A DNA stretch of 64,000 bases from Pollutimonas nitritireducens (GTDB lineage Bacteria; Pseudomonadota; Gammaproteobacteria; Burkholderiales; Burkholderiaceae_B), in contig NZ_PDNV01000007.1 in the NCBI RefSeq assembly GCF_002849615.1, positions 62,001-126,000 on the forward strand, read 5' to 3'. The notes beneath the pieces were generated by a model. The model did no database searches. It saw only the letters and a list, made by a program, of their open reading frames with translations, and was not told the DNA's origin. Below, piece after piece: positions 1 through 64,000 of this stretch. Both the position numbers and the translations under genes were made by a program. Within the stretch, counting starts at the first letter, position 1, and each line of letters starts with the position of its first letter.

Positions 1-311
1 CCATGTTGGGCGCCACCCACGACTTTCAAGTCGGCGCCTTTGGATGACCACGAGGCAGCGTTGGTGAATCCAAGCACACCGGTGTCCAATTGGCCGCCCA
101 CAATGGCCTTGATCAAGTCGGTCCCCGACTTGAACTCGACCAGCTCGACGTCCAGGCCGTGCTTCTTGTAAAACCCGCCTTCGTACGCCGCAATTACCTG
201 GGCGTCGTCCATGACGCGCAGATAGCCGACTTTGAACTTTTCGGCGGCGAAAGCCTGTCCGGCCATGGCCATCACGGCCAGTGCAGGGATCAATAAACGT
301 GATAGCTTCAT
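1..311 (-). CDS. NitT/TauT-family ABC transporter substrate-binding protein (partial, N-terminal part only)
   Basis: Periplasmic binding protein of a NitT/TauT/Ssu-type importer (nitrate, taurine, alkanesulfonate, pyrimidine-precursor and similar ligands); the ligand cannot be told. I translated the minus strand directly: it begins MKLSRLLIPALAVMAMAGQA with a clear signal peptide ending in AFA, then continues KFKVGYLRVMDDAQ, a segment with GFYKKHGLDVELVEF, and GGQLDTGVLGFTN. These are the typical N-terminal features of the family (entry into a type II binding fold, first ligand-side loops). About 103 residues are visible and the C-terminal two thirds lie beyond position 1. The start codon overlaps the stop of the upstream ABC ATPase gene by four bases (ATGA), so the two are translationally coupled. 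The permease gene is not in the window and probably follows beyond the edge. Confidence 0.85.
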   Translation of the reverse strand, partial: MKLSRLLIPALAVMAMAGQAFAAEKFKVGYLRVMDDAQVIAAYEGGFYKKHGLDVELVEFKSGTDLIKAIVGGQLDTGVLGFTNAASWSSKGADLKVVGGAQH

Positions 312-1081
312 ACTTCCATTTCCTCGATTAATTTGGCAACGTCATCCTGCTCGGCGTGAATGCCAAGCAGGCCTAGGATTTCCCTGCGCATGGCTGCAAA
401 TTCCGACAGATCATGCGTCTTTTCGTGCCGTGACAGACTGAATTCCTTGAGCACCGTCGCGGGACGGGAACTGAAAACCAGGATGCGGTCAGCCAGGAAC
501 AATGCCTCGTCCACATCATGGGTAACCAGCAATACAGTCGGTCCAGTCTCGCGTATCAGTTGGCGCAACGCATCTTGCAGCGTCATGCGCGTCAGCGCGT
601 CCAGCGCGCCAAATGGCTCGTCAAGCAGCAAGGCTTTGGGATTCGAAATAAAGGCCCGCGCAAGCGCCGCGCGTTGACGCATGCCTCCCGACACCTGGTG
701 GGGAAAGTATGCTTCAAAGCCCTGCAGCTTGACCTTTTTCAGCCATTCGCGCGCCTGTTCGCGTGACTGCTGCTTATTCATGCTCTGAAACTCCAGCGCC
801 AGCGACACGTTCTGTTCCAGCGTCAGCCATGGATACAGCGCGTTTTCCTGGAACATCAGGGTACGTTCAGGATCCGGCCCCAAAATCGGTACACCGTCGA
901 CCAGCATTACACCCGCCGATGGCTTTTCAAGCCCGGCGGCGATATGCAGCAGCGTCGACTTACCGCAACCCGATGGACCGACCAAAGCGACCAGTTCACC
1001 GTCTTGTATGTCGCGGCTGAAGTTCTCAATAACGGGCAAGCCGGAGAACTGTTTGTCTATATTCTTGAAGGACAGCTTCAT
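308..1081 (-). CDS. ABC transporter ATP-binding protein, NitT/TauT (SsuB/TauB) type
   Basis: ATPase subunit, 257 residues, energising the importer whose binding protein follows at once. All nucleotide-binding motifs are visible: Walker [10 protein letters not shown] (residues 35-43), Q-loop glutamine near 78 in LMFQENALYPW, signature SGGMRQR (131-137), Walker B LLLDEP (151-156) followed by the D-loop GALD, and the switch histidine in LLVTHDVDEA (about 188). The length and the FGALDALTR stretch are typical of the SsuB/TauB/NrtD subgroup. It ends in an ATGA overlap with the binding-protein gene. Upstream is a 115-bp gap to the yhaN-like gene on the same strand, so it could have its own promoter or be read from the yhaON-like unit. 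The substrate is unknown. Confidence 0.93.
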   Translation of the reverse strand: MKLSFKNIDKQFSGLPVIENFSRDIQDGELVALVGPSGCGKSTLLHIAAGLEKPSAGVMLVDGVPILGPDPERTLMFQENALYPWLTLEQNVSLALEFQSMNKQQSREQAREWLKKVKLQGFEAYFPHQVSGGMRQRAALARAFISNPKALLLDEPFGALDALTRMTLQDALRQLIRETGPTVLLVTHDVDEALFLADRILVFSSRPATVLKEFSLSRHEKTHDLSEFAAMRREILGLLGIHAEQDDVAKLIEEMEV

Positions 1082-1196
1082 TGCATCTCATATTACGGAT
1101 CGGTTATATCGAACTTTACTAAGCCCGCTAATGTGCCACAAGAACTTTTATCGTCTTTGCTTATGCATGAAAGGAATATAGAACTCGCAGTCCGGA

Positions 1197-4100
1197 TTAC
1201 AGCAATACAAGGTTCATGCCGTCACCAAACACCTTGCGCGCCGTTGGAAGCAAATGATCGTGGTGACTCAGAAAGATGACCTGAGTACTCCGCGACAGGT
1301 CGGCAAGTGCGCGCAGGCCCGCCTCGGCTCGCGCATCGTCGTAATTGATGAATAAGTCGTCAGCGATAAATGGCAACGCTGGGGCCTGTTGCAGGTGGAG
1401 TTCCAGCGCCGCCAGGCGCAATGCCAGGTAAAGCTGATCGCGTGTCCCGTCACTCATGCCGCCAATTCCCACCCGAACCCCATCGCGGCGCAAGCCCTCG
1501 AGCACCATGGGCTCGCGATCGAAGTCGACCGCGAGACGCTCGAAAGAGCCCAAGGTCAGGCTGGAAAACATCGTTCCCGCCCGTGCCAGCATCGGGCCCT
1601 GCTTTTGCTCGCGATAACGATCAATGGACCATCGCAACAGGCGCGCGGCGGTGAACACCTTGATATACCGCTCAGTCACGTCGGCCATGCGCGCCAGCGC
1701 CTCCTGGCGTTGCGACTCGGCTTTGGCTGCAGCGTCGGTACCCGCGATGGCATCGAGCCGTCGAGTTGCATCAGCCAGTTCGACGGCAAGACGGGTCTGC
1801 TCGATCGTACCGGAGTCGATATCGGCATTCAATACATCCAGTTGTGCGATCAATTGCGCGTGATCCACACTTTCAACTTCATCCTGGATCTGCGTCCGGG
1901 TGCAGCCATCACCAATGGTCCAGAGTTCGGCTTGCCCCTTCGTTACCGTTTCCGAGAGCGCTCTATGCCGGTCCGATTGCGCAATCGCCTGTCTCAACTC
2001 GTCTTTGTTGACGACGCCTGCGCGCTCGAACAAAGGACGCAGCCTTGCGCTGGCGGACAGAATCGCTTCGTCGGCCTGTTGCAGTTGCGCCTGAACATCC
2101 TGCAACTCGCGGCGTAAAACCGTTTTCTGTTCCTGGGCTTGACGGGTCGTGTACAGCCTGGTCATCAGGTCACGACTGGCCTGGCCCGGCTCGACGCCCG
2201 CGGGATCGAGATCCAAAGCTTGCAGAAGCCGGGCGGCCATGTTCTGGAAACCCTGCAGTTCGCTGCGCATGACATCCATCTGCTCAACCCGTCTCTGCCG
2301 TATCAACTTGAGCTTGTCCGCGATGGTTTCCATTAAGCCCAAGGCCGCCTGAACTTCCGCTGCCACCCGTTCGCCAGCCAGACCTGCCTCGGCCAGGGCC
2401 GCCGTCCATTCCAGCGTCCACTGCTCCATATCGCCGGCGGCGACGCGACCGGCTTGCTGCAATGCCGCCAATATGGGTTGGGCTTCCGTCAACTGGTCCG
2501 CCAGCGCTGCACGCCTGACGCGGGCGGCTTCGCCTGCATTGATGTATTCGTGGGTCCGCAGGCAACTGACCGTCAGCGTGTCGGTGGTCGATATGGGTAA
2601 TCCCGCTGCATTCATTGCCTTGTGCAGGGCATGGAGCACACCTCTTTGAACGGCCAACACGGATTCGTGTTCTTGCCGCGTCAGGGCTAGCTGCTGCAAC
2701 GCCCCAAGTGCTTTATCCTTTTGTGCCGACCATTCGGGCATGGTGTCCAGGGCCATGCCCGGCACGCCCAGACGGCGGCAGGTGTCGCGCCATGCATCGT
2801 CGAACTCCATCAAACTTGCTTCGACAGAACGGCACAGTTGCCCGGCATAATCCTGTTTTTGCCGCTCCTGTTCGCATAGATGCTGCAGGCTTTGAAGCGC
2901 GGCCGCCTCCTGGGCATTGTCCAGCCGTGCATCGGCCAGCGAATCGGCCCGGACCATGGTCTCCTCGAATGCCGGCGCCCCAGATTCGAGCGATACGGCG
3001 CCATTGCGCAAGGAACGCCACATGCCGTCGCGATGCTCACGCGCTTGGAGAACATCGTCGACCGTAACCGGATGGTGCATTTGCAGATACTGACGTAATG
3101 CCAATTCGCGTTGGCCGACGGCTTCGGATAGTTCGGCAAGCCGGGACCTGGCTGCTTTCACGTCCGATGATAGCTCCTGGCGCTGCGCGAGCAGACGCGC
3201 GAGTGCCTGCGAGGATGGTAACTGCAAGGAAATGAGCCTCGGCACATCATGGAACCATGTCCCTAGCGCTGCCAATGCCTTATCCAGGTCCATCTGCGCC
3301 CTATCTACCGCGACGGCAGCCTTGTCGAGCGCGGCTTGCGGCTCGCCCAGCGCTGTAGCGCGGTCCAGCGCAGCGCGTAATTCAACGGGTACGTCAATGA
3401 CGGGCAACTGATTCAATCTCGCTCGCCACGCTGCGATCTCGGACTCCCGGCTTTGCACGGCGCGATTGGCCACTTGCAAGGCCTGGCGCAGGCCGCCAAG
3501 ATCTCTCAATAGCTGTTCGATGCGCCGACGCACAGGAAGGGGCGGTAACCACGCGTGCATCGCGGCGGGGTCCATGGATTCCGCAGCAGGCCAACCCAAT
3601 TCCAGAGCCGCTTCCACAGCGTCTTTCCATAGCGACGCACATTCCCCCTCGTAACGCTGAATATTTTGCTCATGTGTCGCATATCGATGACGCAGGGTAT
3701 CGAGCGCCTCGATATCAGCGCCCAGCAAGAGCACCTTTTCGTCAATGCTGATGTCCCTGAGAACCGCCACAAGCCTTGCCGCGTGTGCACTATGAGTGCT
3801 CTTTCTTTGCTCGGCCCTGGCCAATTCGATCTCGGCCGACGCAAGAACGTCGGCCGCATCGACTGGCAGCTGGATAACTGTTCCTAGTCTCTGTAGCGAC
3901 CTTTCATGTTCCCCCAGCACGGCCACCGCAGGGGCCAGGCGCCGTATTCTCTCGAGCCGCACCCGTTGCGCGAGCAGCTGCTGCTGTCGCTCCCGCCCTT
4001 CGGTCATTGCCTGCTCCAAGTCCCGCACGCGCCCGTGCGCCTCTGTCCACTCGCGAGCCCGCACGGTTACGTCTTTCAGCGCAGCGTTGGCCCCATCGAG

Positions 4101-4664
4101 TTCTGCTTGCGCCATATACCATAAGCGCTCCTTGGATTTCTTGGGCGACCACAGTAAAGAGGCCTCGGCTTGCAACGCTTCATATACCTTTCCAAGGCTC
4201 GCCACCCCGGCGGCCGCCTGGAACAACACCTGTCCAACGTCATCTTGTGCCTTGAGCATATCGTTGCCGCCACGCACCAGGCGCGGATGGTCCAGACCAA
4301 ACATCTTGTCGAAGAAATCTCCGGTGGCCGTACCCAGATAGGCATCCAGCACGGTGTCGGGAAGAGGCGTGCCGTCGGGTGCACGCAGCGTATTCTTATT
4401 GCCTTTGACGCGCTGAAAATCCAGCCTGCCGCCAGCATGCTCGATGATGGCCTGGAGCCTGAGCTCGCTTTTGGGATGCAGGAAGTCCAGCGTGGTACGT
4501 ATCGGAAAACCGAAAAGCAGATCCGAGAACGCTTGTCTCAGCGTGGATTTTCCGGCTTCGTTGGGGCCGACGATCATGTGAAAATCATGGGCGGCCAAAG
4601 GGAGTTCGATATTCCTGTCGGTAAACCTGCCATAACGTGAAAGTTCCAGATGGTTGAGTCGCAT
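1197..4664 (-). CDS. YhaN-like AAA ATPase (SMC/Rad50/SbcC-related), large subunit of a predicted nuclease complex
   Basis: Large protein of 1155 residues with the architecture of Rad50/SbcC-type ATPases and of the YhaN family. The N-terminal ATPase half starts MRLNHLELSRYGRF and carries Walker A GPNEAGKST (33-41). A very long, Gln/Ala/Leu-rich coiled-coil middle follows (about 170-1000). The C-terminal half has a signature-like GGMSDGTRDQLYLALRLA, a Walker B region LPFIADDLF (about 1097-1105) and a switch histidine in FLSHHDHL. In the Rad50 family the two halves meet to form one ATPase head and the coil acts as a tether. Its neighbour four bases upstream encodes a metallophosphoesterase nuclease, the usual partner. 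The role is probably DNA end or structure processing; in Bacillus the YhaN/YhaO/YhaM set has been linked to DNA replication and repair. It is not SbcC itself: it lacks the zinc-hook CxxC in the coil. Confidence 0.85.
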   Translation of the reverse strand: MRLNHLELSRYGRFTDRNIELPLAAHDFHMIVGPNEAGKSTLRQAFSDLLFGFPIRTTLDFLHPKSELRLQAIIEHAGGRLDFQRVKGNKNTLRAPDGTPLPDTVLDAYLGTATGDFFDKMFGLDHPRLVRGGNDMLKAQDDVGQVLFQAAAGVASLGKVYEALQAEASLLWSPKKSKERLWYMAQAELDGANAALKDVTVRAREWTEAHGRVRDLEQAMTEGRERQQQLLAQRVRLERIRRLAPAVAVLGEHERSLQRLGTVIQLPVDAADVLASAEIELARAEQRKSTHSAHAARLVAVLRDISIDEKVLLLGADIEALDTLRHRYATHEQNIQRYEGECASLWKDAVEAALELGWPAAESMDPAAMHAWLPPLPVRRRIEQLLRDLGGLRQALQVANRAVQSRESEIAAWRARLNQLPVIDVPVELRAALDRATALGEPQAALDKAAVAVDRAQMDLDKALAALGTWFHDVPRLISLQLPSSQALARLLAQRQELSSDVKAARSRLAELSEAVGQRELALRQYLQMHHPVTVDDVLQAREHRDGMWRSLRNGAVSLESGAPAFEETMVRADSLADARLDNAQEAAALQSLQHLCEQERQKQDYAGQLCRSVEASLMEFDDAWRDTCRRLGVPGMALDTMPEWSAQKDKALGALQQLALTRQEHESVLAVQRGVLHALHKAMNAAGLPISTTDTLTVSCLRTHEYINAGEAARVRRAALADQLTEAQPILAALQQAGRVAAGDMEQWTLEWTAALAEAGLAGERVAAEVQAALGLMETIADKLKLIRQRRVEQMDVMRSELQGFQNMAARLLQALDLDPAGVEPGQASRDLMTRLYTTRQAQEQKTVLRRELQDVQAQLQQADEAILSASARLRPLFERAGVVNKDELRQAIAQSDRHRALSETVTKGQAELWTIGDGCTRTQIQDEVESVDHAQLIAQLDVLNADIDSGTIEQTRLAVELADATRRLDAIAGTDAAAKAESQRQEALARMADVTERYIKVFTAARLLRWSIDRYREQKQGPMLARAGTMFSSLTLGSFERLAVDFDREPMVLEGLRRDGVRVGIGGMSDGTRDQLYLALRLAALELHLQQAPALPFIADDLFINYDDARAEAGLRALADLSRSTQVIFLSHHDHLLPTARKVFGDGMNLVLL

Positions 4665-4668
4665 GCCG

Positions 4669-5925
4669 CTATTCTCCCTTTGCCAGATGGGCGACCAGCG
4701 ACGGCCGAATCTCGCCTATCAGCGCGGTGAGATCGCCGCCCTTGATATCGTCGAAATGTGGCACGGCATTTCTCAATTCCAGCGGCACCTTGCCCAGCAG
4801 CCCGCACAAATCGGCGTGCAAGGCCTTCAGAAAAACCGGGTCGTCCTGAGCGCCGGCCAACAAGTCCTGGAGATCGGCCAACGCATCGGCGCGTTCGCGC
4901 AACGATTGGCCATCATCTATCGCATGGGTATCCAGCCGAACCTTTTCCAGCCAGACCCTGTCATTGCCCAGGGCCGCAATCGATGCGAGCACCTCCTGGC
5001 GCAATTGCGCTTCCATACTGAAGAGTTCGCCATGCGCCGCCGTTCTGCCGCTGACGATTACCCGAACAGCCAGCGGTATCGATTCCGTCGTGGCTTCCAC
5101 CAAGCCTTCCAGCGCCTGCCCTATGGTGCGCGCCACGTCCTCAAAATTTGAACAGCCGGCCACATCGACATCAAGCCGGTGCCAACGCAAGACATCCACA
5201 TAGACACGTTGTACATCCAACGCGCCCGACGGCCCAGATTCGACCAGTACGGCGCCGCGGGGACCTGTTTCCCGGATATGGCGCCCCTGCAAATTGCCGG
5301 GGAAGACCACGAGGGAATCGCCACGCCACAAGGCGTATTCGTGCACGTGTCCTAAAGCCCAGTAGTCGTAGCCCTTGGCATGCAGTTCGGCAAGGCTGCA
5401 AGGTGCGTAGGTGGCATGCATGGCATTGCCCTCAAGAGCCGTGTGCAGAACCCCGATATTGATCAGGCCTGGCACAGCGTCCGGATAGGTGCCAGCCAGG
5501 TTCTCCAGCGTGGCGGCATCCTTGAAGCTGCGGCCATGCAGCACAACTCCCAGGGAGTCCAGACGAAAACTGCTAGGCTTTCGGCTCTCGAACACAGAAA
5601 CGTTTCTGGGCAGCAATAATTTGCGCGTCATCTCGCTTTCCGCGTCGTGGTTCCCATGAAGCAGGTAAACAGGAATATGGGCTTTGTCCAGCCGCCCCAT
5701 CTCCTTCACAAAATAAAGCCCAGTGTTGTAGTCCTTCCAATTGCCGTCATAAAGATCCCCTGCAATCACCATGAAGTCCACCTGTTCGTCGATTGCGAGG
5801 CTGACCAGGTTGGTGAACGCGTCGCGCGTTGCCGTGCGCAATCTTTCGACCGGGGCATCGGCATAGGAGCTCAAGCCGGTAAGGGGGCTGTCCAGATGTA
5901 TATCCGCGGCATGGATGAATCTCAC
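4669..5925 (-). CDS. YhaO-like metallophosphoesterase, Mre11/SbcD-type exonuclease
   Basis: Calcineurin-like phosphoesterase of 418 residues, predicted Mn-dependent DNA nuclease partner of the YhaN-like ATPase just downstream (4-bp gap, same strand). Metal-binding motifs appear in the canonical order: DIH in RFIHAADIHLDSPL close to the N-terminus, GD in VIAGDLYDG, GNHD in LLHGNHDAES, and GHVHEYAL. I chose the GTG at 5923-5925: it places the family's usual first residues (VRFIHAADIHLD) at the very N-terminus and has AAGGA seven bases upstream. An ATG start 30 codons further upstream gives a cysteine-rich leader unlike the family. The C-terminal 150 residues resemble the capping domain of YhaO-type proteins rather than SbcD. 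A chemoreceptor gene is divergent, 183 bp away. Confidence 0.85.
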   Translation of the reverse strand: MRFIHAADIHLDSPLTGLSSYADAPVERLRTATRDAFTNLVSLAIDEQVDFMVIAGDLYDGNWKDYNTGLYFVKEMGRLDKAHIPVYLLHGNHDAESEMTRKLLLPRNVSVFESRKPSSFRLDSLGVVLHGRSFKDAATLENLAGTYPDAVPGLINIGVLHTALEGNAMHATYAPCSLAELHAKGYDYWALGHVHEYALWRGDSLVVFPGNLQGRHIRETGPRGAVLVESGPSGALDVQRVYVDVLRWHRLDVDVAGCSNFEDVARTIGQALEGLVEATTESIPLAVRVIVSGRTAAHGELFSMEAQLRQEVLASIAALGNDRVWLEKVRLDTHAIDDGQSLRERADALADLQDLLAGAQDDPVFLKALHADLCGLLGKVPLELRNAVPHFDDIKGGDLTALIGEIRPSLVAHLAKGE

Positions 5926-6108
5926 GTATGTTTCCTTCTGTGGATGAATGAACCGACGAGGAAAACAGTAGCATGCCGCCAAACATGTCGTTTGCTTCCT
6001 GTCACATACCTGCAATGATGCACTGCAATAATTCGCCGACCACGAACAGCCTGGCCGCGGCGTAAGCGTCCAGGCTGCACAAAAACCGGACAGCCAAGAA
6101 AAGCAGAT

Positions 6109-7815
6109 ATGTCGAATTTCTTCTCACTAAAAAAAAGCTTTATTTTCTTCCTCGCCGTCTTGACGTTATTGTCGCTGCTGGTCCTAAGCGCCCTCTATAA
6201 CCTGGCTCGAAGCGCGGACAAGGTGAAAGAAATAGAAGGATTGCGCTATGCGGCCACCGAACTGGCTACTGAATACAAGACAATCACCCGCGCCATGACC
6301 CGGGATGTCATGGCGTTCGTGGCGACCGAGCAGCCCGAGTTCCAGGAAAGCTATATGCATCATGCGGCTATCCTGCGCGGCGAGGCTACCAACGATCGGG
6401 GCACTCAACAATCCATGATCGAACGCTTCCAATCGGCGGGATTCACGAGCGCCGAGATGAGCAAGCTGGAATCGGCGCTTGCGCAAAGTGCCGGATTGGC
6501 CAAAACCGAGATAGAAGCGATAAGCACGGCCAGCGGCCAATTCGATGATGGACATGGCGGCATCAAGGTGGCGCTGCCGAACGCACTGATGGCCAAGGTC
6601 ATGGTCTTTGGTCAACAATACACCGATGCCTCGAACGCCATTGCCCGCACAATAGACGATTTCGACACCATGCAGGCCGAACGCTACGAGCAGGAACTGC
6701 GCCAGGCGGGGGTGGCCAACAAAATGGCCTATCGGGTAGCGGTCCTGAGCATTGCAGTACTGCTGGTGTCGAGCATTCTCGCTCTATGGGCACTCTATCG
6801 GGTTATCAAGCGTCCTCTCGACCAGGGTGTGTGGCTTGCGCGGGAACTCGCAAGCGGAAACCTGAGCGCAGAGATCGGCATCAGCCGGCGCGACGAACTC
6901 GGCGAATTACTCGAAGCACTCAATGGCATAGGACGGGGATTGAATCGCGCCGTGGGCGAGGTACGGGATCGCAGCATGCATATAGCCATTGCCTCACGCC
7001 GTATATCCAGGGGCAATCGAGACTTGTCGCATCGAACCGACGAACAGGCGGCCAACCTGCAGCAAACGGCGACTGCAATGGAACAACTGAACGTCACAGT
7101 AAAGCAGAATGCCGACCATGCGCAGCACGCCTGGCAACTCGGCAACCAGGCGGCCGGGTGCGCGGCGCGTGGAAGCACTACCATGCAGATCGCCGTGGAC
7201 ACCATGCAGCAAGTTCGTCGAGGTTCGAGAAAAATGACGGATATCGTCAAGCTCATCAACAGTATCGCCTTCCAGACCAATATCCTCGCACTCAATGCTG
7301 CAGTAGAAGCGGCGCGTGCCGGCCAACAAGGCAAGGGCTTTGCCGTGGTTGCCACGGAGGTTCGAAGCCTGGCGTTGCGGTCTGCCCAGGCATCAAGAGA
7401 TATCGAAGACCTGATAGCGGAGTCGGCCGCGCAGATGGACGCCGGTGCGTCCCTGGTCGACAACGCAGGCAGCTCCATGAATGAAATTGTGCAATCCGTA
7501 CAGCAGGTTCAAGGCATCATGAAAGAAATTGCCGCGGCGTCGCGCGAGCAAGCCAATGGCATGGCGCAGATAGCGCTGGCAGTGGGCCACCTGGACACCA
7601 TCACGCAAGAAAATGTACAGCAAGTACAGCTGGCCGCCCAAGCCACGCTGGCACAACAGGAACAAGCCGATGGTCTGGCCGCGACCGTGGCAAGGTTCAC
7701 TCTTGCGAATGCGTACCACCCTGTGACGGAAGAGCCGCATGCGACAGCGCCCGACGAAAACCCGGCGCGTCGCGACTTCACTCCTTATTCCGGCAATCTG
7801 ACCTATGAAGCGTAA
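6109..7815 (+). CDS. Methyl-accepting chemotaxis protein
   Basis: Transmembrane chemoreceptor of 568 residues that signals through CheW/CheA. Visible parts: a short cytoplasmic N-terminus; membrane segment 1 (about 11-30); a helical periplasmic ligand-binding region of about 175 residues of the four-helix-bundle size; membrane segment 2 (about 208-230); a HAMP domain (about 231-283); and the methyl-accepting signalling domain. The hairpin tip is present as [20 protein letters not shown] (386-405) followed by [15 protein letters not shown]. The C-terminus ends NLTYEA without an NWETF-type pentapeptide, so CheR/CheB docking at the tail is not expected. The ligand cannot be predicted. It stands alone between the divergent yhaO-like gene and the TRAP operon; chemotaxis toward the TRAP substrate is possible but unproven. 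Confidence 0.95.
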
Positions 7816-7822
7816 CTAATTT

Positions 7823-7851
7823 TTGACATAGTGAATGTAGACCGGTAGAGT
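7823..7851 (+). promoter_or_regulatory. Candidate sigma-70 promoter of the TRAP transporter operon
   Basis: A perfect -35 hexamer TTGACA (7823-7828) is followed after exactly 17 bases by TAGAGT (7846-7851, four of six matches to TATAAT). It lies about 55 bases before the dctP-like start codon and just after the chemoreceptor stop, which fits a separate promoter for the TRAP genes. Confidence 0.5.
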
Positions 7852-7904
7852 TAACGCACAGTCGGCCAGTTCGAGCGGCGATAACTACACGGAGACAGCC
7901 CTAA

Positions 7905-8903
<999 letters not shown>

Positions 8904-8913
8904 ATTCCAGATT

Positions 8914-8935
8914 ACGGCCGTGCCGGCACGGCCGT
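8914..8935 (+). promoter_or_regulatory. Perfect GC-rich stem-loop between dctP-like and dctQ-like genes
   Basis: Eleven-base arms, ACGGCCGTGCC and its exact reverse complement, abut without a loop and are followed by TTTG. It begins ten bases after the binding-protein stop. Such intercistronic hairpins commonly protect the upstream message and reduce read-through, giving more binding protein than permease; that role is inferred here. Confidence 0.75.
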
Positions 8936-8965
8936 TTGCTTACGCCCGACATCCGGAGCAACACG

Positions 8966-9508
8966 ATGAAGAAAGTCTGGTTCGAGCGACTGGAAGAGGG
9001 ATTGATTGCCTTTTTGCTGGCCGCAATGACGCTCGTCACTTTTAGTCAGGTCATAGCGCGCTATGTATTCAATTACAGCTTTGTCTGGGCGCTGGAACTG
9101 ACCACCTTTCTGTTTGGCGGCTTGATCTTCCTCGGGATTTCCTACGGGGTCAGGGTGGGTGCGCATATCGGCGTGGATGCGCTCGTCAAAATCCTGCCGC
9201 CCAAGCTGGCCCATCGCGTCGGGCTGGCAGCTACATTGCTTTGCATTCTGTATAGCGGCATTGTATTTGTCGGCGGTTGGATCTATGTCAGCAAGATGTA
9301 TGACATCGGCATACTGGCTCAGGACATCCCCATTCCGCAATGGATACCCCGTCTGGTCATGCCCGTTGGATTCGGTCTGCTGTTGCTGCGTTTCGGGCAG
9401 GTCATGTACAACATGCTTCGCGGCAAGGATGCCGCGCTGCTTGGCGATGAAGTCGAAGATGCGCTCAAGTATCGCAGCGATGAAGACCTGCCCACGGAGC
9501 AAAAATGA
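8966..9508 (+). CDS. TRAP transporter small permease, DctQ type
   Basis: Small integral membrane subunit, 180 residues from the chosen start MKKVWFERLEEGLIAFLLAA. Four hydrophobic segments are visible, beginning about residues 14, 48, 90 and 125, with the family motif region FSQVIARYVFNYSFVWALELTTFLFGGLIFLG split across the first two helices. I preferred the ATG at 8966 because it is preceded by CGGAGC at a normal distance; an in-frame TTG at 8936 would start inside the stem-loop. It ends in an ATGA overlap with the large permease gene, which is usual for dctQ-dctM pairs. DctQ is required with DctM for transport. Confidence 0.93.
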   Translation: MKKVWFERLEEGLIAFLLAAMTLVTFSQVIARYVFNYSFVWALELTTFLFGGLIFLGISYGVRVGAHIGVDALVKILPPKLAHRVGLAATLLCILYSGIVFVGGWIYVSKMYDIGILAQDIPIPQWIPRLVMPVGFGLLLLRFGQVMYNMLRGKDAALLGDEVEDALKYRSDEDLPTEQK

Positions 9509-10785
9509 CCACTGCCGCTCTCTTCATCATGTTGTTCGCATTCATGTTCATGGGCATGCCGGTGGCCGTGTCACTGGGGCTATCGTCCATACTGACCATC
9601 CTTCTTTTTGGTCATGATTCGCTCGCCTCGCTCTCCCTGAAAATGTTCGAGACGTCGGAACACTTCACCTTGATGGCCATTCCGTTCTTCGTATTGGCGG
9701 GAGCGTTCATGACCACGGGCGGCGTCGCCAAGCGCATGATCCGATTTGCCATTGCAGCAGTCGGCCACCTGCATGGCGGCCTGGCCATTGCATCGGTCCT
9801 CGCGTGCTGCTTGTTTGCCGCCGTTTCGGGCTCGTCACCTGCCACTGTGGTTGCTGTCGGGTCCATTGTCATCGCGGGTATGGTGCGATCGGGCTATCCG
9901 CAAGCCTTCGCCGCCGGCGTCATCTGCAATGCAGGCACGCTGGGCATACTCATTCCGCCCTCCATTGTCATGGTGGTATACGGTGCAGCCACCGAAACGT
10001 CAGTGGGCAAGCTGTTCATGGCTGGTGTCGTGCCAGGTATTTTGCTGGGCCTGCTGCTGATGATTGCCATCTATATCGTCGCCCGGGTCAAGAAGCTGCC
10101 GCGCCAGCCCCGAGCGTCATTGAAAGAAACATTCAGCGCCGCGCGCGATTCCTTCTGGGGCCTGATGCTGATCGTCATCATCCTGGGCGGTATTTACGGC
10201 GGAATCTTCACGCCCACCGAAGCCGCCGCCGTCTCAGCCGTGTATGCCTTTTTCGTTGCGGTTTTCGTGTACCGCGATATTGGAATGCGGCAAGTGCCGG
10301 AAGTGCTTCTGGACGCCTCGAAAGTCACCGTCATGTTGATGTTCATCATCGTGAACGCCCTGCTTTTCGCTCATGTCCTCACCACCGAACGTATCCCGCA
10401 GGCCATCGCCGAACAGATCATTGCATGGGATATGGCCGCCTGGCAGTTTTTAATTGTGGTCAACGTCCTGCTGCTCATTGCCGGCATGTTCATGGAGCCG
10501 ACGGGCATCATACTGATTCTCGCTCCCATATTGTTCCCCATCGCCATGCAATTGGGCATCGACCCGGTCCATCTGGGCATCATCATCGTCGTCAATCTGG
10601 AAATCGGCATGGTCACCCCTCCTATCGGGCTGAACCTTTTCGTTACGGCAGGGATCACCAAAATGTCTATCGGGGAAGTCATGCGTGCAGCCTCGCCATG
10701 GCTGTTGATCTTGCTGAGCTTCCTGGCGTTGATTACATACATCCCCGCCATTTCCTTATGGCTGCCTGAACTTAAAATTTTCTAG
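9505..10785 (+). CDS. TRAP transporter large permease, DctM type
   Basis: Main translocation subunit of 426 residues with about twelve hydrophobic segments. Recognisable family stretches are FMFMGMPVAVSLGLSS at the N-terminus, LMAIPFFVLAGAFMTTGGVAKRMI, AAVSGSSPATVVAVGSIVI, and GTLGILIPPSIVMVVYG. The C-terminal half has GGIYGGIFTPTEAAAVSAVYA and LGIIIVVNLEIGMVTPPIGLNLFV. These mark the IT superfamily substrate- and sodium-binding hairpins. The gene is translationally coupled to dctQ (four-base overlap) and is convergent with the FadR-type regulator that follows, with only 28 bp between the two stop codons and no clear terminator. Confidence 0.95.
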   Translation: MTTAALFIMLFAFMFMGMPVAVSLGLSSILTILLFGHDSLASLSLKMFETSEHFTLMAIPFFVLAGAFMTTGGVAKRMIRFAIAAVGHLHGGLAIASVLACCLFAAVSGSSPATVVAVGSIVIAGMVRSGYPQAFAAGVICNAGTLGILIPPSIVMVVYGAATETSVGKLFMAGVVPGILLGLLLMIAIYIVARVKKLPRQPRASLKETFSAARDSFWGLMLIVIILGGIYGGIFTPTEAAAVSAVYAFFVAVFVYRDIGMRQVPEVLLDASKVTVMLMFIIVNALLFAHVLTTERIPQAIAEQIIAWDMAAWQFLIVVNVLLLIAGMFMEPTGIILILAPILFPIAMQLGIDPVHLGIIIVVNLEIGMVTPPIGLNLFVTAGITKMSIGEVMRAASPWLLILLSFLALITYIPAISLWLPELKIF

Positions 10786-10813
10786 CTGAATCTTGTCACA
10801 AGCACGGCCGGGC

Positions 10814-11608
10814 TCACTTGCCTCCCTTGCGCGACAAGGCGACTGCACGAGGGCTCACCGCAGTAGATTCCGCAACGGTGGCGCGCCGACGCCGCGCAGC
10901 CGGCTTCCTGCCGGTGACAAGGCTGGAAGTAAGGCGCTTGAAGGCAATGCCCATGTGATTCTGCATGGCCGACTTGGCCAGTTCTGGCTTCTTGCTGCGC
11001 AGCGCCTTCAATATCGCGCGATGTTCGCGGATGGCGTCCTGCCAAACGTCATTGGTCTCGAAGTGGCTGTCGAGCTGGTCGAAAAGCGGCCCCATGCGAA
11101 AATCAAACATGCGCTTTACCACATCGACCAGCACGCTGTTGCCGGTAGCCTCGGCAATACGCACATGAAACAGCCTATCGGCTTCAACGGGTTTTATTCC
11201 CGCCAAGGCATCGGCTTCCATCATGTCGATGGCTTCCTCGATGGCGTCGAACTGGGGCTTGTCTCCCGCTTTCGCGGCGATCGCGGCCACTTCGCCTTCC
11301 AGCAGGATGCGCGCCTGTATGACTTCCAGCGGCCCCTCTTCGCCGGAAAGGTCAGGATGGTTTCTGGATGGCGCCGGCGGTTCGCAGATGTAGATCCCCG
11401 AACCCATCCGCACCTCGATATAGCCCTGCACCTCCAGAGCGATGAGGGCCTCGCGCAGCGAGGGTCGACTTACCCCCAGTTGCACCGCCAGGTCGCGCTC
11501 GGAAGGAAGCCGCGAACCGACGGGGAACTCCCCGGCGACAATAAGCGTACGCAACTGATCGCTGATCTGCCGATAAAGGCGCTGTGGCTCGATGACCTTG
11601 ATAGGCAT
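10814..11608 (-). CDS. GntR-family transcriptional regulator, FadR subfamily (FCD domain)
   Basis: Predicted DNA-binding regulator of 264 residues. The N-terminal winged helix-turn-helix is clear: LYRQISDQLRTLIVAGEF, then LPSERDLAVQLGVSRPSLREALIALE, which is the GntR signature, and GYIEVRMGSGIYI for the wing. Residues from about 90 to 235 form an all-helical FCD ligand-binding domain; the histidines in DRLFHVRIAEATGN and REHRAILKALRSKKPELAKSAMQNHM fit its metal-site pattern. This subfamily controls uptake and breakdown of uronates, aldonates, lactate and similar acids (UxuR, ExuR, DgoR, LldR). It is the last gene of the minus-strand group SDR, Ldh-family enzyme, regulator, and is the likely controller of the divergent promoter at 13470-13727, probably relieved by a pathway acid. 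Confidence 0.9.
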   Translation of the reverse strand: MPIKVIEPQRLYRQISDQLRTLIVAGEFPVGSRLPSERDLAVQLGVSRPSLREALIALEVQGYIEVRMGSGIYICEPPAPSRNHPDLSGEEGPLEVIQARILLEGEVAAIAAKAGDKPQFDAIEEAIDMMEADALAGIKPVEADRLFHVRIAEATGNSVLVDVVKRMFDFRMGPLFDQLDSHFETNDVWQDAIREHRAILKALRSKKPELAKSAMQNHMGIAFKRLTSSLVTGRKPAARRRRATVAESTAVSPRAVALSRKGGK

Positions 11609-11650
11609 AATAGGAATTCACCGCGGATTGATTGCTATACGGGGCTACAT

Positions 11651-12712
11651 TTAACCACCGATCGGAGATGGGAACGCTATGCCGTAACGTTCCGAACACT
11701 CAGCCAGCATCGGCCCGATGGTAGCATGCAGCGCCACCCCGTCGGCCAGCTGTTCGGCGCGGCGGACCATGCCCCGATCGCCGGGCATCCGTACGGCCTC
11801 CACGCCGGGCACGGGTGGGTTGCTACGGCATGCGTCGGCGATCCAGTCGGTCTGGCGCTCGAAGGCGTCAGTGCCCGCAAAAGCGGATGGATCATAGAGC
11901 GTCATGAACACGGTGGCGCCCCAGCCCGCGGGCGCGTCCGCTCGACCATGGCCAGCCAGTCCGCCGGTCAGCGCCTCGACGATAAGCGCCAACCCAAAGC
12001 CTTTATGGCCGTATTCCTGCCCGCCTATCGGCATGATGGTACCGGGCGGATCGGTTTCCAGAACAGCCGGATCGCGGCTAGGTTTGCCCTGTGCATCCAG
12101 CATGCAATCGTACTTGAAAGCTTGGCCAGCCTTCTGCAAACGCGCGCTCAACCCATTGGTCACGATAGAGGACGAGATATCGACAAGCAGCGGGTTGCCG
12201 GAGGTGGGAATACCCGCTGCAATCGGATCGGGGGTGAACACGGCCCGGCGCCCGCCAAACGGGGCGACGCTGGCCACCGCTGGATCGGAACTGGCCAGCA
12301 GCAACATCATTCCCTGCTCGGTGGCACGCAGAAGGTAGGCAGCGAGGCAGGCAATATGATGGCTGCGGCGTATGACCAGGGTCGCACTGCCGTACTGCCG
12401 GGCGCGTGGCACCAGGGTGTCGAGTCCTTGGTGCACCAGCCACGGGCCCGGCAAACGGCGGCCATCCCACAGTAAAGAAGCGCCCCGGTCGGACACCACG
12501 TCGGCTGAGCCGGAGAGCGCCATGGCGCCGCCCTGCATCTGCTTTACATAAGGAGCAAGCAAGGCCAGTCCGTGCGTATCGTGCCCCAGCAGGTCTCCTT
12601 CAACCAGGGTCTCGGCCACAGCCGTCGCCAGTGCCGCGTCCATGCCCGCGGCGCCCAGCACGTCGGTGGCGTAGCGGACAAGGTCCGGCGCGGAATATCG
12701 ATGTGCAGTCAT
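11651..12712 (-). CDS. Ldh-family (malate/L-lactate/AllD-type) NAD(P)-dependent oxidoreductase
   Basis: Member of the type-2 malate/L-lactate dehydrogenase family (with ureidoglycolate dehydrogenase AllD and 2,3-diketo-L-gulonate reductase DlgD), 353 residues. Family features are DLLGHDTHGLALLAPYVKQM near residue 40, in which the His of GHDTHG is an active-site position; VIRRSHHIACLAAYLLRA with the second histidine pair; a PDPIAAGIPTS stretch; and the C-terminal GHKGFGLALIVEALTGGLAG. Enzymes of this family use a 2-hydroxy or 2-keto acid substrate. I chose ATG 12712 rather than an upstream in-frame ATG at 12769 because it starts right at the family N-terminus and shares one base with the SDR stop codon (TGATG), implying coupled translation. 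Its real substrate is probably an intermediate of the local sugar-acid pathway. Confidence 0.88.
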   Translation of the reverse strand: MTAHRYSAPDLVRYATDVLGAAGMDAALATAVAETLVEGDLLGHDTHGLALLAPYVKQMQGGAMALSGSADVVSDRGASLLWDGRRLPGPWLVHQGLDTLVPRARQYGSATLVIRRSHHIACLAAYLLRATEQGMMLLLASSDPAVASVAPFGGRRAVFTPDPIAAGIPTSGNPLLVDISSSIVTNGLSARLQKAGQAFKYDCMLDAQGKPSRDPAVLETDPPGTIMPIGGQEYGHKGFGLALIVEALTGGLAGHGRADAPAGWGATVFMTLYDPSAFAGTDAFERQTDWIADACRSNPPVPGVEAVRMPGDRGMVRRAEQLADGVALHATIGPMLAECSERYGIAFPSPIGG

Positions 12713-13470
12713 CAGTAGGTCGCCCGTCCGCCGGAAATATCGAAGACGGCGCCCGTTGAAAACGAGCACTCTTCGGAGGAAAGCCAGGCCACAATCGATG
12801 CGATTTCATCCGGGGTGCCGAATCGGTTCATGGGAATCTTGGAAAGCATGAAATCAATGTGCTGCTGAGTCATCTGTGCAAACATGCCCGTACGCACTGC
12901 GGCAGGTGTAATGCAATTGACGTTGATGCCGGTCTGCGCGAGTTCCTTGCCCAACGACTTGGTCAAGGCGATGACGCCCGCCTTGGAGGCGCTATACGCC
13001 GAGGCATTCGGGTTGCCTTCCTTGCCGGCGATAGACGCTATATTGACGATTCGGCCATAACCTTTCTTGCGCATGACCGGGACCACGGCGCGGCAACATA
13101 GGAACGGGCCGCGCAGGTTCACGCTCATGACCTGGTCCCAGTCTGCAACCGGATAGTCCCAAACGGTGGTGTTCGGTCCGGTAATGCCAGCGCTGTTCAC
13201 AAGAATATCGATGGCATCGCCCGCACCGAGCGTGGCGTCCCTGGCAGCGTTGACCGACTCCTCAAGGGAAACATCGACGCTGACAGTGCGCGGCACATTC
13301 TGCTTGAATGTTTTCAGTGCATCCTCCAGCATCGCGGCGTCACGATCCCACAAGCTGACTGTTGCGCCGCCTTCTATCAAGCGATGAGCAATCGCCAATC
13401 CAATTCCCGCCGCCCCTCCTGTCACCACGGCATGCCGACCCGTAAAACCATAATGATTGCGTTGTGCCAC
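12712..13470 (-). CDS. SDR-family NAD(P)-dependent oxidoreductase
   Basis: Classical short-chain dehydrogenase of 252 residues. The cofactor motif TGGAAGIG lies at about 17-24, NSAG at about 91-94, the catalytic serine in NIASIAG (about 142) and YSASK (about 156-160). C-terminal FDISGGRATY is the usual SDR ending. The start is GTG, preceded by AAGGAG eight bases upstream. It is the first gene of the minus-strand half of the divergent sugar-acid cluster and overlaps the Ldh-family gene by one base. By context it probably oxidises or reduces a hydroxy group of an aldonate or keto-deoxy acid; similar SDRs act in L-fuconate and galactonate routes, but sequence alone does not settle the substrate. 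Confidence 0.92.
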   Translation of the reverse strand: MAQRNHYGFTGRHAVVTGGAAGIGLAIAHRLIEGGATVSLWDRDAAMLEDALKTFKQNVPRTVSVDVSLEESVNAARDATLGAGDAIDILVNSAGITGPNTTVWDYPVADWDQVMSVNLRGPFLCCRAVVPVMRKKGYGRIVNIASIAGKEGNPNASAYSASKAGVIALTKSLGKELAQTGINVNCITPAAVRTGMFAQMTQQHIDFMLSKIPMNRFGTPDEIASIVAWLSSEECSFSTGAVFDISGGRATY

Positions 13471-13507
13471 CTGTGCTCTCCTTGTTGGAATTATTCTGAT
13501 GATATTT

Positions 13508-13524
13508 GGTCAATTGGCCTGACC
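13508..13524. promoter_or_regulatory. Candidate GntR-type operator, distal (inverted repeat GGTCA-N7-TGACC)
   Basis: Perfect five-base arms GGTCA and TGACC in the divergent promoter region, 38 bases upstream of the SDR start codon. The left half overlaps a near-palindrome centred on CAATTG. GGT/ACC half-sites are characteristic of FadR-subfamily operators, so binding by the nearby regulator is plausible but untested; the seven-base spacer is longer than usual. Confidence 0.4.
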
Positions 13525-13614
13525 GCATTCAAGGGCTAGATTTCCATAGCAGCATGGCGTTGTCAAGCCAAATCCCGCCATGTTTATCTGCGGGTAAATC
13601 CTAGGAAGTCGAAT

Positions 13615-13625
13615 TGGTAATACCA
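13615..13625. promoter_or_regulatory. Candidate UxuR/ExuR-like operator (palindrome TGGTAATACCA)
   Basis: An eleven-base perfect palindrome with a single central base, preceded by AAT so that it reads AATTGGTAATACCA. This closely resembles the TTGGTATACCAA operators of UxuR, ExuR and LgoR, which belong to the same GntR subfamily as the regulator encoded here and also control uronate and aldonate genes. It lies 102 bases upstream of the UxaA-family start codon, a good position for repression of that promoter. Confidence 0.6.
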
Positions 13626-13629
13626 CTTT

Positions 13630-13645
13630 ACCTGCAAACGCAGGT
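13630..13645. promoter_or_regulatory. Inverted repeat ACCTGC-N4-GCAGGT upstream of the UxaA-family gene
   Basis: Perfect six-base arms with an AAAC spacer, five bases downstream of the TGGTAATACCA palindrome and about 80 bases before the UxaA-family start. It could be a second protein-binding site or a small hairpin in the leader transcript. No promoter hexamers near it are convincing. Confidence 0.4.
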
Positions 13646-13726
13646 GTAATAGACTGCGCGGAGAAAGGCATTCATCCCGTCAACACCCACAGCGACCCAT
13701 CCGGACAAACGCACAGGAAAAACAAC

Positions 13727-15289
13727 GTGGCGCAAGAGATATCCATAGCAGTCGAGTCCATCAGCAGGCGCAGCATGGCGCCTGCTGCACTTCGACTCAA
13801 TCCCAACGACGACGTACTGATTGCGACACGCGACATCCCGCCGGGCACACCGTTACCCGACCATCTAATCAAGTCGTCCGACGCCATCCCCGCCGGACAC
13901 AAGTTGGCCGCCACGTCCATTGCCACCGGAGCGCCGGTGCGTCGCTACAACCAGATCATCGGTTTTGCCACACGCGACATCACACCCGGCCAGCATATCC
14001 ATTTGCACAATCTGGCCATGCACGATTTCGAACGCGACTATGCCTTTTGCGCCGATGTCATCGACACACCTGTTCCCGACCAGCAACGGACGTTCCAGGG
14101 CATCGTGCGCCCGAACGGCACTGTGGCAACCCGCAACTACATAGGCGTCATCAGCAGCGTCAATTGCTCGGCCACGGTCTGTCGCCAGATCGCCGATGCT
14201 TTTCGCGGCGAAGCGCTGGCAGCATTTCCCAACGTCGACGGTGTTGTGTCGATCACGCACAAAACGGGCTGCGGCATGGCCAGCAACGGCGAAGGCATCG
14301 ATGTCTTGAGACGCGTCACCGCCGGCTATATCCGGCATCCCAATTTTGCCGCGGTACTGTTCATTGGACTGGGGTGTGAATCGAATCAGGTCAGCTCCCT
14401 GCTGGGCGCCGAAGGCCTGGCCGAGTCCGACCGCCTGCGCGTCATGACCATCCAGGATATTGGCGGCACGCGAAAAACCATCGAACGCGGCATCGAACTC
14501 GTACGCGAGCTCCTCCCTGTCGCCAATCGGGTCGCACGCGAACCCCTCCCCATCAGCCACCTCACAGTCGGGCTGCAATGCGGCGGCTCCGACGGCTATT
14601 CGGGTATCACGGCCAATCCCGCACTGGGTGCTGCCATGGACCTCCTGGTGCAGCATGGAGGCACCGCGATCCTCAGCGAAACCCCCGAAATCTACGGTGC
14701 GGAACATCTGCTCACTCGCAGGGCCGTATCGCGCGCGATCGGTGAAAAGCTGGTCGACCGTATTCACTGGTGGGAACGTTATACAGAGCGGTTGGGCGGC
14801 GAAATGAATAACAATCCGTCTCCGGGCAACAAGGCGGGCGGCCTCACCACCATACTCGAAAAGTCGCTTGGCGCCGTTGCCAAGGCTGGCACCAGCAATT
14901 TATCGGACGTGGTCGAATACGCGCAACCTGTCACTACGCGCGGCCTGGTGTTCATGGACACCCCCGGCTACGACCCCGTGTCCGCCACCGGCCAGGTCGC
15001 CGGAGGCGCCAACGTCATATGCTTTACCACCGGCCGCGGCTCGGTATATGGCTGCAAGCCCTCCCCCTCGCTGAAACTGGCCACCAATTCATTGATGTAT
15101 GGCCACATGAGCGAAGACATGGATATCAACTGTGGCGACATCCTTGACGGCGCCAGCACGGTGCAACAGAAAGGTGAAGAGATTTTCAACCGCATCATCG
15201 AGATCGCGTCCGGAGCCGCCACCAAAAGCGAAGAGCATGGCATGGGTGAAGATGAGTTCGCGCCCTGGATACTGGGTCCCACCATGTAA
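13727..15289 (+). CDS. UxaA-family sugar-acid dehydratase (altronate/galactarate dehydratase-like)
   Basis: 520-residue hydro-lyase of the UxaA/GarD family, which removes water from an aldonate or aldarate to give a 2-keto-3-deoxy acid using a metal cofactor. An N-terminal SAF domain (about 20-105, with DNVLIATRDIPPGT-like sequence) precedes the catalytic domains. Conserved family blocks are visible: THKTGCGMASNGEG, VLFIGLGCESNQVSSLLG, LQCGGSDGYSGITANPALG, ENPSPG-type NPSPGNKAGGL, and CFTTGRGSVYGCKPSPSLK. Both halves of the enzyme are fused and full length, unlike the split sulfolactate lyase SuyAB. The GTG start is chosen because AGGAA lies seven bases before it; ATG 13775 is an alternative. 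The exact substrate is not predictable: sequence is nearer UxaA than GarD in several blocks. It is divergent from the SDR gene and heads the plus-strand catabolic and ABC importer genes. Confidence 0.9.
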   Translation: MAQEISIAVESISRRSMAPAALRLNPNDDVLIATRDIPPGTPLPDHLIKSSDAIPAGHKLAATSIATGAPVRRYNQIIGFATRDITPGQHIHLHNLAMHDFERDYAFCADVIDTPVPDQQRTFQGIVRPNGTVATRNYIGVISSVNCSATVCRQIADAFRGEALAAFPNVDGVVSITHKTGCGMASNGEGIDVLRRVTAGYIRHPNFAAVLFIGLGCESNQVSSLLGAEGLAESDRLRVMTIQDIGGTRKTIERGIELVRELLPVANRVAREPLPISHLTVGLQCGGSDGYSGITANPALGAAMDLLVQHGGTAILSETPEIYGAEHLLTRRAVSRAIGEKLVDRIHWWERYTERLGGEMNNNPSPGNKAGGLTTILEKSLGAVAKAGTSNLSDVVEYAQPVTTRGLVFMDTPGYDPVSATGQVAGGANVICFTTGRGSVYGCKPSPSLKLATNSLMYGHMSEDMDINCGDILDGASTVQQKGEEIFNRIIEIASGAATKSEEHGMGEDEFAPWILGPTM

Positions 15290-15348
15290 GCAGGCTCCAC
15301 CCCAACCACGACTCGAGGGTAAATGCGTTGAACAACACGAAGCAGGCC

Positions 15349-16302
15349 ATGAAAATTCTAATCACTGACTATGACTTTCCCGACCTCGAACTTGAACAGT
15401 CGCTGTATCGCGACGCAGGCATCGAAGTCGTCACGGCGCAGTGCCGTACGGAAGCCGACGTCATTGCGGCCTCTGAAGGCTGCCACGGTTTACTGGTGCA
15501 ATATGCGCCGGTCAATGCTGCTGTCTTCCAGGCGCGCCCCAATATACGCATCGTAAGCCGCTACGGTGCCGGTTTCGACACGGTAAATACCGCCGACGCC
15601 AAAGCACATGGCGTATGGGTGGGCAACTCGCCCGACTATGGCGTGGGCGAAGTGGCGACCCACGCCTTTGCCATGATGCTGTCCCTCTTGCGGCACATTA
15701 CCTTTTACGATCGCGACGTCAAGAACGGCATGTGGCATTTTTCCTCGGCAGGCCCCATACGCCGCGTTTCCGACATGACCGTTGGCATCCTTGGACTGGG
15801 CCGTATCGGCAAGCGTATGGCACATATCAGCCGTAATAGCTTCAAGCACGTCATCGCCTGCGATCCTTATCTGCTCGATGGCGACTTCCCATCCTACGTC
15901 GAGCGCGCCACGCTGAACGAACTGTTTTCCAGGGCCGACGCTATCTCCTTGCATGTTCCCCTCACCGAGGAAACACGCAATATCGTCAACAAGGATGTAC
16001 TCGATCTCATGAGGCCCGGCAGCGTATTAGTCAATACGGCGCGTGGCCCGGTGGTAGATATCGACGCCTTGCTGGACACTCTGGACGAAGGCCGCCTCGA
16101 CGGCGCCGCACTGGATGTCTTGCCGCAAGAGCCGCCCGCTACGGACGCACGCATCGTGCAACATCCCCGCGTTCTCCTCTCACCCCATGCGGCGTTCTAT
16201 TCGGTAGTGGCCGAAAAAGAGCTCCGGCGCAAGGCGGCCCAGAACCTGGTCGACTGGGCCAGCAATGGGCGCCCGTCTTATGTAGTGGTTGAAGGAAGGT
16301 AG
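15349..16302 (+). CDS. D-isomer-specific 2-hydroxyacid dehydrogenase (CtBP/SerA-like)
   Basis: NAD-dependent reductase or dehydrogenase of 317 residues acting on D-2-hydroxy acids or their 2-keto forms, such as hydroxypyruvate or glyoxylate. The nucleotide-binding motif is [12 protein letters not shown] (GxGxxG). The catalytic arginine lies in [10 protein letters not shown], the glutamate in the DVLPQEPP segment and the histidine in [10 protein letters not shown]; the Ala after His and the spacing fit the C-terminal-binding-protein subgroup. I chose ATG 15349 ([17 protein letters not shown]) over an in-frame TTG at 15328, as it starts at the first beta-strand. It follows the dehydratase by 60 bp and precedes the ABC ATPase by 41 bp, so it belongs to the same plus-strand operon and probably handles a pathway 2-keto acid. 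Confidence 0.9.
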
Positions 16303-16343
16303 GGCAGCAAAGACCGATAACCCCCGAGACAAAGGAAAGCGGC

Positions 16344-17429
16344 ATGGCATCAGTGCAAATTCGAAACGTACAAAAATACTTTGGAAGTACGCAGGTCATC
16401 CGGGGTGTAAACATCGACATAAAGGATGGCGAATTTGCAGTGCTGGTGGGGCCATCCGGTTGTGGAAAATCCACGCTGTTGCGCATGCTGGCCGGGCTCG
16501 AAGAAATCACGCACGGGGAAATTCTTATCGGCGATAAAGTGGTCAATAATGTGGCGCCCAAGGAACGCGACATCGCCATGGTGTTTCAAAACTATGCCTT
16601 GTATCCCCACATGACGGTGTACGACAACATGGCCTTTTCACTGATATTGGCCAGGTCGGATAAAGCCGTCATCAAGCAACGCGTCGACAAGGCGTCCGAA
16701 GTGCTGGGCCTGGGTGAGCTGCTGGACCGATATCCGCGCCAACTGTCGGGCGGCCAGCGTCAGCGCGTGGCCATGGGTCGCGCCATTGTGCGGGATCCAC
16801 AAGTGTTCCTGTTCGACGAACCGTTGTCCAACCTGGATGCCAAATTGCGGGTGCAGATGCGCGCCGAGATCAAGGCCTTGCACCAGCGCCTGCGCACCAC
16901 GTCGGTATACGTGACACATGACCAGATCGAAGCCATGACCATGGCCGATCAAATCGTCGTCATGCACGACGGCATCGTCGAGCAATTCGGAAAGCCGCTG
17001 GAAATCTACGACCATCCCCGCAATCTGTTCGTGGCAGGTTTCATCGGCTCGCCCGCCATGAATTTCATTCCAGGCATTCTGCGCCACGGGGCAACAGATT
17101 CACAGGTGGAGTTTCCCGACGGCACTGTCTTGCCCGCGCCGGCAAGCGCACAAGGCATGGGGTCGGATGGCGACAAAGTCATTTACGGCGTGCGACCCGA
17201 ACATCTGACTATCGGTTCCCCTGGCGCCGGCTTGAAGTCCGTGGTCACCGTCATAGAACCCACCGGCGCCAATACCGAAGTCTATTCGCGGTTTTGCGAT
17301 GTCAACATCATTTCGATCTTCCGCGAACGGCACGACTTTGCCGCTGGCGACGTATTGCATCTGGCGCCCGACGCCAACCACACTCATTTGTTCGATGCGC
17401 AGTCCGGCAACGCACTGACGCGCGTCTGA
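16344..17429 (+). CDS. Carbohydrate ABC transporter ATP-binding protein (UgpC/MalK type)
   Basis: ATPase of 361 residues for the importer encoded by the next three genes. Walker [10 protein letters not shown] is at 36-44, the Q-loop in [16 protein letters not shown], signature [15 protein letters not shown], Walker [17 protein letters not shown] and switch histidine in [10 protein letters not shown]. The C-terminal 120 residues form the OB/TOBE regulatory domain typical of MalK/UgpC, including [10 protein letters not shown] and YGVRPEHL. The start codon has AAAGGAAA in front. Unusually for such operons, the ATPase gene comes first, before the binding protein and permeases. UgpC/MalK-type ATPases serve CUT1 importers of glycerol-phosphate, di- and oligosaccharides and related compounds. 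Confidence 0.95.
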
Positions 17430-17463
17430 TTTCTGGAGGCTTTGACGATGTAGCACCGCGGCA

Positions 17464-17478
17464 TGGGACGTTGTCCCA
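17464..17478 (+). promoter_or_regulatory. Short perfect hairpin before the ABC binding-protein gene
   Basis: TGGGAC and GTCCCA arms enclose a GTT triloop, ending seven bases before the AAAGGAG ribosome-binding site of the binding-protein gene. It may block 5' decay or mark a processing site so that the binding protein is made in excess; this is inferred. Confidence 0.45.
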
Positions 17479-17499
17479 CTAACCAAAGGAGTGGATGAC

Positions 17500-18816
17500 A
17501 TGACAAAACTTACAAGACGCGATTTCCTCGTTTCGACAGCAGGTATTGCTGCCGCATCGGCTGTGGGAGGCAATGCATTTGCCGCCACCGGCAACCAATT
17601 GGTGTACAAGCCCGAAGATGGCGCGAAATTGCGTGTTCTCAGATGGAAACGGTTTGTACAAGGAGACGAAGATCTCTGGAACGCCAACACAAAAAAATTC
17701 ACGGAAAAAACCGGCGTCGAAGTGCGGGTGGACTCTGAGGGCTGGGAAGACGTCCGACCCAAGGCGGCGGTTGCCGCCAATATCGGCAGCGGGCCCGACA
17801 TTGTCATTGGCTGGTTCGACGACCCGCATCAGTACCCCGATAAACTGATCGATCTGTCCGAACTGGCCAACTATCTCGACAAGAAATATGGCGGCTGGTA
17901 CGACGTATGCAAAAAGTATGGCATGCGCGGCGACAAATGGATCGCCCTGCCCCTGGGGGTGGTGGGTAACGCCATCGTATATCGCGAGAGCCAGGTCAAG
18001 GCCGCCGGATTCGATGGTATTCCGAAAGACACGGCGGGTTTCCTCAAGCTGTGCCAGGCCCTGAAAGCGAAGGACACTCCTGTGGGGTTCGCACTTGGCA
18101 AGGCGGTAGGCGACGGCAATAACTGGGCGCACTGGCTGCTATGGTCACACGGGGGGATGATGGTCGATGAAAAAGCCAATGTGGTCATCAATTCACCCGA
18201 AACGTGGGAAGCGCTTGAATACGCGAAGCAACTGTATGCAACCTTCGTCCCCGGCACACTGTCGTGGCAGGATCCGTCCAACAACAAAGCGTTCCTCGAC
18301 AATCAGGTCAGCGTCACGGCCAACGGCATCTCGGTTTACTACGCCGCCAAGAATTCCACCGACCCCAAATGGCAAGCGTTGGCCAAAGACATCCAGCATG
18401 CGCATTTGCCCATAGGTCCCATCGGCAAGCCCACAGAACTTATGCAAATCACGCAAATGATGCTGTTCCAGCACACCAAGTACCCGAATGCAGCCAAAGC
18501 GTATCTGCAATTCATGTTGGAGGCCGAACAATACAACCCATGGATGGAAGCAGCCATCGGCTACGTCAGCCAGCCTTTGAAAGCCTACGAGGCCAACCCC
18601 GTCTGGACGGTTGATCCCAAGCATACGGTTTATCGCGATGCGGCGGCGCTCATGCTCGATAACGGCCACGCGGGTCCGCTTGGAACTGCCTCCGCGGCAG
18701 TCATGGCCGACTACGTGTTGCTCGATATGATCGCCAACGCCGCGAGCGGCGCCAAGTCACCCAAAGACGCAGCGGAACAAGCGGCCGAACGCGCCAAACG
18801 TTACTACAAGACCTGA
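17500..18816 (+). CDS. Extracellular solute-binding protein of a carbohydrate ABC transporter (family 1), twin-arginine signal
   Basis: Periplasmic binding protein of 438 residues (MalE/UgpB-like class). The N-terminus MTKLTRRDFLVSTAGIAAAS has a twin-arginine motif (TRRDFLV) and a hydrophobic stretch ending in AFA, so export in folded form by Tat is predicted. Typical family features are LRVLRWKRFVQGDEDLW near the mature start, VEVRVDSEGWEDV, the internal WIALPLGVVGNAIVYRE and several aromatic residues that usually stack on sugar rings. The strong ribosome site AAAGGAG (17485-17491) is eight bases from ATG 17500 and overlaps the in-frame GTG at 17491, which decides for the ATG. The ligand is unknown; by context a sugar acid, glycoside or oligosaccharide. 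It is followed by a stem-loop and then the permeases. Confidence 0.93.
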   Translation: MTKLTRRDFLVSTAGIAAASAVGGNAFAATGNQLVYKPEDGAKLRVLRWKRFVQGDEDLWNANTKKFTEKTGVEVRVDSEGWEDVRPKAAVAANIGSGPDIVIGWFDDPHQYPDKLIDLSELANYLDKKYGGWYDVCKKYGMRGDKWIALPLGVVGNAIVYRESQVKAAGFDGIPKDTAGFLKLCQALKAKDTPVGFALGKAVGDGNNWAHWLLWSHGGMMVDEKANVVINSPETWEALEYAKQLYATFVPGTLSWQDPSNNKAFLDNQVSVTANGISVYYAAKNSTDPKWQALAKDIQHAHLPIGPIGKPTELMQITQMMLFQHTKYPNAAKAYLQFMLEAEQYNPWMEAAIGYVSQPLKAYEANPVWTVDPKHTVYRDAAALMLDNGHAGPLGTASAAVMADYVLLDMIANAASGAKSPKDAAEQAAERAKRYYKT

Positions 18817-18856
18817 ATAATCGAACCCGTATAGCAGTGATTTGAGTCTGCCCCAT

Positions 18857-18887
18857 GGTCTGCGTCGGCATTTGCACGGCGCAGACC
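18857..18887 (+). promoter_or_regulatory. Stem-loop between the ABC binding-protein and first permease genes
   Basis: Perfect eight-base arms GGTCTGCG and CGCAGACC around a 15-base loop that itself can pair CGT with ACG. It sits 40 bases after the binding-protein stop and 24 bases before the permease start. A role in differential expression is inferred from position. Confidence 0.6.
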
Positions 18888-18910
18888 GGCGGAACTTGCC
18901 GAGGACGACT

Positions 18911-19810
18911 ATGCTTTCCCGTGTGCTGAACAATAGAAACTGGCTGGGCCTGGCTTTCATGCTTCCGACCGCCGTCCTGCTTTTGCTATTCCTGACCTAC
19001 CCGCTTGGACTCGGAATATGGCTGGGCTTCACTGACGCCAAGATTGGGCGTGCCGGGGAATGGGTAGGATTGGAAAACTACATTTACCTCTCCGGCGATT
19101 CCGTGGCGCAGCTGGCCTTGTTCAACACCCTGTTCTATACCTTTATTGCCAGCGTCCTGAAGTTCGCGCTGGGCCTGTGGCTTGCGCTGCTGCTGAACAA
19201 GAATCTGCCGTTCAAGGCGTTTTTCCGTTCCGTCGTGCTGCTGCCGTGGATAGTTCCGACGGCGCTGTCCGCCCTGGCGTTCTGGTGGATCTACGATGCC
19301 CAGTTTTCCATCATCAGTTGGGTGCTGGTCAAGATCGGCATTATCGACACTTATATCAACTTCCTGGGCGACCCCTGGATGGCTCGCCTCTCGACCATAA
19401 TCGCCAATGTCTGGCGGGGCATACCGTTCGTGGCCATCACGCTGCTTGCAGGCTTACAAACCATATCGCCCGCCTTGTACGAGGCCGCTTCGATCGACGG
19501 TGTGACGCCCTGGCAACAATTCCGTTTCGTCACCCTACCCTTACTGACACCCATTATTGCCGTCGTCATGACGTTCTCCGTCCTGTTCACGTTCACTGAC
19601 TTTCAACTGATCTATGTCCTTACCCGCGGCGGACCGCTCAACGCCACGCATCTTATGACTACCCTTTCCTTCCAGCGGGCGATTCCGGGTGGATCGCTCG
19701 GCGAGGGGGCCGCCCTGGCCATAATGATGGTGCCGTTCCTGCTGGCAGCCATCATGTTTTCCTACTTCGGTTTGCAACGGCGTGCATGGCAACAAGGCGG
19801 AGACAAGTGA
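18911..19810 (+). CDS. Carbohydrate ABC transporter permease (MalF/UgpA type)
   Basis: Inner-membrane subunit of 299 residues with six predicted helices, starting MLSRVLNNRNWLGLAFMLPT. The first helix is followed by YPLGLGIWLGFTDAKIGRAG, common in UgpA-like permeases. The EAA loop, which docks on the ATPase, is YEAASIDGVTPWQQFRFVTLPLLTP (about 194-218). ATG 18911 has GAGGA at the right distance; an earlier in-frame ATG-like start at 18842 lies inside the stem-loop region and encodes no membrane segment. The stop codon overlaps the start of the second permease by one base. Confidence 0.95.
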   Translation: MLSRVLNNRNWLGLAFMLPTAVLLLLFLTYPLGLGIWLGFTDAKIGRAGEWVGLENYIYLSGDSVAQLALFNTLFYTFIASVLKFALGLWLALLLNKNLPFKAFFRSVVLLPWIVPTALSALAFWWIYDAQFSIISWVLVKIGIIDTYINFLGDPWMARLSTIIANVWRGIPFVAITLLAGLQTISPALYEAASIDGVTPWQQFRFVTLPLLTPIIAVVMTFSVLFTFTDFQLIYVLTRGGPLNATHLMTTLSFQRAIPGGSLGEGAALAIMMVPFLLAAIMFSYFGLQRRAWQQGGDK

Positions 19811-20703
19811 TGAACAGTGATCAAAAGCGAAAGAAAGACGACAAGAATGAAAAACAGGGTATGGAGTATCTTCAATCGATTCCGCGACGCTGGGTCACGA
19901 TCTACATTCCATTAGGCATATTCGTATTCGTGCTGCTGTTTCCGTTCTATTGGATGGTCATCACTGCGTTCAAGCCCGATGAAGAAATGGCGCTGAGTTC
20001 CGGCAACCCGTTCTGGGTGCTCGCTCCAACCTTGAAGCACTTCTATAAACTCATGTTCGAAACGCCCTTCCCAGGGTGGCTGTGGAATTCGATACTCATC
20101 TCCACCGTGGCAACCTTCATTTCCCTGGCGGCCAGCGTCTTTGCCGCCTATGCCATCGAACGTCTGCGCTTCCAGGGGTCCAAACAAGTAGGTCTGGGCA
20201 TTTTCTTCGCGTATCTGGTTCCTCCGTCGATACTGTTCATACCACTGGCGGCCATCGTGTTCCAGCTGGGCCTGTTCGACACCCGGATGGCGTTGATCCT
20301 CACCTATCCTACATTTCTCATACCATTCAGCACCTGGCTTCTGATGGGCTATTTCCGGTCCATACCCTACGAGCTCGAAGAATGTGCCCTGATCGACGGC
20401 GCCACCCGATGGGAGATTCTTATAAAAATAATTCTTCCGCTGTCGGTGCCCGGTCTGATTTCAGCCGGCATTTTCGCCTTCACACTGTCATGGAATGAGT
20501 TCATCTATGCCCTGACCTTTATTTCCTCCACCGAGATGAAGACGGTTCCGGTAGGAATCGTGACGGAACTGATAGAGGGGGACGTCTATCATTGGGGCGC
20601 GCTAATGGCCGGAGCACTTATCGGATCATTGCCGGTGGCGATTGTGTATTCGTTCTTCGTCGAATACTACGTGTCGGGCATGACGGGCGCCATCAAGGAG
20701 TAA
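19810..20703 (+). CDS. Carbohydrate ABC transporter permease (MalG/UgpE type)
   Basis: Second permease, 297 residues, with a charged N-terminus (MNSDQKRKKDDKNEK) and six helices. The EAA motif is LEECALIDGATRWEILIKIILPLSVPG. The region LSWNEFIYALTFISSTEMKTVPVGI is characteristic of MalG/UgpE proteins. The start at 19810 shares one base with the previous stop and follows GGCGGAG; an internal Met 26 codons later (MEYLQSIPRRW) is possible and would remove the lysine-rich leader. The gene ends the operon and its 3' end overlaps, tail to tail, the last 11 bases of the TDT transporter gene on the other strand. Confidence 0.93.
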   Translation: MNSDQKRKKDDKNEKQGMEYLQSIPRRWVTIYIPLGIFVFVLLFPFYWMVITAFKPDEEMALSSGNPFWVLAPTLKHFYKLMFETPFPGWLWNSILISTVATFISLAASVFAAYAIERLRFQGSKQVGLGIFFAYLVPPSILFIPLAAIVFQLGLFDTRMALILTYPTFLIPFSTWLLMGYFRSIPYELEECALIDGATRWEILIKIILPLSVPGLISAGIFAFTLSWNEFIYALTFISSTEMKTVPVGIVTELIEGDVYHWGALMAGALIGSLPVAIVYSFFVEYYVSGMTGAIKE

Positions 20704-21790
20704 GCACCCTGAAAACACGCCGCAGCATTCCAATAAACGCCAGGCTCCACGCGAATACCGCAACAAAAAAGAACAGTGCGGGCACGGCGTTCAGGAAATC
20801 AAATCCCATGGCGGCATTGAGCTGCCACGTACTGGCGGCATACATGCCCAACGGAAATACCGCGCCCCAGTACAGCGGGTCATAGCGCAGCGGAAAGCGC
20901 CTATACACGTAGCGCCACACGCCCAGTATCAGGAGCATGGGTATCCACCAGGTTCCTGTAGCCCAATAGAAAATGGTGAAACCCTTCAGAAATGGCAGCA
21001 AAGAGATCAGATACGGCGCATCGGCCGAGTTAGCCACCAGCAATGATCCCGCCAGGGTCGAGATTGCCATGGCGCCCATATTTATCCAGTACGGCGGCGT
21101 AAGATCGTCCGGCGCCAGCCGGAAGTAGGTATAGCGATAGAAAATCAGCGACATCATCCATATATAAAGCATGCCGCCCCAGAGCCACATGGACAAGGCC
21201 AGGAAATTGAGTTCAAGCCGATAAGGCTGGGCGCTGACCGCGGCAAGCAAGGCGCTGCTCACCGCTATCGATTGCGTTGCCACCACCGCCAACAACCAAC
21301 CTCCATTAATGCCGCGGTCGAGCGTCGGTTTGTCACGCTTGACCGTCAGCGCTGTGAATATCCAGTAGGTAAAGACAAACCACAGGAACACGGCGACGCT
21401 CCACAGAACCAGCCCGACACGAGTATCGTGGGCCAGCACCATGAATTGGCAGGCCAGAATGGAGGTAGCCGCGACCGTCGTGAAGAAGCCAGGCGCCCGA
21501 AGATGGTCCAGCAAATCGTCCCAAACGGCGCGCGGATACAGAACGGCACGCATGACTGTCAATAGCCACAAAATACCGTACATGCCGGTATTCAGCCAGA
21601 GCAGCCACATGGCAACCGACGCATAGCCTAACGCATGGGCGGCCAAGGACACGATACCCGTCGCCATGACCATGCCGAAGTTCGCCGGCGACATGCCAAG
21701 CAGCGTAACCGGAATTTCGCCATGGCTTTCCGGCGCTGTGAAAGGTGAGTCAGTATGTCCGGATGGTAGTGAGGAATCTATTGTTTTCAT
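20693..21790 (-). CDS. TDT-family transporter (TehA/Mae1/SLAC1-like)
   Basis: Integral membrane protein of 365 residues with about ten helices, of the tellurite-resistance/dicarboxylate transporter family (TehA, malate permease Mae1, sulfite pump Ssu1, plant SLAC1). The N-terminal MSPANFGMVMATGIVSLAAHALG is the usual first helix, and TFIYWATGTWWIPMLLILGVWRYV-like and YDPLYWGAVFPLGMYAASTWQL segments near the C-terminus match the family's last helices. Known members carry anions such as C4-dicarboxylates or sulfite; the substrate here is unknown. It is convergent with the ABC permease (11-base overlap) and divergent from prfB. Confidence 0.85.
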   Translation of the reverse strand: MKTIDSSLPSGHTDSPFTAPESHGEIPVTLLGMSPANFGMVMATGIVSLAAHALGYASVAMWLLWLNTGMYGILWLLTVMRAVLYPRAVWDDLLDHLRAPGFFTTVAATSILACQFMVLAHDTRVGLVLWSVAVFLWFVFTYWIFTALTVKRDKPTLDRGINGGWLLAVVATQSIAVSSALLAAVSAQPYRLELNFLALSMWLWGGMLYIWMMSLIFYRYTYFRLAPDDLTPPYWINMGAMAISTLAGSLLVANSADAPYLISLLPFLKGFTIFYWATGTWWIPMLLILGVWRYVYRRFPLRYDPLYWGAVFPLGMYAASTWQLNAAMGFDFLNAVPALFFFVAVFAWSLAFIGMLRRVFRVLTP

Positions 21791-21903
21791 GGCTAATTCG
21801 ACCTGTTCTCGGCGATAAGCCGCATTCTACGCTTCGCACAAGGTAAAATATTTGGTTCACCCTTACTCGCATCATTGCAAGTTCAACATATTCAGGAAAA
21901 GTT

Positions 21904-23008
21904 ATGGAAGCCGAACGTCAAAACCAACTCGCCGCCCGCCTGCACGACTACGCGGACCGCCAGCTGGCGCTACGGGGGTATCTTTGACTACGATGCCAAG
22001 TCCGAACGCCTGCACGTCGTAAACGCCGAGCTTGAAAGCGCCGAGGTCTGGAACGACCCGAAACACGCACAAGAGCTGGGCCGCGAAAAGAAAAGCCTGG
22101 AAAACACGGTCCACACCCTGACTGAAATCGGCATCGGCCTGGCCGATGCCCAAGAGCTGTTCGACATGGCCATCGAAGACGATGACGAGGCAACATTGCT
22201 TGCGGTCGAGCACGATATCGAGTCCATCGGAACGCGACTCGAAGATCTTGAGTTCAGACGGATGTTTTCCAATCCTGCCGATCCGCTGAATTGTTTCATG
22301 GATATCCAGGCCGGAGCCGGTGGCACCGAAGCGCAGGATTGGGCATCCATGTTGCTTCGACAGTATTTGCGCTATTGTGAGCGCAAGGATTTCAATGCCG
22401 AAATTCTTGAAGTATCCGACGGTGAAGTCGCCGGCATCAAGTCCGCCACCATCAAGGTGATGGGCGAATACGCATTTGGATTCCTGCGCACTGAAACCGG
22501 CGTACACCGCCTCGTTCGCAAAAGCCCATTCGACTCCGCCAATGGCCGTCACACTTCCTTTGCCAGCGTGTTCGTCTACCCCGAGGTCGACGATTCGGTC
22601 GAAATCGAGATTAACCCGGCAGACCTGCGGGTCGACACCTATCGCGCCAGCGGTGCGGGCGGACAGCACATCAACAAAACCGATTCGGCCGTGCGCCTGA
22701 CCCACATGCCCACCGGCATCGTCGTCCAGTGCCAGAATGACCGCTCGCAGCATCGTAATCGCGCTGAAGCCATGCAAATGTTGAAGTCGCGGTTGTACGA
22801 ACTTGAGATGCGCAATCGCATGGCCGAACAGCAGAAGATGGAAGACTCCAAGACCGATGTGGGCTGGGGACATCAGATCCGGTCCTACGTGCTCGATCAA
22901 AGCCGCATCAAGGATTTGCGCACCAATGTGGAAATATCCAATACACAGAAGGTGCTGGATGGCGATCTCGATCCTTTCATTCAAGCCAGTCTGAAACAAG
23001 GAGTATAA
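21904..23008 (+). CDS. prfB: Peptide chain release factor 2, expressed by programmed +1 frameshift
   Basis: RF2 recognises UGA and UAA stop codons and releases the peptide. The reading frame is in two parts: ATG 21904 to the in-frame TGA at 21985-21987 (27 codons), then, after skipping one base, 21986-23008. The joined protein has 367 residues, the normal RF2 length. The stop-recognition tripeptide SPF is at 207-209 and the catalytic GGQ at 252-254 in [20 protein letters not shown]. The shift site is the classical CTT TGA C preceded by a G-rich Shine-Dalgarno-like run, so low RF2 lets the ribosome slip and make more RF2. This is normal regulation, not a mutation. The SDR gene starts one base after the stop codon, and lysS follows, suggesting a three-gene operon. 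Confidence 0.97.
21974..21988 (+). promoter_or_regulatory. prfB: prfB programmed +1 frameshift signal
   Basis: A run of five G (21974-21978) acts as the internal Shine-Dalgarno-like element, followed by TAT, the slippery CTT, the TGA stop and C. The order and spacing match the well-known autoregulatory recoding site of bacterial RF2; the first base of the G-rich element is C here instead of A. Confidence 0.95.
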
Positions 23009-23009
23009 A

Positions 23010-23759
23010 GTGGAAGCATCGACGGTCGCCATCGTAACCGGCGCCTCCCGCGGCCTGGGAAAGGCATTGGCCACCAGCCTCTTGAAGCCCGGCACGCACC
23101 TCATCAGCATTGCCCGAAGCGAGAACGCCGAACTGACTCAGCAGGCATCGGTATCCGGCGCGGTGCTCGAGCAAATGTGCGCCGACCTGTCCGACCCGTT
23201 GGCCGCACAGGCATGTGCCGACAGCATTGCGCTCCAGCTGCCTCGCCATGCGCAACGCTACGTGCTCATCAATAATGCCGGGACAGTCGAACCCATAAGC
23301 CAGGCTGGCGACCTTTCCGATGCCTCGGCAATTGCCCGGGCATTCAATCTGAACGTGACCAGCGCCATCGTGCTCATTGCCGCCTTTCTCCGTGCCGCAC
23401 CCGCAACGTCCGACCGGCGCATACTCAATATATCTTCCGGCGCCGGCCGCAACCCCACGCCAGGCTGGGGTGTCTACTGCGCCACGAAGGCGGCGCTGGA
23501 TCACTATACGCAGGTACTGGATGCCGAACATCACGGTGTCCGTGTCGCATCCCTTGCGCCGGGCGTCATCGACACCGGAATGCAAGCGAAAATACGCAGT
23601 AGCGACCCCAGCCAATTCCCCAACGTGCAACGCTTCGCTCAAATGCACGAGCATGGCCAACTCTCAACTCCCGCCGCCATCGCCGAAAAAATACTGCGCT
23701 ACATCGCGCACGACAGCTTCGGCACCACCGTGCTCGACGATATCCGAAATCACGCTTGA
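23010..23759 (+). CDS. SDR-family oxidoreductase (sepiapterin reductase/benzil reductase-like)
   Basis: Short-chain dehydrogenase of 249 residues. The NADP-binding motif TGASRGLG is at about 10-17, NNAG at about 88-91, a serine in ILNISSGAG and the catalytic YCATK at about 152-156. The lack of the usual SDR C-terminal GG motif and the ending [16 protein letters not shown] fit the sepiapterin-reductase/benzil-reductase (YueD) subgroup. The start is GTG, with AAGGAG six bases upstream that overlaps the prfB 3' end. Its link to the translation genes on either side (prfB, lysS) is unexplained and probably only organisational. The substrate is unknown. Confidence 0.88.
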
Positions 23760-23770
23760 AACCAACCATA

Positions 23771-25291
23771 ATGAACGAACCTACGCCCTCCCCACTTGCC
23801 ATTGACGAGAACCACCTGATCGCGGAACGTCGCGGCAAACTGGCAAAACTGCGCGCTACCGGCGTTGCTTATCCCAACGATTTCCGGCCCGATAACACCG
23901 CCGCAGCGCTGCACACGGACTACGACGGTCTCGATAAAGAAGCCTTGGCGGAAATTTCCAAGCACACCGTGGTGGCTGGCCGCATGATGCTCAAGCGCGT
24001 GATGGGCAAAGCCAGCTTCGCCACCTTGCAGGACAGCACCGGCCGCATCCAGATTTTCCTGGACAAGAACAATGTCGGCGAGGACGTCTATGCCCAGTTC
24101 AAGACCTGGGATATTGGCGACATACTCGGTATAGAAGGCACGGTATTCAAGACGAACAAGGGTGAATTATCGGTACACGCCACCTCCGTCCGACTGCTCA
24201 CCAAGTCGCTGCGTCCACTGCCCGACAAGTTCCATGGCGTGGCAGACCAGGAGTTGCGCTATCGCCAGCGCTATGTCGACCTGATCATGACCGAAGAAAC
24301 ACGTCGTACGTTTGTCGCACGCAGCAAGGCCGTAGGCAGCATCCGCCAGTTCATGCTCGATGCGGGCTTTCTCGAAGTGGAAACCCCCATGCTGCACGCC
24401 ATACCGGGAGGCGCCGCCGCCAAGCCATTCGTTACGCATCACAACGCGCTCGACATGGAAATGTTCCTGCGCATCGCGCCGGAGCTTTACCTGAAGCGAC
24501 TGGTCGTTGGCGGGTTCGATCGCGTGTTTGAGGTAAACCGAAACTTCCGCAACGAAGGTGTGAGCCCTCGCCATAATCCAGAATTCACCATGATGGAGTT
24601 CTATGCGGCTTACACCGATTATCGTTGGCTGATGGACTTCACCGAATCGCTCATACGCGTGGCGGCCATCGCAGCCACAGGCAGTGCTGTGCTGAACTAT
24701 CAGGAAAAGACGTTGGACCTCAGTCAGCCGTTTGACCGCCTGACCATCGTGCAGGCCATACTGAAATATGCGCCAACGTATGCCGCAGACCAATTGGAGG
24801 ATGAGCACTTTCTACGCACTGAGCTAAATCGCTTGGGCGCCGATGTGAACGGACCGGTACTTGCGCGTGCCGGCATCGGCGCATTGCAACTGGCGCTGTT
24901 CGAAGAAACTGCTGAAGCTAAGTTGTGGAACCCTACTTATATCATTGACTATCCGGTCGAGGTCTCGCCGCTGGCCCGGGCGTCCGACACGCAGGAAGGG
25001 GTTACCGAGCGTTTCGAGCTATTCATGACGGGCCGAGAAATTGCCAATGGTTTTTCCGAACTGAATGATCCTGAAGATCAGGCAGCACGTTTCCTGGCAC
25101 AGGTCGAGGCCAAGGACGCCGGCGACGAGGAAGCCATGTTTTATGATGCCGACTATATCCGTGCACTGGAATATGGCATGCCGCCCACCGGCGGTTGCGG
25201 GATTGGCATCGACCGCCTGGTCATGCTGTTGACCGACAGCGCCAGCATACGGGACGTCATACTTTTTCCGCATCTGCGCAAGGAAGACTAG
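23771..25291 (+). CDS. lysS: Lysyl-tRNA synthetase, class II
   Basis: Charges tRNA-Lys with lysine. 506 residues, the normal length. An OB-fold anticodon-binding domain (about 55-150, [21 protein letters not shown]) precedes the class II catalytic core. Motif 2 is seen as [20 protein letters not shown], and motif 3 as [16 protein letters not shown] near the C-terminus. Start chosen at ATG 23771, which gives the usual LysS N-terminus; an in-frame TTG at 23756 overlaps the SDR stop. The prfB-lysS order is conserved in many proteobacteria; here an SDR gene is inserted between them. It is convergent with the methylglyoxal-synthase-like gene with about 100 bp between stops and no clear terminator hairpin. 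Confidence 0.97.
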
Positions 25292-25394
25292 CTGGCGGCG
25301 TCGCAGCTGGTCCATATGCCCCCGTCGATGGCGTTCTGCATCCCCCTATAGGCGAGTGCCGGGCCAACCAGGCTCGATCATCGCCCAAGGGGCA

Positions 25395-26276
25395 TCATGC
25401 AAGCCGTGCCATTGCCGTAGCCCATTTATGAGCAACGGCCGGCGACGCAATGCAACTGGCCTTGTCAGTAACGACGCGGACCGCCCTTTCCAGCAGCTGG
25501 ATATCCGCCTCGTGCTGTCGCGCCACATGTGGGTCTTCGAAAAATATGACCCGTTGGCAACGTCGTTCAAGAACCAGCTCGGCGATTTGCGCATCGCCAC
25601 CCAAGGGACCGCTTAAATACGGCTGCACCCATGGCTGTTCGCCAGGCCAACCGCGCGACCACGCCAGCTCGTTCAAGCGCGAACTGGTTGTTCCGGTACC
25701 GACCCGCATGGCGAACCGGGACAGTAGATCAAAGTGCACGCTGGCGAACTGCACCATTTGGTCTTTCAGGGCGTCGTGCGCGATCATGGCCAGCGTTTGC
25801 CCCGTAAAATCGAACATCGGCTGCAAAGCAGGATTGGGATCGAGGCCCGTCGAAAGCCTTTCCACCTCTATCCATTCGATAGCACCCATCAGGGTCGAGA
25901 CAAATGGGCGGCCATGCGTAATACACTGACGCTTCAGCGCCAATGCTTCCGGAAAAATGGACGATGGATCGACGGGATCGATGAGATAAATTGCTCCGTC
26001 AAAGGGCGAAGCGCCGTCGCGCCCCTCGGTGACCCTTGCCACGAGTTTCATAAGACCGCCCTCGCGGCCATACGGATAGCGGATCAGGCCAGGATAGGCT
26101 TCCAGCAGGTCTGAACGCTGGATGGCATCGTAAGTTCGGCCGACAGTGTGCAGCTCGATTCCAAGCTGACGTATTCCGGCGGCCGAGCATTCCAGCCACT
26201 CAAAGATCGCGGCACCATAGGTTTCATGGTGCAAACGGTTTGCCGCCAAACCGAAGCGTAAAGTAGTGTTAGCCAT
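25395..26276 (-). CDS. Tandem methylglyoxal-synthase-like protein (degenerate first domain, intact second domain)
   Basis: 293 residues, about twice the usual length of MgsA (about 150). By eye it contains two MGS-like domains. The second (about 160-290) keeps every catalytic or phosphate-binding position known from E. coli MgsA: H167-D168 and K171 in IAHDALKDQM, the GTGTT loop (193-197), S222-G223 and the base D228 in LSGPLGGDAQ, D248 in IFFEDP, and H255 and D258 in QHEADI. The first (about 5-135) aligns along its whole length (FGLAANRLHHE, HTVGRTYDAI, AIYLIDPVDPSSIFPEAL) but has lost the His-Asp pair, the base Asp and the later His, keeping only the DP. Methylglyoxal synthase converts dihydroxyacetone phosphate to methylglyoxal and phosphate. 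The second domain should be active; the first may be structural or bind a regulator. It follows iscA on the same strand after a 101-bp gap. Confidence 0.8.
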   Translation of the reverse strand: MANTTLRFGLAANRLHHETYGAAIFEWLECSAAGIRQLGIELHTVGRTYDAIQRSDLLEAYPGLIRYPYGREGGLMKLVARVTEGRDGASPFDGAIYLIDPVDPSSIFPEALALKRQCITHGRPFVSTLMGAIEWIEVERLSTGLDPNPALQPMFDFTGQTLAMIAHDALKDQMVQFASVHFDLLSRFAMRVGTGTTSSRLNELAWSRGWPGEQPWVQPYLSGPLGGDAQIAELVLERRCQRVIFFEDPHVARQHEADIQLLERAVRVVTDKASCIASPAVAHKWATAMARLA

Positions 26277-26339
26277 GCTCGTGATAGAAAATTGATGGAG
26301 TCAATCACTATACCCGAGCTGGGTTGAATGCATGTGACG

Positions 26340-26351
26340 TTGCCGCGGCAA
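26340..26351. repeat. Perfect palindrome TTGCCGCGGCAA between iscA and the MGS-like gene
   Basis: A twelve-base perfect palindrome in the 101-bp gap, 26 bases past the iscA stop in the direction of transcription. There is no T-run after it, so a terminator is not convincing; it could be a small hairpin or a protein site. Confidence 0.35.
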
Positions 26352-26377
26352 TGCCCAATATGTTCGATCGACCCTAA

Positions 26378-26701
26378 TCAAACTGTGAACGATTCGCCGC
26401 AGCCGCAAGTGGCCTTTTCGTTAGGATTGGAGAATCTGAAGCCTTCGTTGAGGCCTTCGCGACCGTAGTCGAGTTGCGTTCCTTCAAGAAAAGGCAAGCT
26501 TTTGGGGTCGACAAACACCTTGACGCCAAACTGCTCGACCACCTGGTCTCCGGGGGCTGGTTCGTCGACGTACTCGAGTTTGTAGGCCATGCCCGAACAT
26601 CCTGTTGTACGCACGCCCAGGCGCAGGCCCAGCCCTTTGCCTCGTTTCTCGATATACCGGCTGATATGGTCAGCCGCTTGTTGTGTAAGCGTAATTCCCA
26701 T
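26378..26701 (-). CDS. iscA: Iron-sulfur cluster assembly protein IscA
   Basis: A-type Fe-S carrier of 107 residues that delivers clusters to target proteins. The three conserved cysteines are at the same numbers as in E. coli: C35 in TTGCSGMAY, and C99 and C101 in ATCGCGESF. Start chosen at ATG 26701 ([13 protein letters not shown]), the family N-terminus; the longer in-frame version starting at 26902 runs through the iscU coding region on the same strand and is an artefact. Only two bases separate it from the iscU stop. It is the last isc gene here: hscB, hscA, fdx and iscX, which often follow, are absent. Confidence 0.97.
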
Positions 26702-26703
26702 GA

Positions 26704-27087
26704 TTAGTCCTGGTGCTTTTCCTTGTAGTTCCGGACCGCCGCCTTGATGGCATCTTCGGCCAGAATGGAACAGTGAATCTTTACCGGCGGTAAAGCAAGT
26801 TCCCGAGCAATTTCCGTATTGCGGATCTGTATTGCCTGGTCCAGCGTCTTTCCCTTTACCCACTCGGTGACGAGCGAACTCGAGGCAATTGCTGAACCGC
26901 AACCATACGTTTTAAAGCATGCATCTTCAATGATACCCGATTCGTCAACCCTGATTTGCAGTTTCATCACTTCACCGTCGGCGGGCGCACCGACCAAGCC
27001 GGTTCCCACGCGAATATCGGCCTTGTCGAATGCGCCAACATTGCGCGGATTCTCATAGTGATCGATCACCTTATCGCTGTAAGCCAT
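26704..27087 (-). CDS. iscU: Fe-S cluster scaffold IscU with substituted first ligand (Cys37 to Asp)
   Basis: 127-residue scaffold on which IscS assembles 2Fe-2S clusters. The fold is fully recognisable: [20 protein letters not shown] at the N-terminus, [19 protein letters not shown] with the second ligand cysteine, and [14 protein letters not shown] with the third. The first ligand segment, normally GAPACGDVMKLQ, reads [12 protein letters not shown]: residue 37 is Asp (codon GAC) and residue 39 is Glu in place of the conserved Asp. I checked this on the complementary bases around 26970-26985 and no frameshift is involved. The LPPVK HscA-binding motif is intact. Start chosen at ATG 27087; the in-frame extension to 27144 overlaps iscS. 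The gene lies 19 bp after iscS. Confidence 0.93.
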
Positions 27088-27106
27088 CGTATGCGTCACC
27101 CTTCCC

Positions 27107-28318
27107 TTAACTTGCGACCCACTGTACCGTATCGAGGTCGACACCTTCCTGAAACATTTCCCACAGCGGCGACATATCGCGCAACCGTGCCACGCGGGTC
27201 GTCAGCAAATTTACCGCGAAATCCACATCGGCGGCCGTTGTATAGCGCCCCAGGGTGAATCGGATGGAACTGTGTGCGAGCTCGTCGCTGCGGCCCAAGG
27301 CGCGCAGTACATACGAGGGCTCCAGACTGGCCGACGTACACGCGGAACCGCTGGAGACGGCGATCTCTTTCAGTGCCATGATCAGTGATTCGCCCTCGAT
27401 GTAGTTGAAGCTGACATTCAGATTATGGGGCACGCGTTGTAGAGGGTCGCCATTCAGGTAAACCTCTGGAATCCTGGACAGCCCTTCCCAAAGCCTGTCG
27501 CGCAATACCCGGATGCGGTCGATCTCTGCCTGCATTTCGAGCCGGGCCAGACTGAACGCCTCGCCCATGCCTACAATTTGGTGCGGTGCGAGCGTGCCGG
27601 ATCTGAAACCTCGCTCGTGACCTCCCCCATGCATTTGAGCTTCAAGACGTATGCGCGGCTTGCGACATATATATAAGGCACCAACGCCCTTCGGTCCATA
27701 CGTTTTGTGTGCGGAAAAGGACATCAGGTCCACCTTGAGCGCCTGTAGATCGATGTCGACTTTACCGGTGGCTTGTGCTGCATCAACGTGGAAAATGACG
27801 CCCTTCTCTCGACATATCTGTGCGAGGGCGGCGATGTCCTGGACCACACCAACTTCATTATTGACGAACATCACGGAAGCCAGGATGGTGTCGGGCCGCA
27901 ACGCCGCCCTGAAGAGGTCGAGGTCCAGCAACCCGGAATCTTCAACCTGCAGGTAAGTGACCTCGTAGCCTTGTCGTTCGAGCTCCCGGCACGTATCCAG
28001 AACCGCCTTGTGTTCAGTCTTCACTGTGATAATGTGCTTGCCCCGCACCGAATGGAAAGCTGCTGCGCCCTTCAACGCAAGGTTGTTGGACTCGGTAGCA
28101 CCTGACGTCCAGACGATTTCACGCGGGTCGGCATTGACCAGTTCAGCGACCTGGCTGCGCGCCAATTCGACGGCCTCTTCCGCATCCCATCCATAGCTGT
28201 GACTACGCGATGCCGGGTTGCCGAAATTCTGGGACAACCACGGGATCATCTTCTCGGCAACCCGCGGGTCAACCGGCGTAGTTGCCGAGTAGTCGAAATA
28301 GATCGGACGTGATGGCAT
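27107..28318 (-). CDS. iscS: Cysteine desulfurase IscS
   Basis: PLP-dependent enzyme of 403 residues that takes sulfur from cysteine and hands it to IscU and other acceptors. The N-terminus [15 protein letters not shown] is typical. The PLP lysine is K205 in [12 protein letters not shown], with the cofactor-binding TSGATESNN and [10 protein letters not shown] segments before it. The persulfide cysteine is C327 in [17 protein letters not shown]. The C-terminal tail, which contacts IscU in E. coli, is present (ending in DTVQWVAS). It is second in the operon, 20 bp after iscR. Confidence 0.97.
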
Positions 28319-28338
28319 GGACGAAAGTTCCTGGTTTG

Positions 28339-28848
28339 TTAGGCGGGCGCTATGGATTTTATGGCGATGGTTGCGGGGCGGTCTACGCGCACGGTCTTTT
28401 GATCTTTGGTCGCTTCTTGTAGCAGTCGCATACGCTGCTGATCCACCAGATCCTGCAATGACACCGAATCCAGATAATCTACCATTTTACGATTTAACGT
28501 GGACCACAGTTCGTGTGTCATGCATTTACCGCTATTGCCATTCCGGCCGATATTGCAATCTTCCTTGCCTCCGCAGCTGGTGGCGTCCAGCGGCTCGTCG
28601 ACCGCGAATATGATGTCGGCCACAGTGATGTTGCGGGCCAGCCGCGCGAGAGAGTAGCCACCACCCGGCCCGCGCATGCTTTCGACCAGCTCGTGGCGAC
28701 GCAGTTTCCCAAATAGTTGTTCAAGATAGGATAGCGATATATTCTGGCGATCGCTGATGCCAGCCAGGGTGACAGGACCGCTTTGCTGGCGTAGTGCCAG
28801 GTCGATCATGGCGGTCACGGCGAAACGCCCTTTGGTCGTTAGACGCAT
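28339..28848 (-). CDS. iscR: Fe-S-sensing transcriptional regulator IscR
   Basis: Rrf2-family regulator of 169 residues that represses the isc operon when it carries a 2Fe-2S cluster. The winged helix starts [19 protein letters not shown] and includes [31 protein letters not shown]. Ligand residues are C92, C98 and C109 plus a His in CMTHELW; the gap between the second and third cysteine is five residues longer than in E. coli (C104), an insertion rather than a loss. First gene of iscRSUA. Two candidate IscR boxes lie 55-110 bases upstream of its start. Confidence 0.96.
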
Positions 28849-28902
28849 GGTGAATTCCTTGCCAAAACTTTTACAGATGGAGATGAAATCAGCCAGTGAG
28901 CC

Positions 28903-28927
28903 ATACCCGACTAATTAACTCAAGTAT
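28903..28927. promoter_or_regulatory. Candidate type 1 IscR box, proximal
   Basis: A 25-bp imperfect palindrome starting ATACCCGACTAATTA and ending CAAGTAT. It fits the known type 1 IscR pattern of ATA(C/G)..GACT, an AT-rich centre, and (A)GTC-like symmetry with a closing GTAT. It lies 55 bases upstream of the iscR start codon, consistent with autoregulation by the clustered form. Confidence 0.65.
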
Positions 28928-28932
28928 AGTCA

Positions 28933-28957
28933 ATTCCCGACTAATTTGCTAGGGTAA
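28933..28957. promoter_or_regulatory. Candidate type 1 IscR box, distal
   Basis: A second copy with the same CCCGACTAATT core, closing with TAGGGTAA. Its centre lies exactly 30 bp from the proximal box, about three helical turns, so two dimers could sit on the same face of the DNA. A TTGACT hexamer on the minus strand (28928-28933) is between the boxes. Confidence 0.6.
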
Positions 28958-29003
28958 TTCATCGTCAATGCGAGCGTCTCCGGTTGTCCGTCCGGAACGT
29001 GGC

Positions 29004-29030
29004 AAAAAAAAACCGTGCGGTCGCACGGTT
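29004..29030 (-). terminator. Rho-independent terminator of the tyrosine phosphatase gene
   Basis: Read on the minus strand: stem AACCGTGCG and CGCACGGTT with a two-base loop, immediately followed by a run of T (the A-run at 29004-29010 on the plus strand). It is 20 bases after the phosphatase stop codon and upstream of the isc promoter region, insulating the isc operon. Confidence 0.9.
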
Positions 29031-29050
29031 TTGGTTGCAAGTGTATGAAT

Positions 29051-29539
29051 TTATGCCGCCTGGTATTGGGTAGCGCGCTTGCGCACCATTTCGAGCACGC
29101 CCTGACACGCGTCTTCAAGGTAATCCAGCACCTTGCCGAACCCTTCTGGCCCGCCATAGTAGGGATCGGGCACGGTGGCCTCTTCAAATTCGTTGGCAAA
29201 GCGCATTAACAACATGAGCTTGTGCTGATAGATTTTCGGGCATTGCTGCTGCATGGCCGACAGGTTTTCCCAGTCCATGGCAAGAATAAGGTCGAATTCC
29301 CGGAAGTCGTCGGCGGTGATCTGCCGGGCAACGCAATGGGATAATTCGTAGCCGCGCTTGCGCGCGGCAGCCTGCGCGCGAGCGTCGGGCGCCTCGCCAA
29401 TATGAAAGCTGTGGGTGCCAGCTGAATCTACGCCCACGACCCCAGAGAGCCCCGCCTCGTCGATTAAACGGCGAAAGACACCCTCTGCGCTTGGCGAGCG
29501 ACAGATATTACCCATGCAAACGAAAAGTACCTTAGTCAT
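29051..29539 (-). CDS. Low-molecular-weight protein tyrosine phosphatase
   Basis: Cytoplasmic phosphatase of 162 residues. The phosphate-binding loop CMGNICRS (C8 to R14, CX5R) is right at the N-terminus and the general-acid loop VPDPYYGG is near residue 123. Compared with the Wzb/Etp type linked to capsule synthesis, this one stands alone with no kinase or polysaccharide gene nearby; it is closer in its flanks to the general YfkJ/Acp1-like group, so the target is unknown. ATG 29539 or the adjacent ATG 29542 may be used. A longer frame to 29743 adds a cysteine-rich leader foreign to the family. A candidate promoter and a terminator flank it, so it is probably monocistronic. Confidence 0.93.
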   Translation of the reverse strand: MTKVLFVCMGNICRSPSAEGVFRRLIDEAGLSGVVGVDSAGTHSFHIGEAPDARAQAAARKRGYELSHCVARQITADDFREFDLILAMDWENLSAMQQQCPKIYQHKLMLLMRFANEFEEATVPDPYYGGPEGFGKVLDYLEDACQGVLEMVRKRATQYQAA

Positions 29540-29593
29540 CATAGGTAAGAGTGTGAGGGAAAACCCGCAATAAGGCAAGAGTTTTTGCAAGCA

Positions 29594-29622
29594 AACATAT
29601 ACATCGTGGCACGCATTGACAA
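29594..29622 (-). promoter_or_regulatory. Candidate promoter of the tyrosine phosphatase gene
   Basis: On the minus strand TTGTCA (29622-29617, five of six) is followed after 17 bases by TATGTT (29599-29594, four of six), about 55 bases before the start codon. Confidence 0.45.
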
Positions 29623-29850
29623 AACCAAAAACGTAGCTGCAACAACACCTTACCAGCTTTTGAACGAGGCCGCGATCGCAGCATAGGTCATTGAAAAAAC
29701 AAGATATGGGCACGCGATCATGCGCTGCACCAAACGAATTCATGTCCGGGAAACACGACGATGAATGAGGGTAAACCCGTATGTATCTTGATATGATATG
29801 CGGTTTCCAGGACCTGAAAGCGCAATCAAAATTGTTACGACGATATGTAT

Positions 29851-29877
29851 GTCGGGATAATGTTGCACATTAACGAC
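29851..29877. repeat. Interrupted inverted repeat downstream of uvrB
   Basis: Inner perfect arms TAATGT and ACATTA around TGC, and outer arms GTCG and CGAC separated from them by GGA on one side and A on the other. It is 30 bases past the uvrB stop on the minus strand. Without a T-run it is not a standard terminator, but may end or process the uvrB message. Confidence 0.4.
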
Positions 29878-29906
29878 ATCTGTACGATCGGCCTACCTTA
29901 CGCAGA

Positions 29907-31940
29907 CTAGGAAAATAACGCCTTTTGTTTAAGTCGATTCAATGCATCACGTGCGGCGGCCGCCTGTTCGAATTCAAGATTCCTGGCATGGTCCATCATG
30001 AGCTTCTCCAGGCGTCGAATTTCCTTGGCCAATGACTTGTCGTCATGCAGCACATCCGGAGATATATCATCAGCAGCGGATTTCTCAACAGGCGTAACCA
30101 TCACGCCATCTATCATTTCGCGCACAGCCTTGCTGACACTGCGGGCCGTAATCCCATTGACTTCATTGAACTCCAGCTGCTTCAAGCGCCGCCTTTCGGT
30201 CTCGCCCATAGCGCGGCGCATTGAGTCGGTAATGCGGTCAGCATATAAAATCGCCCTGCCATTCAGGTTGCGCGCGGCTCGCCCCATGGTTTGAATCAGG
30301 CTGCGTTCGGAGCGAAGGAAACCTTCCTTGTCCGCATCCAGTATTGCAACCAGCGACACCTCGGGAATATCCAGTCCTTCGCGTAGCAAGTTGATACCGA
30401 CGAGGACGTCGAATACGCCCAGGCGCAAGTCGCGGATGATCTCGACCCGCTCCACCGTATCAATATCGGAATGCAGATAGCGCACCTTGATTCCATGCTC
30501 GCTGAGGTAATCAGTCAAGTCTTCGGACATCCGCTTGGTCAGGGTAGTCACTAACACTCGTTCCTGGACCTCCACGCGCTTCTTGATCTCGCCCACCAGG
30601 TCGTCGACCTGCGTAGTGGCGGGCCGCACTTCAACTTCGGGGTCAACCAGGCCTGTCGGGCGCACGACCTGTTCAACAACATTGTCAGAATGTTCTTTTT
30701 CGTATGCCGCCGGTGTGGCCGACACAAAGACGCACTGACGCATCCGCTGCTCGAACTCTTCGAGTTTCAACGGGCGATTGTCGACCGCCGAGGGCAGGCG
30801 AAAACCGAATTGGACCAAGGTGGACTTGCGCGAACGGTCCCCCAAGTACATGCCACTGAGCTGCCCCAGGGTCACATGGCTTTCGTCGATGAACATCAAG
30901 GCATCGGCGGGAAGGTAGTCTATGAGCGTGGGCGGCGGTTCGCCTGGCGCGGCGCCTGACAAGTGTCGGGAGTAATTCTCAATGCCTTTGCAGAAACCCA
31001 ATTCTTGGAGCATCTCAAGATCGAAGCGTGTGCGCTGCTCGAGTCGTTGGGCCTCGACCAGTTTGCCGTCGGCTACGAGGAACGCCAGGCGCTCACGCAA
31101 TTCCTGCTTGATGGTTTCAATGGCCCGAAGCACCGTGCCGCGCGGAGTCACGTAATGGGAGCTCGGGAAAACGGTGAAGCGAGGCAGCTTGTGCTTGATC
31201 TTGCCAGTGAGGGGATCGAACATCTCCAGCGTCTCGATTTCATCATCGAACAAGGTGATGCGCAATGCGAGTTCCGCATGCTCGGCGGGAAACACATCGA
31301 TGATTTCACCACGTGCCCTGAAAGCACCCCGCACGAACTCGACATCATTGCGCTCGTATTGCATCGCAACCAGGCGACCGAGCAGTTCCTGGCGGGCAAT
31401 ACGGTCGCCGGCGCGCAGCGTCAGCACCATGGCGTGATAGTCGCCGGGATTGCCGATCCCGTAGATACAAGATACGGTGCCTACAATAATGGTGTCGCGC
31501 CTCTCCAGCAGGCTCTTTGTCGCAGAGAGCCGCATTTGTTCGATATGTTCGTTTATAGACGAGTCTTTCTCGATGAACAGGTCCCGCGCCGCCACGTAAG
31601 CTTCCGGTTGGTAGTAGTCGTAATAAGATACAAAATACTCCACCGCGTTATTCGGGAAAAAATCGCGCATTTCAGCATACAGTTGCGCTGCAAGCGTCTT
31701 GTTGGGCGCCAGCACAATGGCCGGCCGACCGGTGCGGGCGATGACGTTGGCCATGGTGTATGTCTTACCGGATCCGGTCACGCCCAGCAAGGTCTGGAAC
31801 ATTAGACCGTCATTGATTCCCTCAACCAGCGCATCAATGGCGGCAGGCTGGTCGCCCGCTGGCGGATACGGCCGAAAGAGCTGAAACGGACTGTTGGGGT
31901 ATTCGATGAAACCGGGCGCCGGTAGGTTCATACTGGACAT
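29907..31940 (-). CDS. uvrB: Excinuclease ABC subunit B
   Basis: Damage-verifying helicase-like subunit of nucleotide excision repair, 677 residues. Walker A GVTGSGKT is at 53-60. The beta-hairpin that probes the damage follows [16 protein letters not shown]. Helicase motifs include [12 protein letters not shown] and the motif VI region QTMGRAARN. The UVR domain that binds UvrC lies at the C-terminus ([27 protein letters not shown]). Start at ATG 31940 or three codons later. It is divergent from tyrB with 79 bp between start codons; no SOS box (CTGT-N8-ACAG) was seen there, unlike in lexA. Confidence 0.98.
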
Positions 31941-31963
31941 TTTCAGGGTAAACCCCTTATTAT
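31934..31963 (+). promoter_or_regulatory. Candidate tyrB promoter
   Basis: TGGACA (31934-31939) and TATTAT (31958-31963) are separated by 18 bases and each match the sigma-70 consensus at five of six positions. The -35 overlaps the uvrB start codon on the other strand. It would give a leader of about 50 bases. Confidence 0.45.
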
Positions 31964-32019
31964 CACATTAATCCCGCGGTTTTCCGTATCCATTCCTTAC
32001 TGCCCCCCAATCCTTCAAA

Positions 32020-33222
32020 ATGCACTCACTATTCGAATCCGTCGAACTCGCCCCGCGCGACCCCATCCTTGGCCTGAACGAACAATATAACGCAGATACG
32101 CGTGCGGGCAAGGTCAATCTCGGCGTCGGAGTGTATTACGACGATGAAGGCCGCCTGCCCTTGCTGCAAGCTGTGCGCATGGCGGAGATTGGGCGTATCG
32201 AAGCCGCCGCCGCTCGCGGCTACCTGCCTATCGAAGGCATTCCTGGGTACAACACGGCAGCTCAGACCTTGCTGTTCGGACAAGGTTCTGAACTTCTGGC
32301 CTCGGGCCGGGTCTTGACAGCCCAGTCACTGGGAGGTACTGGCGCGCTCAAGATCGGTGCTGACTTTCTCAAGCAGCTGCTACCCCAATCAAAAGTTGTC
32401 ATCAGCGATCCAAGCTGGGAAAACCACCGTGCGCTCTTCGAGCGCGCTGGTTTCACGGTGGACACCTACCCGTACTACGACGCAGAAACCCATGGCTTGA
32501 ACTTCAACGGCATGCTGGAATGCCTGCAGAAATTGCCGGAGCAAACCATAGTCCTCTTTCATGCATGCTGCCATAACCCTACCGGCGTCGATCCCACGTT
32601 CGAACAGTGGCAACAAATCGTTGAAATCGTCAAAGCCAAAAACCTGGTGCCTTTCCTGGATATTGCCTACCAGGGCTTCGGCGACGGCATCGAAGAAGAC
32701 GCGTCGGTTGTGCGCTTGTTCGCGCAGCACGATCTCACCATGCTGATCAGCTCCTCGTTCTCGAAATCGTTCTCCCTGTATGGCGAACGCGTTGGCGCCC
32801 TCACACTGGTATCTTCCAGCAAAGAAGAATCCACGCGGGTGCTCAGCCAGCTCAAACGCGTCATTCGTACAAATTATTCGAATCCCCCGACACACGGTGG
32901 CACCGTCGTCTCCACTGTGCTCAATACACCAGAACTGTACACATTGTGGGCAAGTGAACTTGCCGGCATGCGCGATCGGATACGCGCCATGCGCATCCAG
33001 TTGGTGCAAAAGCTCAAAGACCACGGCATTAAGCAAAATTTCGATTTCGTGTTGAAGCAACGCGGAATGTTCTCTTATTCAGGCCTCACCGCCGCCCAGG
33101 TGGACCGGCTGCGCGACGAATACGGCGTGTACGCCGTCAGCAGTGGCCGCATCTGCGTCGCTGCCCTGAACAGCCACAATATTGACTATGTCGCTGCTTC
33201 GATTGCCAAGGTGCTCGCTTGA
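32020..33222 (+). CDS. tyrB: Aromatic/aspartate aminotransferase
   Basis: PLP-dependent class I aminotransferase of 400 residues (AspC/TyrB subgroup), converting aromatic or acidic amino acids and 2-oxoglutarate to the keto acids and glutamate. It begins MHSLFESVELAPRDPILGLN, the usual opening. The internal FHACCHNPTGVDPT is the conserved NPTG region, LDIAYQGFGDG the cofactor-Asp/Tyr region, SSSFSKSFSLYGERVG the PLP lysine segment (about 250), and RQGMFSYSGL-like QRGMFSYSGL with the C-terminal SSGRICVAALN carries the carboxylate-binding Arg. AspC and TyrB cannot be separated with certainty by eye; TyrB is the better guess in this lineage. No clear ribosome-binding site precedes the ATG. Confidence 0.93.
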   Translation: MHSLFESVELAPRDPILGLNEQYNADTRAGKVNLGVGVYYDDEGRLPLLQAVRMAEIGRIEAAAARGYLPIEGIPGYNTAAQTLLFGQGSELLASGRVLTAQSLGGTGALKIGADFLKQLLPQSKVVISDPSWENHRALFERAGFTVDTYPYYDAETHGLNFNGMLECLQKLPEQTIVLFHACCHNPTGVDPTFEQWQQIVEIVKAKNLVPFLDIAYQGFGDGIEEDASVVRLFAQHDLTMLISSSFSKSFSLYGERVGALTLVSSSKEESTRVLSQLKRVIRTNYSNPPTHGGTVVSTVLNTPELYTLWASELAGMRDRIRAMRIQLVQKLKDHGIKQNFDFVLKQRGMFSYSGLTAAQVDRLRDEYGVYAVSSGRICVAALNSHNIDYVAASIAKVLA

Positions 33223-33264
33223 CACGGCTGGTCGCTTGATCTTTTCTCTAAAGTGTTGCAAAAT

Positions 33265-33290
33265 CCAGACTGTATAAAAACACAGTCTGG
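33265..33290. promoter_or_regulatory. SOS box (LexA operator) of lexA
   Basis: The core CTGT-N8-ACAG (33270-33285) matches the LexA operator pattern of beta- and gammaproteobacteria, and the flanks extend it to perfect nine-base arms, CCAGACTGT and ACAGTCTGG, around ATAAAAAC. It ends six bases before the lexA start codon, so bound LexA would also cover the translation-initiation region of the gene. Confidence 0.93.
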
Positions 33291-33296
33291 ATTGCC

Positions 33297-33953
33297 ATGG
33301 CCGTTAAGCTCACCGAGCGTCAGCAACAAATTCTCGATCTTATCCGCAACGAAATTTCGCGCACAGGGTTTCCGCCCACGCGCGCCGAAATCGCGCATGC
33401 ACTGGGTTTCCGGTCCGCCAATGCTGCCGAAGATCACCTGAAGGCCCTGGCAAAAAAAGGGGCCATCGAGCTCACCGCTGGCGCATCGCGTGGCATACGC
33501 CTCATTCCGGCATCCGACAACGGCCCCGCCCACGCTTTTGATCACGTGTCCAGCACCCTCAGACAAATGCTCATTCCGCTGGTCGGGCGCGTTGCCGCGG
33601 GCAGCCCCATTCTCGCTGCCGAACATGTCGAACGCGAGATCGGCATAGAACCCTCCCTCTTTAGCCAGGTCCCCGATTACCTGCTGCGCGTGCGCGGGCT
33701 CAGCATGCGCGACGTCGGTATCCTTGACGGTGACCTCCTTGCCGTCAAGAAAACACCCGATGCTCGCAATGGTCAAATTGTCGTGGCGCGTCTGGGCGAC
33801 GAGGTAACGGTCAAACGCTTGTCGCGTACGGGAAACCGAATCGAACTCCTACCGGAAAACCCGGACTTTTCGCCAATTATCGTCACGCCCGACGACGAAT
33901 TTTCGCTAGAAGGCATTGCGGTCGGTCTCATCCGAACGACAACCTTGCAATAA
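33297..33953 (+). CDS. lexA: SOS response repressor LexA
   Basis: Repressor and self-cleaving protease of 218 residues. The N-terminal winged helix begins [20 protein letters not shown] and includes the recognition-helix region [14 protein letters not shown]. The cleavage site is A101-G102 in GRVAAGSPI; the catalytic serine is S136 in [15 protein letters not shown] and the lysine K173 in DEVTVKRL. RecA filaments trigger cleavage on DNA damage. The gene has its own SOS box and ends in a strong hairpin shared with convergent lon. It is slightly longer than E. coli LexA (202) because of an insertion around residues 71-90. Confidence 0.98.
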
Positions 33954-33971
33954 TCCACCAAGGTCTCCCAA

Positions 33972-34005
33972 AAGAAAGGACATCCACGATTGGATGTCCT
34001 TTCTT
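33972..34005. terminator. Bidirectional terminator between lexA and lon
   Basis: Fourteen-base perfect arms AAGAAAGGACATCC and its complement around a six-base loop ACGATT. The A/T-rich ends of the stem provide T-runs in both directions, fitting two convergent genes that stop 18 and 24 bases away. Confidence 0.9.
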
Positions 34006-34029
34006 GTCATGCGACCTGATTTAACGGTC

Positions 34030-36501
34030 TCAGTGCTTCATCAAGCCACCGGAAGACTCATCAGTACGCTTGGAATTTGCCAGCGATTCCGCAGCCAAAC
34101 GAGCCACTTCCTCGTCAGAGAGTGGCGTTGGCATGTTCTGCAACGCCACTTCCAACACACGATCGATCCAGCGTACTGGAATGATCTCGAGGTGGTTCTT
34201 GACGTTGTCCGGAATTTCGGCCAAGTCCTTTACGTTTTCCTCGGGAATCATGACCAGCTTGATGCCGCCCCGATGCGCCGCAAGAAGTTTTTCCTTTAAG
34301 CCGCCTATACCCAACACTTCGCCACGCAACGTTATTTCACCCGTCATGGCTACATCTGCGCGCACTGGAATACCAGTTAGTGCGGACACCATGGCAGTGG
34401 TAATGGCGATGCCTGCCGATGGTCCGTCTTTGGGTGTGGCGCCTTCAGGAAAGTGCACGTGCAGGTCACGCTTCTCGAAGGACGTATTCGGAATACCCCA
34501 TTTCTGCGAACGCGCGCGGACTACCGTACGCGCCGCTTCAACGGATTCTTTCATGACATCGCCAAGCGACCCGGTGCGCAGCACAGCACCCTTGCCCGGC
34601 ATATCGGCAACTTCAATGGTCAGCAGATCACCGCCCACTTCAGTCCATGCCAAGCCAGTCACCTGACCAACCTTGTTTTCCTTCTCGGCCATGCCAAAGC
34701 TGAAACGCCGTACGCCCAGGAAGTCGGCAAGATTGTCGGAATTGACGACTACGCGCTCGATGTCGGCGATAGCTGCGGCTTTCCTGCCCCGTACACGGGG
34801 TGCGGGATTGGAGGCCAGCATTTTTTTGACGACCTTCCGGCAAATCTTGCTGATCTCCCTTTCCAGCGCACGGACTCCTGCTTCGCGAGTGTAGTAGCGC
34901 ACGATGTCCCGCACGGCTGACTCTTCAATGGTGACCTCGCCTTCCTGTACACCGTTATTCTTCATAAGCTTGGGAAGAAGGTGATCGAATGCAATATGCA
35001 CTTTTTCATCCTCGGTATAGCCCGACAGACGTATGACCTCCATGCGGTCAAGCAAGGCCGGCGGAATGTTCAGCGTATTGCTGGTCGCCACGAACATCAC
35101 GTCAGACAGATCAAAGTCAACTTCGATGTAGTGGTCCTGGAATGTGTGATTCTGTTCCGGATCCAGTACCTCGAGCAAAGCCGACGATGGATCACCACGG
35201 AAATCGGCGCCCATTTTGTCGATTTCGTCAAGCAGGAACAAGGGGTTGCGTACACCCACCTTGCTCATGTTCTGCAGGATCTTGCCCGGCATGGACCCGA
35301 TGTAGGTGCGCCGATGACCGCGGATTTCAGCCTCGTCGCGCACGCCGCCCAAGGCCATGCGCACGAATTTTCGGTTAGTGGCACGCGCAATGGATTGACC
35401 CAGGGACGTTTTGCCGACGCCCGGAGGCCCGACAAGACATAAAATGGGCGCCTTGAGCTTGTCGACACGCTGTTGCACGGCGAGGTACTCAATAATCCGT
35501 TCCTTGACTTTCTCAAGTCCGTAGTGATCGGCATCGAGTACGCTTTCCGCGTTCGAAATCGAATTATTGATTCGATTCTTTTTGCGCCATGGCAAGGCGA
35601 TGAGGGTATCGATGTAGTTTCGCACGACAGTAGCTTCGGCTGACATCGGCGACATCAGCTTGAGCTTCTTGAGTTCGGAATCGGCTTTCTTTTGCGCTTC
35701 TTTGGGCAGTTGCGCGGCCGCGATTTTCTTTTCAAGTTCTTCGATATCGGCGCCGTCTTCGCCCTCACCCAGTTCTTTCTGGATAGCCTTGACCTGTTCG
35801 TTCAGATAGTAGTCGCGTTGACTCTTTTCCATCTGCTTCTTGACGCGACCACGAATACGCTTCTCGACCTGAAGGATGTCGATTTCCGATTCGAGTTGCG
35901 ACAGCAGGCTTTCCAATCGCTGGATGGTACCGGTGACTTCGAGCATTTGCTGCTTCTGCTCGAGCTTCAATGGCAGGTGCGCGGAGATAGTGTCGGCAAG
36001 ACGGCCAGCGTCGTCAATTCCTGTGAGCGAACTAAGAATTTCCTGGGGGATCTTTTTGTTCAGCTTCACATATTGCTCGAACTGTGCAACGACTGCACGG
36101 CGCAATGCTTCGGACTCGGCACCTTCGGTGACCTCGGATTCGACCTGCACGACTTGTGCCATGAAATGCGTTTCGACATCAGTTACCTGCTTGATGCGGG
36201 CACGTTCCAAGCCTTCGACAAGAACCTTGACGGTGCCGTCGGGAAGCTTGAGCATTTGCAGAATACTGGCGGCACAACCGATTTCGTATAAATCTTCGGG
36301 AGTCGGATCGTCTTTGCCGGCCGACTTCTGGGCGACCAGCACGATGTTGTTGCCTGCTTCCATGGCCAGTTCAAGGGCCTTGATCGAGCGGGGGCGCCCA
36401 ACAAAAAGCGGAATCACCATGTGCGGAAATACCACCACATCGCGCAAGGGCAACAGCGGCAAGTCCGTGGGTTCCGAAGTAAGAATCTGGCTCGCAGACA
36501 T
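34030..36501 (-). CDS. lon: ATP-dependent protease Lon
   Basis: Hexameric AAA+ serine protease of 823 residues that degrades abnormal and regulatory proteins. The N-terminal LON domain starts LPLLPLRDVVVFPHMVIPLF. Walker A GPPGVGKTSLGQSIA and Walker B FLLDEIDKMG lie in the AAA module. The catalytic dyad is S695 in KDGPSAGIAITTAM and K738 in IGGLKEKLLAAHRGG. ATG 36501 is chosen over 36534: it gives MSASQILTSEP and has AAGGAA at the right distance. It follows tig-clpP-clpX on the same strand with a hairpin between, so lon probably has its own promoter. Confidence 0.98.
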   Translation of the reverse strand: MSASQILTSEPTDLPLLPLRDVVVFPHMVIPLFVGRPRSIKALELAMEAGNNIVLVAQKSAGKDDPTPEDLYEIGCAASILQMLKLPDGTVKVLVEGLERARIKQVTDVETHFMAQVVQVESEVTEGAESEALRRAVVAQFEQYVKLNKKIPQEILSSLTGIDDAGRLADTISAHLPLKLEQKQQMLEVTGTIQRLESLLSQLESEIDILQVEKRIRGRVKKQMEKSQRDYYLNEQVKAIQKELGEGEDGADIEELEKKIAAAQLPKEAQKKADSELKKLKLMSPMSAEATVVRNYIDTLIALPWRKKNRINNSISNAESVLDADHYGLEKVKERIIEYLAVQQRVDKLKAPILCLVGPPGVGKTSLGQSIARATNRKFVRMALGGVRDEAEIRGHRRTYIGSMPGKILQNMSKVGVRNPLFLLDEIDKMGADFRGDPSSALLEVLDPEQNHTFQDHYIEVDFDLSDVMFVATSNTLNIPPALLDRMEVIRLSGYTEDEKVHIAFDHLLPKLMKNNGVQEGEVTIEESAVRDIVRYYTREAGVRALEREISKICRKVVKKMLASNPAPRVRGRKAAAIADIERVVVNSDNLADFLGVRRFSFGMAEKENKVGQVTGLAWTEVGGDLLTIEVADMPGKGAVLRTGSLGDVMKESVEAARTVVRARSQKWGIPNTSFEKRDLHVHFPEGATPKDGPSAGIAITTAMVSALTGIPVRADVAMTGEITLRGEVLGIGGLKEKLLAAHRGGIKLVMIPEENVKDLAEIPDNVKNHLEIIPVRWIDRVLEVALQNMPTPLSDEEVARLAAESLANSKRTDESSGGLMKH

Positions 36502-36530
36502 AGTAATTTCCTTAAAATAGACCTCTAGAT

Positions 36531-36560
36531 GCAAAAGGGAAGCCAGGGCCTCCCTTTTGC
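36531..36560 (-). terminator. Terminator-like hairpin between clpX and lon
   Basis: Ten-base perfect arms (GCAAAAGGGA and TCCCTTTTGC) around a ten-base loop, about 90 bases after the clpX stop. The T-run lies within the descending arm, so termination may be partial. Confidence 0.65.
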
Positions 36561-36651
36561 AGTACTACCTGTAGGTGTATGTAGTGACGATAGCCAAATA
36601 TTCAAGACACAATCCGGAATACTGTTCCCCAGGGTTAATTTGCCGGAATGC

Positions 36652-37959
36652 CTACGCCGCGGCATCCTTCATTTTCTTCGGTACGGCTTGCTGAACCTGC
36701 GAGGGCGACTCAGCATCGTCCTGATAAATCAGCAGGGGCGTACCCTTGCCGCTTACGGCGTTTTCATCGACCACAACCCGTTTGACGTTTTTCTGCGATG
36801 GAAGTTCATACATGGTTCCCAACAGCGCGCCTTCCACGATGGACCGCAAGCCGCGTGCGCCTGTACGGCGCTTGATTGCGCGTTTGGCAATGGCGGCCAG
36901 TGCCTCAGGGCGCACATCGAGTTCGACCTCTTCCATTTCAAACAGTTTCTGAAACTGTTTGAGCAGAGAGTTCTTGGGCTCGGTAAGAATACGTACCAGC
37001 GTGTCTTCCTGAAGCTCCTCGAGGGTGGCGACAACCGGGAGACGACCGACCAGTTCCGGGATAAGACCGAACTTGATGAGGTCTTCGGGTTCGACTTCAG
37101 CGAAAAGTTCTCCCACACCCCGTTCGGATTTGGCACGCACCGATGCCGAAAAACCTATGCCTGAACGCTCGGTACGATCGCGAATGACCTTTTCCAGCCC
37201 GTCGAAAGCACCGCCTACGATGAACAGGATATTGGTGGTGTCGACCTGGACAAAGTCCTGGTTGGGGTGCTTGCGCCCGCCTTGGGGAGGTACAGACGCG
37301 ATGGTGCCTTCGATGAGCTTCAGCAGCGCCTGCTGCACACCTTCACCAGACACATCGCGCGTGATGGATGGGTTGTCTGCCTTGCGCGAAATTTTGTCGA
37401 TTTCATCGATATAGATGATGGCGCGTTGCGCCTTTTCGACATCGTAATTGCAGTTCTGGAGCAGCTTCTGCACGATGTTCTCGACGTCTTCGCCCACATA
37501 ACCGGCTTCGGTAAGGGTGGTCGCGTCTGCCATAACAAAAGGAACGTCCAGCATGCGGGCAAGCGTCTGCGCCAGCAGCGTCTTGCCTGAGCCGGTGGGC
37601 CCGATAAGCAGGATGTTGCTCTTGGACAGCTCCACGTCGTCACCCTTGACGTCGCCATAGCGGATGCGCTTGTAGTGGTTGTAAACCGCTACTGCAAGTG
37701 TGCGCTTGGGGGTGTCTTGCCCGATAACGTAGCCGTCGAGAAATGACTTGATTTCATGAGGCGTCGGCAATTCGTTGCGTATGGCATCCCGGGCGGCTTC
37801 CTGTGTTTCTTCAAGAATGATATCGTTGCAGAGGTCGATGCATTCATCGCAAATAAAAACCGAGGGTCCGGCGATAAGCTTGCGAACCTCGTGCTGGCTT
37901 TTATTGCAAAACGAACAATGCAAAACCTTATCGTCCGACGATCCTTTTTTTTCGGGCAT
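36652..37959 (-). CDS. clpX: ATP-dependent Clp protease ATP-binding subunit ClpX
   Basis: Unfoldase of 435 residues that feeds substrates to ClpP. The N-terminal zinc-binding domain has C15, C18, C37 and C40 (HCSFC and ICDEC). Walker A GPTGSGKT is at 120-127, Walker [10 protein letters not shown] follows, with the pore loop GYVGED before it. The LIGF-like ClpP-docking loop appears as SGIGFSASV (IGF). Third gene of tig-clpP-clpX, 88 bp after clpP. Confidence 0.98.
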
Positions 37960-38047
37960 AAAACTCTTCGTTCAGTTCAGTGGACAGGACACGCGCCCTG
38001 TCGGTAATAACCGGTAGTGCGCAACGCGCTACCAGGAGGCTGGCCAA

Positions 38048-38704
38048 TTACACTTCGTCAGTGCGGGAGGCCAGTACTTTATCTACCAAACCATACGATA
38101 CCGCATCTTCGGCCGACATGAAATTATCACGCTCAGTGTCCACTTCAATGCGCTCAACCGGTTGGCCAGTGCTTTCAGCCAGGATGGCGTTCAGGCGCGC
38201 GCGCAGACTGAGGATCTCGCGAGCCTGAATCTGGATGTCGGAAGCTTGCCCCTGAGCACCGCCTGATGGCTGGTGAATCATGATGCGTGAGTTGGGCAAC
38301 GTATAACGCTTGCCCTTGGCACCCGCAGCGAGCAGGAACGCGCCCATGCTGGCCGCGATACCCGTGCACAGCGTAGAGACATCGGGCTTCACGAACTGCA
38401 TGGTGTCGTAGATGGCGAGGCCGGCGTAGACCGACCCGCCGGGCGAGTTGATATACAAGGAAATATCTTTATCGGGATTCTCGGACTCGAGGAACAGCAA
38501 CTGCGCCACGACCAGATTGGCGGACTGGTCATTGACCGGTCCGACAAAGAATATTACGCGTTCGCGCAATAGACGGGAGTAGATGTCGTAGGAACGCTCG
38601 CCGCGACCCGACTGTTCTATCACGATGGGCACATAGCCCAACCCCGAGGGGGTCACCGAGTCACCACCATACATAGAGGCGTAAAAATCGGTAAATCGTG
38701 ACAT
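38048..38704 (-). CDS. clpP: ATP-dependent Clp protease proteolytic subunit ClpP
   Basis: Serine peptidase of 218 residues forming the tetradecameric chamber. The catalytic triad is S119 in [12 protein letters not shown]144 in [10 protein letters not shown] and D193 in [10 protein letters not shown]. The N-terminal about 20 residues are a propeptide that is usually cut off. Its start codon follows the tig stop codon directly with no gap, which suggests coupled translation. Confidence 0.98.
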
Positions 38705-40015
38705 TTAGTTAGTCCCCATGAGTTCATCGAAAGCGACATCTTCGTCGGTTACCTTGGCCTGCGACAACACGTGTTCGACCACGTTATCTTCGAGGACGAT
38801 GGCTTCGATTTCGGCACGCCGCTGACGATCGGAAAGATAGTAGGCTACCACCTGAGCAGGCTGCTCGTAGTTCTGCGCAAATTCCTCGATGCGGGTGCGG
38901 ACCTGTTCAGGCTTGGCTTGCAGGTCGGCACTCTGGACAAGTTCCGAAACAAGCAGCCCCAGACGCACGCGACGCTCGGATTCCGCGGTAAAAGCTTCTG
39001 CCGGGATAGGCATGGAATCGGCATTCGGTACACCGCGTTGCTTGAGCTCTTCACGCGCTGCGACGACCCGGCCCTGAGCATCGTTCTGCACCAGCGACTT
39101 CGGTACGTCGAACGAGCAGGCTGCGATCAGGGCGTCCATGACGCTGGATTTAGTGCGTGCCTGGGCGCGCGACTTGACCTCGCGTTCAATGTTGGCGCGT
39201 ACGTCGGCCACCAGCTTCTCGACGTCACCCTCGGGCTGACCCAGCGACTTGGCGAACTCGGCATTCATCTCGGGCAATACAGCTTCGGCGACTTCAGTGA
39301 CGGTAATCTTGAATTCAGCGGTCTTGCCGGCGACCTCCTTGCTGCCGTATTCCTCGGGGAATGTCAGCGGGAATGTCTTGGATTCACCCGATTTCATGCC
39401 GCGCACAGCGGTTTCGAATTCAGGAAGCATGCGGCCCTGACCTAGGACGAACGGGAATTTCTCGGCAGTACCGCCATCGAAAGCCGCCCCGTCGATAGTG
39501 CCGACGAAATCGAGCGTAACGCGATCGTCGTCTTGCGCAGCACGGTCTTCGCGGACTTCGTAAGTGGCGCGTTGCTTGCGCAGGATATCGATAGTGCGCT
39601 GCACTTCGGTGTCGCCAATTTCAACACGAGCACGCTTGACTTCCAGGGTCGTCAGATCGGGCACGGCGACTTCCGGATAAACCTCAAAGGTGGCCGAGAA
39701 CGCCATGGAGCCCTCATCGACACCTTCGGTCTTGGGTTCGAGGTTGGGCGTACCAGCCACGCGCAACTTGCTTTCGCCGATGACTTTCTCAAGCGAACGA
39801 CCCACTTCAGTATTAATTACGTCGTAGCGAATGCCAGCCCCATGACTACGCTCGATAAGGGACAGCGGAGCCTTCCCCGGGCGGAAACCTTGGACTTTGG
39901 CAGTGCGTGCGACGCGCTTCAGTTGAGCCTGGACTTCTTTTTCGACGTCGGCAACCGACACGACCAGATCAACACGGCGCTCCAGGCCGGACAATATTTC
40001 AACCGCAGGCTGCAT
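38705..40015 (-). CDS. tig: Trigger factor
   Basis: Ribosome-associated chaperone and peptidyl-prolyl isomerase, 436 residues. The ribosome-binding signature FRPGKAP is at about 44-50. The FKBP-type isomerase domain lies at about 150-250 (DRVTLDFVGTIDGAAFDGG). The C-terminal helical arms form the substrate cradle. First gene of tig-clpP-clpX, the order usual in proteobacteria. It is divergent from the acyltransferase gene with 235 bp between. Confidence 0.98.
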   Translation of the reverse strand: MQPAVEILSGLERRVDLVVSVADVEKEVQAQLKRVARTAKVQGFRPGKAPLSLIERSHGAGIRYDVINTEVGRSLEKVIGESKLRVAGTPNLEPKTEGVDEGSMAFSATFEVYPEVAVPDLTTLEVKRARVEIGDTEVQRTIDILRKQRATYEVREDRAAQDDDRVTLDFVGTIDGAAFDGGTAEKFPFVLGQGRMLPEFETAVRGMKSGESKTFPLTFPEEYGSKEVAGKTAEFKITVTEVAEAVLPEMNAEFAKSLGQPEGDVEKLVADVRANIEREVKSRAQARTKSSVMDALIAACSFDVPKSLVQNDAQGRVVAAREELKQRGVPNADSMPIPAEAFTAESERRVRLGLLVSELVQSADLQAKPEQVRTRIEEFAQNYEQPAQVVAYYLSDRQRRAEIEAIVLEDNVVEHVLSQAKVTDEDVAFDELMGTN

Positions 40016-40250
40016 TAGGGACCTATTTAAATAAGTAATTGAACAAATGAACAGGACATTTTACCGGAAAGTAATGGTAATGATGTAACGGCTCCTGACG
40101 CAAACTATAGCCTGATTCGAAAAACACCATGATCAGGCAACCGGTATTTTGTTACTCGTATAGGCCGGGTAGCGTGTTAGCATTCTAACCACAAATAAAA
40201 TCACTTTAAAATCAATCCACTAAAGGGTGCTCACCTGAGCGTCCGAATTA
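40016..40250. other. Divergent regulatory region between tig and the acyltransferase gene
   Basis: No gene. An inverted repeat with arms GCCTGAT (40110-40116) and ATCAGGC (40132-40138) lies near the middle. The side next to tig is AT-rich, and promoters for both genes are expected, but no hexamer pair stood out clearly. Confidence 0.5.
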
Positions 40251-41129
40251 ATGAAATACAGAATACAAAACGCGTTTACCTCCTCGCTGCTCCGCACGTT
40301 CTCTGCCCTGCCCTACGAACTCGTCGCCCGAGCCGGCGAGGCGCTTGGTTCGCTGCTTTATCTGATACCCGGCAAACGCAAGCATATCCTCCACACAAAT
40401 TTGCGCCTGTGCTTTCCCGAGAAGACCGTGCGTCAGCGCGAGGAATTGGCACGCTCAACATTCCGCCACGTTATCCGCAGTTACTTCGAGCGCGGGATTC
40501 AATGGTATGGCAGCGCAAAGGCGCTTACCAGGCTGGTCAAGCTCGAAAGCGCCATCGAGCTCAAGGACAATTACGAACAGCCCACCATATTCCTGGGCTT
40601 TCATTTCACGGCGATCGAAGCCGGCTGCATGTATTACTCGATATTGCACCCTGTAGCCTCCGTCTATACCCCCATGTCCAACCAGTCCACCGAAGACATC
40701 TCGCGCGAGCAGCGCGGTCGCTTTGGCACCGAAATGATTGCACGCAACGGCAGCGCGCGAGAGATACTCAACGTACTGAAATCCGGCAAGCCCATCATGC
40801 TCGCGGCAGATATGGATTTTGGCCTGCGGGATTCGGTCTTTGTCCCTTTTTTCGGCGTACAGGCGTGTACGCTGACTGCCGTATCGCGCCTGGCACGCCT
40901 CGCCGGCGCGCGGGTGGTGCCCTTTATTACCGGCGTGTCGCCTGGTTATGTCGGCTATAAGCTAAGTATTTTCAAACCCTTCGATAACTTTCCTTGCGGC
41001 GATCCTACGGCTGACGCTTTACGCATGAATCAATTCCTGGAAGCGCAAGTTCGGCTGGCACCGGAGCAATATTACTGGGTGCATCGGCGCTTCAAGCGCC
41101 GCCCCGCAGGCGAGGCCGCCATCTATTGA
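40251..41129 (+). CDS. Lipid A biosynthesis acyltransferase (LpxL/LpxM, HtrB family)
   Basis: Inner-membrane acyltransferase of 292 residues adding a secondary acyl chain to the lipid A precursor. The catalytic HX4E motif is H118-E123 in GFHFTAIEAG. Other family blocks are GKRKHILHTNLRLCFPEK and VPFFGVQACTLTAVSRLARLAGARVVPF. The C-terminal PEQYYWVHRRFKRRP is the classic LpxL ending. It is a single gene, starting at ATG 40251 after a 235-bp divergent region. Chain position and length specificity (LpxL or LpxM) cannot be told by eye. Confidence 0.95.
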   Translation: MKYRIQNAFTSSLLRTFSALPYELVARAGEALGSLLYLIPGKRKHILHTNLRLCFPEKTVRQREELARSTFRHVIRSYFERGIQWYGSAKALTRLVKLESAIELKDNYEQPTIFLGFHFTAIEAGCMYYSILHPVASVYTPMSNQSTEDISREQRGRFGTEMIARNGSAREILNVLKSGKPIMLAADMDFGLRDSVFVPFFGVQACTLTAVSRLARLAGARVVPFITGVSPGYVGYKLSIFKPFDNFPCGDPTADALRMNQFLEAQVRLAPEQYYWVHRRFKRRPAGEAAIY

Positions 41130-41146
41130 AACGTTTACCATCAGAC

Positions 41147-41175
41147 TTGCATGCGTAGCGAAGCTCAGCTACACT
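41147..41175 (+). promoter_or_regulatory. Candidate promoter of tRNA-Leu
   Basis: TTGCAT (41147-41152) and TACACT (41170-41175) with a 17-base spacer end 17 bases before the mature tRNA 5' end. Matches to consensus are moderate (three and four of six). Confidence 0.4.
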
Positions 41176-41192
41176 GGCGGGCTTCCTTACAT

Positions 41193-41277
41193 GCGAACGT
41201 GGCGGAATTGGTAGACGCACCAGATTTAGGTTCTGGCGCCGAGAGGTGTGAGAGTTCGAGTCTCTCCGTTCGCACCA
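41193..41277 (+). tRNA. tRNA-Leu (anticodon UAG)
   Basis: 85 bases including an encoded CCA end. Acceptor arms GCGAACG and CGTTCGC pair perfectly. The D-arm contains GGCGGAATTGGTAGACGC, the anticodon stem CCAGA/TCTGG encloses TTTAGGT with anticodon TAG, a long variable arm follows (class II tRNA, as expected for Leu), and the T-arm is GAGAGTTCGAGTCTCTC. It reads CUA and, by wobble, other CUN codons. Confidence 0.97.
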
Positions 41278-41424
41278 CCCTTATTCAAGTTTAGCCGTGG
41301 TGTTGTGCCGATAGGCACAGGATGCCTCGAGGCTGGGCAGCGCAAACATACCGCCGTCGAATTTGGGGCGCTCAGCAAGACAAGCCTGCTAAAATCGCCA
41401 GCTTATCATTCTGTTGCAGCAGCC

Positions 41425-42627
41425 ATGAATCCCCATTTAAGCGCGCTCCATCCGTATCCATTCGAGAAACTACGACGCTTGCTTGCCCAGGCCGGTACGC
41501 CTGCACAACAGGTTCCGTCGGTGAATCTTTCTATCGGCGAACCCAAGCACGCCACTCCGCCATTCATCGTTAAGGCCATGCAGGACGCAATGGACGGCTT
41601 GTCGGTCTACCCGCCCACAAAGGGAGATGCCGCCCTGCGTGGCACCATTGCCGCCTGGATCGCGCGCCGCTATGACATAACACAACCCGACCCGGAAACA
41701 CAGGTACTGCCTGCCTTGGGGTCGCGCGAAGCCTTGTTTGCGTTTGCCCAGACCGTAATCGACCCGAACTCCGACGCAGTGGTAGTATGCCCTAATCCTT
41801 TCTACCAGATCTATGAAGGGGCCGCGTTGCTCGCTGGCGCCCAACCCTATTTCATCAATGCGCGGGCCGACCTCAATTTCGGCTATGACTGGCAATCCGT
41901 ACCCCCGGAAGTATGGCGCAAGACCCAACTCCTATTTGTGTGTTCACCAGGCAATCCCGCCGGAAATGTCATGTCGCTGAACGATTGGCAAATCATATTC
42001 ACCCTGTCGGATGAATATGGTTTTGCCATTGCCTCGGACGAGTGCTATTCCGAAATCTATCTTGACGAAGCCAGCAAGCCTTTGGGGGGCATGCAGGCTG
42101 CCAGCCTGCTTGGACGCCACGATTACCGCAATCTTGTCTCTTTCTCCAGTCTTTCGAAGCGCTCCAATGTTCCGGGACTACGCTCAGGTTTCGTGGCCGG
42201 AGACAGCAAGCTGATCGGACAGTTCCTGCTGTATCGCACGTACCATGGCAGCGCGATCAGTGCCGTGGTGTCCCGCGCAAGCATCGCGGCATGGAACGAT
42301 GAAGCCCACGTCGTGGAGAACCGTCGGCTGTACCGCGAGAAGTTCGAGGCAGTGGTGCCCATACTTGCTCCGGTGCTGAATACCGGGTGGCCCGATGCAT
42401 CCTTTTATTTGTGGGCTCAGACACCTTACTCCGATACGGATTTCGTTCGCGACCTGTACGGCGCGACTGGGGTCACTGCGCTGCCGGGAAGCTTCCTGGC
42501 GCGCGAGGCCCATGGCGTCAACCCCGGTGCTGGCCGCATACGCATCGCCCTGGTGGCCCCTTTGGAGCAATGCGTCGATGCGGCGCGCCGCATCGCTGAA
42601 TTCGTTACCCGCGCCGCCGCGCCTTGA
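41425..42627 (+). CDS. dapC: Succinyldiaminopimelate transaminase DapC
   Basis: PLP aminotransferase of 400 residues for the succinylase branch of lysine and diaminopimelate synthesis. It begins MNPHLSALHPYPFEKLRRLL, as in DapC proteins of this lineage, and has VNLSIGEPKHATPPFIVKAM, CPNPFYQIYEGAALLAG, VCSPGNPAGNVM, the aspartate in ASDECYSEIY and the PLP lysine in SFSSLSKRSNVPGLRSGF. Start chosen at ATG 41425; a longer frame back to 41248 runs into the tRNA gene and is an artefact. Next come dapD and dapE, which act right before and after DapC in the pathway. Confidence 0.95.
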   Translation: MNPHLSALHPYPFEKLRRLLAQAGTPAQQVPSVNLSIGEPKHATPPFIVKAMQDAMDGLSVYPPTKGDAALRGTIAAWIARRYDITQPDPETQVLPALGSREALFAFAQTVIDPNSDAVVVCPNPFYQIYEGAALLAGAQPYFINARADLNFGYDWQSVPPEVWRKTQLLFVCSPGNPAGNVMSLNDWQIIFTLSDEYGFAIASDECYSEIYLDEASKPLGGMQAASLLGRHDYRNLVSFSSLSKRSNVPGLRSGFVAGDSKLIGQFLLYRTYHGSAISAVVSRASIAAWNDEAHVVENRRLYREKFEAVVPILAPVLNTGWPDASFYLWAQTPYSDTDFVRDLYGATGVTALPGSFLAREAHGVNPGAGRIRIALVAPLEQCVDAARRIAEFVTRAAAP

Positions 42628-42677
42628 ATCCGATCACACACTTACGTTCACTTCAATAGAGACATAAAAGAAAATCC

Positions 42678-44641
<1,964 letters not shown>

Positions 44642-44652
44642 ACGGAGCCAGC

Positions 44653-45545
44653 ATGCAAGTCACTGCCCACCACGAGCTATTCACCCTTCGCGATCTGCTG
44701 CGTTATGCAGTCAGCCAGTTCAATGCGTCCAACCTATCGTTCGGCCACGGCAGTGACAACGCCTGGGATGAAGCGGCGTACCTGCTGCTGCACACGCTGC
44801 ACCTGCCTCTTGACACACTGGAGCCCTTCATGGACGCACGCGTGCTGCCCGAGGAACGCGAACGCTTCCTCACGCTCATTGCACGCCGCATGGAAGAACG
44901 CGTACCGGCCGCTTATCTGACAGGAGAAGCATGGCTGCAGGGTCATCGTTTCGTGGTGGACCAGCGCGTCATCGTGCCGCGCTCGCCGATTTCGGAGCTA
45001 TTGTCCGACGGCTTGAGTCCATGGATTGCCAATCCCGATGAAGTCGAGTTCGTACTCGACTTGTGCACGGGCTCCGGTTGCCTGGCTGTGCTGGCGGCAT
45101 TGGCGTTCGAGAACGCCCAGGTGGACGCCGTCGACGTTTCCGAGCATGCACTCGAGGTAGCAGACCAGAATATCGAACTATCTGGATTGGATGGTCGCAT
45201 CACGACGCACCGCAGCGATCTGTTCGATCAGTTGCCACTATGCGAGTACCAACTTATCGTATGCAACCCCCCTTACGTCAACAACCACTCCATGGAAGCG
45301 CTCCCGCCCGAATATCGGCATGAGCCCACCATGGCGCTGGCCGGTGGCGAAGACGGCATGGATCTGGTTCGCCGCCTGTTGAGCGCAGCACCGAACTTCA
45401 TGGCGCCGGAAGGCATACTGGTGCTCGAGATCGGAAATGAATATGAAAACTTTATTGCAGCATTTCCGACCCTTGAACCGGTGTGGCTCAGCACTGCCAA
45501 TACCGAAGATCAGATATTGCTGCTGACCCGGGAACAATTGGCCTC

Positions 45546-45549
<4 letters not shown>
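44653..45549 (+). CDS. prmB: Ribosomal protein L3 N5-glutamine methyltransferase
   Basis: SAM-dependent methyltransferase of 298 residues that modifies a Gln on ribosomal protein L3 (uL3). The SAM-binding motif is VLDLCTGSGCLAVLAAL and the active-site tetrapeptide NPPY in VCNPPYVNNHSMEAL; the sequence after NPPY distinguishes PrmB from PrmC. An N-terminal helical domain with YLTGEAWLQGHRFVVDQRVIVPRSPI leads into the core. The start lies 11 bases after dapE and the stop overlaps the ABC-F gene by four bases (GTGA). Confidence 0.94.
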
Positions 45550-47480
<1,931 letters not shown>

Positions 47481-47519
47481 TCAAGCGCCTAGCCGTAGGG
47501 CCGACCTGACGCCCAGGTT

Positions 47520-47825
47520 TTATTGCTCGTCGTAGCTGATGATGACGACGTCGGCGGCCTGCAAGCGTATGGGAACTATTGCCTGGTAGGCCGCCGATTC
47601 ATGCCAGTCGTTCAAGGCGGCGCGGCTGGGAAAGCGTATGACTACGGTATCGGTAAAGGCATGATCGCCCGCCAGCACCTGTGCGTGCGCGCCGCGGAAA
47701 ACCAGTGTGGCCCCCCACGCAGCGACGGTCGCCGGCACCTTGCTGCAATACTCCGCCCACTTGAGCGGGTCTTTGACGACAATATGGCCAATAAGATAGG
47801 CCGGGACCACTGTCGGGTTTTGCAC
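47520..47825 (-). CDS. DUF1330 family small protein
   Basis: 101-residue protein with the ferredoxin-like alpha/beta dimer fold of DUF1330 (dimeric alpha-beta barrel group). Typical stretches are PAYLIGHIVVKDPLKWAEYCSKVP and DTVVIRFPSRAALNDWHESAAYQAI. Function unknown. It starts 11 bases after the uvrD stop and is probably the third gene of desaturase-uvrD-DUF1330. Confidence 0.88.
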   Translation of the reverse strand: MQNPTVVPAYLIGHIVVKDPLKWAEYCSKVPATVAAWGATLVFRGAHAQVLAGDHAFTDTVVIRFPSRAALNDWHESAAYQAIVPIRLQAADVVIISYDEQ

Positions 47826-47836
47826 CTTGCCCCCCC

Positions 47837-50107
47837 TTATCCGACGATGATTTCCAGCTTGGCCACGCCCAACGCCAGCGTTTTACTGCCGGCCTCGCGG
47901 AACTGAATCTGGGCCTGGGCATCCTGGCCCATTCCACTCAAGCCGATAACGGTTCCCTCGCCGAATTTGGCGTGACGCACGCCGGACCCTATCCGGAAAT
48001 GTTGATCGCCCACTGTTACGCCGGTGGTAAGACTGCGTGGCATGCGTGGAGCCAGCGTGCCACTATCTGGCCGATTGTAGGCGTCCCCGCGCCGGAAAGC
48101 CCCGCTCCAGGTATTTTCCCGCACAGCGGCACGCCCTTCTTTCGGAGTAAGCCACTTCAGATGCTCATCCGGAATTTCGTCGAGAAAGCGCGAGCGCATC
48201 GCATAGCGAGTCTGGCCGTGTAGCATACGACTCTGCGCCAGCGTCAGGTACAAACGCTCACGGGCTCGGGTAATGGCTACGTACATCAGGCGCCGCTCTT
48301 CTTCCACCCCTGCCGCCTCGAGCAGGCTGTTCTCGTGAGGGAACAACCCTTCTTCGAGTCCAGTGATGAACACTGAATCGAATTCAAGACCTTTTGCAGC
48401 ATGAACGGTCATTAGCTGAACTGCGTCCTGGCCAGCCTGAGCCTGATTGTCGCCGGCCTCGAGCGATGCGTGGGTAAGAAAGGCCGCCAACGGTGACATG
48501 GCAGAACCTTGTTCTGCATTGTCGCCAATCGTTGTGTCCCGATCATCGGCAATGCGTCCGGCAGGCAAATTGTCGAAATTCTCTTCCGCCACAAAAGCTG
48601 CTGCGGCGTTGACCAGTTCCTGGAGATTCTCCAGCCGGTCGGCTCCTTCGCGGTCGTTCTGATAGTGCGCCAGCAAGCCACTATGGTGGACGACATGCTC
48701 GACAAGCTCAGGAAGAGTCAGGACCTGCGCCTCGTGCGCCAGCTGCTGTATCAGTTCGGCGAAGCGCGCCAGATTGATCCCGCCCTTGCCCGCCATGAAA
48801 GGTACCGCCCGAAACAAGCTCGTACTCTGCTCTCGCGCGATGTCAGCCAGCTGTTCCAGCGTGCGCGCGCCTATGCCACGCGCCGGAAAATTGACCACCC
48901 GCAACCATGACGTATCGTCATGCGGATTGTCCATAAGCCGCAAATAAGCCAGCGCGTGCTTGACTTCCTGGCGTTCGAAAAAGCGCAATCCGCCATACAC
49001 CTTGTAAGGGATGGCCGCTGAAAACAGAGCGTGCTCGATGATGCGCGATTGGGCGTTGCTGCGATACAAAATGGCGATTTCCCGCCTCAGGCGCCCATCG
49101 TTGATCAAGGCCTTTATTTCATCAATGATCCACCTGGCCTCGAGCGTGTCGGACGCCTGCTCGGTGACGCGCACAGGCTCGCCTTCACCCTGCTGCGTCC
49201 ACAAATTCTTGCCCAGCCTTGCGGTATTGTGCGAAATAAGGGCATTGGCCGAATCCAGTATATGGCCATAAGAGCGGTAATTCTGCTCCAGCCTGATCAC
49301 GTTCCCTTGTGCATAATCCCGCTCGAAGTCCGCCATATTGCCTACATTTGCACCGCGGAAAGCGTAAATTGACTGGTCGTCGTCACCCACTGCAAAAATG
49401 GATGCCCCGCCGCCCGCCAGCAGCGTAAGCCACCGGTACTGCAAAGTGTTCGTGTCCTGGAATTCGTCGACCAGAATATGCTGAAAGCGGCGCTGGTAAT
49501 GCTCACGCACCGGCGCGTTACGCTGCAATAGCTCGAATGCACGCAACAACAATTCAGCAAAATCGACGACACCTTCACGCTCGCACTGATCCTGATACAT
49601 CTGATAGATCTCGACCAGTCGGCGTCGATGCGGATCATCGGCGGCCACATTATGCGGCCTCAGTCCTTCTTCCTTAGCTCCATTGATGAAGCGCTGAACA
49701 TCGCGTGGCGGAAACTTCTCGTCGTCGATACCAGCACCTTTGATCATGCGCTTTATGGCCGCCAGCTGGTCAGCCGTATCAAGAATCTGAAATGTCTGAA
49801 TAAGGCCTGCATCACGATGATGTGCGCGCAGCAGACGATTGCATAAGCCGTGAAAAGTGCCGACCCACATTCCGCGTGTGTTGATTGGCATCAGCGCAGT
49901 CAATCGCGTGAGCATTTCACGCGCGGATTTATTGGTGAAGGTGACAGCGAGCAGCCCAAAGGGACTAGCCTGGCCGGTTTGAATCAGCCAGGCCATACGC
50001 GTGGTAAGGACACGGGTCTTGCCGCTCCCCGCGCCTGCAAGAACCAAAGCGTGGCGGGGAGGGAGTGTTACGGCGGCTTGCTGTTCAGGGTTGAGACTGG
50101 AGATCAT
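47837..50107 (-). CDS. uvrD: DNA helicase II, UvrD
   Basis: Superfamily 1A 3'-5' helicase of 756 residues acting in excision and mismatch repair. Motif I AGAGSGKTRVLTTR is near residue 27, motif II LVDEFQDTN, motif III VGDDDQSIYAFRGAN, motif V LMTVHAAKGLEFDSVF and motif VI YVAITRARERLYL. The C-terminal Tudor-like part ends RHAKFGEGTVIGLSGMG, typical of UvrD/PcrA rather than Rep. The start overlaps the desaturase stop by four bases (ATGA), so it is expressed with a membrane-lipid enzyme. Confidence 0.96.
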   Translation of the reverse strand: MISSLNPEQQAAVTLPPRHALVLAGAGSGKTRVLTTRMAWLIQTGQASPFGLLAVTFTNKSAREMLTRLTALMPINTRGMWVGTFHGLCNRLLRAHHRDAGLIQTFQILDTADQLAAIKRMIKGAGIDDEKFPPRDVQRFINGAKEEGLRPHNVAADDPHRRRLVEIYQMYQDQCEREGVVDFAELLLRAFELLQRNAPVREHYQRRFQHILVDEFQDTNTLQYRWLTLLAGGGASIFAVGDDDQSIYAFRGANVGNMADFERDYAQGNVIRLEQNYRSYGHILDSANALISHNTARLGKNLWTQQGEGEPVRVTEQASDTLEARWIIDEIKALINDGRLRREIAILYRSNAQSRIIEHALFSAAIPYKVYGGLRFFERQEVKHALAYLRLMDNPHDDTSWLRVVNFPARGIGARTLEQLADIAREQSTSLFRAVPFMAGKGGINLARFAELIQQLAHEAQVLTLPELVEHVVHHSGLLAHYQNDREGADRLENLQELVNAAAAFVAEENFDNLPAGRIADDRDTTIGDNAEQGSAMSPLAAFLTHASLEAGDNQAQAGQDAVQLMTVHAAKGLEFDSVFITGLEEGLFPHENSLLEAAGVEEERRLMYVAITRARERLYLTLAQSRMLHGQTRYAMRSRFLDEIPDEHLKWLTPKEGRAAVRENTWSGAFRRGDAYNRPDSGTLAPRMPRSLTTGVTVGDQHFRIGSGVRHAKFGEGTVIGLSGMGQDAQAQIQFREAGSKTLALGVAKLEIIVG

Positions 50108-51312
50108 GCCGCGTAGCGGCGCAACCGGTTGGCAAACTGCTCGAGGCCTTCAATACCGCTTTGCTGTGCCCGCTGGCACCAGGCCTGGAGATCGGCAAGC
50201 AGTTGCTCGCTGCTGGCACTGGAGCTTTCCCACAGGCGGGTCAGTTCGCCGCGCATTTGCACCAAGGTGGACAACGATTGATTTTCGTCCAACACAGTTT
50301 TAAGTTGTGCTCGCTGCGCAGGTTCCAGCGATTCGTCGTTGCGGCCTAACCATTCTTTACTGCGGCTGAGCAAAGCCCAGCGGCAATCGGGACTTCCTTG
50401 CTGCCGTGCTGGTTTCAGCTTGGCGAGCTCGTCGCTGGCCGCTTTTTTCAACAAGTCGGTATAGCGCGCAAGGATTTCGTATCGGTGCGTAATGACACCC
50501 TGCAAGGTACTTGCGTCGACGGTGCTCTTAGCGGGATCAAGCTTCAGCTTGGGTGCCACCCTGCGTACTTTGGCAAGGCCAAAGACCCGTAGAATCTGAA
50601 TATATGCCCAGCCCAGGTCAAATTCATACCATTTAGCCGAAAACTTGGCCGATGTGCCATGTGCATGGTGATTATTGTGCAGCTCTTCGCCGCCGATAAT
50701 AATACCCCAGGGCACCACATTGGTGCTGGTATCGGGACTGGCATAATTGCGATAGCCAATGTAGTGGCCCAGACCGTTGACCACCCCTGCTGCCCAGAAT
50801 GGAATCCATGCCATTTGCACAGCCCACACCGTAAGTCCCAATACGCCAAACAGGGCCAGGTCGATGCCAAGCATGATGAGGATGCCCATCAGGCTGTGGC
50901 GGGTGTATAGATTGCGCTCGATCCAGTCGTCGGGAGTGCCGTGTCCGAATCGATTGATGGTGTCGGGCATGGTGGATTCCTGGCGGTACAGTTCGGCGCC
51001 ACGGAAGAACACCTTGCCTATGCCAAAAACGACGGGCGAATGCGGATCGCCTTCACGTTCGACGTAAGCGTGGTGCTTGCGGTGTATGGCCACCCATTCT
51101 TTCGTGACCATACCCGTAGTAAGCCAGAGCCAAAAACGGAAAAAATGCATCACGACAGGATGGAGATCCAGGCCGCGGTGTGTTTGATTCCGATGCAAAA
51201 ACAGCGTTACGCCAGCAATCGTGATGTGTGTGAACACCAATGCGGCGATGGCAACCTGCCACCATGACCACTGCAACAAACCGGCTGACAAATATGTAAA
51301 TATGTAGTCCAT
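50104..51312 (-). CDS. Acyl-CoA/fatty acid desaturase (membrane di-iron, Delta-9 type)
   Basis: Membrane desaturase of 402 residues, predicted to introduce a double bond into saturated acyl chains, with oxygen and an electron donor. The three histidine boxes that bind the two irons are HRNQTH (40-45), HRKHH (77-81) and HNNHH (212-216). Two pairs of membrane segments surround them. A C-terminal extension of about 130 residues, mostly helical, goes beyond the common about 270-residue core; its role is unknown. It is coupled (ATGA) to uvrD. There are 207 bp upstream to the rsmB stop, including a hairpin, so it likely has its own promoter. Confidence 0.92.
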   Translation of the reverse strand: MDYIFTYLSAGLLQWSWWQVAIAALVFTHITIAGVTLFLHRNQTHRGLDLHPVVMHFFRFWLWLTTGMVTKEWVAIHRKHHAYVEREGDPHSPVVFGIGKVFFRGAELYRQESTMPDTINRFGHGTPDDWIERNLYTRHSLMGILIMLGIDLALFGVLGLTVWAVQMAWIPFWAAGVVNGLGHYIGYRNYASPDTSTNVVPWGIIIGGEELHNNHHAHGTSAKFSAKWYEFDLGWAYIQILRVFGLAKVRRVAPKLKLDPAKSTVDASTLQGVITHRYEILARYTDLLKKAASDELAKLKPARQQGSPDCRWALLSRSKEWLGRNDESLEPAQRAQLKTVLDENQSLSTLVQMRGELTRLWESSSASSEQLLADLQAWCQRAQQSGIEGLEQFANRLRRYAA

Positions 51313-51433
51313 AAACCTAGTTAAGGCCTCATGTTAAGACACTCAAAAGTGTAGCTGAGTTGCCCAAGTTATGACAGTTAAGTTTCAAATTAATTTTGAG
51401 GCAAATCAAGTATTAACGCGGCTTTTCCCTATC

Positions 51434-51457
51434 AACAACCTGGATATAACGGTTGTT
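51434..51457. repeat. Inverted repeat downstream of rsmB
   Basis: Seven-base arms AACAACC and GGTTGTT around a ten-base loop, 60 bases after the rsmB stop on the minus strand. The T-run is on the plus-strand side only, so termination of rsmB is doubtful. Confidence 0.35.
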
Positions 51458-51519
51458 TTGAGGGCCGACGAAGATATTCTTGACTGCCCGAGCGGTCTCG
51501 CATGTGGCAGCCGAGTCCT

Positions 51520-53100
51520 TCATACCTGCGGTGTTGCAAGGGACTCTTTGGTTGGTTCGGCCCCTGGGGCAGAGTCGGGCTCATCTGTGACCGCCTCTGG
51601 GGCCAGCGCGGGGTCGTGCTCGGATGTGTCTTTGCGTTTTTGAACACCGGATTCGACAACCGACACTTTATTTCGTTCCATTACCGCAGCGAAAAAGCCA
51701 TCAGTGTTATGGACATCGGGACGCATGCTTAAATAAGGTCCCTCGAGCGTCAGATTTTTACAACGATCAGACACGATTGCGCTTGCATCAAGAAGGCTAA
51801 AATCGGGATTTTCGGCTAAAAAGGCCTCAACCTGCTCTTCATTCTCTTCCGGCAACACGCTGCATGTGGCATAGACCAGGCGTCCGCCGGGTGCCACACA
51901 ACGCGAGGCTTGACGAAGAATGCTGGCCTGCATCTGGCGCAGTTCGTCGAGCGAATCGGGGTGTTGACGCCACTTCAGGTCGGGATTGCGTCGCAATGTG
52001 CCCAGTCCGCTGCAAGGCGCATCGACAAGCACACGGTGTGCCTTGCCCCGCAGCCGCTTCACGCGCTGGTCGTTTTCAGGGTTGATCACGACTGGCACGA
52101 TGTTCGACAGACCGCTGCGGGCGAAGCGCGGCTTCGCCCGTGCCAAGCGGGCAGCCGACACATCAAAGGCGTACAAACGGCCGGTGGAACGCATCAGGGC
52201 ACCGAGCAACAGTGTTTTTCCGCCAGCACCTGCACAATAATCGATGATCATTTCGCCACGCTTGGGCGCCACGAGGGCAGCTAGAATCTGGCTGCCCTCG
52301 TCCTGGACTTCGATCTCGCCTTTTTCAAACATAGGCCATCGATTGATGGGGGGACGCCCTTGCATGCGTATACCCCAAGGCGAATAAGGCGTGGGCTCGG
52401 GGTTATAGCGCGCGGCGGCGCCGTTGCGCAGCAGTTCCAGCATCCCGGCACGCTCTACCTTGAGAGGATTGACACGCACATCCAAGGGGGCTGGCTTATT
52501 GAGCGCCTGTATCAGTGCATCGGCATCGTGCAGTTTGGACAGACGCTCATCCAGCCAGTCAGGCAGACTGTCTCGTACTGCCCGGGAAAGGCTCTTTACA
52601 TCGATGCGTTGGACGTGATCCAGCCAATGTTGCTCGTCCTCTGAAAGACCGGCATCCAGTATCGATCGTTCGAACACTGAGGCCAGCCCGAGGATGGCAA
52701 GACGGCGCGCAGCCGGCCCGCTGCCGCTTTCGGCGAACTGCCGATAGCGACGTAAATGACGCAATACATCAAATACCGCTTCGGCAACTTCTCCGCGGTC
52801 ACGGGCGCCCAGCTTTGGATTCGCGCGAAGATATCGCGACAATACCGCATCGGCGGGGAACTTCCATTGCAGAATCTCGCCCAGTACGCTGCGTACCTGG
52901 TCAATACGCACGGCAGCCATCACGTAAGGCCGGCTGACGTAAGTGCCGCCCTCGGCCTGTCGCGCCACGGTGTCGTTGCCGCGTGCTGCGGGCGAGTGAC
53001 GGTCGCGCTGGCTGACCCGCGCACCGCCACGTTCGTGTTCTTGCCTGCCAGGCGCGGGGCGTTTGCCCGGAGCGCGCCGAGGCTTGTCTGTACTGTTCAT
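51520..53100 (-). CDS. rsmB: 16S rRNA (cytosine-C5) methyltransferase RsmB
   Basis: m5C RNA methyltransferase of 526 residues with a NusB-like N-terminal domain (about 62-195) and a Rossmann catalytic domain. Motifs include the SAM site DYCAGAGGKTLLLGALM, the aspartate of LVDAPCSGLGTLRRNPD with the first cysteine, and the catalytic cysteine in LVYATCSVLPEENEEQV. The N-terminal about 60 residues are basic, low-complexity and absent from E. coli RsmB; Met61 (MAAVRIDQVRSVL) may be the real start. A C-terminal tail of about 50 mostly acidic residues is also extra. It begins two bases after the purN stop. Confidence 0.9.
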   Translation of the reverse strand: MNSTDKPRRAPGKRPAPGRQEHERGGARVSQRDRHSPAARGNDTVARQAEGGTYVSRPYVMAAVRIDQVRSVLGEILQWKFPADAVLSRYLRANPKLGARDRGEVAEAVFDVLRHLRRYRQFAESGSGPAARRLAILGLASVFERSILDAGLSEDEQHWLDHVQRIDVKSLSRAVRDSLPDWLDERLSKLHDADALIQALNKPAPLDVRVNPLKVERAGMLELLRNGAAARYNPEPTPYSPWGIRMQGRPPINRWPMFEKGEIEVQDEGSQILAALVAPKRGEMIIDYCAGAGGKTLLLGALMRSTGRLYAFDVSAARLARAKPRFARSGLSNIVPVVINPENDQRVKRLRGKAHRVLVDAPCSGLGTLRRNPDLKWRQHPDSLDELRQMQASILRQASRCVAPGGRLVYATCSVLPEENEEQVEAFLAENPDFSLLDASAIVSDRCKNLTLEGPYLSMRPDVHNTDGFFAAVMERNKVSVVESGVQKRKDTSEHDPALAPEAVTDEPDSAPGAEPTKESLATPQV

Positions 53101-53102
53101 GA

Positions 53103-53789
53103 TTACCTTTGATATGGCTGGACGCCGCCTGGCGTCAAGACGAAGGAGCGGCTGGCAATGCCTTGCACCTGCACGCGCTGCATGGAATTGAGCGAAATGC
53201 GCCCTTCGGCCAGCCAGCGTACCACGTTCGAATAGACTTTGTGTTCCACCTGCAGCACGCGGCCCGCCAACGTTTCAGGTGTGTCGTCTGCTATCACAGG
53301 CACGATACCTTGCGCGATGATGGGGCCATGATCCAGTACAGGCGTGACGAAATGAACGGTGCAACCATGCCATTGCACACCCATTGCCAGGGCCTGCTGG
53401 TGCGTATGCAAGCCTGGGAACGCCGGCAGCAGGGACGGGTGAATATTGATGAGCCTGCCGTTGAAGCGTTCGACGAAGCTAGGCGTAAGTACCCGCATGA
53501 AGCCGGCCAGCAATACATAGTCGGGCTGATGAATATCGATGACATTCGCCAACGCGGTATCGAATTCCACCCGATTCGCGTAATCGCGATGTGCCACGGC
53601 GTGTACGGGCAAGCCGCGGTCCCTCGCCCATGCAAGCCCGCCGGCCTCCGCTTTATTGGCGATGACGGCACAGATTTGCGCAGGCAGCGCATGATCGCGC
53701 ACTGTATTGACGATAGCCTGCATATTCGAGCCGCGCCCTGAAATCAGCACCACAAGACGGCAAACAGAGGTAGAAAGAACGGCCGGCAC
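53103..53789 (-). CDS. purN: Phosphoribosylglycinamide formyltransferase
   Basis: Purine synthesis enzyme, 228 residues, transferring a formyl group from 10-formyltetrahydrofolate to GAR. The GAR-binding SGRGSNMQA is near the N-terminus, the catalytic Asn and His in LINIHPSLLPAFPGLHTHQQAL and the Asp in HFVTPVLDHGPII. I chose GTG 53789 with AGGA six bases upstream; the frame from 53843 adds 18 atypical residues. Its start codon is 11 bases from that of ribF on the opposite strand. Confidence 0.95.
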   Translation of the reverse strand: MPAVLSTSVCRLVVLISGRGSNMQAIVNTVRDHALPAQICAVIANKAEAGGLAWARDRGLPVHAVAHRDYANRVEFDTALANVIDIHQPDYVLLAGFMRVLTPSFVERFNGRLINIHPSLLPAFPGLHTHQQALAMGVQWHGCTVHFVTPVLDHGPIIAQGIVPVIADDTPETLAGRVLQVEHKVYSNVVRWLAEGRISLNSMQRVQVQGIASRSFVLTPGGVQPYQR

Positions 53790-53800
53790 AATAATTCCTG

Positions 53801-54799
53801 ATGAAGTCCAGCCGAAATTGTAAACTCTCGGGTGTGAAAGCATCTCCCCGCATCTACCGCACCCTTCCTCGCTTCGATACGCAGCGCCCCAGCGCAGTAA
53901 CGATAGGCAATTTCGACGGCGTCCACCGCGGCCACCAGGCTATCCTGGCGCGTCTGAGCGAATGCGCCGAACAACGGCATCTCGCTGCCACCGTCATGAC
54001 GTTCGACCCGCATCCGCGCGCCTACTTCGCCCGACGCGGCCAACGCCCAGAACTGATTCCCACCCAGATCAGCAGCCTTCGCGACAAATTGCAAGCCCTG
54101 CATCAACATCGGGCAGATCAGCTGATCCTGGAGCGCTTCAACCAGGCGCTGGCCGACATGTCCGCCGACGACTTTATCGAAAGACTGCTGGTGCGCGGTC
54201 TGAACACCCGCTGGCTGCTCGTTGGCGAAGACTTCCGGTACGGCCACAAACGGAGTGGTGATGTCGATCTGTTGCGACGTGCCGGACAACGCTATGGTTT
54301 CGACGTGGAAACTATTGCCGACATAGCCGACGAGCACGGCCACCGGATATCAAGCTCCGAAGTGCGTACTTCGCTGGCGGTGGGCAATCTGCTGCGTGCA
54401 AGCCACCTGTTGGGTCATCGCTATCGCCTCAGTGGCCATGTGATCCACGGGCAAAAGCTGGGCCGCAGCATCGGCTACCCCACGCTCAACATCAGAGTGC
54501 CGGATCAATGTGCAGCCCGCTCGGGCGTCTATGTCGTACTCGCCCACGGCTTAAGCGATCAGCCGATCAAAGGTGTCGCCAGCCTCGGTGTGCGTCCCAC
54601 GGTCTCGCAAGGCGGCCGCCTGATGCTTGAGGTGCACCTGCTGGATTGCAAATTGAATGCATACGGTAAACTCACATGTATTGAGTTCCTCGAATTTCTG
54701 CGGGACGAAGAAAAATTTCCCGACCTTCCCACAATGATCGCTGCCATCGACAACGATGCGCAAAGCGCTCGCGACTATTTCGCCCTCCATGGACTATAG
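53801..54799 (+). CDS. ribF: Bifunctional riboflavin kinase/FAD synthetase
   Basis: Makes FMN and then FAD from riboflavin. 332 residues. The N-terminal adenylyltransferase domain shows [16 protein letters not shown] (HxGH-type nucleotide site) and the C-terminal kinase domain [20 protein letters not shown] followed by [10 protein letters not shown] and [17 protein letters not shown]. Two starts are possible: ATG 53801 or GTG 53834 ([14 protein letters not shown]); the second is nearer the usual RibF N-terminus and leaves room for a leader, and neither has a good ribosome site. It overlaps ileS by 11 bases at the 3' end. Confidence 0.94.
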
Positions 54800-57629
54800 A
54801 AAAACCTTAAACTTGCCCGAAACACCCTTCCCGATGCGAGGAGATCTTGCCAAACGCGAACCCGGCTGGATTACCGAGTGGGAAGAAAAAAAGGTTTACG
54901 CTGCCATACGCGAAGCGAGCAGAGGCCGACCGAAATTCATACTGCATGATGGCCCTCCATACGCCAACGGCGATATCCATATCGGACACGCCGTCAACAA
55001 GATACTTAAAGACATCATCGTCAAGAGCCGCGCGATGGCGGGTTACGACGCCGTCTACGTGCCCGGCTGGGACTGCCACGGCATGCCCATCGAAATCCAG
55101 ATAGAGAAAAAGTACGGCAAGCATCTACCGGTTGCCGAGGTGCAGTCCAAGGCGCGCGCTTATGCTTACGAACAGATCGATAGGCAGCGTGCCGATTTCA
55201 AGCGCCTGGGGGTGCTCGCCGACTGGGATCGCCCTTACCTGACGATGAATTTCAGCAACGAAGCCGATGAGCTGCGTTCCCTGGCCCGCATACTCGAAAA
55301 AGGCTATGTGTTCCGGGGCTTGAAGCCCGTGAATTGGTGCTTTGACTGCGGCTCGGCCCTGGCCGAGGCTGAAGTCGAATACGCGGACCGCAAGGATACT
55401 TCGGTTCATGTGGCATTCAAATTCGGCGACAAGGAAAAATTGGCGCACGCCTTCGGGTTGCCGCAAATTGATGACGGAGCCATTGTCATTTGGACGACGA
55501 CGCCCTGGACATTGCCTGCCAATCAGGCCCTGAATGTCCATCCCGAGATCGACTATTCCTTGGTCAAGCTGGACCAGCCTCGCAGCACGGGTTCCCTGTT
55601 GCTGCTGGCCAAGGATCTGGTTGCCTCCTGCCTCGAACAATGGAAGCTCAGCGGCAAAATTATCGCAACCGCCAAAGGCGATGCGCTTACCAATCTGGAA
55701 TTCAAACACCCGCTGTACGACGCACACGATGGTTACCAGCGCATGGCCCCGATCTATCTGGGCGATTATGTGACACTTGATTCCGGTACGGGGGTAGTGC
55801 ATTCCGCCCCAGCCTATGGTATTGAGGACTTTGTATCATGCAAAGCGCACGGCCTGACCGATGACCAGATCATCGGACCGGTCATGGGCGACGGCCATTA
55901 TGTTGAGAGCCTACCGCTCTTCGGTGGCCTGATGATCTGGAAAGCCAATCCCCTTATCGTCGATGCATTGCAGAACGCCGGCAGCCTGCTGCACACCGAA
56001 ACGCAAAAGCACAGCTATATGCATTGCTGGCGCCACAAGACGCCCATCATTTATCGTGCCACCAGCCAATGGTTCGCAGGCATGGACCGCCAGCCCGATT
56101 CCGGGAAATCATTACGGGAAACGGCGCTGGAAGGTATCGAGAACACCGAGTTCTACCCAGCGTGGGGTCGTGCCCGCCTGCATGCAATGATCGCCAATCG
56201 TCCCGACTGGACTCTGTCCCGGCAACGGCAATGGGGCGTGCCCATGGCTTTCTTCGTGCATAAAGAAACCGGCGAATTGCACCCGCGCACCGTCGAACTA
56301 ATGGAAGAAGTTGCCTTGCGCATCGAGCAACACGGTATCGAAGCGTGGCAGTCACTGGAACCGGCAGATCTGCTTGGCGACGAGGCCGCGCACTACGAAA
56401 AAAACCGCGACACCCTTGATGTATGGTTCGACTCGGGCACGACGCACGCGACCGTGCTGGGCGGCCAGGACCACAGCGTCAAGGGCTCACACGCCGACGA
56501 CCTGGCGTGGCCTGCCGACCTGTACCTTGAAGGATCCGACCAGCATCGCGGCTGGTTCCATTCGTCGTTGCTCACAGGCTGCATGCTATATGGTCGCCCA
56601 CCCTACAAAGCCTTGTTGACACACGGATTCGTGGTCGATGGCCAGGGCCGCAAGATGAGCAAGTCCGTCGGCAACGTGATAGCGCCTCAAAAGGTGTCCG
56701 ATTCGCTCGGCGCCGAGATACTACGCCTTTGGACAGCCGCCACCGACTATTCCGGCGAACTCTCGATCTCGGACGAAATTCTGAAGCGCGTCGTGGAAGG
56801 TTATCGCCGCATTCGCAATACGTTGAAATTTCTCCTGGGCAATCTGCAAGACTTCACTATCGCCACTGATGGCGTCGAACTCGAGCATATGTTCGAGATA
56901 GACCGCTATGCCTTGGCCATGACTGCCGCCATGCAGGCCGAAACCCTGGCCAATTACAAACGCTACGAGTTTCATCCCATCGTGTCCCGCCTGCAGATTT
57001 TCTGTTCCGAAGACCTTGGCGCATTCTATCTGGATGTGCTCAAGGACCGTCTTTACACGGCAGGTAAGGACAGCGTTGCGCGCCGTTCTGCGCAAACAGC
57101 CGTGCATCACATCTCCCATACCTTGATCAAGCTCCTGGCGCCCATTGTGTCCTTCACGGCTGAAGAAGCCTGGAAAGACCTGCACGGCAACCAGGATGTC
57201 GCAAGCATCTTTACCGAGCTGTTCCATGCGCTGCCCGAACAGGTCGACGCCAAGCTGCTGCGCGAGAGATGGGATCGTCTGCGCGACATCCGCGCCGACG
57301 TCATGCGCAAGATCGAAGAAGTTCGCACTTCAGGGGAAATCGGCTCCTCTCTGGCGGCGGAGCTGGACATCTACGCTGGTGCAGACGACCATCGGCTACT
57401 CGCCAGCCTTGAAGATGATCTGCGCTTCGTGTTAATCGTGTCGCGTGCCAATCTGCATGCTGACCCGCAAGGCACACTGCGCATCGTCGTCAATCCCACC
57501 AAGCATCCGAAATGTGAACGTTGCTGGCATCATCGCGAAGACGTCGGCGTGGATCCGGAACATCCTGTAATTTGCGGGCGTTGTGTAAGCAATCTGTTCA
57601 AACTTGGCGAGCTACGGCGGCATGCCTAG
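54789..57629 (+). CDS. ileS: Isoleucyl-tRNA synthetase
   Basis: Class I synthetase of 946 residues. The HIGH motif is in [16 protein letters not shown] and KMSKS in [11 protein letters not shown]. The editing domain inserts between them (about 190-400; contains [18 protein letters not shown]). A C-terminal zinc-ribbon CERCW ... CGRC is present, characteristic of the bacterial form. ATG 54789 ([18 protein letters not shown]) is chosen; it starts within the last codons of ribF. Mupirocin-sensitive type I by motif. Confidence 0.97.
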
Positions 57630-58158
57630 GCCCGACACAGAGGCGGTCGTCCAGACCCGGAAGGCGCCACCCTTCTGGCTCTGGATCGCAGGCGCGTTGC
57701 TGATCATTGCGCTGGACCAGGTGACCAAGCTCTATTTCGATAGCGCCATGCAGTATGCCGAGCGGTGGAACTTGCTTCCGTTTTTTGACTTCACCCTGCT
57801 GTACAACCCGGGCGCTGCCTTCAGCTTCCTGGCGGACGGCAACGGTTGGCAGCGCTGGCTGTTCACCGCGATCGCAGTGGCTGCAACAGGTCTGATCATC
57901 CATCTGTTGCGGCGCAGTCCGTCGCAAACGCTGTTTTGCCTCTCTCTCATGTGCATCCTGGGCGGGGCCATCGGCAATGCGATCGATCGCGTCCAACATG
58001 GACATGTCATTGATTTTTTGCTGTTTTACTGGAAAAACTGGTATTTTCCAGCTTTCAATGTGGCTGACATATCCATCACCTGCGGTGCGATCCTACTCGT
58101 GCTGGACGAACTGCTCAGGCTGCGCCGCGAAAAGCGTAAAGCAACGACATCAGCCTGA
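57622..58158 (+). CDS. lspA: Lipoprotein signal peptidase
   Basis: Inner-membrane aspartyl protease (signal peptidase II) of 178 residues that cleaves prolipoproteins after lipid attachment. Four membrane helices are visible. The catalytic aspartates are in [20 protein letters not shown] and [17 protein letters not shown] 57622 is eight bases before the end of ileS. An ileS-lspA order is conserved in proteobacteria. Confidence 0.96.
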
Positions 58159-58184
58159 CCCACCTTATTGAAGGCAAAGATCAC

Positions 58185-59381
58185 ATGGCAGAACTCGCAC
58201 AAAAACGCATTGTATTAGGCCTGACCGGCGGTATCGCCTGCTACAAGATGGCCGAATTCGTGCGTCGCGCACAGGAGTTGGGTGCAACGATCGACGTGGT
58301 GATGACAGAGGCCGCCACCCAGTTCATTACACCGCTTACGATGCAGGCTTTGTCCGGGCGTCCCGTATACCTGAACACCTGGGACAACCGCGTCCCCAAT
58401 AACATGGCGCACATCAGTCTGACGAGAGGGGCGGACGCCATCATGGTAGCGCCTGCCAGTACAGATTTCATGGCCAAGCTCGCGCACGGGCTTGCCGACG
58501 ATCTATTGTCGACATTATGCGTAGCCAAAGGAAATTGCCCTCTCCTTGTGGCTCCCGCCATGAACCGTGAAATGTGGGTGCACCCCGCCACCCAACGCAA
58601 TGTCAGGCAGCTCCGCGCTGACGGTGTAGGCATTCTCGGGCCCGGCGAAGGTGACCAGGCCTGTGGCGAAGTAGGCGACGGGCGCATGCTGGAACCCCAC
58701 GAACTGTTGAGCGAGCTGGTTGCTTTTTTCCAGCCCAAGGTGCTTAGCGGAAAGCGTGTCCTCGTCACGGCCGGCCCGACTTCGGAACCCATCGATCCCG
58801 TTCGCGTCATCACGAATCGGTCGTCCGGGAAGATGGGCTATGCCGTCGCACAAGCGGCGCGCGAAGCCGGTGCGCACGTTGTGCTGGTATCGGGCCCCAC
58901 TGCCCTTCCCACCCCATATGGGGTGGCACGCATCAACGTTGACAGCGCGCGCCAGATGCACGCAGCTGTCATGGCTGAAGCGCGTGGTGCCGATGTGTTC
59001 ATTTCCGTCGCGGCCGTGGCAGACTGGCACGTAGTCAACGCCAGCGATAACAAGCTGAAGAAAAATGCCGCAGGCAGTGCGCCGCAACTGACGTTTGCGC
59101 CAAATCCCGACATACTTGCCGACGTCGCCAGGATGACAGCGGGACCGTGGTGCGTCGGATTTGCCGCCGAAACTGAAAACCTCCTGGAATACGCCGAAGC
59201 CAAGCGCCGACGCAAGGGAGTGCCTATGCTGGTGGGCAACCTTGCGCAGCAGGCCATGAACGCCGACCTGACCGAGCTGGTGATGCTCGATGATGCCGGC
59301 CACCGGCAGCTACCCGAATTGTCCAAGATCGATGCCGCACGCCAGCTTATCCGGGCAATTGCGCCACGACTCCCCGATTGA
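58185..59381 (+). CDS. coaBC: Phosphopantothenoylcysteine decarboxylase / phosphopantothenate-cysteine ligase
   Basis: Bifunctional coenzyme A enzyme of 398 residues. The CoaC half (1-190) is an FMN-dependent decarboxylase: [22 protein letters not shown], the NMAHI histidine, the PAMNREMW motif and the GEVGDGRM cap segment (the Cys-containing [11 protein letters not shown]). The CoaB half shows [34 protein letters not shown] and the CTP-binding lysine region DNKLKKN. It lies between lspA and dut on the same strand. Confidence 0.97.
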
Positions 59382-59400
59382 TGCACTTACCCGTAAGATA

Positions 59401-59850
59401 ATGAGAAAAATAGCACTTAAAATCCTGGACCCCCGCATGAACGACTACCTTCCCGCCTACGCGACAGGTGGTTCGGCCGGCCTGGACCTGCGTGCCTGCA
59501 TAGAGCAGCCGCTTACCTTGTCAGCGGGCGCCACAGAAATGGTACCCACGGGATTATCCATACATATTGCCGACCCGGCATACGCGGCCATGATCCTTCC
59601 CCGCTCGGGGCTTGGCCACAAGCACGGCATCGTATTGGGTAATCTGGTTGGACTGATCGATTCCGATTATCAGGGTCCTCTCATGGTTTCCGCCTGGAAC
59701 CGCAGCCGCACAGATTATGTCCTGCAGCCAATGGAGCGACTCGCCCAACTGGTTGTTGTACCAGTCCAGCAAATCGAGTTCGACATTGTCGATGATTTCG
59801 AAGACAGCCTGCGCGGCGCAGGCGGCTTCGGCAGCACCGGAAAGTCCTAG
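59401..59850 (+). CDS. dut: dUTP diphosphatase
   Basis: Trimeric dUTPase of 149 residues making dUMP and keeping uracil out of DNA. Motifs: [35 protein letters not shown], and the C-terminal arm [15 protein letters not shown] 59401 is chosen ([20 protein letters not shown]); a longer frame to 59290 overlaps coaBC. It follows coaBC by 19 bp, the usual order, and is convergent with livF, 24 bp away. Confidence 0.97.
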
Positions 59851-59874
59851 CCTGCCGCCCCACGGCAATGTGCT

Positions 59875-60609
59875 TTATGCCGCCTCTTCCTCGCCCAGAT
59901 AGGCGGCGCGCACCTTGGGATCGTCGAGCAACTGGCTGGATGGTCCCTGGAGGATGATTTGTCCGGATTCCATGACATAGCCGCGACTGCTGGTCTCCAG
60001 TGCCAGCCTGGCGTTTTGCTCGATAAGCAGAATTGTGACCCCTTCCGCCGAGATGGTTCGAATGACCTCGAAAATTTTCTCGACCATCAACGGCGCCAGT
60101 CCCATGGAAGGTTCGTCCAAAAGCAGCAGGCGTGGCCGCGCAATCATGGCGCGACCCATGGCAAGCATTTGCTGCTCCCCGCCCGACAACGTACCGGCCG
60201 ACTGTCGACGGCGCTCGGCCAGACGCGGGAACAGTTCCAATACCCTCTCCGTATCCTGCTGGACCGCGGCAGAGTCATTCCGGCTGTATCCGCCCATGGC
60301 GAGATTTTCTTCTATTGTCAACTGGCCGAAGATGCCCCGGCCTTCGGGAACCATGACAAGTCCCTGACGCACCAGCGTATATGAGGGCATACCCACTATG
60401 GATTTTCCATCGTAGAGGATCTCTCCCGCGGCCACGGGCACCAGCCCACAAATTGCCCGCAACGTCGTGCTCTTCCCCGCTCCATTTGCGCCGATCAGAC
60501 TGACGAGCTCGCCTCGTCCCACCGTCAGATCCATCGTACGCACGGCTTTGATGCCGCCATAGGCAACTTGCAATTGCCGAATTTCAAGCAGGTTATCGGC
60601 AAGACTCAT
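59875..60609 (-). CDS. livF: Branched-chain amino acid ABC transporter ATPase, LivF type
   Basis: 244-residue ATPase of a HAAT-family importer. Walker A GANGAGKST at about 36-44, Q-loop and LSGGEQQMLAMGRAMIARP signature, Walker B LLLLDEPSMGLAPLMVEKI, where the APLMVE stretch is typical for LivF. Last gene of the operon; its start overlaps the livG stop by four bases. Confidence 0.95.
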   Translation of the reverse strand: MSLADNLLEIRQLQVAYGGIKAVRTMDLTVGRGELVSLIGANGAGKSTTLRAICGLVPVAAGEILYDGKSIVGMPSYTLVRQGLVMVPEGRGIFGQLTIEENLAMGGYSRNDSAAVQQDTERVLELFPRLAERRRQSAGTLSGGEQQMLAMGRAMIARPRLLLLDEPSMGLAPLMVEKIFEVIRTISAEGVTILLIEQNARLALETSSRGYVMESGQIILQGPSSQLLDDPKVRAAYLGEEEAA

Positions 60610-61460
60610 GGCATATCCTTTTTAGTTGTACCCGCGGGCACTTTCACGGCCTCGACAGCGGCGCCAGCGCCGAGATAGGCCTCGATGACCTTGGGGTTGC
60701 GCTGTACGTCCGCAGGTTTTCCTTCAGCAAGCACCTTTCCATACTCGAGCACCAGCACGCGATTGCACAAGCCCATGACCAGCTTCATGTCATGTTCGAT
60801 AAGCAAGACGGTGACCCCATCATCCCTTATCTTCTCGATGAGGCGGCGCAATACCACTGTTTCGGAAGCATTCATCCCGGCGGCGGGTTCATCCAGCGCC
60901 AGCAAAGTGGGTTCAGTGGCTAGTGCCCTCGCGATTTCCAGCCGACGCTGGTCACCATATGGCAAGGATTGTGCGACGTCGTTTGAGCGATGACCGATAC
61001 CGACATAATCTAGCAATTGCTGTGCACGCTGTTCGATGGCGCCTTCTTCAGCGCGGGTACGCTTGTTCCGGCTGATCGCCCCCCACAAACCCGCCCGCGT
61101 TCGGATATGCCGTCCTATCATGACATTTTCGATGGCGCTGAGGTTGCCGAATAGCCGTATGTTCTGGAATGTGCGGGCCAGGCCCACCACCGCGATCTGG
61201 TGCGGCTTCAATCGGGTCAATTGATGACCCATGAAATTGCAGCTGCCCGATTCCGGCACATACAGGCTGGTGAGAACATTGAACAGAGTCGTCTTTCCCG
61301 CCCCGTTCGGTCCGATAAGGCCATAGATGTCACCCTTGCAAATGGAGAAACTCACATCCGACAAGGCCTGCAAGCCGCCAAAACGCTTGTTCAGCTTATT
61401 GGCCACCAACAGCAGGTCGGGCATCGAACGTGCGTCGTTATTTATAGCAGCGGAACTCAT
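60606..61460 (-). CDS. livG: Branched-chain amino acid ABC transporter ATPase, LivG type
   Basis: 284 residues. Walker A GPNGAGKTT at about 43-51, VGLARTFQNIRLFGNLSAIENVMIGRH (a LivG hallmark), QSLPYGDQRRLEIARALATEP in place of the usual signature, Walker B LLALDEPAAGMNASE, and LLIEHDMKLVMGLCNRVLVL. It pairs with LivF as a heterodimer. Overlaps livM by four bases. Confidence 0.95.
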   Translation of the reverse strand: MSSAAINNDARSMPDLLLVANKLNKRFGGLQALSDVSFSICKGDIYGLIGPNGAGKTTLFNVLTSLYVPESGSCNFMGHQLTRLKPHQIAVVGLARTFQNIRLFGNLSAIENVMIGRHIRTRAGLWGAISRNKRTRAEEGAIEQRAQQLLDYVGIGHRSNDVAQSLPYGDQRRLEIARALATEPTLLALDEPAAGMNASETVVLRRLIEKIRDDGVTVLLIEHDMKLVMGLCNRVLVLEYGKVLAEGKPADVQRNPKVIEAYLGAGAAVEAVKVPAGTTKKDMP

Positions 61461-62548
61461 GCCTGCCCTCCTTTTGCTCCGGTGAGCTCCCGTCGGCGTA
61501 CCGCGGACGGCCAGAGCCCCGCTGGTCGAAATATCATGACCAGCACCAAGGCAAACCCAAACAGGAGCATGCGGATACCCTCTGGATCGATAATCACTTC
61601 ACCAAAAATAGCTTGCTGTATAGGAACCACGATCGCCCGCAGAAATTCCGGAAATACCGACAGCAGGATGGCCCCAAGGATTACGCCTGGAATATTGCCC
61701 ATGCCCCCCAATACCACCATGCACAAGACCATGATGGACTCGGTGAGACTGAAACTTTCAGGACTGACGAAACCTTGCATGGACGCGAACATGGCCCCGG
61801 CAACACCTCCAAAACTGGCCCCCATGGTGAAAGCCAGCAGCTTGATATTGCGCGTGTTGATGCCCATGGCCTTGGCGGCAATCTCGTCTTCACGCACAGC
61901 TTCCCAGGCACGTCCGATGCGGGAATTTTGCAGCCGCGCACAGATGACGACAATGACGATGGTGAGCAGCAATAACAGGTAATAGTACTTTTCGGGTCCG
62001 GTGATACGGATTCCCAGGATTTCTTGGGAACGGCCGAAATCGAAGCCGGCTATGGAAATGTCATCGATGCGATTGATTCCCTGCGGACCATTGGTAATGT
62101 TGATGGGCGCGTCCAGATTGTTCATGAAGATGCGTACGATCTCGCCGAATCCCAGCGTCACGATGGCGAGGTAATCGCCACGCAGCTTCAGTGTGGGCGC
62201 ACCCAGCATCGCGCCGAAGAAAGCCGCCAGCACCACGCCAGCCGGCAGTACCATCCAGAATGGCAAGTGCAAACCGAAATGCGGCGAAGCCAGCATGGCC
62301 CATACGTAAGCACCCACTGCATAGAATGCGATATAGCCGAGATCGAGCAGGCCGGCGAAACCGACGACGATATTCAGGCCCAGCGCAAGCATTACGTACA
62401 ACAAGGCGAAGTTCAGCGTGCGCACCCAGCTTTGGCCCGCCATGCCGAGGACGAACGGAAGAATCGCCAGAACCACGCCGAACAGGGCGATTCCCACCCA
62501 TACCTTCAGCGATACACCCGAATGATTGGTAGCAGTTGGGTCGTTCAT
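61457..62548 (-). CDS. livM: Branched-chain amino acid ABC transporter permease, LivM type
   Basis: 363 residues with about ten membrane helices. Typical blocks are YVMLALGLNIVVGFAGLLDLGYIAFYAVGAYVWAML, APTLKLRGDYLAIVTLGFGEIVRI and the EAA-like loop RIGRAWEAVREDEIAAKAMGINTRNIKLLAFTMGA. I chose ATG 62548 (MNDPTATNHSG), which overlaps the livH stop (ATGA); a continuous frame back to 63277 is an artefact lying over livH. Substrates of this class include Leu, Ile, Val, but also urea, amides and aromatic acids. Confidence 0.95.
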   Translation of the reverse strand: MNDPTATNHSGVSLKVWVGIALFGVVLAILPFVLGMAGQSWVRTLNFALLYVMLALGLNIVVGFAGLLDLGYIAFYAVGAYVWAMLASPHFGLHLPFWMVLPAGVVLAAFFGAMLGAPTLKLRGDYLAIVTLGFGEIVRIFMNNLDAPINITNGPQGINRIDDISIAGFDFGRSQEILGIRITGPEKYYYLLLLLTIVIVVICARLQNSRIGRAWEAVREDEIAAKAMGINTRNIKLLAFTMGASFGGVAGAMFASMQGFVSPESFSLTESIMVLCMVVLGGMGNIPGVILGAILLSVFPEFLRAIVVPIQQAIFGEVIIDPEGIRMLLFGFALVLVMIFRPAGLWPSAVRRRELTGAKGGQA

Positions 62549-63477
62549 GCGCGATCTCCCACGCGCTCGCCAAGCAGGCCGGATGGACGAAAAACCAACA
62601 CCAGGATAAGCACGATAAAGGAAAAGACATCCTGGTAGTTGCTGCCGAAGACGCCATTGGTCAGGTTGCCGATATAGCCAGCGCCCAGGGATTCGATAAT
62701 GCCGAGCAGCAAGCCGCCCAGCATCGCGCCGCCAAGGTTGCCAATGCCGCCCAGCACGGCGGCAGTGAAGGCCTTGAGACCGAGCATGAACCCCATGGTG
62801 TACTGTGCCACGCCATAGTAGGTCGTGACCATGACGCCAGCCACGGCCGCCAAAGCGGACCCTATCAGGAAAGCCGCGGATATGACTGTATTGATGTTGA
62901 CGCCCATCAGGCCAGCAACCTCGCGATTCTGTGCGGTAGCGCGCATGGCGGTACCGAGTCGTGTCCGATGCACCACAAGCAGGAGACACGCCATGATGGC
63001 GGTGGCGATAACGATTATGCTGATCTGCAGCAGGCTGATGCGTGCTCCGCCTATGGGGAAGACCACTGGTTCGATGACGTGGGGAAAACTGAGATAGTTG
63101 CGTCCCCACACCATCATTGCGATATTCTGGATAATAATGGAAACGCCGATGGCTGTAATAAGTGCAGCAAGGCGCGGAGCCCGTCGCAATGGACGATAGG
63201 CATAGCGCTCGGCGAGCCAGCCCAGCGCCATGCAAACGGGAATCGACACAAGCAGTGCAATGACGATTGCCAGCCATGCCGACATGCTGCCAGGGTCTGC
63301 ACCGATAAGCGTCACCACCAGAGTGGTCGCTACCATCGCGCCGACCATGACCACGTCGCCATGGGCGAAATTGATCAGGCCTATGATTCCATAAACCATG
63401 GTGTAGCCAAGGGCAACCAGGGCATATACGCTGCCCACAGTGATGCCATTGATCAACTGTTGTATGAGAATGTCCAT
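62545..63477 (-). CDS. livH: Branched-chain amino acid ABC transporter permease, LivH type
   Basis: 310 residues with about eight membrane helices. Begins MDILIQQLINGITVGSVYALVALGYTMVYGIIGLINFAHGDVVMVGA, the standard LivH opening. The EAA-like loop is TRLGTAMRATAQNREVAGLMGVNINTVISAAFLIGSALA. It follows the binding-protein gene after a gap with a strong hairpin, and overlaps livM by four bases. Confidence 0.96.
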   Translation of the reverse strand: MDILIQQLINGITVGSVYALVALGYTMVYGIIGLINFAHGDVVMVGAMVATTLVVTLIGADPGSMSAWLAIVIALLVSIPVCMALGWLAERYAYRPLRRAPRLAALITAIGVSIIIQNIAMMVWGRNYLSFPHVIEPVVFPIGGARISLLQISIIVIATAIMACLLLVVHRTRLGTAMRATAQNREVAGLMGVNINTVISAAFLIGSALAAVAGVMVTTYYGVAQYTMGFMLGLKAFTAAVLGGIGNLGGAMLGGLLLGIIESLGAGYIGNLTNGVFGSNYQDVFSFIVLILVLVFRPSGLLGERVGDRA

Positions 63478-63497
63478 GTTTTATGACTCTAGAAATA

Positions 63498-63516
63498 GGG
63501 CCGGCACCGCCGGCCC
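63498..63516 (-). promoter_or_regulatory. Perfect GC-rich stem-loop between the Liv binding-protein and livH genes
   Basis: Eight-base arms GGGCCGGC and GCCGGCCC around an ACC loop (as read on the plus strand), 27 bases past the binding-protein stop. Same position as the stem-loops after the TRAP and sugar ABC binding-protein genes, and probably the same role. Confidence 0.75.
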
Positions 63517-63543
63517 GGAATGACTGCAGTAAAACGACGTCGC

Positions 63544-64000
63544 TTAGTTAGCCTTGCTGACAATGGTCTTGACCATTTCCCACTGCTCATTCTTCACTTG
63601 ATAAATAGTGACTGAAATTTCTTTCAGATCGCCTTTTTCATCATAGGCAATGTTCTCGCTGGTCGCGCCCGCGCGTTTGAGCGACGCCAATTTTGGCAGA
63701 TAAGCCTCTGGCTTGGCTGAGCCGGCCTCTTTCATGGCCGTGATCATGTTCCAGGCGCCGTCATAGGCATAAGGCGCATATACACCAGGTTCAACCTTGA
63801 AGCGCTCTTGGTAGTTGGCCTGGAATTTTTCCCCCGCCGCCATCTGCTTAAGTGGCACGCCAGCAAGCGACGCATACGTGCCATTGGCGGCCTCACCGGC
63901 TAGCTTCAGGAACGTGGCGCTGCGTGTCATTTCGCCGGAAACCAAAGGCGCCTTGATGCCTAAGGTAACCATTTGCCGCCGCATCGGACCCGACTGTGCA
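63544..64000 (-). CDS. Branched-chain amino acid ABC transporter substrate-binding protein, LivK type (partial, C-terminal part)
   Basis: About 151 residues are visible; the gene runs past 64000. The frame is open at the edge (residues AQSGP precede MRRQMVTLG). Features of the LivJ/LivK family are GVYAPYAYDGAWNMITAMKEAGS, where the YDGA motif is the usual one, and the ending GDLKEISVTIYQVKNEQWEMVKTI. An internal Met at 63984 is not the start, as the family needs about 370 residues with a signal peptide. It heads livHMGF. Confidence 0.93.
   Translation of the reverse strand, partial: AQSGPMRRQMVTLGIKAPLVSGEMTRSATFLKLAGEAANGTYASLAGVPLKQMAAGEKFQANYQERFKVEPGVYAPYAYDGAWNMITAMKEAGSAKPEAYLPKLASLKRAGATSENIAYDEKGDLKEISVTIYQVKNEQWEMVKTIVSKAN

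Follow-up and report, generated by a model that had tools for sequence, protein, structure and literature searches.

Results

An open reading frame with two predicted MGS folds lies downstream of isc genes

The window, a stretch of 64,000 nucleotides from the genome of Pollutimonas nitritireducens, carries a gene whose product falls into two halves, D1 and D2, each of which has the methylglyoxal-synthase (MGS) fold in the predicted structure (approximately residues 1–147 and 156–293; Table 1). The model of the full protein has a pLDDT of 88.7 and a pTM of 0.90. The original prediction had placed two MGS folds in this reading frame, and that is borne out; that the gene is encoded on the minus strand was not part of the prediction. 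With 293 residues and two domains, the product departs from the single-domain form of MGS. Proteins of this kind are already named methylglyoxal synthase in databases, owing to D2; no description of an MGS fusion or of a tandem MGS was found among the papers listed from the open-licence PMC literature.

Conservation was read from a 36-row alignment, made of the window protein and 35 relatives kept from 101 other fusion loci once sequences more than 88% identical had been dropped. All 36 matched both NCBIfam MGS models at E 0.01. The canonical comparison set comprised 26 MgsA sequences of 126–158 amino acids, with starts chosen by script; eight came from 10 single-domain loci in related and class genomes, and 18 from 84 phylum genomes with a match to the D2 region only.

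Table 1. Features of the tandem MGS locus and of selected relatives. Positions are those of the window unless another locus is named.
Feature	Residues	Position	Strand	Remarks
Tandem MGS gene	1–293	25395..26276	minus	293 aa plus stop; ATG start
D1, domain of MGS fold lacking the MGS catalytic residues (as judged by alignment)	1–147	25836..26276	minus	fold, Z 15.9 to 6f2c; profile, E 2.4e-4 to 1wo8
D2, MGS domain with the full MgsA active-site set	156–293	25398..25811	minus	NF003559, PDB, fold, alignment
D1 Arg47-Thr48, corresponding to T47-T48 in the phosphate loop of MgsA	47–48	26133..26138	minus	R 35/36, T 36/36
D1 loop PYGREGGL, corresponding to MgsA SGPxGGD; Leu75 in place of the base Asp	68–75	26052..26075	minus	L75 36/36, R71 35/36
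D1 loop DPVDPSSIFPE; D91 kept as D100, H98 replaced by I107, D101 by E110	100–110	25947..25979	minus	alignment
D2 His167-Asp168, MgsA H19-D20	167–168	25773..25778	minus	36/36
D2 GTGTT, phosphate loop	193–197	25686..25700	minus	T194, G195, T196, T197 each 36/36
D2 SGPLGGD; catalytic base D228, MgsA D71	222–228	25593..25613	minus	S222, G223, G227, D228 each 36/36
D2 DPHVARQHEAD; D248, H255, D258, MgsA D91, H98, D101	248–258	25503..25535	minus	36/36
Gap from iscA-like gene to tandem MGS start codon		26277..26377	minus	101 nt
iscR-iscS-iscU-iscA		26378..28848	minus	upstream of the tandem MGS gene, same strand; names read by eye
TANGO2/NRDE gene		L107:10905-11660		Pfam
TANGO2/NRDE gene		L113:2448-3317		Pfam
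TANGO2/NRDE gene		L163:5505-6278		by eye

D2 retains the MgsA active-site residues

Residues 160–269, within D2, match the NCBIfam methylglyoxal synthase model NF003559 at 88.6 bits, passing its cut-off of 84, and D2 matches MGS chains in the PDB at E 1.7e-18. The window protein stays below the cut-offs of TIGR00160 (71.8, cut-off 146.9) and Pfam MGS (13.1, cut-off 24.1). Predicted D2 superposes on a solved MGS structure with a Z score of 16.9 and an rmsd of 2.3 over 123 aligned residues. All 16 MgsA positions examined are kept, each in all 36 relatives, among them the equivalents of H19, K23, T45–T48, S65–G66, D71, D91, H98 and D101; D91 and D101 we take to be active-site positions of MgsA. 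Among 30 columns that are invariant in canonical MgsA (fixed in at least 24 of the 26 sequences), D2 keeps 25. The roles of H19, K23, S65, T45–G49, D71 and H98 in MgsA are as given in the part of PMC7843640 available to us. The claim that D2 is intact thus stands at every active-site position tested. Judged by its residues and predicted fold, D2 is very likely to produce methylglyoxal, using dihydroxyacetone phosphate (DHAP) as substrate and the ordinary MgsA residues.

D2 also has a signature of its own. H250, R253, Q254 and L261, in the loop after DP and in the next helix, lie near the site and are fixed in 35–36 of the 36 relatives; an insertion around GWP..W precedes SGPLGGD. The substrate of D2 may therefore differ from that of MgsA, and D2 would then be a phosphate lyase acting on another compound rather than a methylglyoxal synthase. 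The long stem of the D2 clade in the domain tree (2.91), the unreached TIGR00160 and Pfam cut-offs and the location of one relative beside edd-eda are compatible with such an enzyme. Against it stand the conservation of all MgsA catalytic and phosphate-contact positions in 36/36 relatives and the passing of the NF003559 cut-off, and we consider this alternative very unlikely.

Three cysteines, C118 of D1 and C240 and C275 of D2, are invariant (36/36 each). A role for them in Fe–S or redox chemistry was considered; C118 and C275 are each also found in 10 of the 26 canonical MgsA sequences, leaving only C240 special; a cysteine is present at the position of Cys240 in none of the 26.

D1 shares the predicted fold, with a pocket that appears rebuilt

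As a single sequence, D1 matched no NCBIfam model at E 10 and no Pfam family at E 1, and a search of its own genome with the canonical MGS model at E 10 found D2 alone. One of the 36 D1 rows matched an unrelated Pfam family at 0.25, and in the whole protein a weak second NF003559 stretch appeared at the limit of E 10, which is not counted here given the lack of any NCBIfam match to D1 by itself. The profile of all 36 D1 rows, in contrast, reached the MGS 1wo8 at E 2.4e-4. Two MGS matches had been proposed as an HMM check of the tandem architecture: the one in D2 is obtained directly, and the one in D1 from the profile, not from the single sequence. Compared by hhalign, the D1 and canonical MGS profiles, both of them shallow, gave a probability of 94 and E 1.2e-7. 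Folded alone, D1 was modelled with a pLDDT of 89.3 and a pTM of 0.85, and the model aligned with Bacillus subtilis MgsA (6f2c) at Z 15.9, with an rmsd of 2.2 over 122 residues; among the families in the fold tables none ranked above MGS. The structural check proposed for the region of residues 1–140 therefore came out in favour of an MGS fold.

At the place of the base D71, D1 has Leu75 in 36/36 relatives, and at that of H98 it has Ile107 in 33/36, in agreement with the original prediction that the base aspartate and the later histidine are missing. The substitutions of T45 by V45, T47 by R47 and D101 by E110 are found in 35 relatives each. D1 was also said to keep only the DP motif. This understates its resemblance to MgsA: T48, G66, G70, D91, P92 and R107 are retained in all 36 relatives and G46 in 35, and across the 30 canonical-invariant columns D1 keeps 13, refixes 11 and varies at six. 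The claim that Asn-Arg replaces His-Asp depends on the alignment, because D1 has a four-residue insertion after strand 1; His17 (34/36) can occupy the H19 place, with Asn13 as the alternative.

Arg47, Arg71, Leu75, Lys77 and Glu110 are new residues fixed at lost MgsA positions. The near-fixed polar or charged residues of D1 are R47, R66, R71, K77, D100, D103, E110, K115, R116, His16 and His17 (34–36/36). In the most divergent relative, L029, Arg47, Arg71, Lys77, Asn13, His16 and His17 are absent and Arg66 is kept. Judged by its residues, with leucine in place of the base D71 in every one of the 36 relatives, D1 is incapable of MGS chemistry. Its pocket appears to have been rebuilt, the catalytic base and the proton-transfer histidine having gone and Arg47, Arg71, Lys77 and Glu110 being fixed in the pocket loops.

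D1 is as constrained as D2

Columns identical in at least 33 of the 36 relatives number 67/137 in D1 and 68/131 in D2. Those of D1 are over-represented in the pocket loops (24/34, as compared with 43/103 elsewhere; Fisher P 0.005), these being strand-end loops picked from the predicted secondary structure after the alignment had been seen. Comparisons of the window gene with relatives gave dN/dS of 0.026–0.104 for D1 and 0.041–0.120 for D2, from the nine of 20 pairs usable in each half, the others being saturated at synonymous sites; the closest pair gave 0.026 and 0.047, respectively. The loss of catalytic residues might suggest that D1 is a functionless, decaying relic of a duplication. Such decay was rejected on the low dN/dS together with a count of fixed columns equal to that of D2, in relatives from two bacterial orders; the relic reading is almost certainly wrong. 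Since D1 is strongly constrained and has fixed residues of its own, ‘rebuilt’ describes it better than ‘dead’, the word first applied to it.

The two halves had been said to align to MgsA and to each other. The first part stands; for the second the profile match is weak, hhalign of D1 against D2 giving a probability of 7, as against 94 for D1 with canonical MGS. A tree built from 68 domain rows placed all D1 rows in one clade (100/99) and all D2 rows in another (100/100), the latter lying among canonical MgsA; the D1 stem is also long, and its length precludes placing the D1 root. Any kinship between D1 and D2 is not detectably closer than that of either half to canonical MgsA, so that duplication followed by loss, as originally proposed, is not supported. 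A recent internal duplication was rejected, given the weak D1–D2 profile match and the separate, long-stemmed clades. On the sequence comparisons, a fusion of two old paralogues would fit as well as duplication then loss. The fusion is old, being found in Alcaligenaceae, Lysobacterales and at least one member of the Comamonadaceae.

Distribution of the fusion

With the P. nitritireducens genome counted in each sample, fusion proteins were identified in 18/61 related genomes, where the homology spans the full length (17 of them among 37 genomes of its own family), in 5/274 class genomes, the divergent L029 included, and in 11/398 phylum genomes, for which up to six candidates per genome were scored; the three samples together yield 28 fusion genomes. 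A named scan returned at least 451 confirmed relatives. The best 80 of these 451, examined by name, belong to Alcaligenaceae (including Pollutimonas, Pusillimonas, Bordetella, Achromobacter, Alcaligenes and Advenella), to Lysobacterales (Pseudoxanthomonas, Dyella and MAGs) and to other MAGs. A plasmid of Acidovorax sp. DW039 (Comamonadaceae) encodes a protein of the same tandem architecture, WP_338799346.1, annotated as methylglyoxal synthase and 52.2% identical over 96% of the query; it lies outside the 36-row alignment and differs in having no isc genes among its annotated neighbours and DV for DP in D2.

A search of the 398 phylum genomes with D1 gave 11 matches, all within the fusion, and hence no solo D1. 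Another 84 of these genomes have a match to the D2 region only, at 78.2 bits or less, as compared with at least 462 bits for the fusions, and D2 of this type was not found without D1 in the genomes sampled. We infer from this that the two domains depend on each other. No second MGS match was seen in the fusion genomes (none in 28, of which 18 were rechecked with the canonical model), and none was found in the P. nitritireducens genome with that model at E 10. About 22% of the non-fusion phylum genomes have MgsA, and finding it in 0/11 fusion genomes has a chance of 0.07, weak evidence for mutual exclusion of the fusion and canonical MgsA. Glyoxalase I is present in the P. nitritireducens genome. 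One of the four other Pollutimonas genomes (G002) has neither the tandem gene nor an MgsA match at E 1e-5, from which it follows that the gene can be lost.

That D1 and D2 of this type were not found apart would also be expected if D1 were a structural pseudo-subunit only, completing a pseudo-dimer and stabilizing D2 without binding a regulatory ligand; MgsA itself works as an oligomer. This explanation is unlikely in our judgement, as the conservation of D1 is concentrated in its pocket loops.

Gene neighbourhood

No terminator-like site is listed on the minus strand within 26277..26377, between iscA and the tandem gene. Neighbours were assigned by tblastn with named proteins: in 56 of the best 80 of the 451 named loci, isc genes precede the tandem gene on its own strand. 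In 51 of these the distance is within 261 nt and in six it is within 6 nt, as estimated from tblastn ends, and the placement holds for the short operon (iscRSUA) and for the long one (with hscBA, fdx and iscX). The remaining 24 loci comprise four with isc 4–5 kb upstream, three on truncated contigs where part of the isc set immediately precedes the tandem gene, two that show no isc (one at a contig end and one in Pollutimonas, L042, with 10 kb upstream), and 15 without isc, nine of which have 10 kb of upstream sequence. No isc genes lie upstream in Advenella, Jezberella and Sheuella (Alcaligenaceae) or in the Lysobacterales loci.

The position beside isc that had been singled out as unusual is therefore real and recurs in most Alcaligenaceae loci, yet it is absent from several Alcaligenaceae genera and from the Lysobacterales loci. 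For this reason a functional link to isc was rejected: the order is a lineage trait, since the 15 loci without isc include Alcaligenaceae, and it says little about mechanism. The tandem gene is probably co-transcribed with the isc genes, and we read nothing further into the arrangement.

The isc operon of the window consists of iscRSUA only; at the corresponding position some relatives have hscBA and fdx, and most of these iscX too. The best HscA match in the P. nitritireducens genome scores 620.3 bits, below the family cut-off of 708.55, and HscA may be absent.

In L029, the start codon of the tandem gene and the stop codon of eda overlap (ATGA), edd lying immediately upstream. The Entner–Doudoroff route yields triose phosphate, a source of DHAP, and this single case thereby points to sugar catabolism. 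The L029 protein has an extra C-terminal part of approximately 216 amino acids (L029:2350-2997), for which no significant match was found in Pfam, NCBIfam or PDB sequences.

Two other neighbours were noted. In three of the six Lysobacterales-type loci read, the gene next after the tandem gene is of the TANGO2/NRDE type (Table 1), which is not so in L114, L164 and L165; L163, L164 and L165 have no family name and were assigned to the Lysobacterales type. In one genome from the order to which P. nitritireducens belongs, the tandem gene is immediately followed by one of the VOC/glyoxalase family (L126:2413-2799), and the two may form a make-and-remove pair.

Discussion

The fused protein is a known kind of enzyme in a new variant, to which a regulatory hypothesis is attached. 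We propose that the gene encodes a two-domain methylglyoxal synthase in which D2 would catalyse the conversion of DHAP to methylglyoxal; D1 would stand in for an adjacent subunit of the MGS oligomer, and would bind an anionic metabolite or phosphate and so tune D2. For this reading as a whole, an active MGS that carries its own non-catalytic domain as oligomer partner and probably as sensor of an anionic ligand, we put the chances at about even. Glyoxalase I in the P. nitritireducens genome, the edd-eda context of L029 and the VOC glyoxalase beside the tandem gene in L126 also speak in its favour. The set Arg47, Arg71 and Lys77 makes an anionic ligand likely. As L029 lacks all three, the ligand reading may not hold across the family.

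MgsA (NF003559, TIGR00160; 1b93, 6f2c, 1wo8) shares its fold with both halves, and all of its tested active-site residues are in D2. It is a single-domain protein that forms a hexamer under phosphate control, whereas here two MGS folds are fused, the first without the base; D2 differs from it in the loop signature DPHVARQHEAD and in the insertion before SGPLGGD. The MGS-like domain of carbamoyl-phosphate synthetase (CarB/CPS1) is likewise an MGS fold inside a larger enzyme, with a match to D1 at Z 12.1. The role of that domain in CarB is non-catalytic and allosteric, and its action on its own enzyme provides the analogy for tuning by D1. Unlike it, D1 is attached to an MGS-type D2, with no carbamoyl-phosphate synthetase fusion, and D1 is nearer in fold to MgsA.

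The IMP cyclohydrolase domain of PurH/ATIC is another MGS-like fold put to a different use, and it raises the alternative that D1 is a second enzyme, whose rebuilt pocket converts a phosphorylated or anionic compound by some other reaction. The near-fixed polar and charged residues of D1 would suit an active site, and D1 resembles ATIC/PurH at Z 9.5. This similarity is weaker than, and well below, that to MgsA, the closest fold, and the 293-residue reading frame, comprising D1 and D2 only, has no transformylase domain. In addition, no consistent neighbour suggests a substrate, and solo D1 is absent from the 398 genomes searched. A second enzyme is in our view distinctly unlikely.

We return to the regulatory reading of D1, which was part of the original prediction and is plausible. 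A wider proposal is that the MGS fold has been rebuilt in D1 into a sensor or a second site of catalysis, and that production of methylglyoxal is thereby turned on or off by a metabolite of a sugar pathway. Such control, exerted inside a single chain, would be an alternative to that of a single-domain hexamer. We hold this tentatively, at somewhat less than an even chance.

Methylglyoxal is toxic, and to our knowledge the means by which bacteria restrain its synthesis are only partly known. Genes named ‘methylglyoxal synthase’ can carry an unannotated first half, and in D1 the shape of a fold has been kept while its pocket has been rewritten. D1 probably steers or supports D2, an enzyme with a toxic product. 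In Lysobacterales and in Alcaligenaceae, among them Bordetella and Achromobacter, this enzyme would carry a conserved, non-catalytic twin.
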